DNA from: Alphaproteobacteria bacterium
GTDB taxonomy: Bacteria; Pseudomonadota; Alphaproteobacteria; Micavibrionales; Micavibrionaceae
Direction of reading: 5' to 3'
NCBI GenBank assembly: GCA_020445145.1
Contig: JAGRHC010000008.1
Coordinates: 1 to 64,000 of the forward strand
DNA length: 64,000 nucleotides
The notes under the pieces were generated by a model, which was given only the letters and a program-made list of their open reading frames with translations, was not told where the DNA came from and did no database searches. The stretch's first letter is position 1, and each line of letters begins with the position of its first letter. Positions 1 through 64,000 of the stretch are shown piece by piece. Both the position numbers and the translations under genes were made by a program.

Positions 1-10
1 CCGCCAGTTC

Positions 11-214
11 CTATTTAAACGCTGCGCCGGGAGATATTCCGGCTTTTTTCAGGATGATGGCCAGAGGGCAGAAGCCGGTGAAGGAGGCTTGTAGCATGTT
101 CAGGCCGATGAAGGCTGTGAAGAGCAGCCAGACGGGGCCAAATATGTACACCAGCACTGCCGTGAGCAGCACCATACATCCTGCGAACCTTAGGACGGCT
201 TTGTCGATATTCAT
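11..214 (-). CDS. DUF2892 (YgaP-type) small inner-membrane protein
   Basis: A 67-residue protein with two hydrophobic helices (about residues 7-24 and 27-45) and the glycine/cysteine-containing turn typical of DUF2892, the membrane part of YgaP-like rhodaneses. The ATG at 214 is preceded by GGAG, so it is preferred over an upstream in-frame start that would run into the RND gene. It lies 4 bases behind the RND stop, as the last gene of the leftward ArsR-HlyD-RND operon. Small DUF2892 proteins often accompany sulfur-handling genes, which fits the SqrR/BigR-like regulator at the head of this operon. Its own activity is unknown and no rhodanese domain is fused here. Confidence 0.75.
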   Translation of the reverse strand: MNIDKAVLRFAGCMVLLTAVLVYIFGPVWLLFTAFIGLNMLQASFTGFCPLAIILKKAGISPGAAFK

Positions 215-218
215 AGTA

Positions 219-3200
219 TTACTCCTTTTCAGAAAGTGGCCGGTTATCGTCGCGCAGAACAATGTAGATTGCGGGGATGACCAGCACGGTTAAGAGTGTT
301 GATGAGGCGAGGCCAAAGAGAAGGGAAATGGCCAGGCCCTGGAAGATCGGATCGGTCAGGATTGTTATGGCGCCGATCATGGCGGCCAGTGCCGTCAGGA
401 GGATCGGACGGAAGCGGACGGCTCCGGCTTCGAGCAGGATATCGCGCAAGGATTTATCGTTGCCGCGTCCGTGGCGGATGAAATCAACCAGCAGGATTGA
501 ATTGCGGACGATGATCCCGGCCAACGCGATGAAGCCGATCATGGAGGTGGCGGTGAAGGCTGCGCCGAAGAGCCAGTGACCGAGCATGATCCCGATGAAG
601 GTCAGCGGCACGGGGGTGAGGATGACGAGCGGGATTTTAAAGCTTTTGAACTGGGCGACGACGAGGACGTAGATACCGAGTAGCGCGACAGCGAAGGCGA
701 TGCCCATATCACGGAAGGTGACGAAGGTGATTTCCCATTCACCGTCCCAGAGCAAGGTTGTGACCGATTCATCGAGGGGAGCGCCGTGGAGGTATATTTG
801 AGGCTTGGGCAAGTTTCCCCAGTCGGTTTTGTCGATCAGGTCGCCGACATCCAGCATCGCGTAGATCGGAGCTTCGAAGGCGCCGGCGAGTTCAGCCATG
901 ACCATGTCGGCATAGCGGCTGTTGTGGCGGAAGATTGCGGGGGAGCCGGATTCTTCGGTGATGTGGACGACATCGCCCAGCTCAACGACGGCCTTGTTGC
1001 CGGGCTGGGCGTTGGCGGGTACGGGGGTTGAGGCGAGTTTTTCCGTCCAGTTCAGGTCGCTTTTGGGCAGTTCGACCGAGATTTCAACCGGGTTGCGGCC
1101 ATCGCCGCGGTGGGAGTAGCCGACCGGGACGCCGTGGAGGAGTGCGCCTATGGTGTCATAGACATCCTGTTGTTCGACGCCGAAGAATTCGAGGCGGTCC
1201 TGATCGATGGCGATGTGAAGGCGCGGGCGCGGCAGGCCGTAGGAGTCATCCGTATCGACGATGTAGGAGACTTGCGCGAAGATTGATTTTAGTTTTTCTG
1301 CAACGGCGTGCCGGGTTTTGGCGTCGGGGCCGTAGATTTCCGCCAGAAGGGTTGCCATCACCGGCGGTCCGGGCGGGACTTCGACGACTTTGAGGCGGGC
1401 TTGCGCGGGGAGTTTTATATCTTTGAGCTTCTCGCGCAGGTCGAGCGCGATGGCGTGGCTGGCGCGGCTGCGGTCGTGACGCGGCAGGAGGTTGAGCTGG
1501 AGTTCGCCCTGCTCGGGGGCGGCGCGCAGGTAATAGTGGCGGACCAGACCATTGAAATTGAACGGGGCGGCGGTGCCGGCGTAGAGCTGGAGGGATTGTA
1601 GTTCGGGGATATCGCGGGCAGCTTTGGCGGCTTGCAGCAGGACGCGCTCGGTGTCTTCGAGGGTGGCGCCTTCGGGGAGGTCGGCGACGATTGAGAGTTC
1701 GGATTTGTTATCGAAGGGGAGCAGCTTGACGACGACGCTGCGGGTTGCGAACAGGCCCATCACGAGGAGCGTTGCGATGCCGACAGCAATCAGGAAGCGC
1801 CATGCGGAGGCGCGTGTGCGGATGACGGGCGTGGCTACGCGGCGATACAGGGCGCCTAATTTTCCTTCTGTGTGTGCTTCGTGGGCGGTGTGGGCTCCGG
1901 CGTTTTTGGAGAATTTGAGCATGAGCCACGGGGCAATGATGACGGCAACGAAGAAAGAGAACAGCATGGCTGCCGAGGCGTTGACCGGGATCGGGGCCAT
2001 GTAGGGGCCCATCAGGCCAGAGACGAAGAGCATCGGGAGCAGCGCAGCGACGACGGTCAAAGTGGCGACGATGGTGGGGTTGCCGACTTCGGCGACGGCG
2101 TCGATGGCTGCTTGTGCCTTGGTACGTTTGTCGCTCATGGCCCAGTGGCGGGCGATGTTTTCAATGATGACGATGGCGTCGTCGACCAGAATACCGATGG
2201 AGAAGATCAGGGCGAAGAGGCTGACCCGGTTGATGGTGTAGCCCATGAGGTTCGCCGCGAAGAGCGTCAGGAGGATTGTCACCGGGATGATGATGAAGGT
2301 GACTCCTGCTTCGCGCCAGCCGATGGAGAAGGCGATCAGGACGACGATTGAGACTGTGGCAAGGCCGAGGTGAAAGAGAAGTTCGTTGGCTTTGTCGTCT
2401 GCTGTTTTTCCGTAGTTGCGGGTGACTTCAACGTCAACATCGGCGGGGAGGAGTGTGCCTTTAAGGGTCTCGAGGCGCTTCATGATTTCTTCGGCGACGA
2501 CGACGGCGTTGGCGCCGCTGCGTTTGGCGATGGCGAGGCTGACGGCGGGGCGGGTGTTCCAGCTTTCGCCCTCTTTTTCGGGGGTGATGGTCCAGACGCG
2601 CTCTTCTTCGGGGCTCGGGGAGGCGACGACTTTGGCGACATCCTTGACATAGACGGGGCGGCCATCACGGGTGGTGATGAGAAGAAGGCCGATGTCGGGG
2701 ATACCGGAGAGGGTCTGGCCGGCGACGGCGGTGACGGCTTTACCGTCCTGACGCAGGGTTCCGGCGGCGAAGGAGTTGTTGGCGCCCTTCAGCTTTGCGA
2801 CGAGTTGCTGGAGGGTTATGCCGTACTGGGCGAGTTTTTCGGGGTCAGGTTCGACGCGGATCTGAGGTGCTCTTCCGCCGGAAATATAGGTCAGGCCGAC
2901 ATTTTCGACTTTGGTGATTTCGGTTTTCAGTTCTCCGGCGAGCTGGTAGAGGCTTTCATCGGTCCAGCGGGCGGCGGCTTCGGGCCCGGGAGAGAGGGTC
3001 AGGACGACGACGGCGACATCGTCGATGCCCCGGCCAATGATTAACGGCTCGGGGATGCCGATCGGGATGCGGTCGTAGTTGGCGCGGATTTTTTCATGGA
3101 CGCGCAGGATGGCGTCATCGGCGCTGGTGCCGACCATGAAGCGGGCGGTGAGCATGACGTGGTCGTCCTGGGTCTGGCTGTAGACATGTTCGACGCTGTT

Positions 3201-3458
3201 GATGCTGCCGACGATTTCTTCAAGGGGTTTGGTGATGAGCTGGACGGCGTCGTCTGCCTTGAGGCCGTCGGCGCGGACGTGGATGTCGACCATGGGTACG
3301 CTGATCTGCGGTTCTTCCTCGCGGGGGATGGTCAAAAGAGCGAGGACGCCGAAGACGAGCGCGGCGATCAGGATCAGCGGTGTCAGCGGGGAGTTGATTG
3401 TCGCCTTGGTGATCCAACCTGCAAAGCCGAGATGTGTCGTTTGATTATTGGCTGTCAT
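219..3458 (-). CDS. RND-family efflux pump, inner-membrane permease
   Basis: A 1079-residue proton-driven exporter of the AcrB/HAE-1-like RND superfamily; the length is standard. The first membrane helix (about 26-44) is followed by a large periplasmic domain. Helix 4 carries the paired aspartates needed for proton relay (VDD, D426/D427), followed by the usual AIVIIENI stretch; a second half repeats the fold. The periplasmic adaptor is encoded just upstream with a 4-base overlap (ATGA), so the two are co-translated. No outer-membrane channel gene is in the operon, so a TolC-like partner must lie elsewhere. Substrate cannot be read from the sequence. The SqrR/BigR-like regulator suggests sulfur species or an electrophile rather than a classical antibiotic, but that is inference. 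Confidence 0.93.
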   Translation of the reverse strand: MTANNQTTHLGFAGWITKATINSPLTPLILIAALVFGVLALLTIPREEEPQISVPMVDIHVRADGLKADDAVQLITKPLEEIVGSINSVEHVYSQTQDDHVMLTARFMVGTSADDAILRVHEKIRANYDRIPIGIPEPLIIGRGIDDVAVVVLTLSPGPEAAARWTDESLYQLAGELKTEITKVENVGLTYISGGRAPQIRVEPDPEKLAQYGITLQQLVAKLKGANNSFAAGTLRQDGKAVTAVAGQTLSGIPDIGLLLITTRDGRPVYVKDVAKVVASPSPEEERVWTITPEKEGESWNTRPAVSLAIAKRSGANAVVVAEEIMKRLETLKGTLLPADVDVEVTRNYGKTADDKANELLFHLGLATVSIVVLIAFSIGWREAGVTFIIIPVTILLTLFAANLMGYTINRVSLFALIFSIGILVDDAIVIIENIARHWAMSDKRTKAQAAIDAVAEVGNPTIVATLTVVAALLPMLFVSGLMGPYMAPIPVNASAAMLFSFFVAVIIAPWLMLKFSKNAGAHTAHEAHTEGKLGALYRRVATPVIRTRASAWRFLIAVGIATLLVMGLFATRSVVVKLLPFDNKSELSIVADLPEGATLEDTERVLLQAAKAARDIPELQSLQLYAGTAAPFNFNGLVRHYYLRAAPEQGELQLNLLPRHDRSRASHAIALDLREKLKDIKLPAQARLKVVEVPPGPPVMATLLAEIYGPDAKTRHAVAEKLKSIFAQVSYIVDTDDSYGLPRPRLHIAIDQDRLEFFGVEQQDVYDTIGALLHGVPVGYSHRGDGRNPVEISVELPKSDLNWTEKLASTPVPANAQPGNKAVVELGDVVHITEESGSPAIFRHNSRYADMVMAELAGAFEAPIYAMLDVGDLIDKTDWGNLPKPQIYLHGAPLDESVTTLLWDGEWEITFVTFRDMGIAFAVALLGIYVLVVAQFKSFKIPLVILTPVPLTFIGIMLGHWLFGAAFTATSMIGFIALAGIIVRNSILLVDFIRHGRGNDKSLRDILLEAGAVRFRPILLTALAAMIGAITILTDPIFQGLAISLLFGLASSTLLTVLVIPAIYIVLRDDNRPLSEKE

Positions 3459-4438
3459 GGCTGCACCAGAATGTCGCCGGATTTGATGCCGGACAGGATT
3501 TCTATGCCGTCTTTTGTGCTCTGACCGCGCTGGACGGGGACTTCGATGGTTTCGCCTGTTTCCTGTTGTTTGACCCGCGCGTAATCGACGCCGAAGCGCA
3601 TTGTCAGATATTCCGGCGGGACGATGATGCCGGTGCGGTCACCGCCTGAGATCCAGACGCGCACGCGCTGTCCGACGAAATAGTTGCCGAGACCTTCCGC
3701 GCTTGCGTCTGCGATGACGCGGCCATTTTCGATTTGCGGATAGATCAGGGTTATCTTTCCGTTTTGCGCAGCGCTTTCGGCCATTTCGGTTTTATCGAGG
3801 CGGACAGGTTCGCCGACCTTCATGAAGCGGGCGTGGCGCTCGGGGACTTCGAGGCGCAGGATGTAGTTTTCCTCGGCAACGATGGCGAGTGTTTCGCCGG
3901 GCATAATCACGGTTCCGGCGGTGACGGGGACTTTGAGGATGCGGCCTGAGACGGGGGCGAGGACCTGCCCTTCGGAGAGTTGTTTTTTTACGACATCGCG
4001 TTCGGCGGACACGGCTTTCTGAGCGCTGATGGCGACGTTATAATCGCGCTGGGCTTGATCGAGAGCGGATTCAGAGGCGGCACCTTTGGGGACGAGAACT
4101 TTCAGGCGGTCGAGGTCTGTTTTGGCGCGGGAGACTTCGGCATCGGCGGCGGCGATGCGGGAATCCAGCGCGCTGATCTGGAAGGCGATTTTGTCGTCGC
4201 CGACGATGGCGAGGACTTGACCGGCCTCGACATGATCGCCGTCGTCGACGGCCAAATCGACGACTGTGCCGCTTATTCTTGCTCTGGCCGGGACAACGTT
4301 TGTGCTTTCGATTGTGGCGAAGACGGCCTTTTCATCGGTGATGGTTACAGGTGCTACCTTTAAGGGTTCTGCGGCGAACGCTTTGACAGGCAAAAGTATG
4401 ATGCAAGCCAAAACCAGTGTGCTGAAGCGGATATTCAT
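3455..4438 (-). CDS. RND efflux periplasmic adaptor (HlyD/MFP family)
   Basis: A 327-residue membrane-fusion protein linking the RND permease to an outer-membrane channel. A signal peptide (about residues 1-22, ending AFA) is followed by a lipoyl/barrel-sandwich half (VVDLAVDDGDHVEAGQVLA), a helical hairpin with coiled-coil heptads (about 90-150), the second lipoyl half (APVSGRILKVPV) and a beta-barrel domain. The stop overlaps the RND start by 4 bases. It starts 8 bases behind the ArsR stop. There is no lipobox cysteine, so it is probably a soluble periplasmic protein rather than a lipoprotein. Confidence 0.92.
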   Translation of the reverse strand: MNIRFSTLVLACIILLPVKAFAAEPLKVAPVTITDEKAVFATIESTNVVPARARISGTVVDLAVDDGDHVEAGQVLAIVGDDKIAFQISALDSRIAAADAEVSRAKTDLDRLKVLVPKGAASESALDQAQRDYNVAISAQKAVSAERDVVKKQLSEGQVLAPVSGRILKVPVTAGTVIMPGETLAIVAEENYILRLEVPERHARFMKVGEPVRLDKTEMAESAAQNGKITLIYPQIENGRVIADASAEGLGNYFVGQRVRVWISGGDRTGIIVPPEYLTMRFGVDYARVKQQETGETIEVPVQRGQSTKDGIEILSGIKSGDILVQP

Positions 4439-4446
4439 GTTTTCCT

Positions 4447-4743
4447 CTATGCTGGACAGTATATTTTATAAAGCAAGTCGATGATCATTTGCGCCTTATC
4501 GTTTTTGATCGAATACCATAGTGTTTGACCATCGCGGCGCGCGTGTACAATTCCGTCCCGGCGCATCAAAGAGAGATGTTGGGAGACGGTGGAGTCACGC
4601 AATTCTAAAAATTCTGCCAGCTCCCCTACCGAGCGCTCTTTTTCTGCGAGCTGGCAAACAATCATCAGGCGGTGCGGGTGGGCCAGCGCCTTTAGCAGGC
4701 TACAGGCTTCTTCCGCGTTGTTTCTCATTTGATTTATCTTCAT
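4447..4743 (-). CDS. ArsR-family repressor with the SqrR/BigR cysteine pair
   Basis: A 98-residue winged-helix protein. The core reads LAHPHRLMIVC, then SVGELAEFLELRDSTVSQHLSLMRRDG as the recognition helix region (about 39-64), then a wing with arginines. C30 and C96 are 66 residues apart, the same spacing as the two redox cysteines of SqrR (C41/C107) and BigR, which form a polysulfide bridge and release DNA when persulfides rise. The third cysteine (C14) lies in the N-terminal helix. The canonical metal-site ELCVCDL motif of arsenic sensors is absent. It heads the HlyD-RND-DUF2892 operon and probably represses it together with itself. An alternative start is ATG 4728; an inverted repeat overlaps the 5' end. 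Confidence 0.85.
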   Translation of the reverse strand: MKINQMRNNAEEACSLLKALAHPHRLMIVCQLAEKERSVGELAEFLELRDSTVSQHLSLMRRDGIVHARRDGQTLWYSIKNDKAQMIIDLLYKIYCPA

Positions 4744-4773
4744 ATATTCATATATACAGATTATTGAATGTAT
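4742..4773. promoter_or_regulatory. Inverted repeat, candidate ArsR operator
   Basis: Nine-base arms (ATATATTCA and TGAATGTAT, 8 of 9 positions paired) are separated by 14 bases. The repeat overlaps the first codon of the ArsR gene if that begins at 4743, or lies just upstream if it begins at 4728. Position and symmetry suit autoregulation. The spacing is longer than in many ArsR operators. Confidence 0.4.
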
Positions 4774-4848
4774 CGTCAATGCACAAATGTGCGGCGATGC
4801 ACAAAACGGGCGTGGAGGCCGCGCTTTTATGGGCTCGCGTTTTTTATC

Positions 4849-6378
4849 TTACGCGGCTGACCTGGTACGGGCCTTGGCGATGGAGGCGGTGGTGCTGTGG
4901 CCTTCGTAGACGGGCATGACTTCGACCTTGCCGCCGTTGCGCAGGACGCCGGGGGCTTCGGGGATCTGGTCAATGGCGTAATCGCCGCCTTTGAAATAAA
5001 TGTCTGGTTGCAGGCGGTCGAGGAGCTTGCAGGCGGTGTTATCGTCTCCCTGCTCTTTTGCGCCAAACAGCACGACCATATCGACGGAGCCGAGAGCCGC
5101 CAGCACACCTGCGCGGGAGGCTTCGTCATGGACCGGGCGCTCGGGTCCTTTGAGGATGCGTACAGAGGAATCGCTGTTGAGGCCGACGATCAGGCGGTCG
5201 CAGCGGCTGCGGGCTTCATTGAGATAAGAGACGTGGCCGTAATGGAGGATATCGAAGCAGCCGTTGGTGAAGCCGGTTTTGAGGCCCCTCGCCCGCCAGC
5301 GCCGGATTTCTTCTTCGGCTTCGCTCCAGCTTAAGACCGGGGCGCGGCGTACGCGTTCGATTCGGGCGGCTGCGGCTGCGGCTGGTCCGGTTGAGGATTG
5401 TATATCATGATTTTTGACGGCGGTTTTAAGCTCGGCGGCGCGAATGGGCGCGGTTCCAACTTTGGCAACGACGATACTGCCGGCGAGATTAGCCAGCAGC
5501 GCGGCCTGCTGAAGGGTCGCGCCTGAGGCCAGTGCGGCGGCGATTGTGGCGATGACCGTATCTCCGGCGCCTGAGACGTCAAAGACTTCGATGTTGGCGG
5601 CGCTGCGGATGTGGAGCGGTTCGGCGTTTTGGCTGATGACGCTCATGCCGTCGGCGGAGCGGGTGGCGACAATGTTTTTGATGCCGCTGCTTGCGAGGAG
5701 TTTGCTGGCGGTGGCGACGACTTCGTCATCCGTTCCGACTGCGCCGCCGTTTGTGGCTTCGGAGAGCTCTTTTTTGTTGGGCGTGACGACATCGGCGCCT
5801 TTGTAAATCGCGTAGTCCTTGCCCTTGGGGTCGATCAGGACGGGTATGTTTTTGGCCTGCGCCTTGCTGATGACGGTGCTGACGAGTTCCTTTGAGAGCA
5901 GACCTTTGCCGTAGTCGGAGAGGATCACGGCGGTTACACCCTCTAGCGCTTCGTCCAGTTTACCGATGACTGGTTCAGCCGGGACAGCGCTTATGCGCTC
6001 GTTATCGGTGCGCAGGAGTTGCTGGTGACCGGCGAGAAAGCGGGTTTTGACAATACTGCTCCGGTCTTTGAGGCTGATCAGACCTGTATCGTCGATGTCC
6101 AGAGCCTGACATAGTTCGCGTATTTGAGCGCCGGGCGCATCGTCTCCGATCACAGACAAAATCTTTGATTTGCATTCCAGATGCACGAGGTTGGAAAGCG
6201 TATTTCCTGCTCCGCCAAGCATGGTATTTTCGCGCTCTACGGCAAGAACCGGGACCGGGCTTTCGGGAGAAATTCGCTCTACGCGCCCATAGACGAAACG
6301 GTCCAGCATGATGTCTCCTACAACGAGGATACAGGCGGATTTCATATTCTCAATCAGTTGTTCCGATAAGGTTTCCAT
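4849..6378 (-). CDS. hldE: Bifunctional heptose-7-phosphate kinase / heptose-1-phosphate adenylyltransferase
   Basis: A 509-residue enzyme making ADP-heptose for the lipopolysaccharide inner core. The N-terminal PfkB-family kinase spans about 1-325: start VVGDIMLDRFVYG (19-31), GGAGNT (55-60) and the catalytic DVSGAGDT with base D273. The C-terminal cytidylyltransferase-fold domain spans about 365-509: TNGCFDILHYGH with the HxGH nucleotide-binding motif at 379-382, and GHSTTASI (493-500). Both activities keep their key residues and the length matches the fused HldE form, so both reactions are expected. The alanine-rich linker (331-340) is ordinary. It is a single-gene unit, divergent from the protease gene at 6498. 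Confidence 0.96.
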   Translation of the reverse strand: METLSEQLIENMKSACILVVGDIMLDRFVYGRVERISPESPVPVLAVERENTMLGGAGNTLSNLVHLECKSKILSVIGDDAPGAQIRELCQALDIDDTGLISLKDRSSIVKTRFLAGHQQLLRTDNERISAVPAEPVIGKLDEALEGVTAVILSDYGKGLLSKELVSTVISKAQAKNIPVLIDPKGKDYAIYKGADVVTPNKKELSEATNGGAVGTDDEVVATASKLLASSGIKNIVATRSADGMSVISQNAEPLHIRSAANIEVFDVSGAGDTVIATIAAALASGATLQQAALLANLAGSIVVAKVGTAPIRAAELKTAVKNHDIQSSTGPAAAAAARIERVRRAPVLSWSEAEEEIRRWRARGLKTGFTNGCFDILHYGHVSYLNEARSRCDRLIVGLNSDSSVRILKGPERPVHDEASRAGVLAALGSVDMVVLFGAKEQGDDNTACKLLDRLQPDIYFKGGDYAIDQIPEAPGVLRNGGKVEVMPVYEGHSTTASIAKARTRSAA

Positions 6379-6497
6379 GATTCTTTATTTTTTAAGCCTA
6401 AAACATAGCTTTTATGCGCATTTGTTAGGGTTTCGTCAATCTTTCTCCTGTTTAATGATAGGACGATAAAAGGGCAACATGGTTTATTAGGGGATAT

Positions 6498-7475
6498 ATG
6501 TTGAGAGGACGCTGCGTTCAGAACTCTAAGAACATCAGAAAAAAAGGGATCCTCCGGGTTATCAAAGCCTATCTGGATCATCATAAACTTGGGGAACTGC
6601 TTCTGATCGGTGGGTATATCGGTCATCGCCAACTCGCTTTCGCCCTTGCCGAACAAAAAAGAACCGATCTGCCGTTGGGGCAAGTCTTTATTGATCATCA
6701 GATTATTTCACGGCGTGAACTTTCATTTATCCTGGCGCGGCAGAGAGCTCTTCGGTTTATTGCCGCTTTCTTACTTTGTGCCATGTCTTTAAGTTTTACT
6801 GCCCGTAAGGCCAGAGCCGATACGATTGCCGATGTTCCGGCCAAAATCAGTGTATCTGTGTCTCTGACAAACACAAACTCAGCCAATATTGGCCGAATTT
6901 CCATCTGGCCTGCTCTGTTCGGTGCTGACGAGCAGCGTTCAGATAATCTGAGCGCCTTTACAAAATGGGAAGACATGTTTTCCCGTTTTGACAAGGCACT
7001 GGATACGCGCTCGGGTCAGAAGGTTGCTCTTGAGCTGAAGAAGGAGTTGTCGCCCTTTAAAAATATGAAGCTTGAAGATATGGCGGTGGCTGTTAACTCC
7101 ATGATGAACAAGAAGAAATATATTCTTGATAAGAAGAACTGGGGGAAAAGCGATTACTGGGCGACCCCGATAGAATTCATGACACGCGGCGGGGATTGTG
7201 AAGATTTTGCGATTGCTAAATATGCTGCCCTTCGTGCGCTCGGGGTTTCCGAAAGCCGGCTTCGACTTGTTATTGTGCATGATGAAAACAAGAATATTCC
7301 GCATGCTGTTCTTGCGGTTTATACCCAAAACGGGCCTTTAATTCTTGATAACCAGATCAAGACCGTCGAGAAGGCGGAGGCGATCGCACATTATCGTCCT
7401 ATTTTCTCGATTAACCGTGAGGCATGGTGGCTTCATTCCGCTCCGAGCGAAACGGTTATTGCTTCGGCTCACTAA
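6498..7475 (+). CDS. Membrane-anchored LapG-like (BTLCP) cysteine protease with N-terminal MshEN-like motif pair
   Basis: A 325-residue protein. Residues 30-53 and 59-82 form two 24-residue motifs with a 5-residue spacer, each of the form xLG-x20-Q with leucines at equivalent places. This is the layout of the c-di-GMP-binding MshEN domain; the first arginine of each motif is K or P here. A hydrophobic helix follows at about 87-101, then a bacterial transglutaminase-like cysteine proteinase domain with the triad C234 (GGDCEDF), H269 (IPHAV) and D284 (LDNQ). Topology should put the motifs in the cytoplasm and the protease in the periplasm. LapG cleaves adhesins and is normally controlled by a separate c-di-GMP receptor, LapD. 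The start has a GGGGAT ribosome site. No LapA-like adhesin is visible nearby. Confidence 0.85.
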   Translation: MLRGRCVQNSKNIRKKGILRVIKAYLDHHKLGELLLIGGYIGHRQLAFALAEQKRTDLPLGQVFIDHQIISRRELSFILARQRALRFIAAFLLCAMSLSFTARKARADTIADVPAKISVSVSLTNTNSANIGRISIWPALFGADEQRSDNLSAFTKWEDMFSRFDKALDTRSGQKVALELKKELSPFKNMKLEDMAVAVNSMMNKKKYILDKKNWGKSDYWATPIEFMTRGGDCEDFAIAKYAALRALGVSESRLRLVIVHDENKNIPHAVLAVYTQNGPLILDNQIKTVEKAEAIAHYRPIFSINREAWWLHSAPSETVIASAH

Positions 7476-7498
7476 TTTCCCCTGCTTTTATGGCACTG

Positions 7499-8431
7499 CT
7501 AGTGATGCACGCCTTTGATGCGGTGCCGTGAGTCTTCGGGTGATCCCGCCGGATCGACGTGGATCAGGATTTCAGCACCCGGGTGGAGAGCGAGGAGCTT
7601 TTTTTCAACCTTCAGCGCGATTGCGTGAGCATCTTTTAATAGTAAATCCTCATCGACCTCGATGTCGAAGGTCATGACGACTGCCGGGCCGCTTCGGTAG
7701 GTGCGCAGGTCGTGCATATCCAGCACGCCTTCCTGCCCGGTTATGATTTCGATTATTTTTTCACGGTCTTCGGTCGGCAGTTCCCGGTCCATCAGCATAT
7801 TCATCGCTTTGCTGGCGATTTCGAAGGACAATTTTCCGAGGAAGGCCGCAACACCAAGGGCGAAGAGCGGATCAATCCAGTGCGGCGCGCCGTAGTAACT
7901 CAGGAGTAGAATGACCAGAACGCCGCCATTGATGATAATGTCGCTGCCGTAATGGGCGCTGTCGGCCTCGACGGCAAGGGAGTCTGTTTTCGCCAGCGCG
8001 TACCGCTGGATGGCGACAAGAATAATGGAGAGTATGATTGAGACAATCATTACAGCTATTCCCAGCATCTGGTGACTAACCGGGACCGGGATTATGAAGC
8101 GGCTGATGGCCTCCATGACGAGGAAAACACCGCCTCCGGCGATCATGGCCGCCTGAAACAGGGCGGAGACGGCTTCCATTTTACCGTGGCCCCAGCGATG
8201 GTCTTCATCTGCCGGGCGCTGTGCGTAATAGATACTGGCGAGAGCCATGAGGGAGACGACCGAGTCGACAACCGAGTCGGTCAGAGAGGAGAGGATACTT
8301 GCGGACCCACTTTCAAAATAGGCGATCGATTTGATCAGGATCAGAAGGCAGGATATCCCGATTGCCGCGTATCCAGCATAGACTGCGAACTTTTTGTTTT
8401 TGTGGTGTGCGGTTTCCAGCTCTGCGTTCAT
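7499..8431 (-). CDS. Cation diffusion facilitator, FieF-like metal exporter
   Basis: A 310-residue six-helix metal/proton antiporter of the inner membrane, probably exporting Zn2+ or Fe2+. Membrane site A is intact: TDSVVD in helix 2 (D52, D56) and HYGSD in helix 5 (H160, D164), the DxxxD/HxxxD pattern of FieF. The C-terminal cytoplasmic metal-sensing domain (about 215-300) ends with HPGAEILIHVDP and a histidine-containing tail. It is transcribed away from the glycosyltransferase at 8574 and faces the protease gene. No metal regulator is adjacent. Confidence 0.92.
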   Translation of the reverse strand: MNAELETAHHKNKKFAVYAGYAAIGISCLLILIKSIAYFESGSASILSSLTDSVVDSVVSLMALASIYYAQRPADEDHRWGHGKMEAVSALFQAAMIAGGGVFLVMEAISRFIIPVPVSHQMLGIAVMIVSIILSIILVAIQRYALAKTDSLAVEADSAHYGSDIIINGGVLVILLLSYYGAPHWIDPLFALGVAAFLGKLSFEIASKAMNMLMDRELPTEDREKIIEIITGQEGVLDMHDLRTYRSGPAVVMTFDIEVDEDLLLKDAHAIALKVEKKLLALHPGAEILIHVDPAGSPEDSRHRIKGVHH

Positions 8432-8573
8432 CGGCGCATCATGATCTATTGTTTATGTGGACACAAGTGGGCATCGGCCTATCATATATTTTTTCTGAAA
8501 TGGCTTTCGCATGGGTTTCTTCCGCTATAGAGTAAGATGTTTTTCATTACAGTCAAAGCAGGTTGTCCGTCCC

Positions 8574-9299
8574 ATGATTAGTGTTGTTGTTCCCGTTTAT
8601 AATGAGGCTGAAAATCTTGCCGCGCTTTTGACCGAGATTACGGCGGCGGCGAAAGATGCCCCGATTGCCGAGATTGTGTATGTGAATGATGCCAGCACAG
8701 ACAATACGGAAGCGGCGCTGGTTGCTCTTAAAAAAGACTTCCCTCTGCTGCGCGTTGTCAGTCACGGTGTGCAGGCCGGGCAGTCGGCGGCGATGTGGAC
8801 GGGCGTGCGGGCCGCTAAAAGCGATGTCGTGGTGTTTCTGGATGGCGACGGGCAAAATGATCCGGCGGATATCAAGCTTCTCTACGCAGCTTACACGGCG
8901 GCGGGGAATGATAATGGCCTTGTGATGGTCGCCGGGCAGCGCGAGAAGCGGCAGGATAACTGGCTGCGGCGGGTTTCCTCGCGGCTTGCCAATAATATCC
9001 GGGCCGCAGCGCTTAAGGACGGGACGCGGGATACGGGATGCAGTTTAAAGCTTGTGCCGCGGGACGTTTATTTGCGGTTGCCGTTTTTCAATCATATGCA
9101 CCGGTATATTCCCGCCCTTTTCAAGCGCGAGGGGGTGACGGTCATCCATGTTGATGTCTCTCACAGGCCGCGCCAGAAGGGCGTTTCCAAGTACGGGTTC
9201 TGGGATCGCTTGCGGGCCGGCCTTACGGATTTGCTTGGCGTGATGTGGCTGAATACACGCGGGCGGCCTCAAGGGTTTTCCGACAAGGAAGTTCTATAA
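8574..9299 (+). CDS. Family 2 glycosyltransferase, dolichyl-phosphate-mannose-synthase-like
   Basis: A 241-residue GT-A enzyme. It opens with ISVVVPVYNEAENL, has the nucleotide-sugar and metal-binding aspartates in VFLDGDGQNDP (about residues 83-93), and a later FKREGVTVIHVDVSHRPRQKGVSKYG acceptor-side region. There is no membrane tail, unlike ArnC. It probably loads a sugar onto undecaprenyl phosphate, providing donor for the ArnT-like enzyme at 9733. The ATG at 8574 starts the domain exactly; the longer reading from 8511 adds unrelated residues. It is followed after 34 bases by the LAB_N gene. Confidence 0.88.
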   Translation: MISVVVPVYNEAENLAALLTEITAAAKDAPIAEIVYVNDASTDNTEAALVALKKDFPLLRVVSHGVQAGQSAAMWTGVRAAKSDVVVFLDGDGQNDPADIKLLYAAYTAAGNDNGLVMVAGQREKRQDNWLRRVSSRLANNIRAAALKDGTRDTGCSLKLVPRDVYLRLPFFNHMHRYIPALFKREGVTVIHVDVSHRPRQKGVSKYGFWDRLRAGLTDLLGVMWLNTRGRPQGFSDKEVL

Positions 9300-9333
9300 T
9301 TTTACTGTTTCACATTTATTTAAGGGGAGCATT

Positions 9334-9627
9334 ATGAGTCCATGGATTTTTATCGGATTTTTCGGTCAGGGGCTTTTTTTTATGCGCTTCCTTGTCCAGT
9401 GGATCGCCTCTGAAAAAGTGAAGAAAAGTGTGGTGCCGGACATGTTCTGGTATTTTAGCATTGGTGGCGCTCTTGTGCTGCTGGTCTATTCTATCCACCG
9501 TCAGGACCCTGTGTTTATTACCGGGCAGGCTATGGGGTTGATTATTTACTTCCGCAATATTTACTTTATTCATTTTCATCCCAAGAAAGTGGCGAAGCAG
9601 GCGCAAGCCAATACTCCTGAAGACTAG
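9334..9627 (+). CDS. Lipid-A biosynthesis N-terminal (LAB_N) domain membrane protein
   Basis: A 97-residue protein with three hydrophobic segments (about 4-22, 43-60, 68-84) and the family signature around FMRFLVQWIASEKVKKSVVP. LAB_N domains occur alone or fused to glycosyltransferases and lipid A enzymes. A strong AAGGGGAG site precedes the start. It sits between the GT2 gene and the ArnT-like gene and probably acts with them in moving or presenting the lipid-linked sugar; its exact role is not established. Confidence 0.88.
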   Translation: MSPWIFIGFFGQGLFFMRFLVQWIASEKVKKSVVPDMFWYFSIGGALVLLVYSIHRQDPVFITGQAMGLIIYFRNIYFIHFHPKKVAKQAQANTPED

Positions 9628-9732
9628 TGTTCTTTTTCCTGATTTTTTTGAATTGAATGATCGAATTTCCCGGCCAGATGTTCTACAACATGTGCCTACT
9701 AATAGAGACGTTTGTGTTCTTAGGGGAAACTC

Positions 9733-11139
9733 ATGGATTTTTTTAAAGCGCTGAAGGCGAAGGATTGTTTTTACCCGCTTTTGGCATTAGCTGCGCTGTT
9801 TGTATGCGCGGCGATGTTTCGTCCTTTGATGCCGATTGATGAGACGCGTTACATGACTGTGGCGTGGGAAATGTATGTCCGGCATAGCTTTGCTTTACTC
9901 TCTGTCAATTTTGAGCCTTATCATCATAAGCCGCCCCTCCTGTTCTGGCTGATTAATCTGTCTTGGGCCATTTTCGGGGTCGGGCGGACGAGTGCGCTTC
10001 TGGTTATTTTTGCGGCGGCTTGCGGGTTTGTTTTGCTTTCGCACAGGCTTGCGGGGGTTTTGTTTCCGGCTCAGGATGCTCTCCGTAAGGCTTTGCCGTG
10101 GGTGATTGTCGGGAGTATTCCGTTTCTTATCTACGGTTCTTTGGTGATGTTTGACGTTTTGCTGACGGTTTTTGTGCTGGCGGCGGTTTTGACATTATTG
10201 CGGCTGGCGGAGAAGCCCGATGTCAGGCTTGTGCTTCTGGCCGGGTTATTGACCGGGCTCGGGGTTCTGGTGAAGGGGCCGGTGGCAGGGCTTTATGTGT
10301 TTGCCCCTGCCCTGCTTTATCCGTTGTGGCGGACGGGACGGCATACGACAGATTATAAATATTGGTATTTTAATCTGGTTTTGATTTTTCTGCTTGCCTG
10401 CGTTCCGGTCGGGCTTTGGCTGGCCGCGGTTGCGGCGCAATCGGATTCAGGGTTCTTGTATTGGCTTTTGTGGAAGCAGACGGCGGGCCGGGTGACGGGT
10501 TCGTTTAGCGCGGCGCATGTGCGGCCTGTTTATTTTTACCTGATGATTTTGCCGGTTATGGCTCTGCCCTGGGCGTTTTTCCCGGCGTTTTGGAAGAATG
10601 CAAAGAAGGTTAAGGCTGCGGCTTTGGAGAAGGATTTTGGTATCCGGTTCCTCTTGTGCTGGTTTGTGCCGGTTTTTCTGGCGTTCAGCGTTATTTCAGG
10701 CAAGCAGATCCATTACATGATCCCTCTGGTTCCTTCTGTGATGTTGATGATTTCGTATTTGCTGGCGCAGACGGATTTCAAGTATATCCAGCGGGTTGCC
10801 GTTTTTGTTGTATCGACCGGTATCCTCGCGCAAGTGATTGCGTCTTTTGTTTTTTTCCCGCGTTATGATTTACAGCCGATTGCCTCTTATGTCGCGGATC
10901 ATGCGGATAAAGACTGGGCCTATGTCAGGAATTACGAGGGGGAGCTTGGTTTTCTGGGGCGCTTGACGATCAAGCTTACAGATTATCCAGACAAGATTCA
11001 TTTGCCGGACTGGTTTAAGGAGCACCCGAACGGGATGGCGGTTATGCGCTACAAGCACGGTGAAGAGCTGCATGGATATAATATTATTTTGCTGATGGAT
11101 TATCGTGGCAAAAATATTGCTATCGTTTCACTTATGTAG
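9733..11139 (+). CDS. ArnT/PMT-like (GT-C) glycosyltransferase
   Basis: A 468-residue polytopic enzyme. The first periplasmic loop carries the acidic motif PIDETRYMTVAWEM (about 34-47) with the D/E catalytic pair of ArnT-like GT-C transferases, followed by HHKPPLLFWLINL and roughly eleven membrane helices; the short C-terminal periplasmic part is from about 385. Such enzymes transfer a sugar from undecaprenyl phosphate to lipid A or another envelope acceptor. The order GT2 (donor synthesis), LAB_N, ArnT-like suggests one pathway. The aminoarabinose genes arnA/B/D are absent here, so the sugar need not be aminoarabinose. A TAGGGGAAA ribosome site precedes the start. Confidence 0.9.
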   Translation: MDFFKALKAKDCFYPLLALAALFVCAAMFRPLMPIDETRYMTVAWEMYVRHSFALLSVNFEPYHHKPPLLFWLINLSWAIFGVGRTSALLVIFAAACGFVLLSHRLAGVLFPAQDALRKALPWVIVGSIPFLIYGSLVMFDVLLTVFVLAAVLTLLRLAEKPDVRLVLLAGLLTGLGVLVKGPVAGLYVFAPALLYPLWRTGRHTTDYKYWYFNLVLIFLLACVPVGLWLAAVAAQSDSGFLYWLLWKQTAGRVTGSFSAAHVRPVYFYLMILPVMALPWAFFPAFWKNAKKVKAAALEKDFGIRFLLCWFVPVFLAFSVISGKQIHYMIPLVPSVMLMISYLLAQTDFKYIQRVAVFVVSTGILAQVIASFVFFPRYDLQPIASYVADHADKDWAYVRNYEGELGFLGRLTIKLTDYPDKIHLPDWFKEHPNGMAVMRYKHGEELHGYNIILLMDYRGKNIAIVSLM

Positions 11140-11187
11140 GACAATTTCACAACTATTGAGTGCATCAAGGTTGAGAGGTTTGTTTTT

Positions 11188-11922
11188 ATGATTGCCAGAT
11201 ATCAATCATTTTTTATTTTGTCCGGCCTGCTTTTCTTGTTCCTTTCTGCACAGGATTTACGTGCGGAGACTCTTTATGACGATGCCGTTATTCCAAAAAA
11301 TGAGCAGGTGTATCTGGAGAATTTTGCGCGGGGGGTTTTAGACAAAACAACTGCATTCTGGACGCCTGTTTTTGAGCAGCACCAGATTACTTATAATGCG
11401 CCCAATATGGTTTTTTTTGCTCAGCGCATTGATACGCCCTGCGGGACAGGGACGGAGGCTGACGGGCCTTTTTACTGCCCGAATGACCGGACGATTTATG
11501 TCGATTTGAAATATCTTTATATGTTTAAAACGCGCAAAACTGCGCAGGATGATTTTGCTCCGGTTTATGCGATCGCACATGAAGCTGCGCATCATGTTCA
11601 AAATTCTTGGGGTATTCTGTCCGCTTTGGAAAATTTGCCACAGAATATTCGAGACCGTGACGCGAATGATATTCCTAAAAATGTTGAGCTTATGGCTGAT
11701 TGTCTCGCCGGTGTGTGGGCGGCCGGTCAGGGGAGCCATTTGACCAATGCTGTGATGACTGGCGGGATAGAGGCTGCACAGCAATTTGGAACAGGAGCAA
11801 AGGTTTTTGATGTAGAGCTTGATAAGACCTCTCATGGCAGTCTGGCGATGCGGCAAAAATGGTTTAAACGCGGCTACACAACCCGCGACATGAAGAGCTG
11901 CCAGACTTTTCCTGCTCAGTGA
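11188..11922 (+). CDS. Neutral zinc metallopeptidase, YpfJ family
   Basis: A 244-residue protein with an N-terminal signal sequence (about 1-26, ending LRA). The zinc site HEAAHH is at 131-136 and the third ligand is probably E166 in VELMADCLAG. Cysteine pairs (CGTGTEADGPFYC) are consistent with an exported protein. Homologues are called putative neutral zinc metallopeptidases and their substrates are unknown. It follows the ArnT-like gene by 48 bases on the same strand and could share its transcript. Confidence 0.9.
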   Translation: MIARYQSFFILSGLLFLFLSAQDLRAETLYDDAVIPKNEQVYLENFARGVLDKTTAFWTPVFEQHQITYNAPNMVFFAQRIDTPCGTGTEADGPFYCPNDRTIYVDLKYLYMFKTRKTAQDDFAPVYAIAHEAAHHVQNSWGILSALENLPQNIRDRDANDIPKNVELMADCLAGVWAAGQGSHLTNAVMTGGIEAAQQFGTGAKVFDVELDKTSHGSLAMRQKWFKRGYTTRDMKSCQTFPAQ

Positions 11923-12022
11923 GCGCTTTTGCTGCGGAAAAGCAAATAGAATACGCCTGCTCGGGGGGACAATCTATTTTTTTTGGTTGGACATACAATC
12001 TCTATTTTTAATCTGCCCGATA

Positions 12023-12406
12023 TCAGGCGTCGGTTTTTTGTTTTTCGAGCAGACTTTCGACCATTGATAAAATGTCGTTCATCTTTGCCGGCTTTTCGAG
12101 CACCCCGTCTACCATGCCTCTAATTGCATTTGAAACGTCAGAGGCTTTTATCGTGACGCCGCTGCTTGATAAAATAACAATGGGTATATTCATACCTGAT
12201 TTTTTAATAAATTTTGCGAGCCCTATTCCGTCTATCTGCGGCATAAATAAATCAGAGAGAACGAGGTCGTATTTTTTTTCCTGTAACATCTCAATGGCTT
12301 TTAACCCGTCATTGCATGTATCTATTTCGTATCCTTCGCGCGTCAAAATCTCAGACATCATGTGACTGACATCTTTGTTGTCATCTATGACAAGCAGGCG
12401 CGCCAT
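12023..12406 (-). CDS. Stand-alone response-regulator receiver protein
   Basis: A 127-residue CheY-like domain with no output domain. The acidic pocket is IDDN (D8, D9), the phospho-acceptor is D52 (LVLSDLFMP), the switch Ser is in VILSSSG (about 78-82), and the conserved Lys is in LEKPAK. It starts inside the stop codon of the upstream RHH gene (TAATG), so the two are translationally coupled. No histidine kinase is adjacent. Partner and output are unknown; its neighbour suggests that phosphorylation might influence the RHH protein. Confidence 0.92.
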   Translation of the reverse strand: MARLLVIDDNKDVSHMMSEILTREGYEIDTCNDGLKAIEMLQEKKYDLVLSDLFMPQIDGIGLAKFIKKSGMNIPIVILSSSGVTIKASDVSNAIRGMVDGVLEKPAKMNDILSMVESLLEKQKTDA

Positions 12407-12675
12407 TATTGTTTATCCTTTTTGCATTTGATATTCAGATATGAAATCAGGAAGACCCGGATTGCCGAAGATAGAGAAGATTCTTCACTTTTTCTTTCAA
12501 AAATAAATTCGCACAACCTGTTCACATCACACCCGATTTCATGGGCTACATCATGCAGAATTTCCCAAACCTGCGGCTCGAGCCTGACGCTGGTTCGCAT
12601 CCCATTGATTTTAATGTTTCTTTTTTTAAGTTCGTTCAGACTCACAAAAAGCGAGGCCTCTGAGCTCTCGAGCAT
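12406..12675 (-). CDS. Ribbon-helix-helix (RHH_4-type) DNA-binding protein
   Basis: An 89-residue protein whose core runs from MRTSVRLEPQVWEIL to NRLCEFIFERK and LSSAIRVFLISYL, the pattern of the RHH_4 family: a beta strand followed by two helices, with Trp at the first helix start. The N-terminal 35 residues are extra. The start is uncertain: ATG 12675 has no clear ribosome site and a TTG lies at 12705. It is divergent from the DUF4402 gene at 13044, and the two 16-bp palindromes lie between them, so it is the nearest candidate to bind those sites. It overlaps the receiver gene by one base. Confidence 0.75.
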   Translation of the reverse strand: MLESSEASLFVSLNELKKRNIKINGMRTSVRLEPQVWEILHDVAHEIGCDVNRLCEFIFERKSEESSLSSAIRVFLISYLNIKCKKDKQ

Positions 12676-12803
12676 ATGTCTAAATGGCAAACTGTTCTCT
12701 CCCAAAACATATATTTTATTATTTTTATTTACGTAATTTATTTAATAGCGTGGCAAAACTATAGATATAATATATTTTTCCTATCCTTTTGGCTAGTATG
12801 TTT

Positions 12804-12819
12804 GAGTACTATTGAACTC
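12804..12819. promoter_or_regulatory. 16-bp palindrome (GAGTAC-N4-GAACTC), copy 1
   Basis: Imperfect inverted repeat with hexamer arms GAGTAC and GAACTC around four bases. It lies in the 368-base AT-rich region between the RHH gene (leftward) and the DUF4402 gene (rightward). No other gene is seen in this region. The same pattern occurs at 12905 and 18738. Confidence 0.55.
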
Positions 12820-12904
12820 ATTTCTTGATTTTATTTTATCACCCAAAACCCTAATTTTTCCATAAAAATTGCTTAAATTGTTAAATATTTGCAATGGCGG
12901 GTTT

Positions 12905-12920
12905 GAGTATCATCGTACTT
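12905..12920. promoter_or_regulatory. 16-bp palindrome (GAGTAT-N4-GTACTT), copy 2
   Basis: Second copy of the pattern, 101 bases after the first (about ten helical turns) and 124 bases before the DUF4402 start codon at 13044. The paired arrangement could support DNA looping or binding on one face. Confidence 0.55.
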
Positions 12921-13043
12921 ATTCATAAAAATGTAATAAAATCATATAGTTAATTAATATATTTTTGAGATGCTTTTGGTATAATTTTGAATAAGGGAAG
13001 TTTTTTATATCTTTGAAATGCTTGCAGGGATAGCATTCAAACT

Positions 13044-13544
13044 ATGCACTACATTCGACGTATACAAATCTGGCTTTGTATTGTGGCGGGGTTCTTTTTC
13101 GTAGCTCCTGCCCATGCTGATAACACTGTGGGACACGCCCAAGTTGTTATTATGGAGAATATTGTCGTTACTGAGCAGGCCGGCATAAATTTTGGCCTTA
13201 TCCACCCCCAAAGCGGGCAAACCGGAAAAGTGACAATTAGCCCGTCTGGAGATGTCAACGCCTCTAACTCTACGCATAATAACGGTCTTCCAACGCATGC
13301 CGCTCATTTTGTAGCCTCGGGTACACCGGCGGCCAATGTTTTAATTTCGTTTATGAACGGGTCCCTTAATGGGACTGGCGATCCGATGGACATTAATAAC
13401 TTTACCCATGACGCCGGAGTGACGCCGAGTTTTGATGGTTCTGGCGTTCTTGATTTTCATGTCGGCGCTGATGTGAATCTTAATCTTAATCAGCAAAGCG
13501 GTAGTTATAACGGGACCTATACGATTACCCTTAATTATCAATAA
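13044..13544 (+). CDS. DUF4402 fimbrial-type subunit C
   Basis: A 166-residue secreted protein: signal peptide (about 1-25, ending AHA), then one DUF4402 domain. Recognisable blocks are VVIMENIVVTEQAGINFG, SPSGDVNAS, NFTHDAGVTPSFDGSG and the final beta strand SYNGTYTITLNYQ ending at the carboxyl terminus. A terminal alternating strand ending in Tyr-Gln is usual for chaperone-usher subunits that the chaperone recognises. It shares its block order with subunits A and B but is on the opposite strand, convergent with the usher gene, whose stop it overlaps by 14 bases. It has its own upstream region with two palindromes, so its expression may be set separately. Confidence 0.87.
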   Translation: MHYIRRIQIWLCIVAGFFFVAPAHADNTVGHAQVVIMENIVVTEQAGINFGLIHPQSGQTGKVTISPSGDVNASNSTHNNGLPTHAAHFVASGTPAANVLISFMNGSLNGTGDPMDINNFTHDAGVTPSFDGSGVLDFHVGADVNLNLNQQSGSYNGTYTITLNYQ

Positions 13545-16500
13545 TTTTTTCGATGTCTTCTTCGGACATATCTTTCAGCATATCGTAGTCAAGTGTGGGG
13601 TGACCCGCCCCTCCTGAAGTATTTTGCGTTATATCCATTTGTGCAATTTCAACGACGTTGTCAGGGCATTGGTACAGGTTTTCGGTTACTTTGCATTTGA
13701 TTTCGTTGTCGTTGAGGGCGCCGCATAAAATTTCTGCGTCTTGTTGATCCATGTGATAGAGCACCAGATCAAACAGGATAGATTCCTGCGCTTTTGTCGC
13801 TGAATTTTTATTGTGTTCGATCAGATATGCCGCAGGAACTTCCGCTTGATCCATGAAATGAAGCGCAACATTTTCCCTTATTTCGCCCCAATAGGATTGC
13901 GCCGCCTTCTCGCTTAATTTTTCAGCTAATACGATGCTGTATTTGTTTTCATCGGGGGCGGGCCATAAGGAGAAAGGCTCGATACTGACAAATGGCTCTT
14001 GCTTGTTGAGAATAAGTGTTCGAGCCTTTGCAGGACAGTAGCCTAGAGATTCAATTTGCTTGGGATCAGGCCGGACTTCATGCTGTCCCATAGGAATATC
14101 CTTCAGGAAGACAAACCCATCAAACTCGCTTTTTGATGTTGAAATCACTTCACCACTTTTTGAGAGAACCTGCATTTCGATTGATTGGGCGTCGATCTGC
14201 TTTCCATTGCGGAAGGCATAAATTTGGGTATCGGCTTCTCCGGCCATGGTGATCGGGAAATCCAGTCGTTGCGTCTGGCCGGGGCGAAGGATGTAGTCCT
14301 GAACCGGTAAGAAGGAGCGATAGAACGGGTTATCCAGCGACGACGCCTCTACGGCTATGGAGCTTCGTTCGTATGATGGCGCGGATACCAGGGTGTAGCC
14401 GCCCTCGTTTGTCTTTGCTTTTTTATCTATTCCTTTGCCCGCGAAAGTTACTTCTTCCAACAATTGATCTGTTCCTTCGTCGAAGCTGTTGTTTTCATTT
14501 TCATCGAAGAAAACGCGCGGAATAAAATAGCCGGCGTCTTGTTTGTGTTCACGTTCCATCCGAACAGTCGGTGCCATGGGGTCATAGCCAAGACTGAAGC
14601 TTGTGCTGAGGATGGCCAACAGTTCATTGTCGCTGTTGTAGTTGGTGTTGAACCCTAACTTCATTATGTCGAAATCGTGACTGACCCCTATCGAAAGGGT
14701 CTCAACGGGGTTATCGCCGCCTGCGTAACGCAAGCCGCCGCTGAGTGTTGTTTTGGGGTCGTATTTCCAGTCGGCCGCCAGATTGAATGATGAGAGATAA
14801 GATTCCGGTTGCAGCTCATAGCGTGCCGTGCCGCGCAGAGTCAGGTTCTGGAAACGCGAGCTCATTTGTGTGCTTAGGGCAATTTTGCTATCTGCGCTTC
14901 TCTGAAACTGTTGATCAAGCTGGGTGGTCACACGCAGCTTTCCTATGTTTTTTGTGACGCGTGTCTGCCAATCAACTTTGTGATCCCCGTCCGTGTTGTC
15001 GACATGATTCAATTTGATCGAAAATGGGGTGTTTTTAATGTAAGGCAACAAGCCATTTACACTCAAGGCGGTGTCCTGACGCTGCACGCCGCCAAGACCG
15101 GAATTGCGCGTGACTTCTGTGTCAAGGCCGTGGTAGAGCGTGTGGCTTGCCTGCCAGCGCAAAGAACCTTTTATACCCTGCAGCGCGCCCTGAAATGCTT
15201 CTCCTACATTTCCGTCGGAACGCGCATAGCTTAAATCTGCCCTGACGCCTTTATAGGAATGGGTTAAGCGAACAATTCCGTAATTTTTTCTTTTTCCATC
15301 TAATGGGGCGCTTACGATGCCTGTATAGATGGATGTTGCGTCTGCTAAACCGTACTCAAATTGCGCGTGAAGACGATTCATGCCCGTGTCGTCATTTGCG
15401 CTGGGTCTGTTTTCGAAAACTTTCCGGTTTTGCTCCAGCAGGCTTACACTGACATTCAACTGATCCTTTTTGACGAGGTTGGCGGGCACAAAAATGCGCT
15501 CTTCTTTTGTTTCTTTTTGGCCTTGAGGGCCGTAGAATGTCAGTTCGAAGATGTTGAGGCCCGGAGATGCCTGCGTTTCAAAAACATATTCCCCATTTGC
15601 ATCCGGCTGTTCGATAAACCCTACAAGCTGGCCGTCCTTCATAATGTCCACTTCGTAACCGACGGGCAGGTTGCCGCGTAATTCGACATTGTTGAAATTT
15701 ACGTTTCCCTGATTGCTCAGTTCCTGGTTGGAGAATTTGATCCCCCGCCCCGAACTCCCCCGGGCCAGAATGGGAATTGAGGTTGCGTTTATGTCACCGA
15801 ATTCATAATCACTGAGGCCGAGGCCTAGCAGATTTCCGTCCGGGTCTTCACGGCCCATTCTTATTCTAATATCAGGTTTGGCGCTGTCGCCCGTTGAGTC
15901 ATTTATGCTCAGATGCGTGTCCTGTCCCATGACAATTCCCGAGGCAAGGGTTGTGTATGAGGTCGTCAGCGCTCTGGCCGTGTCCGGGGCGTTATTGTAA
16001 CGGGTTTGAGCATTTACATCGATGATCGGCACTGTATTGAGCGGGTATTCAATTTTTGCCAAAGGATTTTCCTGTGATCCTCGTTTTTCTTTGGTTTGAA
16101 GCTTTTGGCGGCGCTGGTTGCGGGCCATGCGGACTTCCACCGGGAATGGTTGAAGAGATTTAATGATTACCGCCAAATTGTTATAATCAAACTCAGCCGT
16201 CAGCGGGAACCACTTTTCCAAGGCGCCTAACGAGACATATATGCCGTCGTCGTGGCGCTCTATCTCTCCTTCTTTTAACAGGGTTGTCTCGCCCTTTATG
16301 ACGACTTCGCCTGATTGGAGGTCGAGTTCAAAGCTGTTGTCTTCTGAGACAAACCAACCTTTTGCGAACAGGCCGTTGGCGTCCATAACGATTGGAAATT
16401 CCAGCGCCTCGACGACGTCCCTTAAGGGCAAATAAAATCTGTTATTTTCAGTATCCTCGTAGAGAAGTAGCGCATCCAAAAGCTGCAAATCTCCGAGACT

Positions 16501-16770
16501 TAATGTTGCAATCAGGAGACTATCGTCCGGTCTGTAGCGTACTTTTGTGAAATATCCGTCTTTCAGAGAGGCTTTTTTGAGAAATTGCGTTTCTGTACTC
16601 TCCAGCTCCTCTGTTTTACCCGACTCTAGCGGATCCGGCATCAGCAGATCCTGTCCATAAACAGATTTTGGTAAGCAAAAACTGCCCAGCACCGATGATA
16701 TTGTGCAAAGGAGAAATAATAGCCTAATTGCCCGGCGTGAATGTCGTTTCTGCGTCAGGAGCGTCCTCAT
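13531..16770 (-). CDS. Outer-membrane usher-like protein with C-terminal extension
   Basis: About 1079 residues; signal peptide near the N-terminus (hydrophobic stretch LLFLLCTISS). A periplasmic N-terminal region contains a VEALEF/LGALEKWF pair, then a beta-barrel with a plug-like insert (NGEYVFETQASPGLNIFELTFYGPQG) typical of ushers. After the barrel come a calcium-type loop (DENENNSFDEG), a carboxypeptidase-regulatory-like fold and a cysteine-containing tail (about the last 170 residues) with two segments resembling SPOR-type repeats. It would export and assemble the DUF4402 subunits. The start at ATG 16770 has an AGAGGAA site; ATG 16788 is possible. It overlaps the chaperone gene by 47 bases. 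Classical FimD signature blocks are weak, so this is a divergent usher branch. Confidence 0.85.
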   Translation of the reverse strand: MRTLLTQKRHSRRAIRLLFLLCTISSVLGSFCLPKSVYGQDLLMPDPLESGKTEELESTETQFLKKASLKDGYFTKVRYRPDDSLLIATLSLGDLQLLDALLLYEDTENNRFYLPLRDVVEALEFPIVMDANGLFAKGWFVSEDNSFELDLQSGEVVIKGETTLLKEGEIERHDDGIYVSLGALEKWFPLTAEFDYNNLAVIIKSLQPFPVEVRMARNQRRQKLQTKEKRGSQENPLAKIEYPLNTVPIIDVNAQTRYNNAPDTARALTTSYTTLASGIVMGQDTHLSINDSTGDSAKPDIRIRMGREDPDGNLLGLGLSDYEFGDINATSIPILARGSSGRGIKFSNQELSNQGNVNFNNVELRGNLPVGYEVDIMKDGQLVGFIEQPDANGEYVFETQASPGLNIFELTFYGPQGQKETKEERIFVPANLVKKDQLNVSVSLLEQNRKVFENRPSANDDTGMNRLHAQFEYGLADATSIYTGIVSAPLDGKRKNYGIVRLTHSYKGVRADLSYARSDGNVGEAFQGALQGIKGSLRWQASHTLYHGLDTEVTRNSGLGGVQRQDTALSVNGLLPYIKNTPFSIKLNHVDNTDGDHKVDWQTRVTKNIGKLRVTTQLDQQFQRSADSKIALSTQMSSRFQNLTLRGTARYELQPESYLSSFNLAADWKYDPKTTLSGGLRYAGGDNPVETLSIGVSHDFDIMKLGFNTNYNSDNELLAILSTSFSLGYDPMAPTVRMEREHKQDAGYFIPRVFFDENENNSFDEGTDQLLEEVTFAGKGIDKKAKTNEGGYTLVSAPSYERSSIAVEASSLDNPFYRSFLPVQDYILRPGQTQRLDFPITMAGEADTQIYAFRNGKQIDAQSIEMQVLSKSGEVISTSKSEFDGFVFLKDIPMGQHEVRPDPKQIESLGYCPAKARTLILNKQEPFVSIEPFSLWPAPDENKYSIVLAEKLSEKAAQSYWGEIRENVALHFMDQAEVPAAYLIEHNKNSATKAQESILFDLVLYHMDQQDAEILCGALNDNEIKCKVTENLYQCPDNVVEIAQMDITQNTSGGAGHPTLDYDMLKDMSEEDIEKIIDN

Positions 16771-17554
16771 TCTGTTCCTCTGGGGCATACGTCACCCGAA
16801 GAGGTTTCCCTGAGAGCTCACTAGCAAATTCCGCACCAATTTTTACCATGACGGTGCGATGTGTATTTGAAAGGTAAACAGCTACGTTTTTCAGTGTTCC
16901 GATTTTCTGGCTTCCTGAATACACGTTGACTGTTCCCATGAAAGATTTTGTTCCTTTACGTTCAACCATAATTTTGACAAAGGAGTCTTCGCCAACCTTT
17001 ACGATTTCCGGATTTTTAAGCGCGGCTTCGGCTTCGAGATTGCCTTTTCTCAGAATGACCGGCAGAGACATCCCAAAAATTGCTGTGATATTAATTCCCA
17101 AACCGTTGCTTTCTTCCGGTTTTTTGGCTGACGTGGCTGCCCCAGCATCCTTGACTTGTTGTATCAGGAGATGAGAGCGATATTCTCCATCCGGTGAATT
17201 GGCTCTTAGCCTGGACATTAAGCGGACTTTTTGAGTACCGCGCGGCGGCAACACGACTTGGCGGGGACTATATTGCAAAACGTCTGATGCAAAAAATTCA
17301 CCCTCCGCAGGGGTTTGCGTTTCTTTTAACTGCCCGTCTTCCCCCATGGCACGATTCACAAGTGAGATACGGAATTTTTGCTCTGTGTCTCCACGGTTTG
17401 CTATCAATACTTCCAAGATGCGGTCCCCGGGACCAAAAACGATCCTTTTCGGGCTAACAACTACTCCGCCACCTTCTTGCGCCCGAACCATACTTCCAAA
17501 GGCTATAGTAAAAAAAGTGAAGAGTAAGAGGAAGGCATAAAAATTTTTATTCAT
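16724..17554 (-). CDS. PapD-like periplasmic pilus chaperone
   Basis: A 276-residue protein with signal peptide (1-25, ending VRA). The N-terminal immunoglobulin-like domain has VSPKRIVFGPGDRILEVLIANRGD and FSPRQVVLPPRGTQKVRLMSR, the latter matching the G1-strand region that donates to subunits. The second domain runs from about 140 to 255. The acidic tail (EEQNEDAPDAE) is unusual and lies where its gene overlaps the usher gene. It would fold and deliver DUF4402 subunits to the usher. It sits between subunit B and the usher in the operon. Confidence 0.88.
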   Translation of the reverse strand: MNKNFYAFLLLFTFFTIAFGSMVRAQEGGGVVVSPKRIVFGPGDRILEVLIANRGDTEQKFRISLVNRAMGEDGQLKETQTPAEGEFFASDVLQYSPRQVVLPPRGTQKVRLMSRLRANSPDGEYRSHLLIQQVKDAGAATSAKKPEESNGLGINITAIFGMSLPVILRKGNLEAEAALKNPEIVKVGEDSFVKIMVERKGTKSFMGTVNVYSGSQKIGTLKNVAVYLSNTHRTVMVKIGAEFASELSGKPLRVTYAPEEQNEDAPDAETTFTPGN

Positions 17555-17611
17555 GTGTCAATACTGCCTGCGTTAGATCGTTTGGGGGATTTGTATTTTA
17601 GTATAGAAGCC

Positions 17612-18073
17612 TCATGGATAATCAATAAATATTGTATAGGTTCCTGAATATAAACCGTCATATTGGGGCGCGTTTATTGTTAAGGTTGCCCCAACATTGA
17701 ATTGAATTTTTCCTGTGTTGTCAAAGGCTGGAGCTGCTCCTGCGTTGTGCGTAAAGCTGCCCAACGCCATTGTTGATCCTGGTCCGGTCAGGATGTCTCC
17801 TGCACTGAAGCTGATGGATACCGCTGCATATTTATCGCCTTGTGCCCGGAACTCTCCGGCTGTGAAGGCTCCGCTTATGATTGATGAGCCTTGGGCTGAG
17901 ATTGATCCCGATGGTGACAACGTAATCATGTCACCGTTTGGGTCGACCAAAATTGTTCCAAATGACATTTCTGTGCGCTCTTGCACATTTGATACTTGCT
18001 TTGCGCTAACTTCCGAGACGCCCGCAAGACTAAATCCTAAGAGCAATGTAACAAATAATAAGCTTCGAAGCAT
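17612..18073 (-). CDS. DUF4402 fimbrial-type subunit B
   Basis: A 153-residue secreted subunit: signal peptide about 1-24 (ending VSA), then the DUF4402 blocks SFGTILVDPNGDMITLSPSG, GSFTHNAGAAPAFDNTGK and the terminal strand YSGTYTIFIDYP. It is closely similar in plan to subunit A but more diverged than expected from a recent duplication. The ATG at 18073 follows an AGGCAGAA site; upstream codons in frame are not needed. A stem-loop with a T-tract separates it from subunit A, so it may be produced at a lower level, as a minor subunit or tip. Confidence 0.87.
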   Translation of the reverse strand: MLRSLLFVTLLLGFSLAGVSEVSAKQVSNVQERTEMSFGTILVDPNGDMITLSPSGSISAQGSSIISGAFTAGEFRAQGDKYAAVSISFSAGDILTGPGSTMALGSFTHNAGAAPAFDNTGKIQFNVGATLTINAPQYDGLYSGTYTIFIDYP

Positions 18074-18094
18074 TTCTGCCTGTCCTTCATAAAA

Positions 18095-18124
18095 ATACCC
18101 CACAGCATAAAAGCTGCGGGGTAT
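18095..18124 (-). terminator. Stem-loop with T-tract between subunits A and B (possible attenuator)
   Basis: Arms of 12 bases (ATACCCCGCAGC / GCTGTGGGGTAT, 11 of 12 paired) enclose a 6-base loop and are followed by five T on the leftward strand. It lies in the 73-base gap after subunit A. It resembles a leaky intrinsic terminator that would favour expression of subunit A over the downstream subunit B, chaperone and usher. Confidence 0.65.
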
Positions 18125-18146
18125 GAATGTATAGCTTAAAATCTGC

Positions 18147-18647
18147 TTACTGGTAATCAACTGTTACTGTGTATGTACCGGAATAGCTGCCAGCCGTTTG
18201 TGTTGCGTTTACGGTCAGATCAGCCCCAACGTTAAATGCCAGATTACCGGAACCATCAAACGCAGGCGAACCGCCAGCATCATTTGTAAAGTTCCCCAGG
18301 GGCATTGCTGTTCCCGGCCCGGTCAGCGTATCGCCTGTGCTAAAGGACAGCGTTACTGCAGCGCTTGGCGTCCCTGTCACGGAGAATGCACCAGCTGCCG
18401 GTGAGCCTGAGAATGTTGATGATCCAGAAGCAGAAATACTGCCCGCGGCTGTCAGCGTTACTGTATCGCCGGCTTGATCTGCGATAATGGTTGCAAAATC
18501 CATGGCCGTATCTTCCGTAATCACAATCGGATTTTGAATAACCGCTGATGCGTTTCCGGTCTGGCTCGCAGCGTGCGCAGCTTGTGCCCCCACACTCATG
18601 CTTGCTGCCGCTATCCCGAGCAAACCAAGTTTCTTTAAAGTACGCAT
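18147..18647 (-). CDS. DUF4402 fimbrial-type subunit A (probable major subunit)
   Basis: A 166-residue secreted protein with signal peptide (1-26, ending AHA) and one DUF4402 domain: AVIQNPIVITEDTAMDFA, then Gly/Ser/Thr-rich strands, NFTNDAGGSPAFDGSG and the terminal strand YSGTYTVTVDYQ. The composition (small residues, no cysteine, almost no charge) is like that of polymerising pilins. It is first in the leftward operon with a strong AAGGAAA ribosome site, directly behind a palindromic operator, and followed by an attenuator-like hairpin. These point to it as the most abundant subunit. Confidence 0.88.
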   Translation of the reverse strand: MRTLKKLGLLGIAAASMSVGAQAAHAASQTGNASAVIQNPIVITEDTAMDFATIIADQAGDTVTLTAAGSISASGSSTFSGSPAAGAFSVTGTPSAAVTLSFSTGDTLTGPGTAMPLGNFTNDAGGSPAFDGSGNLAFNVGADLTVNATQTAGSYSGTYTVTVDYQ

Positions 18648-18737
18648 ATGATATTTCCTTTCTAAAAATTCTTTCCGCCATATGTAACTATAAAACAATT
18701 TGTACATTATGTAAAATATCGTACAAATTTTATATAT

Positions 18738-18753
18738 AAGTACTTTCGTACTC
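18738..18753. promoter_or_regulatory. 16-bp palindrome (AAGTAC-N4-GTACTC), copy 3
   Basis: Near-perfect inverted repeat, 91 bases upstream of the start codon of subunit A. It is the best copy of the pattern also found at 12804 and 12905. The remaining region up to 19033 has no gene. It contains a half site (GAGTAC, 18924-18929) and a small GC hairpin (CCCCGC / GCGGGG, 18937-18957). Confidence 0.6.
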
Positions 18754-19033
18754 ATGTTTCTATTTTTTTCATATATTTGTTAAGATTAGGTAAATTTGAG
18801 GTGTGTTTTTTGAGAAGCTATACCTAAGGATATATAACCCCAAGTATATGATTATCTTACAATAAATTTCTTCACTCTGCAATGGCCTAACATTTGCATC
18901 GTTTATTTAGGGAAAGTGAGGGTGAGTACTATAAGACCCCGCCGCAGAGATGCGGGGAAGCGTGTTTTATTGTCTATTGGGATCACATTTTTAAAATTTC
19001 AATTTTTCAGCCTTGTTTTCTTTCATAATAAAA

Positions 19034-19059
19034 AGACCTGCTTTTGCAGGCCTTTTTTG
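19034..19059 (-). terminator. Intrinsic terminator after the tautomerase gene
   Basis: A short stem (CCTGC-TTTT-GCAGG, 19037-19050, extended by flanking pairs) is bounded by A and T runs on both sides, so it could act in both directions. It lies 13 bases after the tautomerase stop. Confidence 0.7.
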
Positions 19060-19071
19060 TTTCATATTTTT

Positions 19072-19296
19072 TCAGGCTGCCTTTTGGCGTGCCATCTGGT
19101 GCACATCGGAGGCTTTGAGCGTTTGCCCGCCGATCCCCCAGTCGCCTTGCTCGACCTCGACGATCCGTACCCATGTTACGCTTCTCAGGGCTTCCCCTTC
19201 GATACCGACCATGGTGTCGGTGATTTTTGTGATGATTTCCTGTTTTTGCTCTGGTGTGAAAACGTCTTTGATCACATCGATTGTAATTAACGGCAT
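19072..19296 (-). CDS. 4-oxalocrotonate tautomerase family protein
   Basis: A 74-residue protein of the 4-OT superfamily. It has the catalytic N-terminal proline directly after Met ([11 protein letters not shown]) and the typical helix [17 protein letters not shown]. Members catalyse keto-enol tautomerisation of small carboxylates and work as hexamers or dimers. The C-terminus [14 protein letters not shown] is longer than in minimal 4-OT. It is divergent from the HxlR gene with a shared repeat region between them, so the regulator probably controls it. The physiological substrate cannot be inferred. Confidence 0.88.
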
Positions 19297-19385
19297 AATA
19301 AGTCTCCTTCAATTTGTTTGATCCGGGCCATCCGGGTTATAGGATTATCTTATCGCGGCGTGCCCTTTGACGTTAAGTTCAGCAC

Positions 19386-19427
19386 TTGTAGTAACGCACT
19401 ACAGATTCTGAACTAACGCACTACAGA
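19386..19427. promoter_or_regulatory. Repeat operator between tautomerase and HxlR genes
   Basis: The 14-base sequence TAACGCACTACAGA occurs at 19392-19405 and again at 19414-19427, 22 bases apart (two helical turns). The first copy is also part of a palindrome, TTGTAGT-N5-ACTACAG (19386-19404). GTAGT/ACTAC half sites fit binding sites known for HxlR-type dimers. The location between divergent genes supports control of both. Confidence 0.6.
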
Positions 19428-19471
19428 AATTTGAGTTCTCGTGTTATCGTCGCTTTAGAGAGGGGAATGAC

Positions 19472-20164
19472 ATGAAATACGGTCAATTTTGTCCGATCGC
19501 CAAGGCAGGAGAAATTCTGGGCGAAAAATGGACGATACTTATTTTACGAGAGCTTTTGATGGGCGGGCGCCGCTTTAGCGATTTGCAGCGGGGGCTTGGT
19601 GATATTTCCCCCGCCCTTTTAACGGCGCGCCTTAAATCGCTTGAGGAGCAGGGCATGTTGGTCAAGCGGCGCGTTTCCGGTGGGCGGTCGTATGAATATT
19701 TCCCGACAGAGGCCTGCGAAGCACTGCTTCCTGTTCTCTTTGCTCTGGGGGAATGGGGACTTATATGGGCGAGGCACAATGTTATTGATGCCGATCTGGA
19801 TGTGGAGCTGTTGATGCTTTATATGGAGCGCAGTATTGATCCTACGAAACTTATCGGGAACGAGAGCATTATCCAGTTTAAGTTTAACGATCTACAGGAG
19901 CAAAAGAACTGGTGGCTTCTGGTGAAGGATCATACTGTTGATTTGTGCCTGACCACTCCGGGGAAGGATATTGATGTTTATTTATCCTGTACGCTGCGCA
20001 CGATGCATGATGTGTGGATGGGCGATCGTTCTTATGAAGATGCTATAAAATCCGGTGACTTGATGGTTCAAGGCGAGGCTGCACTTATGAGGAATATGAA
20101 ATCCTGGCTTAAGCCAAGCGTCTTTGCAGATTCTCCGCGCAAGCCCGCCGCCCTCTCGGCGTAG
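19472..20164 (+). CDS. HxlR-family transcriptional regulator with C-terminal ligand-like domain
   Basis: A 230-residue protein. Residues 1-105 form an HxlR winged helix: CPIAKAGEILGEKWTILILRELL, then RRFSDLQRGLGDISPALLTARLKSLEEQGM, then a wing. The single cysteine (C7) sits where redox-responsive HxlR proteins carry one. Residues 110-215 form an extra domain resembling a sterol-carrier-protein-2-like fold, found in a subgroup of HxlR proteins and possibly binding a hydrophobic ligand. A GAGGGG site precedes the ATG. It is divergent from the tautomerase gene, which it probably regulates through the repeats at 19386-19427. Confidence 0.88.
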   Translation: MKYGQFCPIAKAGEILGEKWTILILRELLMGGRRFSDLQRGLGDISPALLTARLKSLEEQGMLVKRRVSGGRSYEYFPTEACEALLPVLFALGEWGLIWARHNVIDADLDVELLMLYMERSIDPTKLIGNESIIQFKFNDLQEQKNWWLLVKDHTVDLCLTTPGKDIDVYLSCTLRTMHDVWMGDRSYEDAIKSGDLMVQGEAALMRNMKSWLKPSVFADSPRKPAALSA

Positions 20165-20345
20165 AGTATTGTTTACGGAATATGCGAGGTGGTGCGGTGC
20201 AGTCGTCCCTTAACTGTTCTTGTGGCTATCATCTCTGCTATGGATGCTTTTACACGGAAATTTTTTTGAGGGGGGCTTATTATAAAATGGGAAGCCAAAA
20301 TCCGGAATGTAATAGAGTTTCACCTGAAGAACCAGGATGTCCAGA

Positions 20346-20492
20346 ATGATCGCGGAGCTTTTTTATCCGAAGGAACTCAAGGATGTTATCGGAAGCAACT
20401 TCGCCGACTCCTTGCGTTGCGGCGACGGAGACGACTGGCTGTTTGGGAATGAGGCAAGGCCCGTAAATACAACAAAAGGCTGCTTTGCTTGA
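20346..20492 (+). CDS. Unrecognised 48-residue ORF
   Basis: I do not recognise this protein. It reads MIAELFYPKELKDVIGSN and ends in TTKGCFA. An AGGA lies a few bases upstream of the ATG. It is hydrophilic with no signal peptide. It begins the run of small genes 20346-21242, in the 401 bases between the HxlR gene and the membrane protein at 20566; nothing else is visible there. It could be a real small protein or the remaining start of a longer gene. Confidence 0.35.
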   Translation: MIAELFYPKELKDVIGSNFADSLRCGDGDDWLFGNEARPVNTTKGCFA

Positions 20493-20565
20493 TTGGTTTT
20501 CGCTATGGTTTGAGATGTTAGAAGGGTTCAGGTTCGCTGTGGGGGAATCGAAAGATATTAAATGT

Positions 20566-21069
20566 ATGGAAAAGAACAAAAAGCCTCGCCGCAAGTGGAA
20601 GCAGTGGATTCTGTTCGTGTTTTTCTTGATCATTGGACCAACGCAATACCTTAATCACACCGGCTTTTGCTATCAGGAAATGAGATATCTAGATAAACGA
20701 GAAATTGTTGATGGCTTTTTATTTAGCAAAAAGTATGGACGACATATTGAAGTATCAAACATTCGTAATATGACTCTTGGAGAAAAGAAGAAAATTATGA
20801 AGGTCAGGGGGATAGAGACGTATCCTAATAACTGTCGGATTCAATCTATTAATCAAAATGTCATCTACCTCTTTTATAACCTTGAATGTGTACGCCCGCA
20901 CCCTGAAAAGAGTGAAAATTTATATGCATTTGAAGTGACTTACTATTCAATTGATGCTTGTGGTAAGAAACACAATTTTATGAGCGAAATTCTTACTGGG
21001 GAAGAGTCATATAACATACAAATTGAGCGCAATAAGAAATATTGGGACAAAATAGGAGGAAAGAAATGA
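20566..21069 (+). CDS. Unrecognised single-pass membrane protein
   Basis: A 167-residue protein. After a very basic start (MEKNKKPRRKWKQW) comes one hydrophobic helix (about 15-31), giving an inside-to-outside topology. A roughly 130-residue periplasmic part follows with cysteines at CYQE, NNCRI, LECVR and DACGKK, possibly forming disulfides. No family is recognised. The ATG at 20566 is chosen because the basic stretch before the helix begins there; upstream codons give an odd extension. Its stop overlaps the start of the next small gene (ATGA), so the two are coupled. AT-rich with many AAA codons, unlike the neighbouring housekeeping genes, which suggests acquisition. Confidence 0.6.
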   Translation: MEKNKKPRRKWKQWILFVFFLIIGPTQYLNHTGFCYQEMRYLDKREIVDGFLFSKKYGRHIEVSNIRNMTLGEKKKIMKVRGIETYPNNCRIQSINQNVIYLFYNLECVRPHPEKSENLYAFEVTYYSIDACGKKHNFMSEILTGEESYNIQIERNKKYWDKIGGKK

Positions 21070-21242
21070 CCGGCAACAAAGTTTGGACATGGGATGAACT
21101 AGATCAACAGGCTGTTACTAATCTATTTTGGTATGGGAAAGAAACAACACCTTTGTATTATGTAGAGCGCTTTAGCCAGAACCTGATCCAGCGCCCCCAA
21201 TCATCGTCTCCCCATTCCTTTCACCATCCGCAGATCCTATAA
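21066..21242 (+). CDS. Unrecognised 58-residue ORF, possibly truncated
   Basis: It starts with a strong AGGAGGAAAGAA site and overlaps the preceding gene by 4 bases, so it is very probably translated. It reads MTGNKVWTWDELDQQAV and later becomes Ser/His/Pro-rich, which looks unlike a natural C-terminus. In another frame the downstream bases to about 21294 read as plausible protein (FTIRRSYKGAVILKPKTPKR), so a frameshift may have shortened a longer gene. Function is unknown. Confidence 0.45.
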   Translation: MTGNKVWTWDELDQQAVTNLFWYGKETTPLYYVERFSQNLIQRPQSSSPHSFHHPQIL

Positions 21243-21341
21243 AGGCGCAGTTATTCTCAAGCCAAAGACGCCGAAGAGAATTTGGCTGATTTTCTAATAA
21301 TTTCAAGAATTCTCCGCATGCGTTTATGAATACAGATACGC

Positions 21342-21362
21342 AAAACCCCGCTGTGTGCGGGG
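21342..21362 (-). terminator. Intrinsic terminator after tRNA-Tyr
   Basis: Stem CCCCGC / GCGGGG with a 5-base loop (21346-21362), followed by four T on the leftward strand. It lies 45 bases past the tRNA 3' end. The rest of 21243-21406 holds no gene that I can support. Confidence 0.7.
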
Positions 21363-21406
21363 CTTGTGGGAAGAAAATCTCCGGGTGCGTGAAATCAAAG
21401 ACTAAG

Positions 21407-21492
21407 TGGTGGTGGGAGTAGGATTCGAACCTACGTACTCATAAGAGGGCAGATTTACAGTCTGCTGCCATTAACCACTCGGCCATCCCACC
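21407..21492 (-). tRNA. tRNA-Tyr (anticodon GTA)
   Basis: An 86-base tRNA including an encoded CCA. The acceptor stem GGTGGGA pairs with TCCCACC; the anticodon stem-loop reads CAGACTGTAAATCTG with anticodon GTA; a long variable arm, as expected for a class II tRNA, precedes the T arm GTAGGTTCGAATCCTAC. It is transcribed leftwards with a terminator behind it. Confidence 0.97.
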
Positions 21493-21566
21493 AATTTTGC
21501 AAAAAATGCGTGAACAGCAAGAAAAGGGATTTTGCGTTTGATGTCAAGTGTGCAATGCTTGTTCCC

Positions 21567-22370
21567 ATGCAAAAACGCGTAAAAAATCATCATCAAAAGT
21601 CTCCCAAGCCTTCGGCGCCGAAACATGCCCCCACTCTTTACGGGGCTCATGCGGTGCGCGAGGCGTGGTTAAACCCGGCGCGGGATGTGCAGGCGCTTTA
21701 TTTGACCCCGCAATCTGTGCGTGGGTTTGAGGCTCTTTTGCAGGAGGCTCAGGCTCGAGAGCTCAAACGTCCTTCTGTCACTGTCATTGAGAAAGAGGCT
21801 CTGGAGCGTATTTTGCCGAAAGGGGCGGTGCATCAAGGTATTGCGCTTTGCGCTTCGGGATTGCCCGAATCAGATGTGCAGGATTTTATTATTCAGGCGC
21901 ACGGGCGGCCTCGCACCGTTCTGGCGATGCTGGATCAGGTGACGGACCCGCATAATGTGGGGGCTATTTTGCGCAGTGCCAGCGCTTTTGGGCTGCACGG
22001 GGTTCTTATGCAGAAAAAGCATGCGCCTTTGCTGGAGGGCGTTCTGGCGAAGACGGCTTGCGGGGCAGTGGAGCATATTCCGGTTGCGCAGGAGACGAAT
22101 CTCAGCCGCGCCATCGAAAACCTTAAGGATGAGGGGTTTTATGTGATCGGCCTTGATGAGCGCGGAGAGCAGACGATTGGCAAGGCTGCTTCCGGTTCCT
22201 TGCCAGATCGCATCGTTCTGGTTTTGGGGGCTGAGGGCGGTGGAATTCGGCGGCTTATTCAGGAGAATTGCGATGTTCTGGTTCGGCTACCGACGGGTGG
22301 GGCGATTGCCAGCCTGAATGTCTCGAATGCCGCGGCTGTGGCGTTTTATGCTTTGGCGGCAGGGGGTTAA
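21567..22370 (+). CDS. rlmB: TrmH-family 23S rRNA (guanosine-2'-O)-methyltransferase
   Basis: About 267 residues. The N-terminal substrate-binding domain starts at APTLYGAHAVREAWLNPAR. The C-terminal SPOUT methyltransferase domain has all three signature motifs: LDQVTDPHNVGAILRSA, VLVLGAEGGGIR and VRLPTGGAIASLNVSNAAAV, which form the trefoil knot that binds S-adenosylmethionine. RlmB methylates G2251 in 23S rRNA; other TrmH paralogues are close, so the rRNA position is inferred. The start is uncertain: ATG 21567 precedes a basic, Lys/Pro-rich tail; ATG 21555 and 21510 are also in frame and none has a clear ribosome site. Confidence 0.88.
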   Translation: MQKRVKNHHQKSPKPSAPKHAPTLYGAHAVREAWLNPARDVQALYLTPQSVRGFEALLQEAQARELKRPSVTVIEKEALERILPKGAVHQGIALCASGLPESDVQDFIIQAHGRPRTVLAMLDQVTDPHNVGAILRSASAFGLHGVLMQKKHAPLLEGVLAKTACGAVEHIPVAQETNLSRAIENLKDEGFYVIGLDERGEQTIGKAASGSLPDRIVLVLGAEGGGIRRLIQENCDVLVRLPTGGAIASLNVSNAAAVAFYALAAGG

Positions 22371-22457
22371 AAAAAGTTTGCGAAATCTTTGACAATCCAG
22401 CCAGCAAGCTGGTACTATTGGGAAGATGTTAAGACAATAAATAATAATTAAAGGGGA

Positions 22458-22622
22458 ATTATCATCGCAGCGCTCTTCATCATTACAGCTACAACCTGCG
22501 CCCTTGCGGCACTGCATGTTTATGCCAAGAAAATTGAAGAAGCACGTGTCAAAGTCAGAATTCATGCGCGATCCGGTGAAAAAAGAAGTAGACAAAACGG
22601 TTCTGCGCAGTGTAAGAGATAG
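22458..22622 (+). CDS. Possible 54-residue single-pass membrane protein with ATT or ATC start
   Basis: An open frame with no ATG, GTG or TTG between its upstream stop and the coding part. AAGGGG lies just before ATT (22458) and ATC (22461). The translation is a hydrophobic helix (IIAALFIITATTCALAALHV) followed by a basic amphipathic tail (AKKIEEARVKVR), a convincing small membrane protein. It ends 60 bases before an intrinsic terminator, as a complete transcription unit would. Either a rare start codon is used or the frame is accidental. The overlapping ATG-initiated frame at 22504 runs through the terminator and is less credible. Confidence 0.35.
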   Translation: MIIAALFIITATTCALAALHVYAKKIEEARVKVRIHARSGEKRSRQNGSAQCKR

Positions 22623-22682
22623 GTTCAACCCGCTGCTGGCGAAATTATCTGGTAGTTTCGTCAGCTTATCACCCCAACCTCA

Positions 22683-22717
22683 AAGGCCCCGTGACTTGTT
22701 CCGGGGTCTCTTTTTTT
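22683..22717 (+). terminator. Intrinsic terminator before polA
   Basis: Stem CCCCG / CGGGG (22687-22706) with a 10-base loop, followed by a run of seven T. It ends whatever transcript covers 22458-22622 and separates polA from upstream transcription. Confidence 0.8.
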
Positions 22718-22778
22718 GTCCCGGACACTTTGCATTTTGACCTAGACACCCCTTGCCCCCCATGCGAGAGTACGGCTC

Positions 22779-25631
22779 ATGGCACAGGTGAAAGAGGCAG
22801 AGACGTTGGTGGCGCGCGAGGCGGAAGATGAGCTGTTCCTGATCGACGGGTCGGGGTTTATTTTCCGGGCTTATTATGCGCTGGCTTATTCGGGGGCGCG
22901 GGAGATGACGGACCCGGAAGGCACGCCGGTGGGGGCTGTGTTCGGGTTTACCAATATGCTGCTTAAGATGCTGAGCGATTATCATGCACCTTATATCGCC
23001 GTGATTTTTGATGCGGCGCGGGCGAATTTCCGGAATGACATTTATGCCGATTACAAGGCCAACCGCGACGAGACGCCGGAGGATTTGATTCCGCAGTTTC
23101 CCCTTATTCGGCAGGCTGTGGAGGCGTTTGACATGCCGGCGCTGGAGATGGAAGGGTATGAGGCGGACGATTTGATTGCTGCCTATACCAAGATGGCGCT
23201 GGCGCGGGGCAAGGATGTGGTGATTGTGTCCTCGGACAAGGATTTGATGCAGCTTGTGCGACCCGGTGTGCGGATGCTGGACCCGATGAAGGGGATATGG
23301 ATCGGGGAAGCCGAGGTCCGGGAGAAGTTTGGAGTCGGGCCGGAGCGCGTTGTGGATGTGCAGGCGCTGGCCGGGGATGCGGTTGATAATGTACCGGGGG
23401 TGCCGGGGATCGGGATTAAAACGGCAGCGGAGCTGATTAACGAATATGGGAGTCTTGAGGCTCTTCTGGAGCGCGCCGGGGAGATTAAACAGCCCAAGCG
23501 GCGGGAGAAGCTGATTGAGAATGCCGAGAATGCAAGGATTTCGAAGCAGCTGGTGCGGCTGGATGAGAATGCGCCGGTGCCGGTGCCGCTGGATGAGTTG
23601 AAGACCCATAACCCGGATAAGCCGGCGTTGATGGCGTTTTTGCAAAAGCACGGGTTTAATTCGATTATCAAGCGGCTTGGCGGGGCGGTTGTGGCGAAGA
23701 GCCATGCTGAGGCGTCAGTTCCCTCTAAAGGAAACGCCGATCCTCAAGATCATTTTGTTCCTGAGACCCTGCCCTCGCCTCTGGAGAATCAATATACACT
23801 GATTAACGATGCGAAGACTTTGCAGGCGTGGCTGGATGAGGCGCAGGAAGCCGGGGTTCTGGCCGTGGATACCGAGACGACCGACCTGACGCCGGCCAAA
23901 GCGAAGCTGGTGGGGGTATCGCTGTCGTCTAAAGTCGGGAAAGCGGCTTATCTTCCGCTCGGGCATGTGCAGGGCGGGGATTTGTTCGGCGGTCCTGTGG
24001 ATGGCCAGGTCCGGCAGATGGATATGGCGGAGGCTTTGGCTATTTTGAAACCGGCGCTCGAGGATGAGAGCCTTTTGAAGGTCGGGCACAATATCAAGTA
24101 TGACTGGCAGATCTTTGCCAAGCATGGCATCCGGGTCAGTCCTTGTGATGATACGATGCTGTTGTCTTTTATTCTCGACGGGGCGCAACACGGGCATGGA
24201 ATGGATTATCTGGCGGAGCTTCATTGCGGGCATCAGACGATTAAATATGAGGATGTAGCGGGAAAGGGTAAAAATCAGGTCACGTTTGAAAAGGTCGCGA
24301 TTGACAAGGCTTTGGATTATGCGGCGGAGGATGCGGAGATTACGCTGCGCCTGCATAAAATTCTCAAACCCCGGCTGGCGCGGGAGAAGATGGCCGGGGT
24401 CTATGAGGATATCGAGCGTCCCTTGATCCCGGTGATTGCGCAGATGGAGCTGGACGGGGTGAAGGTCGATCCGGCGGTTTTGCATGCGATGAGCACGGAT
24501 TTTGGAAAGAAGCTGGTGGAGCTGGAGACGGAAATTCATGCGCTGGCGGGACATAAGTTCAATGTTTCCTCGCCCAAGCAGGTCGGTGAGGTGCTGTTTG
24601 ACGAGATGGGTTTGCAGGGCGGGAAGAAGACCAAGACCGGGGTGGCCAGCACATCTGTTGATATTTTGGAGAAGCTAGCGCTGGAGGGGCATGAGATTGT
24701 TATCAAAATCCTTGAATATCGTCAGCTTTCCAAGCTGAAATCGACCTATACGGATGCCCTGCCCGGCCAGATTAATCCAGCGACGGGGCGTGTGCATACC
24801 TCTTACAATATGGCGGGTGCCAGTACGGGGAGGCTCGCCTCGACCGATCCGAATTTGCAGAATATCCCGATCCGCACCGAGGAAGGGCGAAAGATCCGTG
24901 AGGCGTTTGTGGCGAAAGAGGGCTGCGTTTTGCTCTCGGTTGATTATTCGCAAGTGGAACTTCGTTTGGTGGCGGAGATGGCAGGTGTGGCGGCTTTGCA
25001 GAAAGCGTTTCGGGATGGGGACGATATTCATGCGCTGACAGCCAGTCAGGTTTTTGATGTGCCGCTGGCCGAGGTTACGCCGGATATCCGCAGGCAGGCC
25101 AAGGCGGTTAATTTCGGGATTATTTACGGGATTTCCGGGTTCGGGCTGGCGCGGCAACTGGGGTGCAGTGCCGGTGAGGCTTCGGCCTTTATCAAACGCT
25201 ATTTGTCGCGGTTTCACGAGATCGAGACCTATATGCAGGAGACTAAGGACGCCGCCAAGCGGGATGGGTATGTGAAGACACTTTATGGGCGTAAATGTTA
25301 TATTCCTGGGATCAAGGATAAAAACCAGATGCGGGTACGCGGAGCGGAGCGGCAGGCGATCAATGCGCCTTTGCAAGGGACGGCTGCGGATATCATGAAA
25401 ATTGCGATGATCCGCATTCCGGGTGCACTTGAAAAGGCCGGGCTTAAGGCCAGAATGCTTTTGCAGGTGCATGACGAATTGATTTTTGAAGTTCCCGAGG
25501 GTGAGCTTGAGCAGACCAGCATCCTTGTTCGGGACATCATGCAGCGCGCAGCATTTTCGGGTGGCGTCAATATTACCGTTCCGCTTCTGGCCGAGGCAGG
25601 GTCGGGGCAAAGCTGGGCCGAGGCTCATTAA
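22779..25631 (+). CDS. polA: DNA polymerase I
   Basis: A 950-residue enzyme with all three domains. The 5' nuclease (about 17-300) has YEADD, SSDKD and the helix-hairpin-helix VPGVPGIGIKTA. The 3'-5' exonuclease (about 345-530) keeps its metal-binding residues (DTET at 364-367, then a later HNIKYDWQI), so proofreading should be active. The polymerase has motif A (SVDYSQVELRL), motif B (RRQAKAVNFGIIYG) and motif C (QVHDELIFEV). It fills gaps in repair and removes Okazaki RNA primers. The first 18 residues are an acidic extension before LFLIDGSGF. It forms a single-gene unit after an intrinsic terminator. Confidence 0.97.
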   Translation: MAQVKEAETLVAREAEDELFLIDGSGFIFRAYYALAYSGAREMTDPEGTPVGAVFGFTNMLLKMLSDYHAPYIAVIFDAARANFRNDIYADYKANRDETPEDLIPQFPLIRQAVEAFDMPALEMEGYEADDLIAAYTKMALARGKDVVIVSSDKDLMQLVRPGVRMLDPMKGIWIGEAEVREKFGVGPERVVDVQALAGDAVDNVPGVPGIGIKTAAELINEYGSLEALLERAGEIKQPKRREKLIENAENARISKQLVRLDENAPVPVPLDELKTHNPDKPALMAFLQKHGFNSIIKRLGGAVVAKSHAEASVPSKGNADPQDHFVPETLPSPLENQYTLINDAKTLQAWLDEAQEAGVLAVDTETTDLTPAKAKLVGVSLSSKVGKAAYLPLGHVQGGDLFGGPVDGQVRQMDMAEALAILKPALEDESLLKVGHNIKYDWQIFAKHGIRVSPCDDTMLLSFILDGAQHGHGMDYLAELHCGHQTIKYEDVAGKGKNQVTFEKVAIDKALDYAAEDAEITLRLHKILKPRLAREKMAGVYEDIERPLIPVIAQMELDGVKVDPAVLHAMSTDFGKKLVELETEIHALAGHKFNVSSPKQVGEVLFDEMGLQGGKKTKTGVASTSVDILEKLALEGHEIVIKILEYRQLSKLKSTYTDALPGQINPATGRVHTSYNMAGASTGRLASTDPNLQNIPIRTEEGRKIREAFVAKEGCVLLSVDYSQVELRLVAEMAGVAALQKAFRDGDDIHALTASQVFDVPLAEVTPDIRRQAKAVNFGIIYGISGFGLARQLGCSAGEASAFIKRYLSRFHEIETYMQETKDAAKRDGYVKTLYGRKCYIPGIKDKNQMRVRGAERQAINAPLQGTAADIMKIAMIRIPGALEKAGLKARMLLQVHDELIFEVPEGELEQTSILVRDIMQRAAFSGGVNITVPLLAEAGSGQSWAEAH

Positions 25632-25781
25632 TTTCAATAATCTTATATTTTGGCGTTTATCCGATCAATTTTGGCAAGATTGGTCGGCTTAAGGATGACT
25701 TGTAACCTACTGTTTTCATGTTCATAATTCCCGGATATGAATTATTTATAACTTTATATACATAAATAATTAATTTTTGTA

Positions 25782-26040
25782 TTGACAAGTCGCTCCTTAA
25801 TTCGGTAAAACACAGCACAACTTGGTGCTCTGTCCTCCCCCACACACAAACGGACATCAGGTTGCAAAGGAATTTTTATAGTTCCCCACACACGGAAAGT
25901 TGAAGCCGCTCTTTGTTTCCACAAAGGGCGGTTTCGCTTTCTCGGACTTTTCTCTTTTGTGTGTGACAGCCTTGCAACGTTGCTTGCCTACCGTTTTGTA
26001 CGCGGCGTAAATCTGCGCCAAGTCACACACAAAAGAGATT
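25782..26040 (+). ncRNA. Possible structured RNA, family not recognised
   Basis: The 435 bases between convergent polA and the DUF1223 gene hold no ORF but much base-pairing potential. A TTGACA at 25782-25787 has a weak -10 (GTAAAA) at the usual 17-base spacing. Downstream are a hairpin around ACAGCAC (about 25812), a 12-base-arm hairpin GCCGCTCTTTGT / ACAAAGGGCGGT (about 25903-25932), and a perfect 17-base inverted repeat TCTCTTTTGTGTGTGAC / GTCACACACAAAAGAGA. The repeat arms (about 25949-25965 and 26022-26038) enclose two small hairpins. CACACAC recurs four times. It could be a regulatory RNA with its own promoter. It does not match tmRNA, RNase P or SRP RNA signatures that I know; strand is uncertain. 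Confidence 0.4.
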
Positions 26041-26066
26041 GGTCGGGGTGAAGGGTATGGTCTAAA

Positions 26067-27014
26067 TCAGGGGACTTTGTACTGGCCGGTGGCGTAGATT
26101 TTTCCGGTTGTTTCGTCCTGCGCGAGGACTGCAAATCCGGCGGAATTGTCCTGAAGCTTAGCGTCGAAGCGCAGGGATTTCTGATTACCGTCCCATGTGC
26201 CTAAAAATCCGGCGTTTGAGACGATATTGGTATAGATTATGTTTTTGCCGCTGTTTCCGCCTTCCGCGACTTTGATATTGTGCGGGAGATCAAAGACAAG
26301 GAGCCATATTTTGAGTTCCTTGGCTGGTTCTTCTCCCTCCAACGCGGGGAATGAAAGATCGAACAAGCCACTTGAGGGTTCTTTTTCGATTTTCAGGCGC
26401 TGCAATCTGTCTTGGGAGGCTTTTTCCAGAGCGCGGAGGACGGCTTCTTTGCGATACCCTATCGCGTCATAGCGTCCATTTATCACCATTTGCGGGGTGT
26501 ATTTAGGGCCGGCACGCAAAGTTCCTTCATAGAGGGACTGGCGGGAGCTGCAAAACGGGAGTGATAAGGCGCCGACTTTAACATCGAAGTAGCTGACGTG
26601 GCAATCCAGAGCGATCAATGCAGGTTGTTGCGCCAACTCGCCGAGGAAAGCGTCGGCTTTTGGGCAAAATACACAGGCTTGCGAGGAAAAGAGCTCGACA
26701 ACGACCGGCCCGTTTTCTCCCTGGGGGAGTGGTGGAAGAGCGAGGCTTTCGACTGGTTCCTCTATTTTTCCAGGTTCTTCTGATGATGATATTTCTACCG
26801 GGATATTTTGTGGTTCCGTTTCGGGTTGTTTGTCCTGTGTTTTTTCTATTGCCTGCTCCGGCTCGGCTGGTTGCTGCGCGGGTTCAGGGGGGGACAGGCT
26901 CTCTCCCTCAACGATCGGCGCCGGGACGGCTGGTGGAAAATCCACGTTGGCGGCGGCCGGAGCAGCCCAAAAGGCCGCGGCAATTGCCGATAACAATATG
27001 GTTTGACGTATCAT
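26067..27014 (-). CDS. DUF1223 thioredoxin-fold exported protein
   Basis: A 315-residue protein with a signal peptide (1-23, ending AAA). A Pro/Glu-rich linker (about 25-95) may reach through the periplasm. The DUF1223 domain follows (about 100-315): VVELFSSQACVFCPKAD with a CxxC pair, then LDCHVSYFD and PFCSSRQ, and TPQMVINGR in the cis-Pro position. DUF1223 proteins are thioredoxin-like and of unproven role, probably periplasmic thiol-disulfide chemistry. It is divergent from rpmI. The linker is longer than in most family members. Confidence 0.85.
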   Translation of the reverse strand: MIRQTILLSAIAAAFWAAPAAANVDFPPAVPAPIVEGESLSPPEPAQQPAEPEQAIEKTQDKQPETEPQNIPVEISSSEEPGKIEEPVESLALPPLPQGENGPVVVELFSSQACVFCPKADAFLGELAQQPALIALDCHVSYFDVKVGALSLPFCSSRQSLYEGTLRAGPKYTPQMVINGRYDAIGYRKEAVLRALEKASQDRLQRLKIEKEPSSGLFDLSFPALEGEEPAKELKIWLLVFDLPHNIKVAEGGNSGKNIIYTNIVSNAGFLGTWDGNQKSLRFDAKLQDNSAGFAVLAQDETTGKIYATGQYKVP

Positions 27015-27196
27015 GAGAGCTGCTCTTTATTCACTTCCTCCAGTTTAGGCGGCAGACTCTTCGGCGGCAAGATATAAAAGAGCTTGATTTTTTCTTCTTG
27101 TCTTGTGTATAAGCTTGTCTCATCAAGAAATGTGGTCTGGCTTTGTATTTCGGCTGCCTCGGCCACGAAATGAAACCCTTTACCAAGGAGATAGAA

Positions 27197-27445
27197 ATGC
27201 CGAAGATGAAAACGCACTCCAGTGCGAAAAAGCGGTTTAAAGTGACCGCGAAAGGCAAGGTTAAGGCCGGACAGGCGTTGACCAGCCACATGATGATGAA
27301 CAAGCCTAAATCGATGAAGCGCAAGGCCCGCGGAACGACCGTTCTGTCCGAGCCGGATGCACGCATTATTCTGGGCAATCTGCTTCCCTATAGCCGTAAG
27401 CGTAAAGCGAAGCCGGCTGCTAAAAAAGATGAAGGGAGCAACTAG
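27197..27445 (+). CDS. rpmI: 50S ribosomal protein L35
   Basis: An 82-residue basic protein starting [15 protein letters not shown], the L35 signature, with a longer Lys/Ala-rich C-terminus than the usual 64-67 residues. An AAGGAG site precedes ATG 27197, which removes 18 upstream in-frame codons. It is followed after 2 bases by rplT. infC, which often precedes this pair, is not here; the upstream neighbour is the divergent DUF1223 gene. Confidence 0.97.
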
Positions 27446-27447
27446 TC

Positions 27448-27822
27448 ATGGCACGTGTTAAAGGAGGCCCTCGCGCCCACGCGAGACACAGAAAAGTCAT
27501 TAACAACGCCAAAGGTTACTACGGCCGCCGGAAGAATTGCTTCCGTACGGCTGTTCAGGCTGTTGAGAAAGCCGGTCAGTATGCTTACCGCGACCGCCGT
27601 GCGAAGAAACGCAATTTCCGCGCTTTGTGGATTCAGCGTATCAACGCCGGTGCGCGTTTGCACGACCTGACCTATGCGACATTTATGCATGGCCTGAAGC
27701 TGGCCGGTATTGATCTGGACCGTAAGGTTTTGTCCGATATCGCGATCCGTGAGCCTGAGCAATTCGCTACGATTGCTAAAACGGCTGCTGATGCTTTGAA
27801 AAAGGCTGAGAAGGCTGCTTAA
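27448..27822 (+). CDS. rplT: 50S ribosomal protein L20
   Basis: A 124-residue protein starting [18 protein letters not shown] and containing [15 protein letters not shown], both diagnostic for L20. It binds 23S rRNA early in 50S assembly. It is cotranscribed with rpmI and followed by an intrinsic terminator. Here the operon ends after rplT instead of continuing directly into pheS, which lies 2 kb downstream. Confidence 0.98.
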
Positions 27823-27848
27823 GGCTTTTTGGTTTTAAATAAGATTTG

Positions 27849-27879
27849 GAAAAGGCGGGCTATTTGTTCCGCCTTTTTT
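27849..27879. terminator. Bidirectional intrinsic terminator
   Basis: Stem GGCGG / CCGCC (27854-27873) with A-rich and T-rich flanks, giving a T-run on both strands. It ends rpmI-rplT rightwards. On the other strand it overlaps the stop codon of the leftward gene at 27860. Confidence 0.85.
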
Positions 27880-28978
27880 GTTTGAGATAAGAGGTCCAGA
27901 CTTCGTAGGCCGGTTTTGCATCGAAATCTTCGTCCAAAAGTCCTGTATGCACCCACGCTTTTGCAATGCTTGCAAATTCCGAAGGTATTTTCCCCAGCAT
28001 TTCGTCAAAATCGATTGGCACCCAATTGATGACGAAAACGAATTTATGCTTCGCAGCCTGCGAGAGGATCATTTCGATAAACTCTTTCTGGTTTTTCTTG
28101 CTTGCCATAAGCGGCATTCCCATGACGAAAGTTGTTTGGGACATTGCCCCCATTTCCGCGATGGCGATTGGTTTGCCGAAGGATAATGCTTCGTTGAAAT
28201 AATCGTCTGTTATTTTATTGGGGTGTATGAAGCCGTATTTGTATGTGCTGAGGGCTAAAAAATCGGAGTGTTTCATTAGATCGGCTACACCGGGCTTTTG
28301 GTCTTTTACATTCTCTTTGGATTCCCCTTCTATGCCGCGCATATGTTCATATTGGACAGTCGAAAAAACAGGGAGGTTTGGATATTTTTTCTTCACCGCC
28401 TCATAGACACGGCGGTTCATTTCAAGATAAGCGGGCCATTTTTGCGGGGCTTTTGAAATGATCACATTCGCTTCGATGCCAATCGCGAGATAGTCGGGTT
28501 TAAAATATTCGACCGCGCGCAGGATGTAGTTGGTGTAGGCCTGAATGGCTTGCGGATCGTTGAAGCTCCTTTTTGACCATGCGGGAGGCAAGGGCTGGTT
28601 ATCTCCTTTTTCCGTCCAGTCGGCGGCTAGACCGTCGCGGCTAAAATTGACAGGTGTTATGGAGAGGAAAATTTTCATGCCGGCCGTGTGGGAAAGCCTG
28701 CGATTCCAGTCTTCACGGAGATGTTTTGGAAATTCCGTGCCGTTCAGGGCCGCTTCCCAGGGAACGCCGCCGTCTAAATGGTGAGAGATCATCGTCGCAT
28801 TTTTATGGATGAAGTCGTAAGTTTTTTCGACCGCTTCATCTGTCAGGTCATAGGGCCACGGGGTAAATCCCATTTCGCCTTTGTAGGATAAGTTCTCCTG
28901 CGCCTGTGCGTTTAGGCTGGGGCTCATGCAAGAAAAGAATGATACGAGCCCCCAGATCAGAGCGAAAAATTTGCGCAT
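27860..28978 (-). CDS. Exported glycoside-hydrolase-like TIM-barrel protein
   Basis: A 372-residue protein with signal peptide (1-25). The body resembles a clan-A glycoside hydrolase barrel: GFTPWPYDLTDEAVEKTYDF at the start, IGIEANV (likely acid/base Glu at the end of strand 4), FLALSTYKYG, and KPIAIAEMGA (likely nucleophile Glu at strand 7). No specific GH family or substrate is assigned by eye; endo-galactanase-like folds (GH53) are a possibility. Its stop codon lies inside a bidirectional terminator. It is divergent from the HAD gene. Exported, so it would act on polysaccharide in the periplasm or outside. Confidence 0.7.
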   Translation of the reverse strand: MRKFFALIWGLVSFFSCMSPSLNAQAQENLSYKGEMGFTPWPYDLTDEAVEKTYDFIHKNATMISHHLDGGVPWEAALNGTEFPKHLREDWNRRLSHTAGMKIFLSITPVNFSRDGLAADWTEKGDNQPLPPAWSKRSFNDPQAIQAYTNYILRAVEYFKPDYLAIGIEANVIISKAPQKWPAYLEMNRRVYEAVKKKYPNLPVFSTVQYEHMRGIEGESKENVKDQKPGVADLMKHSDFLALSTYKYGFIHPNKITDDYFNEALSFGKPIAIAEMGAMSQTTFVMGMPLMASKKNQKEFIEMILSQAAKHKFVFVINWVPIDFDEMLGKIPSEFASIAKAWVHTGLLDEDFDAKPAYEVWTSYLKQKRRNK

Positions 28979-29057
28979 TTGTAATTATCTCCCGTTATTT
29001 TTGCCAAAAGCTAGCATAAATGGTTCTGAAGTGCCACAGAAGCAGGTATAAGTGCTT

Positions 29058-29735
29058 ATGACTGACCGAAAGCTTGCTGTTTTTGACTGGAATGGGACGT
29101 TGATCGCCGACACGATCCCGGCTTGGCATGCGTCGAATAAATGCCTCGCGTTTTACGGACAGGCGCCGATTTCACTGGCGCGGCAACGGGAGACATTTGA
29201 TTTTCCGATCTTGCATTATTACAAGCGCAACGGATGCCCGATTGACAAGGTTCTCGAGACCAAGGGCGAGGCAAACGAGATTTTTCAGAGCCATTATGAG
29301 CGACTTGCGGCTGGCGTGCGGACACGCCGGGGAGCGCGTGCGTTGCTCGATTGGCTTTCAGAGCAAGGGGTGGATTGCATTATCCTGAGTAATTACCTCA
29401 CACATAAGATTACACCGCATCTGGAGCGCCTGAAACTCGGGCATTATTTCAGTTTTATTTCGGCGAATAATTGCGACGGGACGACGATTTTGAGCGCAAC
29501 GAACAAGCTGGAGCGGTTATCGGATTTTATGCTGACGCGCGGGTATCATCCGGGCAATGCCTTTATCATTGGCGACAGCCGGGAAGAGCCGGATATTGCG
29601 CGGCATTTGGGCCTGATTTCGATCGGGATCACGGGGGGCTGTATCTCGGAAAGTCGCTTGCGGGCGGCCAAGCCCGATCATGTGGTCGGATCTTTGCGCG
29701 ATGTGCCGGGGGTTTTGGCGCGGGTGTGGGCCTAG
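29058..29735 (+). CDS. HAD-superfamily hydrolase
   Basis: A 225-residue cytoplasmic phosphatase-like protein. Motif I is FDWNGTLI: the nucleophile Asp is present, and the second acidic position is Asn, as in several small HAD subfamilies. Motif II is IILSNY, and motif IV is FIIGDSREEPDIARHLG with the metal-binding Asp. The helical cap lies between about 20 and 85. The substrate is unknown; phosphoglycolate-phosphatase-like enzymes are nearest in plan. ATG 29058 is chosen over an in-frame GTG six bases upstream. It lies 51 bases upstream of pheS. Confidence 0.85.
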   Translation: MTDRKLAVFDWNGTLIADTIPAWHASNKCLAFYGQAPISLARQRETFDFPILHYYKRNGCPIDKVLETKGEANEIFQSHYERLAAGVRTRRGARALLDWLSEQGVDCIILSNYLTHKITPHLERLKLGHYFSFISANNCDGTTILSATNKLERLSDFMLTRGYHPGNAFIIGDSREEPDIARHLGLISIGITGGCISESRLRAAKPDHVVGSLRDVPGVLARVWA

Positions 29736-29786
29736 AGGCTATAAAAGCTCTTTATTTCTCTTATTTTGCAGGGTAAAACATTTTTC

Positions 29787-30893
29787 ATGACAAACGATAT
29801 ACAAGCATTGAAAACCGAGATTACCGGGCAGATTGGCGGCGCGAAGGATTTGAAGGCGCTGGATGATGTGCGGGTAAATGTTTTGGGAAAGAAGGGCCGG
29901 ATTACCGACCTTATGAAGACTCTCGGGGGGATGGACCCGGAAGAGCGGAAAACCAAGGGACAGGCGCTGAATGCGCTGAAGGACGAGATTGCGGCTTTGA
30001 TCAAGCGGCAGGAAAGCGCTCTGAAGAAGCAGGAGCTGGATGGGCGTTTGGCGACGGAGACGATTGATATCAGTCTTTCTCCGCGGCCTGAGGTGATGGG
30101 GCATATTCACCCGATCAGCCAGACGATTGAAGAACTGACGGCGATTTTTGCGGATATGGGGTTTTCCGTTGCAGAAGGGCCAGATATTGAAGATGACTTT
30201 CATAATTTTACGGCGCTGAACTTTCCGCCCGGTCACCCGGCGCGTGAGATGCAGGATACGTTCTTCCTGCCCGACGATCCGGAAGAACAGGGCGAATATG
30301 CGAAGAAACTTTTGCGGACGCATACGTCTGCGGTTCAGATCCGGCATATGCAGGGGAACAAGCCGCCGCACAAGATTATCTGTTTCGGGCGGACGTATCG
30401 CTCGGACTACGATATGACGCACACGCCGATGTTCCACCAGATGGAGGGGCTTGTCATTGATAAGGCCACGCATATGGGGCATCTCAAGGGGTGTTTGATG
30501 GATTTTGTGCGTGCGTATTTCGGGATTGACGATTTGCCGGTCCGTTTTCGTCCGAGCTTCTTCCCGTTTGTTGAACCGGGGGCCGAAGTTGATATTGGCT
30601 GTTCGCGTAAGGAAGGCGGTTTGCGTCTCGGCGGGAACAAGGATGGCAGCGTGGACGGCTGGATGGAGATTTTGGGCTGCGGGATGGTGCATCCGAAGGT
30701 TTTGATGAATTGCGGGCTTGATCCCGATGAGTATCAAGGCTTTGCGTTCGGAATGGGGATTGAGCGTATGGCGATGCTAAAATACGGGATTCCTGATTTG
30801 CGTACCTTCTATGAGAGCGATTTGCGTTGGCTGCGGCATTACGGGTTCTCGCCGCTTGAGCGGCCGAATAATGCTACGGGCGTGAAAGCCTGA
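29787..30893 (+). CDS. pheS: Phenylalanine-tRNA ligase alpha subunit
   Basis: A 368-residue class II synthetase subunit. The N-terminal coiled coil (about 1-85) binds tRNA-Phe. The catalytic core has motif 1-like GHIHPISQTIEEL, motif 2 (FGRTYRSDYDMTHTPMFHQMEGL) and motif 3 (FAFGMGIERMAMLKYGI). It forms an alpha2-beta2 enzyme with PheT, whose gene is 1.9 kb downstream; the two are split by a GNAT gene and an opposing gene. ATG 29787 gives the normal family start MTNDIQALK. No leader peptide or attenuator is visible in the short upstream gap. Confidence 0.97.
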   Translation: MTNDIQALKTEITGQIGGAKDLKALDDVRVNVLGKKGRITDLMKTLGGMDPEERKTKGQALNALKDEIAALIKRQESALKKQELDGRLATETIDISLSPRPEVMGHIHPISQTIEELTAIFADMGFSVAEGPDIEDDFHNFTALNFPPGHPAREMQDTFFLPDDPEEQGEYAKKLLRTHTSAVQIRHMQGNKPPHKIICFGRTYRSDYDMTHTPMFHQMEGLVIDKATHMGHLKGCLMDFVRAYFGIDDLPVRFRPSFFPFVEPGAEVDIGCSRKEGGLRLGGNKDGSVDGWMEILGCGMVHPKVLMNCGLDPDEYQGFAFGMGIERMAMLKYGIPDLRTFYESDLRWLRHYGFSPLERPNNATGVKA

Positions 30894-30906
30894 GGGCCGG
30901 GCGGCG

Positions 30907-31356
30907 ATGAACAAGACAATCATTCGCCCGCTGGTCTATAACGATTTTCCGCAATGGCTGCCGTTATGGGACGGTAATAATCTTGGACAGCGTAACGAGG
31001 CTGTGACTTCGCAGACATGGGAAAGACTGAGTGACCCTGAGAATACGCAGGTGAACGGCCTTTGTATTGTGCGCGGAGACGAGATGATGGGGATTGTTCA
31101 TTATATCCTTCATCCGACCACTGGGCAGATTAATCCGGTTTGTTATATGCAGGATGTCTATATCGCCCCGGCGCATCGGCGCAAGGGACTGGCGAAGAAG
31201 CTGGTGGAGGACGTCGTCCGGATTGGTGAGAAGGAAAAATGGGGGCGGATGTACTGGCTGACGCCGAATGATAATATCGAGGCGCGTGCTTTGTACAGGA
31301 GCCTAGGGATCAAGCTGGATTTTTCTTTTTATGTCTTGCCGATCGGGGGCGCCTGA
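30907..31356 (+). CDS. GNAT-family N-acetyltransferase
   Basis: A 149-residue acetyl-CoA-dependent transferase. The acetyl-CoA pyrophosphate loop is YIAPAHRRKGLAKKLVE (R/Q-x-x-G-x-A type), and the final strand/helix region reads TPNDNIEARALYRSLGI. It lies 13 bases behind pheS, on the same strand and probably on the same transcript. The acceptor substrate is unknown. Confidence 0.87.
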   Translation: MNKTIIRPLVYNDFPQWLPLWDGNNLGQRNEAVTSQTWERLSDPENTQVNGLCIVRGDEMMGIVHYILHPTTGQINPVCYMQDVYIAPAHRRKGLAKKLVEDVVRIGEKEKWGRMYWLTPNDNIEARALYRSLGIKLDFSFYVLPIGGA

Positions 31357-31362
31357 GCAGGT

Positions 31363-32601
31363 TTATGCTCGGACTTTAAAAGTTCCAATATTTGCAGCTG
31401 GCTCATCAGACAGGTCTTCTACGTGGGCCGGAGTGGCTGGTACTTTTGCGAGGTCATGAGGAATGCGGGGAGAAAGGGCTTCAGGATGCGGGTACATATG
31501 CTGTGAAAAAAGATTACACAAGCTAAACTTTGTGGAGGGGCTGTCGCCACTGAGTTCTCCAGCATAATCTGGAGCGTTGTCGGTGAATACAATTCTAGGT
31601 TCACCCTGAGGCTGAATATTAACAGTAACTCCGTTCATATAATTTATGGGTGCTTTCTCGACAGGGGCAGCTTTCGATCCTGGCGGGTTGCTATCAGAAG
31701 GAGGGGTGGCCACTGTAGATTTTCCCGGAATGCTTCTCCAAGGATTTTCTCCTTTATTCATTCTTTCAATTTCTACCTCTGTAAACATTGCCGGTGTAGC
31801 AGGTCTTAGTTTAAATTCTGCTGGCTTATTAGTATCCTCTGTAAACATTGCCGGTGTAGCAGGTCTTAGTTTAAATTCTGCTGGCTTATTAGTATCCTCT
31901 GGAGACATTGCTAGGGTGCGGGATCGTTCAAATTCGTGAGGAGCGGTATCGCTGTCATGATTTCCTGCAGCAACAGTTACGACAGAGGGAGGCGTCACAA
32001 CATCTTGAGTTTTCGGGGTTTCCGGGGCAGCGGAAGGCTGTGTCGTGCTGGGCGTGGGCGGCTTTTGCGCTCCGCCTGCTTGTTGCGTAGGCTGTGCTGG
32101 CTTTGTTTGCGCGTTAGCAGCAACTATGTTACCATTCATCAATTCGCCCAGATTAAAATTTCCTTGGCCCGTCAACATTGCAATAAATGCAAAAATAAGG
32201 CCCAGCGATCCTATACCCTGAAGTTTGGATGCCATTTCATTCTGGTTTTGCTGGTCGACAAGCAACAGATTTTTTAACTTATCCTTGCTCGCCATTGTGT
32301 TGCCTGCGAATTCTACGGCGTTGCTTGATTTCTCGAGCGCTTCTTTGAGCGCTTTTGCGCCATCCTGATCCAGAATTCCATCCGGGTTTTTGCTAGATTT
32401 TACTAGCTTGTCTATCTGGGCGGCGGCTTTGCCTTTATCGTTTTCGCACTCCCCCATTAGGTTTTCATAATACCCCTCCATCCCGATACGGAATTGTGCG
32501 TCGTTCATTTGGGGCGCCGCAGGCGCTTGAGCAACAGGGGCCGGGGCCGCAGGCGCGACCGGTCTTTGCTCTGTTTGAGTCGGATTTGGATTTATGCTCA
32601 T
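31363..32601 (-). CDS. Unrecognised Pro/Ala-rich protein with tandem repeats
   Basis: A 412-residue protein of unknown function. Residues 1-32 are Pro/Ala-rich; 33-130 are helical with an EF-hand-like stretch (KNPDGILDQDGAKAL); there is one hydrophobic segment at about 131-146 (LGLIFAFIAMLTG). The rest is low-complexity Pro/Thr/Ala-rich sequence holding a perfect 20-residue tandem duplication (unit EDTNKPAEFKLRPATPAMFT). There is no signal peptide. An AAAAAGGG site precedes the ATG. It lies on the opposite strand between the GNAT gene and pheT and so interrupts the usual pheS-pheT pairing. Composition and repeats suggest a fast-evolving, lineage-specific gene. Confidence 0.7.
   Translation of the reverse strand: MSINPNPTQTEQRPVAPAAPAPVAQAPAAPQMNDAQFRIGMEGYYENLMGECENDKGKAAAQIDKLVKSSKNPDGILDQDGAKALKEALEKSSNAVEFAGNTMASKDKLKNLLLVDQQNQNEMASKLQGIGSLGLIFAFIAMLTGQGNFNLGELMNGNIVAANAQTKPAQPTQQAGGAQKPPTPSTTQPSAAPETPKTQDVVTPPSVVTVAAGNHDSDTAPHEFERSRTLAMSPEDTNKPAEFKLRPATPAMFTEDTNKPAEFKLRPATPAMFTEVEIERMNKGENPWRSIPGKSTVATPPSDSNPPGSKAAPVEKAPINYMNGVTVNIQPQGEPRIVFTDNAPDYAGELSGDSPSTKFSLCNLFSQHMYPHPEALSPRIPHDLAKVPATPAHVEDLSDEPAANIGTFKVRA
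31776..31895. repeat. Perfect 60-bp tandem duplication
   Basis: Two identical 60-base units (31776-31835, 31836-31895), followed by the first bases of a third that then diverges. The unit is a multiple of three, so it adds exactly 20 residues to the protein at 31363-32601 without shifting frame. The absence of any synonymous difference means a recent or recurrent duplication. Confidence 0.95.
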
Positions 32602-32770
32602 CTCACACCCTTTTTATTTTTGTCTTATTACTTTACATTTATGCTAACATAGTGTTTCCAGAACAATCAAACTTTTTCTCTTCTCAGCCGAGCAATAAAA
32701 CCCTTGGAAAATTTGGTGTTTTCGGCTTAGATTGGCCTTTCATAAAAACTGAAAAAATGAAGATACGGCA

Positions 32771-35179
32771 ATGAAATTTACGATTAACGGGCTGAAACGC
32801 CACCTTGAGACATCTGCCAGCGCGGAAGAGATTTGTGAAACGCTTACGGCGATCGGTCTTGAGGTTGAGGAATTTGAGGATAAGGCGCTGGCTTACGCGC
32901 CGTTCAAGGTCGCTTATGTTGAAACGGCCGCGCCGCATCCGGATGCGGACAAGCTTCAGGTTTTAAGTGTGCAGTCCGATCAGGGGACGTTGCAGGTTGT
33001 TTGCGGGGCGCCGAATGCGCGCGCCGGGATGAAGGGGGTTTTTGCGCCGGAAGGGACTTATATTCCGGGGCTGGATGTGACGCTCAAGAAAACCAAAATC
33101 CGCGGGGTTGAGTCGAACGGGATGATGGTTTCCGAGAAGGAGATGAATCTTTCCGATGAGCATAAAGGGATTATCGAGGTTGACGATCGCTATGAGGTCG
33201 GGACGCCGATGGCGGAGATTTTCGGACTTGATGAGCAGCTTGTCGAGATTAACCTGACGCCTAACCGGGTTGATTGTGCCGGGGTACGCGGGGTTGCGCG
33301 TGATCTGGCGGCAGCAGGGATCGGGACGTTGAAGGCGCAGGATGAAAGCGCTGTGGCGGGGACGTTTGACTCTCCGATTGGGGTTACAATTGAAGATACG
33401 CAAGGGTGCCCGCTTTTCCTTGGGCGTCTGGTGCGTAATGTGAAAAACGGTCCTTCGCCGAAATGGCTTCAGGACTTGTTGAAGGGCGTTGGCTTGAGAC
33501 CTATTTCGGCGCTTGTTGATATCACCAATTTGATGAGCATCGAGCAATGCCGTCCGCTTCATGTTTATGATGCCGATAAGCTTCAAGGCGGGATTGTTGT
33601 GCGCTCGACGAAGGGCGGGGAAGCTCTGGAGGCGCTGAATGATAAATCCTATGAAGCCGTTCAGGATGCCGTCGGGATTTTTGATGGAAGCGGCCTGATC
33701 GGTTTTGGCGGGATCGTCGGCGGCGTTTCGACGGGCAGCAGCGATGAGACGGTGAATGTCTTTATTGAATCGGCGTATTTCGAGCCAATGCGCATTGCAC
33801 GGGCCGGGCGGGCGATGGGGATTGAGAGCGATGCGCGCTATCGTTTTGAGCGGGGCGTCGATCCGGTCTTTACGCGCGCCGGGATGGAACTGGCGACGCG
33901 TCTGGTGCTGGAGCTTTGCGGTACTCCGGGAACGGAAGTCAGCCATGTTGTTGAAGCGGGCGCGGTTCCGGGCTGGGCGCGGACGATTGCGTTTGATCCG
34001 GCTTATACCGAAAAATTGTGCGGGATTTGCGTTGAGACGGAGCGCCAGATCGAAATTTTAACGTCTCTGGGTTTTGCCGTAAATGAGATCGGCGGGCAGT
34101 TGCAGGTTCAGCCTCCGTCGTGGCGCGGGGATGTTGAAGGGAAAGCTGATCTGGCTGAGGAAGTTGCACGGATTGTCGGATATGATCATATTCCGCCTGT
34201 TTCTGTGCGCAGTGATAAAGCGGTGACGGCGGCGGCTGAGACTTTGACGCTCTCAAGAGCCCGTGTTGCGCGCAGTGCGATGGCTGTGCGCGGGCTTGAG
34301 GAATGCGTCACGTGGTCGTTTATGCCGAAAGACAAAGCCGCTTTGTTCGGATCGAATGATAATCCTGCTTTGACTCTGGCGAACCCGATCTCGGCGGATC
34401 TTGACCAGATGCGCCCTTCCCTTTTGCCAAATTTGATCGAGGCGGCGCAGCGTAATGCTGACCGCGGTTTTTCTGACAGTGGTTTATGCGAAGTTGGGCC
34501 GGCGTTTTTGTCCTCTAAGGCGGACGGGCAGGCTTTTGTGGCGGCCGGGGTTCGTGCGGGGAATAAAATACCCCGGAACTGGGCGGGCGATCTTCCGGCG
34601 CGGGACGCGGATGTGTTTGATGCTAAGGCGGATGCGCTGGCAGTGCTGGCGGCTTGCGGGGCGCCTGCGGACAATGCGATTGTCAGCCGGGATGCGCCGG
34701 ATTATTACCATCCGGGACGCTCCGGTGTTTTGCGGCTTGGGAAAAATGTTCTGGCGCAGTTTGGGGAGATTCATCCCGGTGTTCTGGAAGAGATGGGCGT
34801 TAAGGGCCGTGTTGTCGGGTTTGAGGTTTTCTTGCAAAACATCCCTGCCCCGCGGAACAAGGGCGGGTTTGCAAAGCCGCTTTTGAAGCTCTCTGCGTTC
34901 CAGCCGGTTGCACGGGATTTTGCCTTTGTGGTGGATGAGGCGGTTGAGGCCGATAGCCTGGTGCGCGCGGCGAAGTCTGCTGATAAGGGCTTGATCGTGG
35001 CGGCGGAAGTGTTTGATGTTTACCGCGGGAAAGGGCTTGAGGATGGCAAGAAATCGCTTGCGCTTTCAGTGATGCTGCAGCCGGTCGAGGCGACGCTGAC
35101 GGATAAGGATATCGAGGATGTCAGCGCCAAGATTATCGACGCGGTTGCGGAGAAGGCCGGCGGGGTTTTAAGACGATAA
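32771..35179 (+). CDS. pheT: Phenylalanine-tRNA ligase beta subunit
   Basis: An 802-residue subunit of normal length. It starts MKFTINGLKRHLETSA. The EMAP/OB tRNA-binding domain (about 40-150) has HPDADKLQVLSVQ; then B3/B4 editing domain, B5 domain (about 400-475), the inactive class II core, and the C-terminal anticodon-binding FDX-ACB domain (about 700-802: FQPVARDFAFVVDEAVE). It pairs with PheS. An intrinsic terminator follows 37 bases after the stop. Confidence 0.97.
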   Translation: MKFTINGLKRHLETSASAEEICETLTAIGLEVEEFEDKALAYAPFKVAYVETAAPHPDADKLQVLSVQSDQGTLQVVCGAPNARAGMKGVFAPEGTYIPGLDVTLKKTKIRGVESNGMMVSEKEMNLSDEHKGIIEVDDRYEVGTPMAEIFGLDEQLVEINLTPNRVDCAGVRGVARDLAAAGIGTLKAQDESAVAGTFDSPIGVTIEDTQGCPLFLGRLVRNVKNGPSPKWLQDLLKGVGLRPISALVDITNLMSIEQCRPLHVYDADKLQGGIVVRSTKGGEALEALNDKSYEAVQDAVGIFDGSGLIGFGGIVGGVSTGSSDETVNVFIESAYFEPMRIARAGRAMGIESDARYRFERGVDPVFTRAGMELATRLVLELCGTPGTEVSHVVEAGAVPGWARTIAFDPAYTEKLCGICVETERQIEILTSLGFAVNEIGGQLQVQPPSWRGDVEGKADLAEEVARIVGYDHIPPVSVRSDKAVTAAAETLTLSRARVARSAMAVRGLEECVTWSFMPKDKAALFGSNDNPALTLANPISADLDQMRPSLLPNLIEAAQRNADRGFSDSGLCEVGPAFLSSKADGQAFVAAGVRAGNKIPRNWAGDLPARDADVFDAKADALAVLAACGAPADNAIVSRDAPDYYHPGRSGVLRLGKNVLAQFGEIHPGVLEEMGVKGRVVGFEVFLQNIPAPRNKGGFAKPLLKLSAFQPVARDFAFVVDEAVEADSLVRAAKSADKGLIVAAEVFDVYRGKGLEDGKKSLALSVMLQPVEATLTDKDIEDVSAKIIDAVAEKAGGVLRR

Positions 35180-35216
35180 TTTTATAGAAACCAGACAAAT
35201 CGTTTTTATAAGGAAT

Positions 35217-35245
35217 AAAAAACCCCTCGATTTTGAGGGGTTTTT
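35217..35245. terminator. Bidirectional intrinsic terminator (pheT / gcrA)
   Basis: Stem CCCCTC / GAGGGG (35223-35240) with a 6-base loop, A-run before and T-run after. It serves pheT rightwards and gcrA leftwards; gcrA ends at 35251. Confidence 0.88.
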
Positions 35246-35250
35246 GTTTA

Positions 35251-35778
35251 TCAGGCTGAGGCCTTTTTGAGGATTTCTTCCTGGTCCTCATTTTCGGCGG
35301 TGTAGCGTGGTTCGGTGTCTACATTCAGGGTGCGGGTGCGACCGGCAGCCTGGTAGGCGACTTTGGCATGGTCTGCGCAGTACGGCAGGCCGGAGGCACA
35401 GGAGTCACCACAGAAACCGAAGCTTTTTTCGCGTGGGTCGCCGATTGGCCAGCGGCACATGCGGGGGCCCAGATCCGTCAATGCGAAGAGCACTTTTCTC
35501 TCGTCGGGGACAAAAGTGCGCACAGGAGCTGCCGGCGCTTTGGAGATATTTGCCGGTGCCGGCATCGCCTTTTTCTCAACGGTGCGATCTGAAATTTTTA
35601 CGGACGGCTTTTTGTTTTGCTGGATCGGGGAAACACGGTTGGAGAGCTTCAAACGGTGAGCCTTACCGATCACGGCATTTCGTGTTACGCCGCCAAGTTC
35701 TTTTGCGATTTCCGCAGCGGTGCGTCCTTCGCCCCAAAGCTTCATTAATACGGATACGCGTTCTTCAGTCCAGCTCAT
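35251..35778 (-). CDS. gcrA: GcrA cell-cycle regulator
   Basis: A 175-residue protein with the GcrA start MSWTEERVSVLMKLWGEG and helix-turn-helix GRTAAEIAKELGGVTRNAVIGKAHRL (about 18-43), a variable linker, and the sigma70-binding C-terminal region with CRWPIGDP and two cysteine pairs (FCGDSC, YCADH). In alphaproteobacteria GcrA activates promoters carrying CcrM-methylated GANTC sites and links transcription to replication. It is alone, with 224 bases of apparent non-coding sequence between it and era. It is the clearest taxonomic marker in the window. Confidence 0.96.
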   Translation of the reverse strand: MSWTEERVSVLMKLWGEGRTAAEIAKELGGVTRNAVIGKAHRLKLSNRVSPIQQNKKPSVKISDRTVEKKAMPAPANISKAPAAPVRTFVPDERKVLFALTDLGPRMCRWPIGDPREKSFGFCGDSCASGLPYCADHAKVAYQAAGRTRTLNVDTEPRYTAENEDQEEILKKASA

Positions 35779-36002
35779 AAAAAAACCTCCAGATTATGTA
35801 ACGAAGCCGGGTGTACAAATGATCAGATCTCGAAACAGAAATGCTTCTGACTTCGCGGTCTTGCTGCTCTTTTGTCACCTAAGGACTTCACTCTATCAGG
35901 CCACCCCCCCGGGCGCCATGGCGGAAAATCAAAAAACGATCCTTATCCACAAAGGCATATTTTTTTTCAAAACGCAAATTTTCCTGTTGCGCAGTGCAGT
36001 AT

Positions 36003-36905
36003 TTATTCGAGGCCGATCAGGCGGTAGTTTTCCGTCCGTTCGGCCCAGTTTTCCTGTACTTTTACAAATATCTTCAGATGTACTCTGGTGCCGATTAACT
36101 CTTCTATTTCTGCGCGGGCTGCCTCGCCGATGGTCTTGATGCGGCTGCCGCCTTTGCCCAGAACAATGCCTTTCTGGTTTTCACGGTTGACGTAGACGAT
36201 TTGCATGATTTTCACGCTGCCGTTGTCGAATTGCTCCCAGTCTTCGGTTTCTACGAATATGGCGTAGGGAAGCTCCTGATGCAGGCGATCGAATATTTTC
36301 TCGCGGGTGATTTCTGCGGCCATCAGGCGGAGGGGCGCGTTGCTGATCTGGTCCTCGGGGAAAAGCCATGGGCCCTCGGGGAGGCGCTCTGCGAAGTACT
36401 GGCCAAGATCATCAATGCCGCGGCCATCGAGGGCGCTGATCATGAACGTGTCTTTGTAGGGGAATGTATCGTTCAGGGTTTGCGTGAGAGCCAGAAGGTC
36501 CGGCTTGGCGACGCGGTCAATTTTATTTAAGGCCAGAACGACGTTATTCCGCCCTTCCAGACCCTCAATGATTTTCCTGTTGTTTTCTATCGCGTTTTTC
36601 TGGCTGGCGTCGATCAGATGGACAATGAAATCCGCGTCGTCGAAGCTGGATAACGCCGCATCCACCATAGCCTGCTCCAGTTTCTTTTTGGGGGTGAAGA
36701 TACCGGGCGTATCGATCAGGACGATTTGTGTGTCACCTTTGATGGCCATGCCGAGCAGGCGGGCGCGCGTTGTCTGGACCTTACGGGAGACGATAGAGAC
36801 TTTTGCGCCGACCAGCGCGTTGACCAGTGTTGACTTTCCGGCGTTTGGCAAGCCTATGACACTGACGAAGCCGCAACGATTTTGTTCTGCATTTTGATTT
36901 GTCAT
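36003..36905 (-). CDS. era: GTPase Era
   Basis: A 300-residue GTPase for 16S rRNA maturation. G motifs: GLPNAGKSTLVN (G1, about 19-30), a Thr region (G2), DTPGIF (G3), NKID (G4) and SALDGRG (G5). The C-terminal KH domain (about 210-300) contains GKGGSRIKTIGEAAR, which binds the 3' end of 16S rRNA. Its start overlaps the rnc stop by 4 bases. It is the last gene of lepB-rnc-era; recO, which often follows, is not here. Confidence 0.97.
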   Translation of the reverse strand: MTNQNAEQNRCGFVSVIGLPNAGKSTLVNALVGAKVSIVSRKVQTTRARLLGMAIKGDTQIVLIDTPGIFTPKKKLEQAMVDAALSSFDDADFIVHLIDASQKNAIENNRKIIEGLEGRNNVVLALNKIDRVAKPDLLALTQTLNDTFPYKDTFMISALDGRGIDDLGQYFAERLPEGPWLFPEDQISNAPLRLMAAEITREKIFDRLHQELPYAIFVETEDWEQFDNGSVKIMQIVYVNRENQKGIVLGKGGSRIKTIGEAARAEIEELIGTRVHLKIFVKVQENWAERTENYRLIGLE

Positions 36906-37579
36906 TGTTTTTTTATCTTTTCTAAAAACAGCGATGCTGCCTGTTTCTCCGCCTCTTGCCGCGAGCGGCCTGAGGCTGTGACTTCGCCATGATCCTTCAC
37001 ACGAAGCGTTATTTCAAAGACGGGCGCATGATCGGGGCCAGTCTGGCCGGTAATTTCGTAGGCGGGTAGCGGAATTCCCAAGCTTTGCGCCCATTCCTGA
37101 AGCGCTGTTTTCGGATGTTGGGGCGGCGTTTTCATGGTGTGGAGCACATCGGCCCATTTTTTGGTAATCAATGTCTGGCACGGTTCAAATCCGCCATCGA
37201 GATACATTGCGCCGATCAGGGCTTCGTAGACATCGGCCAGAATATTTTCGTTTTTGGAGCCGCCGGACTCACGCTCTGCGTCGGAGAGGATAATATACTC
37301 TCCGAGATTGATACTTTCGGAAAGCTCCGCGAGCATTGAACCTTGAACGAGAGATGCCAGGCGGCGCGCGAGGTCGCCTTCTGTTTCGTTTGGAAATTTT
37401 TCGAAGATCAGGGCGGCGATGACCAGTCCGAGTACACGATCGCCAAGAAATTCCAGTCTTTCGTAATTTTCTTCACTGGCGGCGCTGGAGTGGGTTAACG
37501 CTATGCGAAGAAGGTTTTTATCACGGAATGAGTAGCCGATTGCCTGTTCCAGCCCTGAGAGGGACGGGGTTGCGCTCAT
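36902..37579 (-). CDS. rnc: Ribonuclease III
   Basis: A 225-residue dsRNA endonuclease. The catalytic domain (about 1-150) has the signature YERLEFLGDRVLGLVIA and the second acidic site DVYEALIGAMYLDGG. The C-terminal dsRNA-binding domain is at about 155-222. It processes rRNA precursors and RNA duplexes. It overlaps lepB and era by 4 bases each, so all three genes are translationally coupled. Confidence 0.97.
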   Translation of the reverse strand: MSATPSLSGLEQAIGYSFRDKNLLRIALTHSSAASEENYERLEFLGDRVLGLVIAALIFEKFPNETEGDLARRLASLVQGSMLAELSESINLGEYIILSDAERESGGSKNENILADVYEALIGAMYLDGGFEPCQTLITKKWADVLHTMKTPPQHPKTALQEWAQSLGIPLPAYEITGQTGPDHAPVFEITLRVKDHGEVTASGRSRQEAEKQAASLFLEKIKKQ

Positions 37580-38439
37580 TCTCCTGATCCTCCCGCCGCT
37601 TTTTCTTTGTCAGATATCAGCCGCACAGGGTCGATGTCCATGAAAATTCTGGACCAACGCACTGTCCATGGCCATTTCCAAGGTTCATAAACGCGGGCAT
37701 AGCCATTTGTGGAGTAGAACAGGAAGTCCGCCCGACCGATAAAGTTTTCGAAAGGGACATAACCGACGACGCTGCTGACGCGGCTGTCTTGCGAATTATC
37801 GCGGTTGTCACCCATCATGAAGTAGTGGCCTTCGGGGACATGGAAGACTTCGGTATTATCGAGGAGTTCGTGATCCGATTCCTCGTAGATGCTGTGCACT
37901 GCGCCGCCGGGGAGCGTTTCAATATATTCTTTCATGACCTGCTTGACGCCGCCCTCTTCGTCGACGGTCCGGGTCGCAACGTAATCGCGCGGGACCAGGT
38001 TTCCGTTGATGTACAGGAGGCCTTTTTTGACCTGCACGGTATCGCCCGGCATGCCGATAATGCGTTTGATAAAGTCGATGCGGGTATCCGTCGGCCGCGC
38101 AAAGACGACGACGTCGCCGCGTTTGGGCTCACCGGCCCAGATCCGGCCTTCGATCGGCGCGATGCCGAACGGGAATGAATATTTGCTGTAGCCGTAAGCC
38201 GGTTTGTTTACAAAGAGATAGTCCCCTATCAAAAGGGTCGGCTTCATGGAGGAAGACGGAATATTGAATGGTTCAAAGAAAAGAGCACGAATAACCAGAG
38301 CCAATAAAATCGCAGCGATTGCGATGCGCGCCAGCTCCCCTATCTCCCCCTGCTCGGTCAGAGCGGGTTCATTTTCCTTGGTTTCAGGCGCTTCTATGTC
38401 TGCTGTTTTTTGATCTGTTTTTTCTAGGTTTTCTGCCAT
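37576..38439 (-). CDS. lepB: Signal peptidase I
   Basis: A 287-residue membrane protease. A charged cytoplasmic N-terminus (1-33) is followed by one anchor helix (about 36-52, IAIAAILLALVIRALFF). The catalytic Ser is in IPSSSMKPTLLIGDY and the general-base Lys in DFIKRIIGMPGD; the later box GDNRDNSQDSR is also intact. It removes signal peptides from exported proteins, including those of the pilus genes in this window. It heads lepB-rnc-era. Confidence 0.97.
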   Translation of the reverse strand: MAENLEKTDQKTADIEAPETKENEPALTEQGEIGELARIAIAAILLALVIRALFFEPFNIPSSSMKPTLLIGDYLFVNKPAYGYSKYSFPFGIAPIEGRIWAGEPKRGDVVVFARPTDTRIDFIKRIIGMPGDTVQVKKGLLYINGNLVPRDYVATRTVDEEGGVKQVMKEYIETLPGGAVHSIYEESDHELLDNTEVFHVPEGHYFMMGDNRDNSQDSRVSSVVGYVPFENFIGRADFLFYSTNGYARVYEPWKWPWTVRWSRIFMDIDPVRLISDKEKAAGGSGE

Positions 38440-38532
38440 AGGAGAGGATTTACCCGAAAATTTCTGTGAATGCCAGAAGAGAATAAGAAAAAAGGCATAT
38501 AAGACACAGGAAGGATTATGTTTGGTTCTTGT

Positions 38533-38931
38533 TTATACGGCTTCTATTATGACGAAGGCCTGCGCGAGTGGAGGCTCGTCGCTTAGAGAGAGATGCAGGC
38601 GTGGGCTCATGCCAGCAGGGATTCGTGTTTGAAGTGCCTGAAGGGCTTCGTTTTTGAGGACAAGGGTTGGCTTTCCCGCTTCATCCTCAACAACGCCGAT
38701 ATCTTTCATTGCGACCGTGCCAAAACCTGTACCGAGCGCTTTTGCGCATGCTTCTTTGGCAGCGAAGCGTTTTGCAAGAACATTGATGTTGGTTCCGGCT
38801 TTGAGGCGGCTTTGCGCTTTTTTTTGTTCGTGTTCGGTGAAACAGCGGTTTAAAAAGCGATCGCCATGGCGTTCGAGTACTTTGGCAATGCGTCTGGCAT
38901 CCACAAGGTCATTCCCGATGCCGATAATCAA
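38533..38931 (-). CDS. acpS: Holo-[acyl-carrier-protein] synthase
   Basis: A 132-residue 4'-phosphopantetheinyl transferase. It opens LIIGIGNDLVDARRI with the metal-binding Asp, then RFLNRCFTEHE and KRFAAKEACAKALGTG with the catalytic Glu and Lys. The start is a TTG at 38931 that overlaps the stop codon of the DUF2062 gene (TTGA), after a GGAAG site, so translation is coupled. The longer open frame up to 39243 is not used: it is an out-of-frame reading of the DUF2062 gene. Confidence 0.95.
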   Translation of the reverse strand: MIIGIGNDLVDARRIAKVLERHGDRFLNRCFTEHEQKKAQSRLKAGTNINVLAKRFAAKEACAKALGTGFGTVAMKDIGVVEDEAGKPTLVLKNEALQALQTRIPAGMSPRLHLSLSDEPPLAQAFVIIEAV

Positions 38932-39515
38932 GGCTCTTCCTGCCCGGTCAGTTCGTGGGTGACAACTTTTGCCCTGTGCATGCGCGCCCGGACGCGGGCT
39001 GCTTTGGCTTCTCTGACCATCAGATAAAACGGCATGTAGAAAAGCGGGATCGACAGACAGGCCAAGAGATAGCCCCCCAGCATCCACGGCATGAACAGGG
39101 TCATTGGATGGGTCCAGAGGAGATCCCAGACAACGGACAGGGTTATGTGCGGTGGCAGATCCTCGATGCCGCCGAACCCGAAGAACCCGAACAGGTAATC
39201 GCCGAGTTGGAACCCTGCCCACCAGAGGAACGGGAAGGTCCACGGGTTGCCGACAAAGGTTCCTATCATTGCGGAGAAGACATTCCCTCGTAAGACCAAA
39301 GCAAACAGACCGGCCTGAATGAAGTGTGTTCCGACAAGCGGGGTAAAGGAGACCGCTGCGCCGATTGCCAGTCCCAGCGCTATTTTATGGGTTGTATCAG
39401 CGACGCGCACAAGGCGGTGGCGGATATATTGAAATGAACGGGACCAGCCCATCGAAGGCCAGAAGAACTGTTTCGCGTGGTCAAAAAGACTTAAAGGTTT
39501 GCGCCGCTTGAACAT
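38928..39515 (-). CDS. DUF2062 membrane protein
   Basis: A 195-residue inner-membrane protein with about three hydrophobic segments: GLAIGAAVSFTPLVGTHF, then NVFSAMIGTFVGNPWTFPFLWWAGFQLG (the family signature GNPWTFPFLW), then MPWMLGGYLLACLSIPLFY. The tail is basic and cytoplasmic. DUF2062 function is unknown; the gene commonly sits next to acpS in alphaproteobacteria, as here, with coupled stop and start. Confidence 0.9.
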   Translation of the reverse strand: MFKRRKPLSLFDHAKQFFWPSMGWSRSFQYIRHRLVRVADTTHKIALGLAIGAAVSFTPLVGTHFIQAGLFALVLRGNVFSAMIGTFVGNPWTFPFLWWAGFQLGDYLFGFFGFGGIEDLPPHITLSVVWDLLWTHPMTLFMPWMLGGYLLACLSIPLFYMPFYLMVREAKAARVRARMHRAKVVTHELTGQEEP

Positions 39516-39618
39516 CGTGGTTACACTGTTTCTCGTTCATCCACCCTAGGCCCTTATAACAGGGCGGAGCAGTGGATGTAAGGATTAAGTTTATTATCTT
39601 CTACAAAGGGAAAGCGCC

Positions 39619-40161
39619 GTGAATATTCTCAGTCACTTTGACGTTGTGCCGGATCATCCGAAACCGGGGATTAATTTCTACGACATTCAATCTGTTTTGC
39701 GCAAGCCTGATGTGATGCGCCTTGTTATCGATGGTTTGGCGGACAAAACAAAGGCTGCCGGCGCTGATCTGGTTCTGGGTATCGAGTCGCGTGGCTTTTT
39801 GGTTGGTGTGCCTGTTGCACAGAAGCTTGGTCTGCCGTTCAGTATGGTGCGCAAGAAAGGGAAATTGCCGGGTGCGGTTATTTCTCAGGAATATGCCCTG
39901 GAGTACGGGACGGATACAATTGAAATTCAGGCAAGCAATATTGCGCCAGGTATGCGGGTTGTTATCCTCGATGACTTACTCGCTACAGGTGGGACGATGA
40001 AAGCAACCGGCGATCTTGCTCGCAAGGCAGGCGGGAAGATTGCTCTTTCTGCCTGTGTTCTTGAGCTCCATGAGCTTGGTGGACGGGATAATCTTGATTT
40101 TCCTTTTGAGGCTCTGGCGCAAGCGCCATTGGACCTGTTTAAGGCAAAAATCCCAGCTTAA
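39619..40161 (+). CDS. apt: Adenine phosphoribosyltransferase
   Basis: A 180-residue purine-salvage enzyme that makes AMP from adenine and PRPP. It has the family start DVVPDHPKPGINFYDI, the flexible-loop region, and the PRPP-binding motif VVILDDLLATGGTM (about 120-133). AAAGGGAAAG precedes the GTG start. It is a single gene, convergent with rsh and divergent from the DUF2062 gene. Confidence 0.96.
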   Translation: MNILSHFDVVPDHPKPGINFYDIQSVLRKPDVMRLVIDGLADKTKAAGADLVLGIESRGFLVGVPVAQKLGLPFSMVRKKGKLPGAVISQEYALEYGTDTIEIQASNIAPGMRVVILDDLLATGGTMKATGDLARKAGGKIALSACVLELHELGGRDNLDFPFEALAQAPLDLFKAKIPA

Positions 40162-40244
40162 GGCTTAGGGTCCAAACCATAGCTTTTCTAAAGACCTGCA
40201 AACAATGGTTTTCGCTGACTTTATAAAAGCTCTGAGTATGAACC

Positions 40245-42413
40245 CTAGCGTCCGCGCGCGCGTTCAACCGATATTATCGTTGGGGTTGCGCGCAAGGCGG
40301 CAATCACATTGTTTAGATGCTTGATGTCGTTGACGAAGATATCGAGGATCATTTCCCAGAAATCCATCGAACGGCTGGTGATTTTCAGATTTGTGATGTT
40401 GCCGCCGTTTCTCCCGATCACGGTCGAGACCGTTCCCAGCGCCCCAGGCTCGTTGGCGATTGTTAGTGTCAGGCGACCAACATGCGCTTCGGGCGAGTCC
40501 GGGCCGTCTCCCCATGATACGTCAAGCCAGCGCTCTGGCGTGTCGGCGAAGGTTTCCAAGGTTTCGCAGTCGATTGTGTGAATGGTAACGCCTTTGCCGG
40601 TTGTCACAATGCCGACAATACGGTCGCCGGGCAGCGGGTGACAGCATCGCGCAAAATGTACCGCCATGCCCGGGATGAGGCCTTTGATCGGCATCGGGGC
40701 ATCCTTGCGCGCCTCGCCGCCCTGCCCTGTTCCAAGCAAGGCTTTATCCATGTCTTCGGATGGTCGTTTTGCAACTTCGGTTTGATGGCTTGGGAATATT
40801 GCCTTGAAAACATCACGGGCAACGAGAATGCCAGCACCGATGTTGGCGTAGATATCGTCATTTTCTTCGGCGCGGAATTGTTTAAGGATACCTGTGACCG
40901 CTTTTTCGGTGAATTCGTAGCCTTCCTGACGGAAGACTTTTTGCAGCATGGCCTTGCCGAGCGTGACAAATTCGTCGCGTTGCTGGTTGCGGATATATTT
41001 GCGGATATGGGAGCGCGCTTTCCCGGTGACGACGAACCGCTCCCATGTCGGAGATGGTTTTTGGGTTTTGGCGGTGATGATGTCGACCTGATCTCCGTTG
41101 CCAAGGCGCGAGTTCAGCGGGGCAATCCGGCCATTGACCTTTGCGCCGACGCATTTATCACCGATATCGGAGTGGATGGCGTAGGCGAAATCGATCGGGG
41201 TTGCGCCGTTGGGGAGCTCGATCAGATCACCCTTGGGCGTGAAGACGAAGACCTGGTCCTGGAACAATTCCAGCTTTGTATTTTCCCAGAAATCTTCGGG
41301 TTTTTGCTCTTGCTCCAGAATGTCGAGAAGCTCGCGTAGCCAGCGGTATTTTTTGACATCGCGCACGCTTGGACGGCTGCCGCCTTTGTAGGCCCAGTGC
41401 GCGGCAACCCCGAGCTCGGCCTCGTCGTGCATTTGCCTTGTTCTGATCTGGACCTCGATGCGCTGGCGTTTGGGGCCCATGATCGTGGTGTGGATCGAGC
41501 GGTATCCGTTGGGTTTTGGCGTGGAGATGTAATCTTTGAAGCGGCCCGGCACGCTGTGGTATTTGCTGTGCAGGACACCCAGAACCTGATAGCACTGCGC
41601 GGCGTCTTCGACAACGATACGGAAGGCCATGATGTCGGAGAGTTGCTCGAAGGCAACGTTTTTACGCTGCATTTTCTTCCAGATGGAGTAGCGGCTTTTT
41701 TCGCGGCCTGTGATTTCGGCCTGAACGCCTGCCTCTTCCATATCTTTGTTGAGCTGTTCAAGGATGGCGTCAACAACATCGATTCCTTCCTTGCGGAGGA
41801 AAGAGAGACGGTTGGTGATACTTTCGCGGGCTTCGGGGTTTAAATGACCGAAGCATAAATCCTCGAGTTCCGCCTTGATTTTGTGGACGCCCACGCGCTC
41901 GGCAAGCGGAGCATAGATTTCCAGCGTTTCGAGGGCGATGCGGCGGCGTTTTTCCGGCTTTTTGATCGCATCCAGTGTTTGCATATTGTGGAGGCGGTCT
42001 GCAAGTTTGACGAGGAGGACGCGGATGTCTTCGGACATTGCCAGAAGCAATTTTCGGAAATTTTCCGCCTGCTTGCCTTCCATGGTCTGGCTTTCGATGC
42101 GGGAGAGTTTGCTCACTCCGTTGACCAGATCTGCGATTTCTTCGCCGAAGAGCTTTTTGAGGTCTTCGAGCGTTGCATCGGTATCTTCGACGGTGTCGTG
42201 CAGGATGGCCGTGGCAATGGTCGCGGCATCCATATTCATTTCGGAGAGGATCTGAGCGACTTCGACCGGGTGGGTGTAGTATGGCTCGCCGGACGCGCGT
42301 GTTTGCCCTTCGTGTTTTTCCTTGGCGTAATTGTATGCTTTCTCAATCAGCGCCGTGTCAAAGTCAGGATTATAGCCCCTGACTGTTTTCAGAAGTTTTT
42401 CTAGCTGCCCCAT
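40245..42413 (-). CDS. rsh: Bifunctional (p)ppGpp synthetase/hydrolase (RelA/SpoT homologue)
   Basis: A protein of about 722 residues. The HD hydrolase domain has ILHDTVEDTDAT intact, so ppGpp breakdown should be active. The synthetase region has RFKDYISTPKPNGYRSIHTTI. A TGS domain (VFTPKGDLIELPNGATPIDFAY) and a C-terminal ACT domain follow. As the only RSH type expected in most alphaproteobacteria, it handles both reactions in the stringent response. The ATG at 42413 gives the usual N-terminus MGQLEKLLKTVRGYNPDFD; a GTG at 42446 would add 11 residues, and neither has a clear ribosome site. It lies behind rpoZ on the same strand. Confidence 0.95.
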   Translation of the reverse strand: MGQLEKLLKTVRGYNPDFDTALIEKAYNYAKEKHEGQTRASGEPYYTHPVEVAQILSEMNMDAATIATAILHDTVEDTDATLEDLKKLFGEEIADLVNGVSKLSRIESQTMEGKQAENFRKLLLAMSEDIRVLLVKLADRLHNMQTLDAIKKPEKRRRIALETLEIYAPLAERVGVHKIKAELEDLCFGHLNPEARESITNRLSFLRKEGIDVVDAILEQLNKDMEEAGVQAEITGREKSRYSIWKKMQRKNVAFEQLSDIMAFRIVVEDAAQCYQVLGVLHSKYHSVPGRFKDYISTPKPNGYRSIHTTIMGPKRQRIEVQIRTRQMHDEAELGVAAHWAYKGGSRPSVRDVKKYRWLRELLDILEQEQKPEDFWENTKLELFQDQVFVFTPKGDLIELPNGATPIDFAYAIHSDIGDKCVGAKVNGRIAPLNSRLGNGDQVDIITAKTQKPSPTWERFVVTGKARSHIRKYIRNQQRDEFVTLGKAMLQKVFRQEGYEFTEKAVTGILKQFRAEENDDIYANIGAGILVARDVFKAIFPSHQTEVAKRPSEDMDKALLGTGQGGEARKDAPMPIKGLIPGMAVHFARCCHPLPGDRIVGIVTTGKGVTIHTIDCETLETFADTPERWLDVSWGDGPDSPEAHVGRLTLTIANEPGALGTVSTVIGRNGGNITNLKITSRSMDFWEMILDIFVNDIKHLNNVIAALRATPTIISVERARGR

Positions 42414-42523
42414 ACACCCAACAGTTTCTATTTCCTTTAAAAGCACGTCTGCTGTCCGTTTTATGAAGGTTTAGCCTATCATGAAACCGGTAAAAATGCA
42501 TGAAGGAAATTTATGAATATAAA

Positions 42524-42551
42524 AAAAGCCGGACTAAGTTGCCCGGCTTTT
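42524..42551. terminator. Bidirectional intrinsic terminator behind rpoZ
   Basis: Stem AAAAGCCGG / CCGGCTTTT (42525-42551 region) with a loop of about 10 bases and an A-run on the left that reads as a T-run leftwards. It would end rpoZ transcripts and set rsh under separate or read-through transcription. Confidence 0.8.
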
Positions 42552-42572
42552 GAATTTTGATTTTTGGCCGAC

Positions 42573-42974
42573 TTAAACGCCAGCGATGTCACCCAAGGAT
42601 GGCTCTTCATCATCCTCGTCTGATTCTTCTTCGTCGCTTTCATCGAACTCTTCGGATGCATACATGCCAGAGGCTGTATTTTCTGCCATTTCCGCCCATT
42701 CTTTTTCGCCATCCATCAGGTCGATTTTCTCTTCTTCGTCGTCCTGTGGCTGGAAGCGCTGGTAGCTGGTGATAATTTCTTCTTTGAGATCAGCAGGCGT
42801 TACGGTTTCGCCAGCAATTTCGCGTAATGATACGACTGGATTTTTGTCGTTGTCGCGGGAAACGGTCAGTTGTGCGCCGGAGCCGATTTTCCGTGCGCGC
42901 TGCGCAGCGACCATTACAAGCTCAAAGCGGTTGGAAACTTTATCAATGCAATCTTCTACGGTTACGCGTGCCAT
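42573..42974 (-). CDS. rpoZ: RNA polymerase omega subunit
   Basis: A 133-residue protein starting [28 protein letters not shown], with the omega signature including [10 protein letters not shown]. From about residue 85 it has a strongly acidic tail (runs of Asp/Glu) typical of alphaproteobacterial omega. It helps assemble RNA polymerase and forms part of the ppGpp-binding site, so its nearness to rsh is functionally apt. Confidence 0.96.
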
Positions 42975-43113
42975 GTTCTCGTGCCTCTGGATCTTGTTTC
43001 ATAACTCTGTATTTCAGCCGCCTTATAGACCGCCCTACGCAAAATTGCAAGGGGCAAGTGATAAAGAGGCTTCACCCGGGTTGACCGGATCAGGAGGCAT
43101 GGTAGGGTGGGCC

Positions 43114-43743
43114 ATGATTTTGCTCCCTGAAAAAAATTGTTCTTTGTGTCCGCGGCTTCAAAAATTCCGGGATGATAATCGTAACGCTTTCCCAGATAAG
43201 TTTAATTCGCCTGTCCCTCCTTTTGGTGATTTTGATGCAAGATTACTGGTCGTCGGGCTCGCGCCGGGGTTACGGGGCGCTAATTTTTCCGGGCGGCCGT
43301 TTACAGGGGATTATGCCGGGGATCTTCTTTACGCGACCCTTTTGAAGTTCGGGCTGGCGGAAGGTGTTTACGGAGCGCGGGCGGATGACGGCCTGACCCT
43401 TAACGGGGTCCGTATTAGCAATGCCGTGCGCTGCGTTCCGCCTGAGAACAAACCGACAGGTCTAGAAATCAATACATGCCTGCGGTTTTTGAGCGATGAA
43501 ATTGCCGCTATGACTGATTTAAAGGTGATTTTGAGCCTGGGTCTGATTTCGCACAATGCGGTGCTTAAAGCTCTGGGGCAGAAGGTTTCAGGGTTTAAGT
43601 TTGCCCATGGCGCCGTCCATGATATGGGCAACGGGCTTACCTTGATCGATTCCTATCATTGCTCGCGGTACAATACGAACACCGGACGGCTTACGACCGC
43701 GATGTTCGAGGATGTGTTTCGAACGATTTCCAGCAAGCTCTAG
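43114..43743 (+). CDS. Uracil-DNA glycosylase, family 5 (UdgB-like)
   Basis: About 209 residues. It begins with an iron-sulfur cysteine pair (NCSLCPRLQKF) and has the family block VVGLAPGLRGANFSGRPFTGDYAG, then SNAVRCVPPENKPTGLEINTC with the further cysteines of a [4Fe-4S] cluster, and the later YHCSRYNTNTGRL. Family 5 enzymes remove uracil and some other deaminated bases from DNA; the catalytic motif lacks the polar residue of family 4, consistent with the GLAPGL box here. ATG 43114 fits the family start; ATG 43099 is an alternative just behind AGGAGG. The gene overlaps the YdbL-like stop on the other strand by 4 bases. Confidence 0.9.
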   Translation: MILLPEKNCSLCPRLQKFRDDNRNAFPDKFNSPVPPFGDFDARLLVVGLAPGLRGANFSGRPFTGDYAGDLLYATLLKFGLAEGVYGARADDGLTLNGVRISNAVRCVPPENKPTGLEINTCLRFLSDEIAAMTDLKVILSLGLISHNAVLKALGQKVSGFKFAHGAVHDMGNGLTLIDSYHCSRYNTNTGRLTTAMFEDVFRTISSKL

Positions 43744-44069
43744 CGCTGTTTCCAGCTTCCGTCGGCTGCCTGATAGTAGTGGCCGGGGCTTAGGTTCTGG
43801 ATGATTTGCTGCGCGGCTAGCTTGGCGACGACGTCTACCGGCTGGCCGTTTTTCTGGGAAATTTTTGTAAACTCAGCCAATCGCTTGGTGTTTACATCCT
43901 TGACCAATGCGGCGACTTCAGGCGTTTCCTTCAGGGCGGCGACGTAGCCCGTCAGCGCTTCACCAACGAGGCCGGCATCGCGGGCGCTCTGGAGGTCCAG
44001 CGCGTAGGCCGGGAGGGACACGAGCAGGACCAATGCAAATAAAACCGGGGCAAAAAAACGTGATTTCAT
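43740..44069 (-). CDS. YdbL-like (DUF1318) periplasmic protein
   Basis: A 109-residue protein with a signal peptide (1-23, ending AYA) and a small helical DUF1318 domain: LQSARDAGLVGEALTGYVA, then AEFTKISQKNGQPVDVVAKLAAQQI. In E. coli YdbL assists the YdbH-YnbE bridge that connects inner and outer membranes for phospholipid transport. ATG 44069 has a GGAGAA site; the upstream in-frame codons are out of context. It is the third gene of a leftward ydbH-ynbE-ydbL unit. Confidence 0.88.
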   Translation of the reverse strand: MKSRFFAPVLFALVLLVSLPAYALDLQSARDAGLVGEALTGYVAALKETPEVAALVKDVNTKRLAEFTKISQKNGQPVDVVAKLAAQQIIQNLSPGHYYQAADGSWKQR

Positions 44070-44082
44070 ATTTGTTCTCCGT

Positions 44083-44268
44083 TTAAAAGATATCTTTGTT
44101 CTGTGAAATGGCCTTTTGAACATCGCGGTCGATTTCGACTTTGACTTTGTGTTCGATATTGACGTTCAGGTTGATCTCGATCGGTTTTTCCGGCGCCTCG
44201 ACTTTGACGGTCGGGGTGCAGGCTGAAACGGCTAGCAGGGAGATGAGAACAAGACATAAATTTTTCAT
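44083..44268 (-). CDS. YnbE-like outer-membrane lipoprotein
   Basis: A 61-residue lipoprotein: signal peptide with lipobox LLAVSAC (Cys about residue 17), followed by a short conserved stretch PIEINLNVNIEHKVKVEI that forms an added beta strand. In E. coli, YnbE subunits extend the C-terminus of YdbH to the outer membrane. It overlaps the YdbH-like stop by 4 bases. Confidence 0.87.
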   Translation of the reverse strand: MKNLCLVLISLLAVSACTPTVKVEAPEKPIEINLNVNIEHKVKVEIDRDVQKAISQNKDIF

Positions 44269-45641
44269 AGGCGTTCCTTGTTTAACAGTGCCTGAGGATT
44301 GGTCAAAACTATAACACTACTGGATATAAAGTCCAGCACATCCCCGCTCAGCTTTATGTTTAGTTTTACGGCTCTGCCGCCTTGAACCTTCGGATTATTT
44401 CCTTCGAGGGTTGCGTGGATCACAAACTTACCGTTTTCATCTTTGCCCGTCGTCAGGCTTAGAAGACTGTAGTTGAACTGCTCGAGAATGTCGCGGGTGA
44501 GCTCCATTTGCGCACCGCTTCCCGGGATGACCTGGCCCGGCATGGAGAGAATGCCCGGCGTATCCGCCGTGAGGCTTCCTTTGCCAATCGAAAATGTCCC
44601 GTCGGGTTTGATGGTGACAGGGATTTTTCCGGACAGGGTTCCGGTGGCTTTGACATTTTCGCCTGTTACGTCCTGCATCAGCTTTGCGATTGAGGCTTTA
44701 CGAATGGAGAGGATGAAATTGTAATCCTTTCCACCAGCCAACGGTACGATGACCTTTGCCGTTGAGACCGTTCCCTCGTGCCACGGCATCGAGAAATCAT
44801 CCATGACGAGGGAGGCTTTTTCTGGCTCTGCGAACGGATAGGTGTAGGTAAAGCCGCCGCTACAGATTTTGTTTTCGCAATTTACTTTTCCCTGGATCTT
44901 TAGAGCTTCTTTATCAGCGGATAATGTTCCCGTCAGGGCCGCTTTTGGCATGGGCTCTCCGTTCTGGACGACTTCAAGGTCTTGTATTCCCCATGTTCCA
45001 GCCCAGCGCTGTTTTTCTTCTTCCAGTGATATTGTTGCCTTTGATTCTCCTGATACGCGCAGCCCTTCCGCGCTTGCCTGCATCAAGGCCTGCTCGAAGG
45101 ACAGGGATGGTTTGTTTTGTGTTTGGAAGGACATGTTTAAGGGAATTGTCAGTGTGCCGCTTTGCGCTTCGATTTTCAGGGTACTGTTTTTTATTTTCAC
45201 GGTTGAAAGCGGGAGAGATTTCATCGCTTGCTTTGACAGGGGTATTGCCAGCGGATTGCTCTTCGATGATTTTTGTTCGGGGATGCCGTCTACTGCCCAG
45301 CCCTGCTCCGTTTGCCGCATGGTGAGCGTTAAGCCCTCGATGTCAATTTCATGCACGCGCTGGGCGCGCAAGTCATCAATGCTATAGGTCATAAGAATGC
45401 GCGGAATATTGATACGCACGGGTTCCTCTCCGAATTGCAAATTCTTGATATCGATATGTTTTTGATCAAGTTTTGAAATGGACAGGGATGCGTTTTTAAA
45501 GCCGTACTCTTTCATCGTTTGTGCGATTTGATTTTCTGCAATGTTTTTCCATGGCGCCAAAATAAATATTGCCGCCAGAATCAAAACGGTGTTCAAAAGC
45601 GTCAGAGATATTGCGATACCGGCTTTTTTCATGCGGACCAT
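44265..45641 (-). CDS. Compact YdbH-like AsmA-family transport protein
   Basis: A 458-residue protein anchored by one N-terminal helix (about 8-27) and otherwise built of amphipathic beta strands, as in AsmA/TamB-type proteins that form hydrophobic grooves for phospholipids. The C-terminus (SGDVLDFISSSVIVLTNPQALLNK) carries the conserved terminal strand region that meets YnbE. E. coli YdbH is about twice as long (879 residues), so this version is strikingly short. The downstream YnbE- and YdbL-like genes support the assignment. A second ATG at 45632 is equally possible. Confidence 0.78.
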   Translation of the reverse strand: MVRMKKAGIAISLTLLNTVLILAAIFILAPWKNIAENQIAQTMKEYGFKNASLSISKLDQKHIDIKNLQFGEEPVRINIPRILMTYSIDDLRAQRVHEIDIEGLTLTMRQTEQGWAVDGIPEQKSSKSNPLAIPLSKQAMKSLPLSTVKIKNSTLKIEAQSGTLTIPLNMSFQTQNKPSLSFEQALMQASAEGLRVSGESKATISLEEEKQRWAGTWGIQDLEVVQNGEPMPKAALTGTLSADKEALKIQGKVNCENKICSGGFTYTYPFAEPEKASLVMDDFSMPWHEGTVSTAKVIVPLAGGKDYNFILSIRKASIAKLMQDVTGENVKATGTLSGKIPVTIKPDGTFSIGKGSLTADTPGILSMPGQVIPGSGAQMELTRDILEQFNYSLLSLTTGKDENGKFVIHATLEGNNPKVQGGRAVKLNIKLSGDVLDFISSSVIVLTNPQALLNKERL

Positions 45642-45665
45642 CTTATCATGGTCCGCATGCGCTTT

Positions 45666-47252
45666 CTATGCGTTTGCTGCGGCGATCTCACCTGTTTGGG
45701 GGTTGACCGAGCTGCGCTTGGTCAGGAGCTTGTTCAGCGCGTGGATGTAGGCTCTGGCGCTCGCGACAAGCGTGTCGGCGTCGGTGCCGGTGCCGGTGAC
45801 GGTTTTGCCTTTTTCCTCGAGGCGAACAGTGACTTCGGCCTGCGCATCAGTCCCGCCAGTGACGGCGTGGACCTGATAGAGCTGCAGTTTGGCTTCTTCG
45901 TGCGGGTAGATTTCGCGGATGGCCTTGAAGATGGCATCGACGGGGCCGTTGCCGACGACGCTGGCCGGGGCTTCCTTGCCGTCGACGCTGAGGACCATGG
46001 TGGCGGTCTGGGGGCCGCGGGTTCCAGCCTGGACCTGCAGAGAGATAAAGCGGATGCGTTCGTTTTCGCGGACCATTTCATCTTCGACTAGAGCGATCAG
46101 GTCGTCTTCGAAGATTTCACGTTTGCGATCAGCCAGATTTTTGAACCGGGCGAAGGCGTCATTCAAGGCATTGTCGCCAAGCTCGAAGCCCAGTTCCTTC
46201 AGTTTTTCGCGGAAGGCGTGGCGGCCTGAGTGTTTGCTCATGACCAGTTTGGATTCGCTTAGACCAACGCTTTCGGGGGTCATGATCTCGTAGGTGTTGG
46301 CGTTTTTCAGCATGCCGTCCTGATGGATGCCGCTGGCGTGGGCGAAGGCGTTGGCGCCGACGATGGCCTTGTTGGGCTGGACGGAAAAGCCGGTGATGGC
46401 TGAGAGGGTGCGCGAGGTTTTGGTGATTTTTGTGGTCTCGACGCCCGTCTCGAAGGGCATGATGTCGCGGCGCGTGCGCAGGGCCATAACGATTTCCTCG
46501 ACGGCAGCGTTGCCTGCCCGCTCGCCGATGCCGTTGACGGTACATTCGATCTGGCGCGCGCCTGCGATGACGCCGGCCAGAGAGTTGGCAACCGCAACGC
46601 CCAGATCGTTGTGACAGTGGGTCGAGAGGATGCACATGTCGATATTGGGGACGCGTTCAATCAGCATTTTGAACTTCGCGGCGTATTCGCCCGGCATGGC
46701 GTAGCCGACCGTGTCCGGGATGTTGATGGTGCGGGCGCCTGCATTGATGGCGGCCTCTACGCATTTGCACAGGAAGTCATCCTCGGTACGGCTGGCGTCT
46801 TCGGCGCTCCACTCGACGTCATCGGTGAAGTTGCGGGCGAAGGTGACGCTTTCCTTGACGGCTTCGAACACGTTGTCCGGGTCCATTTGCAGCTTGTGCT
46901 TCATGTGCAAGGGGCTGGTGGAGATGAAGGTGTGGATGCGTTTGGACCGGGCAGGCTTGATCGCTTCGGCAGATGCCTCGATGTCGCCCTTCTTCGCGCG
47001 GGACAGGCCGCAGACGGTTGCATTTTTGACAGTATGCGCGATCTGGTTGACGGCCTCAAAGTCGCCGGGGGAAGCCACCGGGAAGCCTGCCTCGATGATG
47101 TCCACGCCCAGTTCGTCCAGCAGGCGGGCCATTTTAATTTTTTCCTCGAGATTCATGGCGCAGCCCGGGGACTGCTCTCCATCACGCAAGGTGGTGTCGA
47201 ATATGATGACACGCTGCGGGTTTTGTTTGACGATGTCAAATGCTCTGGTCAT
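45666..47252 (-). CDS. leuA: 2-isopropylmalate synthase
   Basis: A 528-residue enzyme that condenses acetyl-CoA with 2-oxoisovalerate, the first step of leucine synthesis. It has the HMGL-like TIM barrel (about 15-290) with [32 protein letters not shown] (metal-binding His pair) and [14 protein letters not shown], then a linker and a C-terminal regulatory domain (about 390-510) for leucine feedback. The usual second signature is present. No leader peptide or attenuator is evident upstream, where small genes follow closely. Confidence 0.97.
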
Positions 47253-47284
47253 GGTTTTTTCCTTCTTCCAAGCGCGTCTTTCTT

Positions 47285-47491
47285 TTAGCGCAGCTTGCCT
47301 TGTGTTTCAAATTTTTTGGAGTTTTTCAGGTCCCCTGTAGCGCAGGCGTTAAATACCGCCTCATGACCGCTCAGGGGCGCATAAGGAGAAGGAGTTGTAG
47401 CAGCAGGTTGTTTTGCTTTGTGCTCATGGGCGGTATTTAACCCTAAATTGCTGGGGGAATGCAAATATTTTGTGCATTCAGGCGACTTCAT
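47285..47491 (-). CDS. Unrecognised 68-residue protein
   Basis: A small hydrophilic protein (MKSPECTKYLHSPSNLG...), rich in Ala, Pro and Lys, with no signal peptide, membrane helix or known family. It overlaps the end of the preceding small gene by 14 bases and lies 32 bases before leuA. There is no strong ribosome site, so it depends on coupling if real. Confidence 0.4.
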   Translation of the reverse strand: MKSPECTKYLHSPSNLGLNTAHEHKAKQPAATTPSPYAPLSGHEAVFNACATGDLKNSKKFETQGKLR

Positions 47492-47729
47492 GGATACCAA
47501 GTGTTTCTCTTAAGATGGGTTCAATCCCACCTTTTGTATAAATTACGCCGCAATCTTCTCCTGTCGGATCTTGTCCCGCCTCGGATTTTTTGGGGGACGG
47601 CGCAGGAGAAGCTGGCAGGTTTTCACCGGGATTTACTATGACTGTAACGGGAACAACAGGCTTAACTTGCCTGGTTTTACTGGAAAAATCGGGCCCTACT
47701 CTCTTTATGTGGTTGTCAGGAAAACTCAT
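47478..47729 (-). CDS. Unrecognised 83-residue protein
   Basis: It starts MSFPDNHIKRVGPDFSSK after a good GGAAGAAG site and has a Pro/Val-rich middle (VKPVVPVTVIVNPGENLPASPAPSP) and a tail GIEPILRETLGIHEVA. No family is recognised and no signal peptide is seen. ATG 47729 is preferred over the longer frame. The Pro-rich style is like the 412-residue protein at 31363-32601, though no sequence similarity is evident. Confidence 0.5.
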   Translation of the reverse strand: MSFPDNHIKRVGPDFSSKTRQVKPVVPVTVIVNPGENLPASPAPSPKKSEAGQDPTGEDCGVIYTKGGIEPILRETLGIHEVA

Positions 47730-47811
47730 CTTCTTCCAATCCGCCCCAATTTGTTTTATGAAAATAATTCTAGAGTAAGATTTAGGGCGCGTCAATTTTA
47801 TAGCTGTTATC

Positions 47812-47991
47812 TCAGCCTTCGATTTCGCGGGCTTCGTCGGGGAGCATGACCGGGATGCCGTCGCGGATGGGGTAGGCCAGTTTGGCTTGCGGGGAGATTA
47901 GCTCCTGCGCGGCGCGGTCGTATTCCAGCGGGCCTTTGGTGATCGGGCAGACGAGAATTTCAAGGACTTTCGGGTCAACATCGACGCTCAT
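47812..47991 (-). CDS. Trm112-type / UPF0434 zinc-ribbon-like protein
   Basis: A 59-residue protein: [20 protein letters not shown], then [30 protein letters not shown]. This is the YcaR/Trm112 pattern, in which a CP-x-T/C-K box opens the domain and [11 protein letters not shown] closes it. Only one of the usual cysteines is present, as in many UPF0434 proteins. Bacterial roles are little known; related proteins activate methyltransferases. It lies 15 bases behind the CnoX-like gene and is probably cotranscribed. Confidence 0.88.
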
Positions 47992-48006
47992 GATTTTTTC
48001 CTTCCC

Positions 48007-48972
48007 TTATGAGAATAAAATTGAAGAAAGTTTACGGCGGCCTTCAACTGTGATCGGATCGGCATGGCCGAGGGCTTCGAAGAATTTCAGGAGTTCCTTG
48101 CGGGCGGCTTGCTCGTTCCATTCGCGGTCTATGCGGATGGCTTCCAGTAATTCCTCGACGCCGGCCATTTTTTGGCCAGACGCGAAGAGGCCGCGGGCAA
48201 GTTCTATGCGGGTTTCATGATCTTTGGGATTGGCTTCGAGTTTACGGGTTAAATCATCCAGCGGAGAGGCCGGGCCGGATTTGGCCAGCTCCAGAGCGCT
48301 CCTTGCCTGTGCGAAGGCGGGTTTGCTTGCTATTTCTTCCGGTGCATTTTCGATGATGGCCTGCGCCTGCTCGATCTGGCCGGCGGCAATGAAGGTGCGC
48401 ACCATGCCGGTGTAGGCCTCGACGTTGGCACCGTCTTGCTGGAGGATTTGGGCGTAGAGCGCTTGCGCCGTACCTAAATCTTCATCTGCGAGGGCCTGCG
48501 CCGCGCTTTTGAGCGCTTCTGGAATGTCGATCGCATCGGGCTGGGCCGATTTGGCGAGGGTTACGAGCTTTCCGACAAATTCGCGAATGTGGCTTTCAGG
48601 AATTGCACCCTGGAAACCATCGACGGGTTGCCCTTGGAAGAAGGCGTAGACTGTCGGGATGGACTGGATACGCAGGGCTGCTGCGAGGTCCTGATTTTCG
48701 TCCAGATTGACTTTGGCCATCAGAACGGCGCCGCCCTGCTCGCTCACGACTTTTTCGAGGGCCGGGCCAAGCTGTTTGCAAGGGCCGCACCATGGCGCCC
48801 AGAAATCGACGATAATCGGCTTTTGCATTGAGGCCATCATGACGCGCTGCTCGAAGTCCTGCGTGCTCACATCAAAAATCATGTTTTGGCCGGTTGCGGC
48901 AGATGGAGCGGCAGACGGGGCGGCGCCGTTTTCTTTGGGGGGCTGGTTTGCCTTATTGCTTCCGAAAATCAT
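48007..48972 (-). CDS. CnoX-like thioredoxin with TPR domain
   Basis: A 321-residue protein. A linker (about 1-30, Ala/Pro-rich) precedes a thioredoxin domain (about 32-135) with active site WAPWCGPCKQL and cis-Pro region IQSIPTVYAFF. A helical TPR-like half follows (about 150-321: ALADEDLGTAQALYAQILQQDGANVEAYTGM). The plan is that of CnoX/YbbN, a chaperedoxin that protects proteins from oxidation and hands clients to GroEL. The intact CGPC motif predicts oxidoreductase activity, which the E. coli protein lacks. Confidence 0.9.
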   Translation of the reverse strand: MIFGSNKANQPPKENGAAPSAAPSAATGQNMIFDVSTQDFEQRVMMASMQKPIIVDFWAPWCGPCKQLGPALEKVVSEQGGAVLMAKVNLDENQDLAAALRIQSIPTVYAFFQGQPVDGFQGAIPESHIREFVGKLVTLAKSAQPDAIDIPEALKSAAQALADEDLGTAQALYAQILQQDGANVEAYTGMVRTFIAAGQIEQAQAIIENAPEEIASKPAFAQARSALELAKSGPASPLDDLTRKLEANPKDHETRIELARGLFASGQKMAGVEELLEAIRIDREWNEQAARKELLKFFEALGHADPITVEGRRKLSSILFS

Positions 48973-49037
48973 GGCGTTCTCCTCGCATGCTGGTCGATGG
49001 GACTGGTGTAGCGTAAAGATTGATGAAAAGCAAAATC

Positions 49038-49574
49038 TTAATCCTGATTTGTCTCTGGCGCGGCGGGGCTCAGATCCAATATTTCCGGGATGTGTTTGGT
49101 GTCTTCTATAAACCGGATTAAATCCGCGGGCGCCAGACCGATTGTCATCGCATTATCCATCGGATGGTAGTTTACGATGTTGCTGTTCATCATTGTTTGA
49201 TCAAGGATCATGTTTACTTTTTGCTCGTGGTCGTTGGCGATGCAAAACGGGTTGACGGAGCCTTGACGAATGCCGAGATATTTCCAGAGCCTCACAGCGG
49301 ACCCAAATGATAGCCGTCCACAATCGAGCAGGCTTGCCAGTTTTTTTAGATCAATCTGCGTTTCGTTTGCGGCCACGACCAAGAACATGTTTTCTTTTTT
49401 GTCACGCAAGAACAGATTGCGGCAGTGGGTGCCGGGCATATCGAGTTCTATCTTGTCACTTTCCGCGACGGTGAAGACAGGGGCATGGTTATAGAGCGTG
49501 TAGGAAATCTCCTTGTCGTCCAAGCTTTTTAAAAGTTTTTCCGGGGGTATTGGTAATGGATCTGTGTTTTCCAT
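49038..49574 (-). CDS. YbaK/ProX-type aminoacyl-tRNA deacylase
   Basis: A 178-residue protein of the YbaK/PrdX editing family. Recognisable parts are ISYTLYNHAPVFTVAES, the GTHCRNLFLRDKKENMFLVV block, then LDCGRLSFGSAVRLWKYLG and GSVNPFCIANDHEQKVNMILDQ. Free-standing ProX-type proteins remove misacylated Ala from tRNA-Pro. ATG 49574 is chosen for its position just before the conserved domain; ATG 49589 is possible. It is a single gene. Confidence 0.87.
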   Translation of the reverse strand: MENTDPLPIPPEKLLKSLDDKEISYTLYNHAPVFTVAESDKIELDMPGTHCRNLFLRDKKENMFLVVAANETQIDLKKLASLLDCGRLSFGSAVRLWKYLGIRQGSVNPFCIANDHEQKVNMILDQTMMNSNIVNYHPMDNAMTIGLAPADLIRFIEDTKHIPEILDLSPAAPETNQD

Positions 49575-49779
49575 GCTCTTGCCTGTCATAATTTTACCCG
49601 CGTTATACAACATATTGCTTTTGCTTCAAAATTTTTCGTGCATCTTGCCTTATGCTTGTGCTAGGATTTACTTGCATTATGGATAATACTTGGGGGTGTT
49701 AAGGAACCTGTATCATGGTTTCTTAACTTTTGTATGTGATAATGCGCATAATTTATCTGTGTATCCGGGGGGACTCACA

Positions 49780-50046
49780 ATGACTGGCATGAGTGCCGAC
49801 ATATGCTTGCAAGGGCTTGAGGATCTAGGTATCCCAACCATTAGCAACGAACAGATGGCAGAGAGTTTTCAAAAACCTGCCAACGTTTTTGCTTTGATGG
49901 GGACTGCGCCCGGGCAAGAAGGCAGCGTTCTTTCTGCTCTCATGGAATCTCTGCCGCAAATCGAGGCTCCCAAAGCTCCCGAGACAGCCGTGAATGAGAC
50001 TGAGTTCAAACAAGAACCATCTGACAACGGACCGAGACTTGGATGA
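49780..50046 (+). CDS. Unrecognised 88-residue protein
   Basis: It begins MTGMSADICLQGLEDLGIP after a GGGGGGA site, is acidic, and has no signal peptide or membrane helix. The tail is Glu/Pro-rich (PQIEAPKAPETAVNE). No family is recognised. It overlaps the next gene by 4 bases, so the two form a coupled pair just upstream of the tRNA-Gly used by the island. Confidence 0.55.
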   Translation: MTGMSADICLQGLEDLGIPTISNEQMAESFQKPANVFALMGTAPGQEGSVLSALMESLPQIEAPKAPETAVNETEFKQEPSDNGPRLG

Positions 50047-50327
50047 ACATCGAACTTGGCGTTTTACATGATGGGAGTGTGATGCTGGTGAGTGATCGCC
50101 CTCTTCCCGATATATTATGCCGCGTTGAGTATTATCGTGAGCAAAGGCTTTTCATGCTTGTGTACCATAATACGTCCCATGGTGAAGAGCTAATGCACTA
50201 TGAAATCCCTAAACAGATTGTGCCTTCTGTTGAAACTTCGCCAAGTATCATGATTTATTCTCTGTTTCCCGATCATGAGCCAATTGGTTATAAAGTGCCT
50301 TTGGTTCAGGTCGGCGAGATGTTTTAA
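50043..50327 (+). CDS. Unrecognised 94-residue protein
   Basis: A mainly beta-type small protein (MNIELGVLHDGSVMLVSDRPLP, later MHYEIPKQIVPSV) without signal peptide. It is coupled by a 4-base overlap to the preceding gene. Function is unknown; the fixed pair suggests that the two products interact. Confidence 0.55.
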   Translation: MNIELGVLHDGSVMLVSDRPLPDILCRVEYYREQRLFMLVYHNTSHGEELMHYEIPKQIVPSVETSPSIMIYSLFPDHEPIGYKVPLVQVGEMF

Positions 50328-50402
50328 TCTTTTGATTGCTTTTAACGCTTGCATTTCATTTTTTTGACGCTATATATTCATCCCGTTGACCACAACAGGC
50401 AT

Positions 50403-50477
50403 GCGAGTGTAGCTCAGGGGTAGAGCATTACCTTGCCAAGGTAAGGGCCGAGGGTTCGAATCCCTTCACTCGCTCCA
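50403..50477 (+). tRNA. tRNA-Gly (anticodon GCC), island attachment site
   Basis: A 75-base tRNA with encoded CCA. Acceptor stem GCGAGTG / CACTCGC, anticodon stem-loop TTACCTTGCCAAGGTAA with anticodon GCC, and T arm GAGGGTTCGAATCCCTT are all standard. A hairpin (AACCTTG / CAAGGTT, about 50514-50533) follows and may terminate it. The integrase gene begins 168 bases further on, the usual arrangement for an island inserted at a tRNA 3' end. Confidence 0.97.
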
Positions 50478-50567
50478 AATTTTCCTCCGATATAGTCCGA
50501 TAAAGCCCAGAAAACCTTGAAATTCGCAAGGTTTCGGTTTACTATTCCTCCCATGCAGTCCGATGCG

Positions 50568-50630
50568 ATGCCCCCAAATCCAGACAAAAAGGGGGCACTT
50601 TTGGGGGCATCCTGAAAACGCTGGGGGCAT
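50568..50630. repeat. Left-end G-rich repeats, candidate integrase arm sites
   Basis: GGGGGCA(C/T) occurs at 50591, 50603 and 50623, and once inverted at 50568-50575. The first two, 12 bases apart, form a 20-base block (50591-50610) that matches a block at the right end (63909-63928) at 18 of 20 bases, in the same orientation. Confidence 0.7.
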
Positions 50631-50645
50631 CGGACAGGAGGAACC

Positions 50646-51881
50646 ATGAAACTCACGGATACAGCGTGCAAAGCCGCAAAACCCAAGGAAAAGCCATACA
50701 GGCTTGCCGATGGCGGCGGGCTGTATCTCGAAATCACCCCTACGGGCAGCAAACTCTGGCGCATGAAATACAGGGTGAAGGTCGGCGACAAGTTTAAGGA
50801 AAAGCGCCTATCGCTTGGCATTTATCCGACCATCACCTTAGCCGAAGCCCGCGAGGGACGAGAAAAAGCCAAGAAATTGCTTGCTCAAGGAATCGACCCC
50901 TCCACACAAAAGCAGGAAGAGAAAAAAGAAGCCGCCCGTGATGCGCAAAACACCTTCAAGGCTCTGGCGCTGGAATGGCATGAGAATTTCAAGGATAAAT
51001 GGACCAAACGCCATGCCGATACGGTGCTGCGCCGCCTAGAGATGGATATTTTCCCCGAAATCGGCTCTATGCCGATCACGGAAATCAGACCCTCCCATAT
51101 CATTGCCGCCTTAAAAAAAGTACAAAAGCGCGGCGCGTATGAACCCGCCCACCGCTTGCGGCAATATTGCGCCCAAGTGTTCCGCCACGCCATCATCCAT
51201 GAAATTGCGACCGCAAACCCCGCCGCCGAAATCGGGGCAGTCTTGAAACCTGTTAAAAAGAGCCATTACGCTTGCCTTGATATAAAGGAAATCCCCGAAC
51301 TTCTGAACGCGATAGACCGCAACGATGCAAGGCTGCATACGGATACGAGGCTGGCTATTCGCCTTCTCATGCTAACCTTCGTGCGCACGAAAGAACTGAT
51401 CGAGGCCAAATGGGAGGAATTTGATCTGGACAATGCGCAATGGGTGATCCCCGCCGAGCGCATGAAAATGAGAAACGAGCATGTCGTTCCCCTCTCCCGG
51501 CAAGCCGTGGACATGCTCAAAGATTTGAAGGAGCGAAACGAGCGATGGGAATGGGTGTTCCCCGGCCATCACTCCCCACGTAAGCACATGAGCAACAATA
51601 CCATCCTGAAAGGGCTAGCCCGCTTGGGCTTTCAAGGGCGCATGACCGGGCATGGCTTCCGGGCGCTGGCCATGAGCACGATCAAGGAAAAGCTGAATTA
51701 CCGCCATGAAGTGATCGACCGCCAGCTTGCCCACGCCCCGCAAAGCATGGTGCAACGCGCGTATGATCGCGCAAAATTTTTGGATGAGCGCAAAGTTATG
51801 ATGCAGGATTGGGCGGATTATCTGGATAACATTGCACAAAATGGGACGGTAATAGTTGGAAAATTTGCCAGAAAAGCTTAA
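50646..51881 (+). CDS. P4-type tyrosine integrase
   Basis: A 411-residue recombinase. The N-terminal DUF4102 arm-binding domain (about 1-90) starts KLTDTACKAAKPKEKPYRLADGGGLYLE; a core-binding domain follows (about 100-190). The catalytic domain has Arg in FVRTKELIEAKW, then HVVPLS, HGFRALAMS (His/Arg) and the Tyr region AYDRAKFLDERKVMMQ. All catalytic residues appear present, so it should be active. It lies next to tRNA-Gly and is oriented away from it. Codon use (GCC, GGC, CGC) differs from the host genes to the left. Confidence 0.95.
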   Translation: MKLTDTACKAAKPKEKPYRLADGGGLYLEITPTGSKLWRMKYRVKVGDKFKEKRLSLGIYPTITLAEAREGREKAKKLLAQGIDPSTQKQEEKKEAARDAQNTFKALALEWHENFKDKWTKRHADTVLRRLEMDIFPEIGSMPITEIRPSHIIAALKKVQKRGAYEPAHRLRQYCAQVFRHAIIHEIATANPAAEIGAVLKPVKKSHYACLDIKEIPELLNAIDRNDARLHTDTRLAIRLLMLTFVRTKELIEAKWEEFDLDNAQWVIPAERMKMRNEHVVPLSRQAVDMLKDLKERNERWEWVFPGHHSPRKHMSNNTILKGLARLGFQGRMTGHGFRALAMSTIKEKLNYRHEVIDRQLAHAPQSMVQRAYDRAKFLDERKVMMQDWADYLDNIAQNGTVIVGKFARKA

Positions 51882-51889
51882 TAAAGCTT

Positions 51890-52411
51890 ATGGCAAAAGA
51901 AAAACATGATTCTCCGAAGGCTCACGCTCAAGAAGCAGACGGATATGATTATCCCGACATGCTGATGCCGGAGGCGTGGTTAAAACGCGAACCGCCTGAA
52001 AACTTTATTCATGATGGCATTTGGCTTCCAGAATATTTCAATATCACAGGAAAAGAACTTTATCCCGACATTTGGAACGAGACAGAACTCTATGCGCGAT
52101 CTCCGCAAGAAATTGCCGAGTATAAAGAGAGCCTATTTCTATGGAGGACAAGAAAAGGTGCTTTGCGCTTCAGTGCGATGGTTGATGGGCCGATGGTTGA
52201 TGGGCCGATGGCCGATAATTCAGGCAAAATCGGGACACCCAAGGGCTTTGTAGGATCCCACAAAAACGGCGTTTATTTTCATGATAAGGAGGAAGAAGAC
52301 GAATCCTTTAATAGAAAGCAAAAAACCATAGGCACGATCATCGAAAAAATTCTTAACAATGAAATCCACCCTTTTCAAAATGATTATCGGGATGGCCATT
52401 GGTGGATATAG
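51890..52411 (+). CDS. Unrecognised island protein, C-terminus disrupted
   Basis: A 173-residue hydrophilic protein of unknown function that starts 8 bases after the integrase stop. Residues about 98-108 contain a small tandem repeat (MVDGPMVDGPMADN) from 15-base DNA repeats. The last 12 residues (NDYRDGHWWI) come from the first copy of a 56-bp duplication, read in a different frame from the copy in the next gene, where the DNA encodes MIIGMAIGGYSYDPKAS. So the natural C-terminus has probably been lost. Confidence 0.6.
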   Translation: MAKEKHDSPKAHAQEADGYDYPDMLMPEAWLKREPPENFIHDGIWLPEYFNITGKELYPDIWNETELYARSPQEIAEYKESLFLWRTRKGALRFSAMVDGPMVDGPMADNSGKIGTPKGFVGSHKNGVYFHDKEEEDESFNRKQKTIGTIIEKILNNEIHPFQNDYRDGHWWI

Positions 52412-52432
52412 TTACGATCCCAAGGCGTCAAA
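52377..52432. repeat. 56-bp direct repeat, copy 1
   Basis: Identical to 53026-53081, offset 649 bases (not a multiple of three). This copy covers the end of the gene at 51890-52411 and the start of the gene at 52399-53202. Confidence 0.97.
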
Positions 52433-53202
52433 TTGGAGAACACGGCGATAAAGCAGAAATACGCGAAGAATGGTGGCGTGAAAGAAGAATACGCTTTGTT
52501 TTTGAATACGGTTATCCGCATGGACACCCAACACATGGAATATATATTTCCAAAGAAACGCCCAAGCGCAAAGAAATAAAGCCCAAAGGGATAACCTGTC
52601 CGGAAGGCATTTGGTCACGAGAAGCATTTTGCCTGCTTGGTGAAAAAGAAGGAAATCTGGATAAAAACGTTGGCTGGCTTGCGCAGAGGCTTGCAGAAGT
52701 CCTTGTTCTGGAGCCGAGCATAGAAGTTTTTACAATAGACAGCTATACAGGACAGAAAAAAAGATTTGATAGAGATTTTCTACGCAGTCAAAACGCTGCA
52801 AAATGGTTTGTCGAAGGGCTGATCAAAGGCCAGCCGGGAGAAGGCATTTATATTTTTGTAAACAGGGAACAGTTTGAAAATTATCTGGCCGATAAACCGA
52901 TAGAAAATAAGGTAGCATCCCCCGAACCTGAAAATGCCAAACCTGCGAATAAGGAAAAAGAGTTACTGGGAAAACAGAAGACCACTGAAAAAAGTTTAGG
53001 AACGAGAGAACGGGACACGGTTCTAAAAATGATTATCGGGATGGCCATTGGTGGATATAGTTACGATCCCAAGGCGTCAAAAAGCCCGACCGCCAAAGAA
53101 ATTTCTGACGACCTTTTAAGGCAGGGAATCTCCGTTAGCGATGACACGATTCGCAAATGGCTGAAAGAAGCGGCGGAAATTTTACCGCCTGATACGGAAT
53201 AA
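52399..53202 (+). CDS. Unrecognised island protein with conserved C-terminal helix-turn-helix-like domain
   Basis: Up to 267 residues. The middle (about 15-170) is a charged mixed alpha/beta region (KWFVEGLIKGQPGEGIYIFV). The last 60 residues (TRERDTVLKMIIGMAIGGYSYDPKAS then SPTAKEISDDLLRQGISVSDDTIRKWLKEA) look like a small DNA-binding or adaptor module common in island genes of this class. The start (TTG 52399) lies inside copy 1 of the 56-bp repeat and is uncertain, so the original N-terminus may be missing. Function is unknown. Confidence 0.6.
   Translation: MVDIVTIPRRQIGEHGDKAEIREEWWRERRIRFVFEYGYPHGHPTHGIYISKETPKRKEIKPKGITCPEGIWSREAFCLLGEKEGNLDKNVGWLAQRLAEVLVLEPSIEVFTIDSYTGQKKRFDRDFLRSQNAAKWFVEGLIKGQPGEGIYIFVNREQFENYLADKPIENKVASPEPENAKPANKEKELLGKQKTTEKSLGTRERDTVLKMIIGMAIGGYSYDPKASKSPTAKEISDDLLRQGISVSDDTIRKWLKEAAEILPPDTE
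53026..53081. repeat. 56-bp direct repeat, copy 2
   Basis: In this copy the DNA is read in the frame of the conserved C-terminal domain (MIIGMAIGGYSYDPKAS), so it is probably the original and copy 1 the duplicate. Confidence 0.97.
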
Positions 53203-53362
53203 TCCTGTTCCCGGCAATTCGGTTTTATAGCTTTTTTCTTCTGCACCCCCCAGAAAACCTGAAATCAAAACCGAACTCGGTTTAGGCAAAACCGTATTCG
53301 GCCACAGATAATCTTGCACATGATTGGATGGCTCTGTTTTTAACCAAATGGAGTAATACAAC

Positions 53363-53557
53363 ATGGACAATCATTCTCTTCCCGAAACTGGCTTCCTCCG
53401 CTTGCCGGAAGTTTTGAAATACTACCCCGTGAGCAAAAGCACGTGGTGGGCAGGCGTCAAAGACGGGCGCTTTCCCAAAGGCGTGAAGTTGAGCGAAAAA
53501 ATCACGGCGTGGCGCGTCGAAGACATCCGGGCATTGATCGAAAACGCAAATGGCTAA
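53363..53557 (+). CDS. AlpA-family helix-turn-helix regulator
   Basis: A 64-residue DNA-binding protein: GFLRLPEVLKYYPVSKSTWWAGVKDGRFPKGVKLSEKITAWRVEDIRALI. This is the AlpA/excisionase pattern (a MerR-like HTH with W-R-x-x-D-I near the end). Such proteins activate integrase or act as directionality factors. It overlaps the next gene by 8 bases and opens the second recombinase module. The 160 bases before it hold no ORF. Confidence 0.88.
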   Translation: MDNHSLPETGFLRLPEVLKYYPVSKSTWWAGVKDGRFPKGVKLSEKITAWRVEDIRALIENANG

Positions 53558-54071
53558 GAAAAAGCGCACATATCCCGTGCGCTTGGTCAAAGAAAACTAT
53601 TCCTACACCGTCGAGCAGATTGCCGATCTGTTTGGAATAGACGTTGCCACCGTGCGCCGATGGATCAAGGATGAGGGGCTGGAGCGAATACCAAAGACCC
53701 GCCCCTTCCTCGTCCATAGCAGCGCGTTGCGCGCTTTCCTCCAAAAGAAAAAAGCCAAGCGCAAAAAATCATGTCAGCCGCATGAAGTGTTTTGCTTCAA
53801 ATGCCAAGCGCCGCGCACACCCAAAAACGGGACGGGAAAAATCAAAAAACAGCCCAATGGATCGCTTCTGTTTCAGGCGCAATGCGCGACCTGCAAAGGC
53901 AAAATCAACAAGGCCGTAAAGGGCAAAGATTGGTCGGAAAAACACCCTCTGGCCGCATATCTTCACAATGCGACAAAACAACATAATGGAAAGCACTCAC
54001 CGCATCGTAAATGTCAACTTCAAGGAGGCGATCAGTTATGTCTGAATTTAACCCCGCAAACGAGCGCCTGA
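53550..54071 (+). CDS. HTH protein with zinc-ribbon-like C-terminus
   Basis: A 173-residue protein. Residues about 15-45 form a MerR-like HTH (YTVEQIADLFGIDVATVRRWIKDEG) similar to excisionases. A Lys-rich linker is followed by two CxxC pairs (FCFKCQAPRTP and CATCKGK), a probable zinc ribbon (about 85-115). It lies between the AlpA-like gene and the second recombinase, overlapping the former by 8 bases and the latter by 34. It is probably an accessory protein of that recombinase. Confidence 0.75.
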   Translation: MAKKKRTYPVRLVKENYSYTVEQIADLFGIDVATVRRWIKDEGLERIPKTRPFLVHSSALRAFLQKKKAKRKKSCQPHEVFCFKCQAPRTPKNGTGKIKKQPNGSLLFQAQCATCKGKINKAVKGKDWSEKHPLAAYLHNATKQHNGKHSPHRKCQLQGGDQLCLNLTPQTSA

Positions 54072-55126
54072 AAAAGGAATATGAGGACGCTTTATTGCAC
54101 GGCGCGCACAAGGAACAGCGCACCGCCGATGCCGCATGGAAAGCGATCAACCTGTTTGAAGACTTTACCGGGAAAAAGGATTTTACGACCTTCAACACCG
54201 GGCAGGCCAAAGACTTCAAACGCTGGCTGATGAAGCGCAAAAATGAGAAGGACGAGCCTTTGAGCCTTTCGACCGTGAGCCATGTTTTAAGCAACGTGCG
54301 CGAGTTTTTCAAATGGCTAGCTGTACACCCGAAAGGCATCCGCAAAGTCGATGGGCAGGCCGTGGCTTATCTGCGCCTGTCCAATAATGATGAGCGCGCC
54401 GGACGCGCCACGCGGGAACAACCCGTGCCCACGATTGAGGAAGTCCGGCAAACCCTGCACACCATGCCGCATAAAACCGACATCGAAAAACGTAACCGCG
54501 CGCTTATGGCTTTTGTGGCGTTGACGGGCGTTCGGGATGCGGCCCTTGTAAGCCTGAAAATGAAAGACATTGACCTGCAAAAACGGGAAATCTGGCAAGA
54601 CCCGCGCCATGTTAAAACCAAGAACCGCAAGGGCATCACCACCGTTTTCATGCCGTTTGATCCCTTGTGGGAGGAGATTGTAACGGATTGGGTGAATTTC
54701 ACGCGCGGTACGCTGGGCTTCAAGGATGATGATCCTCTTTTTCCAAAGGAGCTTGTCATTCCCGATCCTGAGAAGATGAAATTCACCTCGGCGGGATTGT
54801 CACGGGAACACTGGAACAACGCCAATCAAGTGCGCGGCATTTTCAAGGATGCATTTACAAAAGCCGGAGTGCCTTATTACCGCCCGCACGCTTTCCGCAA
54901 GATGCTGGTGATCTGGGCGATGGAACATTGCAGCCAGTACGAGGTCAAGGCTATAAGCCAGAATATCGGGCACGAACATGCCATGACCACCTATAACGCC
55001 TATGGCCCCATTATGATGCACGACCAGCGCAAGGCCATTGCGAATATCGGCAAAGGAAACCCAAATTTGCAAAACGTGCCGATGGATGAGCTTTTGAAAG
55101 AGGTAAGCAGGCGGGCGGGGAAATGA
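54038..55126 (+). CDS. Second tyrosine recombinase
   Basis: A 362-residue recombinase without an arm-binding DUF4102 domain. A SAM-like core-binding domain (about 10-110) precedes the catalytic domain: Arg in LTGVRDAALVSLKMKDID, Lys in KTKNRKG, HAFRKMLVIWA, then IGHEHAMTTYNAYG with the final His and Tyr. All catalytic residues appear present. ATG 54038 has a good AAGGAGG site. Distinct in type from the integrase at 50646, so it may move a sub-element or resolve dimers. It is convergent with the peptidase gene, 2 bases apart. Confidence 0.9.
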   Translation: MSEFNPANERLKKEYEDALLHGAHKEQRTADAAWKAINLFEDFTGKKDFTTFNTGQAKDFKRWLMKRKNEKDEPLSLSTVSHVLSNVREFFKWLAVHPKGIRKVDGQAVAYLRLSNNDERAGRATREQPVPTIEEVRQTLHTMPHKTDIEKRNRALMAFVALTGVRDAALVSLKMKDIDLQKREIWQDPRHVKTKNRKGITTVFMPFDPLWEEIVTDWVNFTRGTLGFKDDDPLFPKELVIPDPEKMKFTSAGLSREHWNNANQVRGIFKDAFTKAGVPYYRPHAFRKMLVIWAMEHCSQYEVKAISQNIGHEHAMTTYNAYGPIMMHDQRKAIANIGKGNPNLQNVPMDELLKEVSRRAGK

Positions 55127-55127
55127 T

Positions 55128-55754
55128 CTATAATTGTTTCTTTATGGCATCAAGCATACATTCGTATTCTCCTGCGTGCCCCCCAACAAAATTAGGCATA
55201 CCGGGTTTGGTCAAAATGCCCTTTGGTTTTGCATAGCTGGTGATTTTACGCTCTGGGGTTTCCGACCAGCGCAGGTTAAATGCCCATAATTTTGGAAAAA
55301 ATTCCATGCTGCAATAAGGCAAGTGATCGTGTATCCACCACGCCAGCATTTGCCAGTCACCTTCTTCCTGAAAATGATCGTAAAACCAAGGGATCGTGAT
55401 GCAGGCAGTCGCTCCCATATTCCCGTTCTTGTCCCGGTGATCCCAGATATGGTGCCCTGCGTTACTTTCATTGGAAGCGCAGTTCAACTTGTTTTTGTTC
55501 CCGTAGCCATTGACCGCCGGGGAACGATACGCCGAGCGGATCGTAACTTGGCCGAATTGCTCTTTGAGAGGCTCCAGTAGGTTTTCGCAAAGACCGTGCC
55601 CCGCCGCAATCGCCAGTTCTGGATCGTCAGGGAAATTAGGAATACCGTAAAAATTCGAGATTTCGGAATAGAGAAAATCCCGCATGAAATAGTTTTTCGA
55701 GAGTCTAACTCGCCCCAACTCTTCCAGCGCACTATATGATTTTATGGCTTTCAT
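55128..55754 (-). CDS. Peptidase M15-like protein
   Basis: A 208-residue protein with no signal peptide. QVTIRSAYRSPAVN matches the S-x-YRSxxVN start of M15/LAS-type peptidases. NAGHHIWDHRD supplies the H-x(n)-D zinc ligands, and WWIHDHLPYCSMEFFP supplies a later His near an acidic residue, as expected for D-alanyl-D-alanine carboxypeptidases and phage endolysins. It might be a cell-wall hydrolase or a degenerate relative with another role; its place beside a recombinase fits cargo of phage or element origin. Confidence 0.6.
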   Translation of the reverse strand: MKAIKSYSALEELGRVRLSKNYFMRDFLYSEISNFYGIPNFPDDPELAIAAGHGLCENLLEPLKEQFGQVTIRSAYRSPAVNGYGNKNKLNCASNESNAGHHIWDHRDKNGNMGATACITIPWFYDHFQEEGDWQMLAWWIHDHLPYCSMEFFPKLWAFNLRWSETPERKITSYAKPKGILTKPGMPNFVGGHAGEYECMLDAIKKQL

Positions 55755-55875
55755 GTCGGCTCAACTCGTCTATTGTCAATATGCGATCACATAAGACATT
55801 ATAGGCTGTTAAAAATATTTACAATTCAAGACTGCACGCTTTGGAACGTAAGCAATACAGGGTAAGTTGGTTTTC

Positions 55876-58800
55876 ATGAATAATGAGCTAAACACACTAC
55901 TAAAAAAATACCGGGACCATTCAAAAACCGAGCGTGAAAAAGGCGAGTATTTCGAGCTTTTATCGCAAGACTTCCTGAAAAACGATCCCGTGCTGGCCCA
56001 GCAATACAGCGAAGTCTGGACATATTCCAAATGGGCGGAATTGCAAGGGATCGACAAGCGCGATACCGGCATTGATCTGGTCGCAAAACTGGCCGATGAA
56101 GAAGGCTACTGCGCCATTCAATGCAAATTCTATGATGAGGATCACAGGATCAGCAAAAAGGACATTGATTCCTTTTTCACCGCATCCGGCAAAGCGCCAT
56201 TCACGCGCCGCCTGATTATCGACACCACCAGCGCGGATTGGAGCGAACATGCCGAAGATGCGCTGGTCGGACAAAGCATCCCGGTCAATCGGATCGGCCT
56301 TAGCGATCTGGAGCAAAGCCCGATTGACTGGAGCGCCTATGCACGCGAGCAAAAGGTTGTTTTGAAGGAAAAGAAATCGCTTTTCCCGCACCAGCAAAGA
56401 GCCCTGAAAGACGTTCAGGACGGCTTGACGGAGGCCGAGCGTGGCAAGCTGGTGATGGCGTGCGGCACGGGCAAGACGTTTACCAGCCTTAAAATCGCCG
56501 AAACGCTGGCGGGAAAAGGCAAGCGGGTTTTGTATCTTGTCCCCTCGCTGGCCCTCATGTCGCAAACCGTGCGCGAATGGTCGAACGATACGAAAACCCC
56601 GCTTCATTCCTTTGCCGTGTGTTCCGATGTGCAGGTGGGCAAGCGCAAGGCCAAGGACGATTTGTCCGATATTAACGCCCATGATCTGGCTTTCCCCGCC
56701 ACAACGGACGCGATGAAGCTGGCGGAAAAAATGTCCGGCGATTTGGCCGGAAATGACGCCGCCGAGAAAATGACGGTAGTGTTTTCCACCTATCAATCCA
56801 TTCAGGTGATTTCCGATGCCCAGCACAAATACGGGATGCCTGACTTTGACCTGATTATCTGCGATGAAGCCCACCGGACAACGGGTGCGAAACTGGCCGG
56901 GGAAGACGATTCCAATTTCGTGAAGGTGCATTATCAGGACTACATCAAAGGCAAGAAACGCATTTACATGACCGCCACGCCGCGCATTTACGGGGAAGCC
57001 GTTAAAAGCAAAGCCAAGGAAGTGGACGCCGTGCTGTGCTCTATGGATGATGCGGAATTATTCGGGGAGACATTGCACGAAATCACCTTCTCCGAAGCCG
57101 TATCCCAAGGGCTTCTGACCGATTACAAGGTGATCGTTCTGGCCGTGGATGAAGAGGTCGTAAGCGCCAGCGTGCAAAAGCGCCTGTCCAACGAGCATAC
57201 CGAGCTCGATCTGGATGACGCCACCAAGATTATCGGCTGTTACCGCGCTCTGACCAAGCTGGATTTACAGGACGATTTGCGGGCCGATCAAAAGCCGATG
57301 CAGCGCGCCGTGGCCTTTTGTAACACGATTGCCAATTCCAAACTGATCGTGGACGAGTTTTCCTTGGTGGTGGAGGAATACCTCGCCGAAATGGGTGCGG
57401 AAGAAAACGCCATGCTCCAATGCGAGGCCATGCACGTGGACGGCACCTATAACGCCAAGGAAAGGGAAAAGCTGATCGACTGGCTCAACAATGTGGAGGA
57501 TGCCAACACCTGCCATATCTTGAGCAATGCGCGCTGCTTGTCGGAGGGCGTGGACGTGCCCGCCCTTGACGCCATCATGTTTATGCACCCCCGCAAATCA
57601 CAGATCGACGTGGTGCAGTCGGTCGGACGCGTGATGCGCCGCGCGGAAGGCAAATCGCTGGGCTATGTGATCCTGCCTGTGGGCGTGCCCGCCGGGATTC
57701 CCGCCGATGAAGCCCTGAACAATAACGAGAAATACAAGGTGGTCTGGCAAATCCTGAATGCTTTGCGGTCGCATGATGACCGTTTCGAGGCCGGGATAAA
57801 CCGCATTGATCTGGGCGAGAAAAACTCCCGCATCGAAATCGTGGCCGTGGCCGATACATTGCCCCAGCGCGTGGAGAAAACCCCGCCGGGATCGAATATT
57901 GGGCAAGGAGCCGCCGCCAGCGATGATGACAACCGGGGCGACAGCACGCCCAAGCCCGCCGCGCCGAAACAAACATCCTTCGCCTTTGATGAGTTTTCAA
58001 AGGCCATCCTTGCCCGCATCGTCAAAAAATGCGGCACGCGGGATTACTGGGAAGACTGGGCAAACGATATTGCCGACATCGCGCAAAAGCATATCTCCCG
58101 GATCAAGGGCATCCTGAAAAATGAGGGCAAGGAACGCAAAGCCTTTGACGCATTTTTAGAGGAAATCCGCGATGATCTGAACGACAGCATCACACAGGAA
58201 GACGCCATCGAAATGCTGGCGCAGCACCTCATCACCAAGCCTGTGTTTGAGGCTTTGTTTGAAGGCTACAGCTTTGCCAAAAACAACCCCGTTTCGGTGG
58301 CGATGCAAAAGGTTCTGGACGTTCTGGACGAACACACGCTGGAAAAGGAATCGGAATCCCTACAGAAATTCTATAACTCCGTGCGCCGCCGGGCGGAGGG
58401 GATCGAAAGTGCCGAGGCAAAACAGCGCATCGTGGTGCAGCTTTACGATAAATTCTTCCGCAACGCCTTCCCGCGCCTGACCGAAAAGCTGGGCATCGTC
58501 TATACGCCCGTGGAGGTCGTGGATTTCATCATCCATTCGGTGAACGATGTGCTCAAAAGCGAATTTGGCCAAACGCTGGGATCAAAGGGCGTGCATATTC
58601 TCGACCCCTTCACAGGGACGGGAACCTTTATCACCCGGCTTTTGCAAAGCGGCCTGATCGCGCCGGAGGAATTGCCCTACAAGTATGAAAACGAGATTCA
58701 CGCGAACGAGATTGTTTTGCTGGCCTATTACATCGCCGCGATCAATATCGAGCAGGTCTATCACGATGCAGCCGCACAGGATGAAGGTGAATACAAACCC

Positions 58801-60783
58801 TTCAAGGGCATTTGCCTGACCGATACCTTCCAGCTTTACGAAAAGGAAGATTTGGTGAGCCGCCTTCTGGTCGATAACTCCAGCCGCCGCCAACGGCAAA
58901 AGGAACTGGATATTCGCGTCATCATCGGCAACCCGCCTTATTCGGCGGGACAAAAAAGTGAAAACGATAATTCTGCAAATGTGGAATACAAACATTTGGA
59001 TAATAGAATAGCTGAAACTTACGTTTCCAATTCACTACGACAAGGTGGTAAGCGGGCAACGTATGACTCATATATCCGCGCCATTCGCTGGGGGTCTGAC
59101 CGGATCGGGGAAAGCGGCGTCATGTCCTATGTCTCCAATGCCGGGTGGATCGACGGCAACGCGATGGACGGGATGCGCCACTGTCTGGCCGAGGAATATT
59201 CCAGCCTCTATATCTTCCATTTGCGGGGTAATCAAAGAACGCAGGGCGAATTATCGCGCAAGGAAGGCGGAAAAATTTTTGGATCGGGTAGCCGTGCGCC
59301 GATTGCCATTTCCCTTTTTGTCAAAAACCCGAAGGCAAAAGACCACGGCAAAATCTATTTCCACGACATCGGCGATTACCTAAGCCAGAAAGAAAAACTG
59401 GACATCATCCGCAATGTCAAAAGCATCGAGGGCATCACCGCACAAAACGGCTGGCAAACCATCGTACCGGATCAATATAATGACTGGATCAACCAACGGG
59501 ATGAGAGTTTTGACAGTTTTATTGGGACATACGACAAAAAAGATTCAAAGAACAATCTAATTTTCCAAAACAGTTCTAGCGGCGTCCTTACAAGCCGTGA
59601 CGCTTGGATTTACAATTTCTCTAAAGAAATTCTAAAAAATAATATTTCCAACTTCATAGAATTTTATAACCATGAAAGACTCCGGTTCAATAAGGTAACT
59701 GATGGCAACGACAATGTTGACTTAAATAAGTTTCTTAATAATGACCCTAAAAAGATAAGTTGGGGGGTCAATATTAAGTCAGATATAAAAAATAATGTAA
59801 CAAAGGATCACGATCAAAAACACTATACTATAGGGATCTATCGCCCTTTTACAAAGATATGGATGTACGCAGACAAGAGTTTAAGTCATAGCTTTTATTC
59901 CATACAAAGCATATATCCTCACAGTAGCTCAAATGATCTTTCAATTTTTGTTAATGGAGCTGGCTCGGATAAAGGCTTTTCTTGCCTTATGGTTTCTTCT
60001 ATACCGAATTACCATACTCTTGACACAGGCCAATGCTTTCCCCTCAAACTCTATGAAAAGACGGAAGGCACCGAGGGCGGATTATTCGCCGGGCAGGCAT
60101 CCGAAAACGGCTACCGCGTGAAGGACGGGATCACCGATGCGGGGCTGGCGCATTTCAGGGCCGCCTATTCGGGCGAAAAGATCACCAAGGAAGATGTGTT
60201 CTATTATATCTATGGCCTGCTCCATTCGGAGGATTACCGCGCCCGCTATGCCGATAATCTATCCAAACAACTGCCCCGCATCCCGTGCGTCAAAACGCCT
60301 TCCGATTTTTGGGCGTTCTCAAAGGCCGGGCGCGCACTGGCGGAACTGCATGTGAACTATGAAACCGTGGAGCCTTACCCCGTGACCTATAAGGAAGGCG
60401 CGCTGTTTATGGATCAACTCAAACCCGCAGATTATCGGGTGGAGAAAATGAAATTCGGCAAGCGTGGCAAGGAAACGGATAAATCAACCGTGATCTATAA
60501 CCACAAAATCACCATGACCGATATTCCCCTCGCGGCCTATGATTACGTGGTGAACGGCAAACCCGCCCTCGAATGGGTGATGGAGCGTCAAGGCGTCAAA
60601 ACCGACAAGGCAAGCGGCATCGTCAACGATGCGAATTTATATGCCCTCGAAACCGTAGGCGATGCGGCCTATCCGCTCAAACTCTTCCAACGCGTCATCA
60701 CGGTAAGTTTAGAGACCATGAAAATCGTCCGCGCCTTGCCGAAACTGGAGATACAGGAAGAGAAGAAGGATAAGGCGGCGTAA
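55876..60783 (+). CDS. Type ISP single-polypeptide restriction-modification enzyme
   Basis: About 1635 residues, close to LlaGI-type enzymes. The N-terminal Mrr-like nuclease has a PD-(D/E)XK pattern (GIDLVAK with D67, then IQCK with Q82 and K84). The SF2 helicase has Walker A (CGTGKT, about 197-203), DEAH (about 329), MTATPR, and motif VI (QSVGRVMRR). A coupler leads to the gamma N6-adenine methyltransferase with motif I (DPFTGTGTF, about 910) and NPPY (about 1018-1021). The last 450 residues, partly more AT-rich (59.5-60 kb), form the target-recognition domain. One protein both methylates and restricts, translocating between head-to-head sites. All catalytic motifs look intact. ATG 55876 is taken as the start; TTG 55867 is possible. 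Confidence 0.93.
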   Translation: MNNELNTLLKKYRDHSKTEREKGEYFELLSQDFLKNDPVLAQQYSEVWTYSKWAELQGIDKRDTGIDLVAKLADEEGYCAIQCKFYDEDHRISKKDIDSFFTASGKAPFTRRLIIDTTSADWSEHAEDALVGQSIPVNRIGLSDLEQSPIDWSAYAREQKVVLKEKKSLFPHQQRALKDVQDGLTEAERGKLVMACGTGKTFTSLKIAETLAGKGKRVLYLVPSLALMSQTVREWSNDTKTPLHSFAVCSDVQVGKRKAKDDLSDINAHDLAFPATTDAMKLAEKMSGDLAGNDAAEKMTVVFSTYQSIQVISDAQHKYGMPDFDLIICDEAHRTTGAKLAGEDDSNFVKVHYQDYIKGKKRIYMTATPRIYGEAVKSKAKEVDAVLCSMDDAELFGETLHEITFSEAVSQGLLTDYKVIVLAVDEEVVSASVQKRLSNEHTELDLDDATKIIGCYRALTKLDLQDDLRADQKPMQRAVAFCNTIANSKLIVDEFSLVVEEYLAEMGAEENAMLQCEAMHVDGTYNAKEREKLIDWLNNVEDANTCHILSNARCLSEGVDVPALDAIMFMHPRKSQIDVVQSVGRVMRRAEGKSLGYVILPVGVPAGIPADEALNNNEKYKVVWQILNALRSHDDRFEAGINRIDLGEKNSRIEIVAVADTLPQRVEKTPPGSNIGQGAAASDDDNRGDSTPKPAAPKQTSFAFDEFSKAILARIVKKCGTRDYWEDWANDIADIAQKHISRIKGILKNEGKERKAFDAFLEEIRDDLNDSITQEDAIEMLAQHLITKPVFEALFEGYSFAKNNPVSVAMQKVLDVLDEHTLEKESESLQKFYNSVRRRAEGIESAEAKQRIVVQLYDKFFRNAFPRLTEKLGIVYTPVEVVDFIIHSVNDVLKSEFGQTLGSKGVHILDPFTGTGTFITRLLQSGLIAPEELPYKYENEIHANEIVLLAYYIAAINIEQVYHDAAAQDEGEYKPFKGICLTDTFQLYEKEDLVSRLLVDNSSRRQRQKELDIRVIIGNPPYSAGQKSENDNSANVEYKHLDNRIAETYVSNSLRQGGKRATYDSYIRAIRWGSDRIGESGVMSYVSNAGWIDGNAMDGMRHCLAEEYSSLYIFHLRGNQRTQGELSRKEGGKIFGSGSRAPIAISLFVKNPKAKDHGKIYFHDIGDYLSQKEKLDIIRNVKSIEGITAQNGWQTIVPDQYNDWINQRDESFDSFIGTYDKKDSKNNLIFQNSSSGVLTSRDAWIYNFSKEILKNNISNFIEFYNHERLRFNKVTDGNDNVDLNKFLNNDPKKISWGVNIKSDIKNNVTKDHDQKHYTIGIYRPFTKIWMYADKSLSHSFYSIQSIYPHSSSNDLSIFVNGAGSDKGFSCLMVSSIPNYHTLDTGQCFPLKLYEKTEGTEGGLFAGQASENGYRVKDGITDAGLAHFRAAYSGEKITKEDVFYYIYGLLHSEDYRARYADNLSKQLPRIPCVKTPSDFWAFSKAGRALAELHVNYETVEPYPVTYKEGALFMDQLKPADYRVEKMKFGKRGKETDKSTVIYNHKITMTDIPLAAYDYVVNGKPALEWVMERQGVKTDKASGIVNDANLYALETVGDAAYPLKLFQRVITVSLETMKIVRALPKLEIQEEKKDKAA

Positions 60784-60995
60784 TGAGATTGATAGACGAA
60801 CTTAAACAAAAATTTCCTGATATTACCGATTGGCAGGTTGAACAAGGCAAACGCCATGAGAAGGAGCGCATAAATCAATCAACCGAGACAATAGAGTTTC
60901 TTGCAATCTCGCCAGACCAGACGCAAAAAAGGCGCTTTATTTATACGAATTTCTCCGATTGCGAAGGAACCAAAGAAAGCTGGCGTGAAGTCTAA
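60783..60995 (+). CDS. Unrecognised 70-residue protein coupled to the type ISP enzyme
   Basis: Its ATG overlaps the last base of the type ISP stop (TAATG), so it is translationally coupled. It is charged and soluble (MRLIDELKQKFPDITDWQVEQGKRHEKER), with no recognised family, and overlaps the opposing B3-like gene stop by 4 bases. It could be an accessory factor for the restriction enzyme. Confidence 0.6.
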   Translation: MRLIDELKQKFPDITDWQVEQGKRHEKERINQSTETIEFLAISPDQTQKRRFIYTNFSDCEGTKESWREV

Positions 60996-62032
60996 GACAG
61001 CGCGGTTTTCCCCGAATCACGTTGTTCACCCAAGCGCCAGAAATACATATCGACAATTTTCATGACCGGATAATTCACCCCGTGCGAGGAGACACGCGCC
61101 TGCGCTTTTTCAAAATCCTGTTTTTGTTCCAGGCAAAAAGCAATCATTTCGCTGAAATTCTTTTTGTTCAAATAGGAATAGCTCAATCCGTGATGTTTTA
61201 TTCCTGCGATAAAAAAACGATCATACGCCGGGATGCAGCCCAAAGTCCCCATGAGAATTTTGGTGGCCAAGGTGTCCGTTACATTAACCTCTCGCCTCGG
61301 AAGCTCCGTTGTTTTCCTGTAAAAATTTTTTAGCCAGTCAATCAATTCAAAAATCAACTCGACCTCGTTTTCATCGTTCTTGTTCAAACGATCCAAGGAT
61401 ATGTCTCTAAGACCCCTATATCTGGGGTTTAATATCTCTTTAACCGCCCCCTCATGTATCCGGTAATCTTTTTGCAAAAGGAAACTGGAGCCACGATACA
61501 TGCCCCAGCTAGCAAGATAAAAACCCAAGTGAAGACTGGCCAGATCATAGTTTGTAGGATTTGCCCCAAAGAATTGATAGCAATGTTCCCATGATCGGAA
61601 CCGATGATGCTTATCGCCCCTCATGCTTTTGTGAAATTCGGTAACTTCGGAAAGAAGGTCATCGGCTTTATTCATATGCGGAAGTTTCTTCCGTGATTTC
61701 TCATGCAAGCATTTTTGAATAGGTATGGTTTTTTTGCCATCAGTGATTATCTTAATGGCCTCTGGCCCTAAAATCTCAATAGTTACACGATCTCCAAGGT
61801 TACAATTTTTATGAAACCAGTTTGTTAACTCCGGCCCCACCATAATCCTCGGCACACCATTTTTGTTCGCGCTTCTATTTACGCGGCCCATAAGTTTGTA
61901 CTTATCACCGTTCAAAAAAACGCTGATCGGACCTTCCTTTGGTCTGACATAATTTGAAACGCTGACCCCAAGATTAAAAAACCCTTTGTCGTAGTATGTT
62001 TTATGCAGAGTAAGCGGGTACTTATGTCCCAT
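60992..62032 (-). CDS. Unrecognised protein with possible B3-like DNA-binding N-terminus
   Basis: A 346-residue protein, third in the leftward operon, 17 bases behind the HIRAN gene. Residues 1-100 look like a beta-barrel DNA-binding module of the B3/EcoRII-N type: GFFNLGVSVSNYV, then GRVNRSANKNGVPRIMVGPELTNWF and LGDRVTIEIL, with many Arg/Lys/Asn. Residues 130-346 are helical with FRSWEHCYQFF, LHLGFYLASWGMYRGSSFL and LGCIPAYDRFFIAG, a conserved-looking but unnamed domain. No nuclease motif is evident. It may be the DNA-binding or target-recognition partner of the kinase and HIRAN proteins. The B3 call is tentative. Confidence 0.55.
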   Translation of the reverse strand: MGHKYPLTLHKTYYDKGFFNLGVSVSNYVRPKEGPISVFLNGDKYKLMGRVNRSANKNGVPRIMVGPELTNWFHKNCNLGDRVTIEILGPEAIKIITDGKKTIPIQKCLHEKSRKKLPHMNKADDLLSEVTEFHKSMRGDKHHRFRSWEHCYQFFGANPTNYDLASLHLGFYLASWGMYRGSSFLLQKDYRIHEGAVKEILNPRYRGLRDISLDRLNKNDENEVELIFELIDWLKNFYRKTTELPRREVNVTDTLATKILMGTLGCIPAYDRFFIAGIKHHGLSYSYLNKKNFSEMIAFCLEQKQDFEKAQARVSSHGVNYPVMKIVDMYFWRLGEQRDSGKTALS

Positions 62033-62049
62033 AAAATTCTCCCAAAATA

Positions 62050-62781
62050 TTACTTGGGCATTACTTGCACCAAGGCCGAAATTTTAGGCCGTTCCAGCGT
62101 ACCGTTAATTTTCGTGATGCTGGCCGCGATGTCATACCGCCCCAAGGCATGATGCGCGAAATACTGGCTATAGCCGCGCGGCACATAGCCGAGTTTCGTT
62201 TCCCCCGTGTAAATCGCAATCGCGTCCGGGTCTTTGTCGTTCTCCGGTTCCGGCACAAAACGAACCTCCTTGCCCAAGAGGGATTGAATGGGTTGGATTT
62301 CCATCCCGTCACAATGCCGGAAACCTGCAATTTCGATCACCAGATCAAAGGGCGGCATCATGTTTTCCAGATCGGGAAAGAACGAAAACCCGTCCCCCGT
62401 CAATTCCCCGCGCGTATAGGCCAGAATTTGCATCGTGGAGAGGTTCCCCGCTTGTTCCGGGGGAAGACGGTAAGAACGCAAATACTCCGGGTAATCCGAA
62501 CGGCTGGGGCTGGCAATGCGTTTGGACAGAATGTCTTTCACATTGCCGTTATAGATTTTTCCCGCCTCATAAGGATAGGCGGTCATACCGCTAAACTGCT
62601 CATGCGTGCGCGCTTCTTTTGTATCCTCGTTATCGTAATATTCCAGAAGCCAGTTGCCGTTTTCCGCGCGCACTTCCCCGACAACGAAACGCTTCCCATT
62701 GTTTTCATTGTTTTGCAGGTTCATGATCTGCCAGATCACTAGAAGCTTTTCCGGCGTCATTAAGTGTTCAACAAATTTCAT
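62050..62781 (-). CDS. HIRAN-domain protein, possible HipS/HipA-N-lobe-like N-terminus
   Basis: A 243-residue protein. The C-terminal 95 residues (about 147-240) are a HIRAN domain: EIAGFRHCDGMEIQPIQSLLGKEVRFVPEPENDKDPDAIAIYTG and LGYVPRGYSQYFA. HIRAN domains bind DNA ends or 3' ssDNA in helicases such as HLTF. The N-terminal part has DYPEYLRSYRLPPEQ and LAYTRGELTGDGFSF, which resembles the small N-terminal subdomain of HipA (HipS in the HipBST system). ATG 62781 overlaps the kinase stop (ATGA), so the two proteins are made together. Known HIRAN proteins suggest sensing of damaged or foreign DNA. Confidence 0.78.
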   Translation of the reverse strand: MKFVEHLMTPEKLLVIWQIMNLQNNENNGKRFVVGEVRAENGNWLLEYYDNEDTKEARTHEQFSGMTAYPYEAGKIYNGNVKDILSKRIASPSRSDYPEYLRSYRLPPEQAGNLSTMQILAYTRGELTGDGFSFFPDLENMMPPFDLVIEIAGFRHCDGMEIQPIQSLLGKEVRFVPEPENDKDPDAIAIYTGETKLGYVPRGYSQYFAHHALGRYDIAASITKINGTLERPKISALVQVMPK

Positions 62782-63797
62782 GCTCCAATAGCCTCTTGCG
62801 CCCTCTGATGCCTTGCCGTGAGCAGCCTCGTCATAAAATCGGCGCGCCGGGGCGTTAGACAATATTCAGGGTTTTGTATATCAAATTCCGTGAGTCTCTT
62901 TATATCTTCGCATAGCGGTGATGGGTCTTGCGACAAAATTCTGGCCATTTCCGGCTGTGTTTGTGGATATGTAGATGCCAGTTTTTGCAATAATTCAAAA
63001 TGCCCGACATGTCTGGGGTCGTTTATACCCCAGCGCATGTGATGCGTCCCTTTATCAATATAAGCACCAAGATTTTGAAGTTTAGACGGCATTTTCTGCG
63101 CCAAAACCTCGTATCCCATCGCCGTACCGTTATCAAAGGCGGGTGATAGATCAATGTTATATCGCCCCGTTTGATCGAAATAGGATATGACTTCCCAATT
63201 TTCCTGATGGCGATCCGTGTTCCCGATCAGGCAATCGAGCAAAAGCATCCTTGCCCATTTGATCTGCCAGTCAGAAATCCCCATGTCCTTAAAAAGCTCA
63301 ATAATGGTTTCAAAATTATGCTGGCTTCCCTTATCCCGATCATAATCGGGGATTTGCAGGGACATAAAATCGCCGCCCCTGTCAACACGCGCTTGCGGCG
63401 CTTGGGGGTAGCCATGAAACCATTCGATCAGGCAGGCATATTCCTTTTGCTCCGCACCCGGCACCGTCCGGCACGCAACGAAGGCAGGCGGAACCTCTAT
63501 GCCGAGATACCGCCCGATTTTATAGGCGATAATCTCGATCCAGAATTGTTCATGGAAAATATAGCCGCTCTTTTTGCGTTCAAATGCTTTTTTATAAAGG
63601 TAGCGGTGTTCTGGAATAAGGAACGGGTAAACTTCTCCTGATGGGCACCGTACAGCAAATTTTGAGCGCGTGCCTTCCGCGTAAGGGTCAAAATCGCCGC
63701 CCAAAGACCAGCCCGTTATATCCACGATTTGACCGGGCTTTTGTTCCGTTTCAGGAGGCTTGTAAAACTGGCTGTATTTCTGAAAATCTGATGGCAT
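62778..63797 (-). CDS. HipA-like serine/threonine kinase
   Basis: A 339-residue protein of the HipA family C-terminal kinase fold, lacking the N-terminal HipA subdomain. The catalytic loop is LLLDCLIGNTDRHQEN (D195 and N200) and the metal-binding Asp is in PAFDNGT (D222). Upstream residues include a Gly-rich segment (RSKFAVRCPSGEVYP) and a Lys-containing strand in the ATP-binding lobe. HipA and HipT phosphorylate aminoacyl-tRNA synthetases and stop growth. It is first in a leftward operon, coupled to the HIRAN gene, and no HipB-type HTH antitoxin gene is adjacent within the window. Confidence 0.85.
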   Translation of the reverse strand: MPSDFQKYSQFYKPPETEQKPGQIVDITGWSLGGDFDPYAEGTRSKFAVRCPSGEVYPFLIPEHRYLYKKAFERKKSGYIFHEQFWIEIIAYKIGRYLGIEVPPAFVACRTVPGAEQKEYACLIEWFHGYPQAPQARVDRGGDFMSLQIPDYDRDKGSQHNFETIIELFKDMGISDWQIKWARMLLLDCLIGNTDRHQENWEVISYFDQTGRYNIDLSPAFDNGTAMGYEVLAQKMPSKLQNLGAYIDKGTHHMRWGINDPRHVGHFELLQKLASTYPQTQPEMARILSQDPSPLCEDIKRLTEFDIQNPEYCLTPRRADFMTRLLTARHQRAQEAIGA

Positions 63798-63908
63798 GGG
63801 TTCAAGATAACGGATTTAATCTTGATGTGAACACATATATTTCATAGATAATGAACATAAGATTTTAATACTCACAGAGCCTTCATTTCACCCCTTAAAA
63901 ATTATTTT

Positions 63909-63928
63909 GGGGGCATTATTGGGGGCAT
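63909..63928. repeat. Right-end G-rich repeat pair
   Basis: GGGGGCAT at 63909 and 63921, 12 bases apart, as at the left end. The block matches 50591-50610 at 18 of 20 bases. It lies 58 bases before the tRNA-like 12-mer at the end of the window. The region 63798-64000 is otherwise AT-rich with no gene. Confidence 0.65.
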
Positions 63929-63985
63929 TTTCTAATTCGAATTGGAAGTAATTAATTTATTTCAATTTACTATACCTTATTTATT

Positions 63986-63997
63986 AATCCCTTCACT
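63986..63997. other. Candidate attR (12-base copy of tRNA-Gly 3' region)
   Basis: AATCCCTTCACT is identical to 50459-50470 in the T arm and acceptor stem of tRNA-Gly. The following three bases (TCC) differ from the tRNA (CGC), so this is either a short core, a decayed site, or chance. The window ends here, so the far side cannot be seen. Confidence 0.45.
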
Positions 63998-64000
63998 TCC

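Follow-up and report, generated by a model that had tools for sequence, protein, structure and literature searches.

Near the right-hand end of the window, by which we mean the whole 64,000-nucleotide stretch of contig JAGRHC010000008.1 analysed here, two adjacent genes encode a HipA-like kinase and a HIRAN-domain protein that, judged by sequence, are a new member of hipIN (PADLOC PDC-M03), a family with a predicted function. They are followed by a third gene, for an unusual fusion protein, and the first-pass annotation had read the three together as a system not described before. The observation itself is sound, but the pair is hipIN as already described (PMC8262856), and none of the other genomes examined has the third gene beside the pair. 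A new three-gene system is therefore unsupported; the proposal has one genome behind it and is unlikely. What the window holds is probably a defence island of about 13.5 kb at a tRNA-Gly gene with three separable cargos, namely a type ISP restriction-modification enzyme, the hipIN pair and a B3-helical protein.

The island and its genes

The features of the island, in window coordinates, are these:
50403..50477, plus strand: tRNA-Gly, the likely integration site (ARAGORN)
50646..51881, plus strand: integrase-like gene adjoining the tRNA, read from its open reading frame and position
54011..55126, plus strand: second phage-type integrase (Pfam Phage_integrase, E = 1e-14)
55867..60783, plus strand: type ISP restriction-modification enzyme, a convergent neighbour (Pfam Type_ISP_C, E = 3.4e-109; ISP_coupler, E = 7.9e-54)
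60992..62032, minus strand: third gene, for a B3-helical fusion protein of 346 aa with two modules and no family match, probably not a hipIN component; it does not adjoin hipIN elsewhere
61013..61672, minus strand: all-helical domain of the third protein (residues about 121-340), widespread, unnamed
61733..62032, minus strand: residues 1-100 of the third protein, predicted from an AlphaFold2 model to be a B3-fold domain (its top matches are B3 domains)
62050..62781, minus strand: HipN, 243 aa, a HipS-like domain followed by a HIRAN domain
62778..63797, minus strand: HipI-type kinase, 339 aa, the HipA core lacking the N-subdomain
63986..63997, plus strand: att-like 12-base copy of the 3' part of tRNA-Gly, the probable right end of the island (exact AATCCCTTCACT match, similar flank)

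The first-pass annotation had placed the three genes in a tRNA-integrated island opposite a type ISP enzyme, and both points are borne out, by the tRNA-Gly gene, the integrase-like gene and the att-like repeat, and by an enzyme gene that lies on the other strand and converges on them. The size of about 13.5 kb follows from the positions of the tRNA-Gly gene and of the copy of its 3' part. That copy is a degenerate att-like repeat, again with a similar flank, and just after it, where the contig ends (position 64457), comes a putative fragment of an acyl-CoA synthetase. The type ISP enzyme occupies the middle of the island, and hipIN and the third gene its right end. A 66-base direct repeat, 94% identical and 649 bases apart, also lies inside the island (52367-52432 and 53016-53081).

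All three open reading frames proposed earlier are present on the minus strand with unchanged coordinates, and the spacing reported for them is seen in the sequence: the stop codon of the kinase gene and the start codon of the HIRAN gene overlap within the 4 bases ATGA, and the ATG of the third gene, with a GGGAG stretch in front of it, lies 17 bases past the hipN stop. The start of hipN is best read as 62781; a longer open reading frame from 62862 overlaps the kinase gene. Judged by this spacing, a single transcript for the kinase, the HIRAN gene and the third gene is plausible, and scans for promoters and terminators at the locus gave chance level only and were uninformative. The G+C fraction is 0.427 for the third gene, 0.512 for hipN and 0.481 for hipI. 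A 70-aa open reading frame at 60783-60995, which had no match in the family libraries, shares its first base with the end of the type ISP gene and its last 4 bases with the third gene.

The kinase and HIRAN protein pair

Pfam HipA_C covers residues 42-229 of the kinase (E = 3.5e-7), and the active-site motifs common to its relatives are intact, including the lysine of YLYK, the glutamate helix, GNTDRHQENW and DLSPAFDNG. The N-subdomain of HipA is absent, in agreement with the earlier reading of this gene, and the best PDB sequence match was CtkA (E = 0.006). The second protein carries a Pfam HIRAN domain (E = 4.3e-10), and the proposal that a HipS-like stretch precedes this domain held up in a profile-profile comparison, where the first half of HipN matched a 30-member HipA N-subdomain profile at 93% (E = 2.7e-7) as against 0.1-0.2% for three column-shuffled profiles. 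A single HipA sequence compared with the HipN profile gave nothing, and a PDB sequence search with HipN gave no credible match. Elsewhere in the same genome, on another contig, the HipA N-subdomain family is also matched within a 423-aa frame (L197, G000:C54:1817-2065).

The PADLOC candidate profiles PDC-M03A and PDC-M03B match the kinase (E = 2.6e-35) and the HIRAN protein (E = 1.5e-29), respectively. The family, a proposed bacterial toxin-antitoxin pair of a kinase and a DNA-end sensor, was described in 2021 as hipIN, in which the gene for the HipI kinase precedes that for HipN, a protein with HipS-like and HIRAN parts; the fused form is HipL (PMC8262856). The pair in the window agrees with this description in gene order, in domain content, in a kinase without the N-subdomain and in overlapping or adjacent genes; it differs in the extra third gene, which neither belongs to the family as described nor shows conservation together with the pair. 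HipL has the same three domains in the same order, but in one gene rather than two. The split hipBST system (HipB, HipS and HipT) likewise separates the kinase from its N-subdomain, which a separate protein supplies, whereas here a HIRAN domain is added, the kinase gene comes first, no HTH protein is present and the B3 protein is no conserved counterpart. The first-pass annotation had cast the B3-like protein in the place of an HTH antitoxin. This role has no support, since hipIN as described has no HTH antitoxin and neither domain of the third protein is found beside hipIN in the other loci; when the three proteins were compared with the family libraries, none matched an HTH family.

For hipIN, recognition of phage DNA ends by the HIRAN domain has been proposed to activate the kinase and lead to abortive infection (PMC8262856). 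In the pair described here the likely ligands of the HIRAN domain are DNA ends or single-stranded DNA that arise in phage replication or damage. Binding them would free the kinase from inhibition and let it phosphorylate a target that is essential and may be related to translation, and growth would stop. The PDC systems of PADLOC come from a guilt-by-embedding approach and are mostly without experimental validation (PMC12988326), and in Gram-positive bacteria a HipA and HIRAN pair adjoins many diDNase genes (PMC11706625). A full-text literature search on the family names returned no relevant paper beyond PMC8262856, and in the literature searched we found no mention of PDC-M03 and no test of HipI toxicity neutralised by HipN or of phage defence by hipIN.

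Besides the window, 13 bacterial loci (L141, L142 and L144-L154) have hipI and hipN side by side, a count that includes four in which the kinase reading frame is broken or cut by a contig end (L146, L147, L149 and L153). They are also neighbours in three viral contigs (L156, L158 and L161), and in a fourth, Escherichia phage 899 (L157), they are fused; there a 1560-base gene spans HipN between replication and portal genes, consistent with the HipL type. In two further loci (L143 and L155) HipN is present and no kinase was detected. Single-sequence scans of viral sequences with HipN and with the third protein returned nothing.

The two domains of the third protein

The third protein had no match in the family libraries. 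Its description as B3-like stands, as a prediction, for residues 1-100, but had missed a second, non-B3 helical domain that makes up more than half of the protein. Similarity to residues 4-96 is seen in short plasmid proteins and at the C-terminus of longer ones, among them a protein with a GIY-YIG nuclease annotation. Residues 1-111 were modelled with AlphaFold2 from four sequences, at a mean pLDDT of 82; the model's best 30 Foldseek matches in the PDB were all B3-type domains, and the best 27 rows from VIA-align were B3 domains with Z from 9.4 to 5.2. On the strength of this model, residues 1-100 are predicted to adopt a B3 fold, as found in plant B3 factors and in the restriction enzymes EcoRII, BfiI, NgoAVII, LlaJI and UbaLAI. 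Identity to these domains is only 5-19%, and here, unlike in them, its partner in the fusion is a helical domain, with no nuclease recognised. Stand-alone B3-like proteins of about 100 aa occur on alphaproteobacterial and betaproteobacterial plasmids (L005 and L008), in L005 adjoining recombinase and partition genes.

The helical part was modelled separately from the B3 part, and its model is all helical, with pLDDT mostly above 90. PDB sequence searches with either part gave no credible match, and Foldseek of the full-length protein against the PDB and viral structures gave nothing significant. The best VIA-align rows of the helical part were HhH-GPD DNA glycosylases or DUF2419 at Z of 7.1 or below, values at which the tool warns of a mere common arrangement, and a profile-profile comparison of the helical part with HhH-GPD gave nothing. 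With a structural similarity this weak and no support from sequence, we claim neither a glycosylase identity nor such an activity for this half.

The helical domain has no family in Pfam, NCBIfam, PADLOC or PHROGs, and was not found in the plasmid collection. It was confirmed at 278 places in one genome scan, which relied on only two peptide patterns, and in 15 viral contigs. In most cases it forms a protein of its own, 220-240 residues long, and in some it carries extensions of other kinds at the N- or C-terminus; the B3-helical fusion is new, and full fusions are very rare within the material searched. In the window (61013-61672) and in loci L015-L109 the helical domain is strongly conserved, with the motifs SWEHCY, FYLASWGMYRGSS and GTLGCxPAYDRYF. 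The domain spans many bacterial phyla and some archaea and is fused to varied accessory modules. A larger question is thereby raised by hundreds of conserved copies in bacteria and archaea that are joined to differing modules, B3 among them, and have no Pfam model.

The third gene, hipIN and their neighbours

Co-occurrence of the genes across genomes had been set beforehand as a test of the three-part reading, and it was found for genes one and two and not for gene three. Searches with iterated profiles found neither hipI nor hipN in any of 95 helical-domain loci, and in the 13 bacterial loci besides this one and the 4 viral loci hipIN adjoins neither part of the third protein. A search of 15 genomes that have HipN did not find the helical domain, whereas three positive controls gave it in the same search. 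Only one of 49 helical-domain genomes has a full-length HipN, at a separate place, and eight have partial matches, mostly to the HIRAN part; related genomes of the same order that carry the helical domain have neither the B3 part nor a hipI match. Co-conservation of the trio finds no support in the helical-domain loci, the other hipIN loci and the 15 HipN genomes, although the missing second trio is weak evidence for this lineage in particular, because so few full fusions are available to be found in searchable material.

Restriction-modification genes were present at 17 of 80 helical-domain loci and in 2 of 39 control stretches, which were taken from those genomes (p = 0.03), and recombinase or transposase genes at 13/80 and 1/39 (p = 0.03); these enrichments are suggestive only, because some of the seeds derive from the case loci and the placing of the controls was not random. 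At L089 (2-2097) the gene for a type ISP enzyme, the kind that faces the third gene here, shares 1 base at its 3' end with the helical-domain gene, and a serine recombinase comes next. Around the stand-alone helical-domain genes of L015 and L017 are genes for an SNF2 helicase and for a type III methylase, joined in L017 by one for a DUF4391 protein. The third gene is most likely an independently acquired cargo whose product would be a DNA-binding protein tied to restriction-modification or mobile-element DNA; its separateness from hipIN is argued for by the loci and genomes counted above, by a G+C content below that of hipN, by the proximity of the helical domain to restriction-modification genes and by its position directly behind the type ISP enzyme in L089.

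The 17-base gap and the shared strand, which would suit co-transcription of all three genes, are points against an independent cargo, and together with the predicted DNA-binding fold they favour a true three-part system, in which the B3-helical protein would bind operator or invader DNA, regulate or trigger HipI-HipN and replace a HipB-type regulator. We consider such a system improbable, given that there is no second instance in the helical-domain loci or in other hipIN loci, that the HipN genomes searched have no helical domain and that the third gene differs in base composition. Lower still do we rate a B3-helical protein that acts as a new DNA-recognising component coupling the hipIN kinase to specific or modified DNA, with the helical half as a diverged glycosylase-like reader; this we regard as very improbable. 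Somewhat better placed, but still unlikely, is a third protein that serves the facing type ISP enzyme as an accessory, for example as a site-binding regulator or reader, with hipIN as unrelated cargo alongside. The overlap in L089, the type III restriction-modification genes around the helical-domain gene in L015 and L017 and the restriction-modification genes in 17 of 80 loci would all suit such an accessory, but here the third gene is convergent with the ISP gene and outside its operon, 63 of the 80 loci had no restriction-modification gene in the same test, and the enrichment is modest.

For the hipIN pair the defence reading, in which the HIRAN domain would sense phage or damaged DNA, draws on the PDC-M03A and PDC-M03B matches, the mechanism in PMC8262856, the intact kinase motifs, the HipS-like match and the conserved pairing, and on the fused form as phage cargo and the setting of its relatives. 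These settings were judged by inspection, the only count being restriction-modification genes in 4 of 15 hipIN loci. The gene run that contains hipIN in L148, L149 and L154 also encodes a DrmD/DpdE-like helicase and a DrmMI/type IIG-like methylase; the neighbour of hipIN in L151 is a type III restriction-modification system, and type I-C cas genes are near it in L144. The same settings argue against hipIN serving mainly to stabilise the island, as a maintenance (addiction) module, rather than to sense phage, a role for which a HIRAN domain would be unnecessary; its place at the end of a tRNA-integrated island and its presence as cargo in phage genomes leave that alternative a modest share of our belief, well short of an even one. 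The pair adds one member to a predicted kinase-based phage-defence family, and the relatives in defence islands and inside DISARM-like operons support direct testing of hipIN. In all three of the helicase-methylase loci hipIN lies between the helicase and the methylase, as if embedded in a DISARM-like system.
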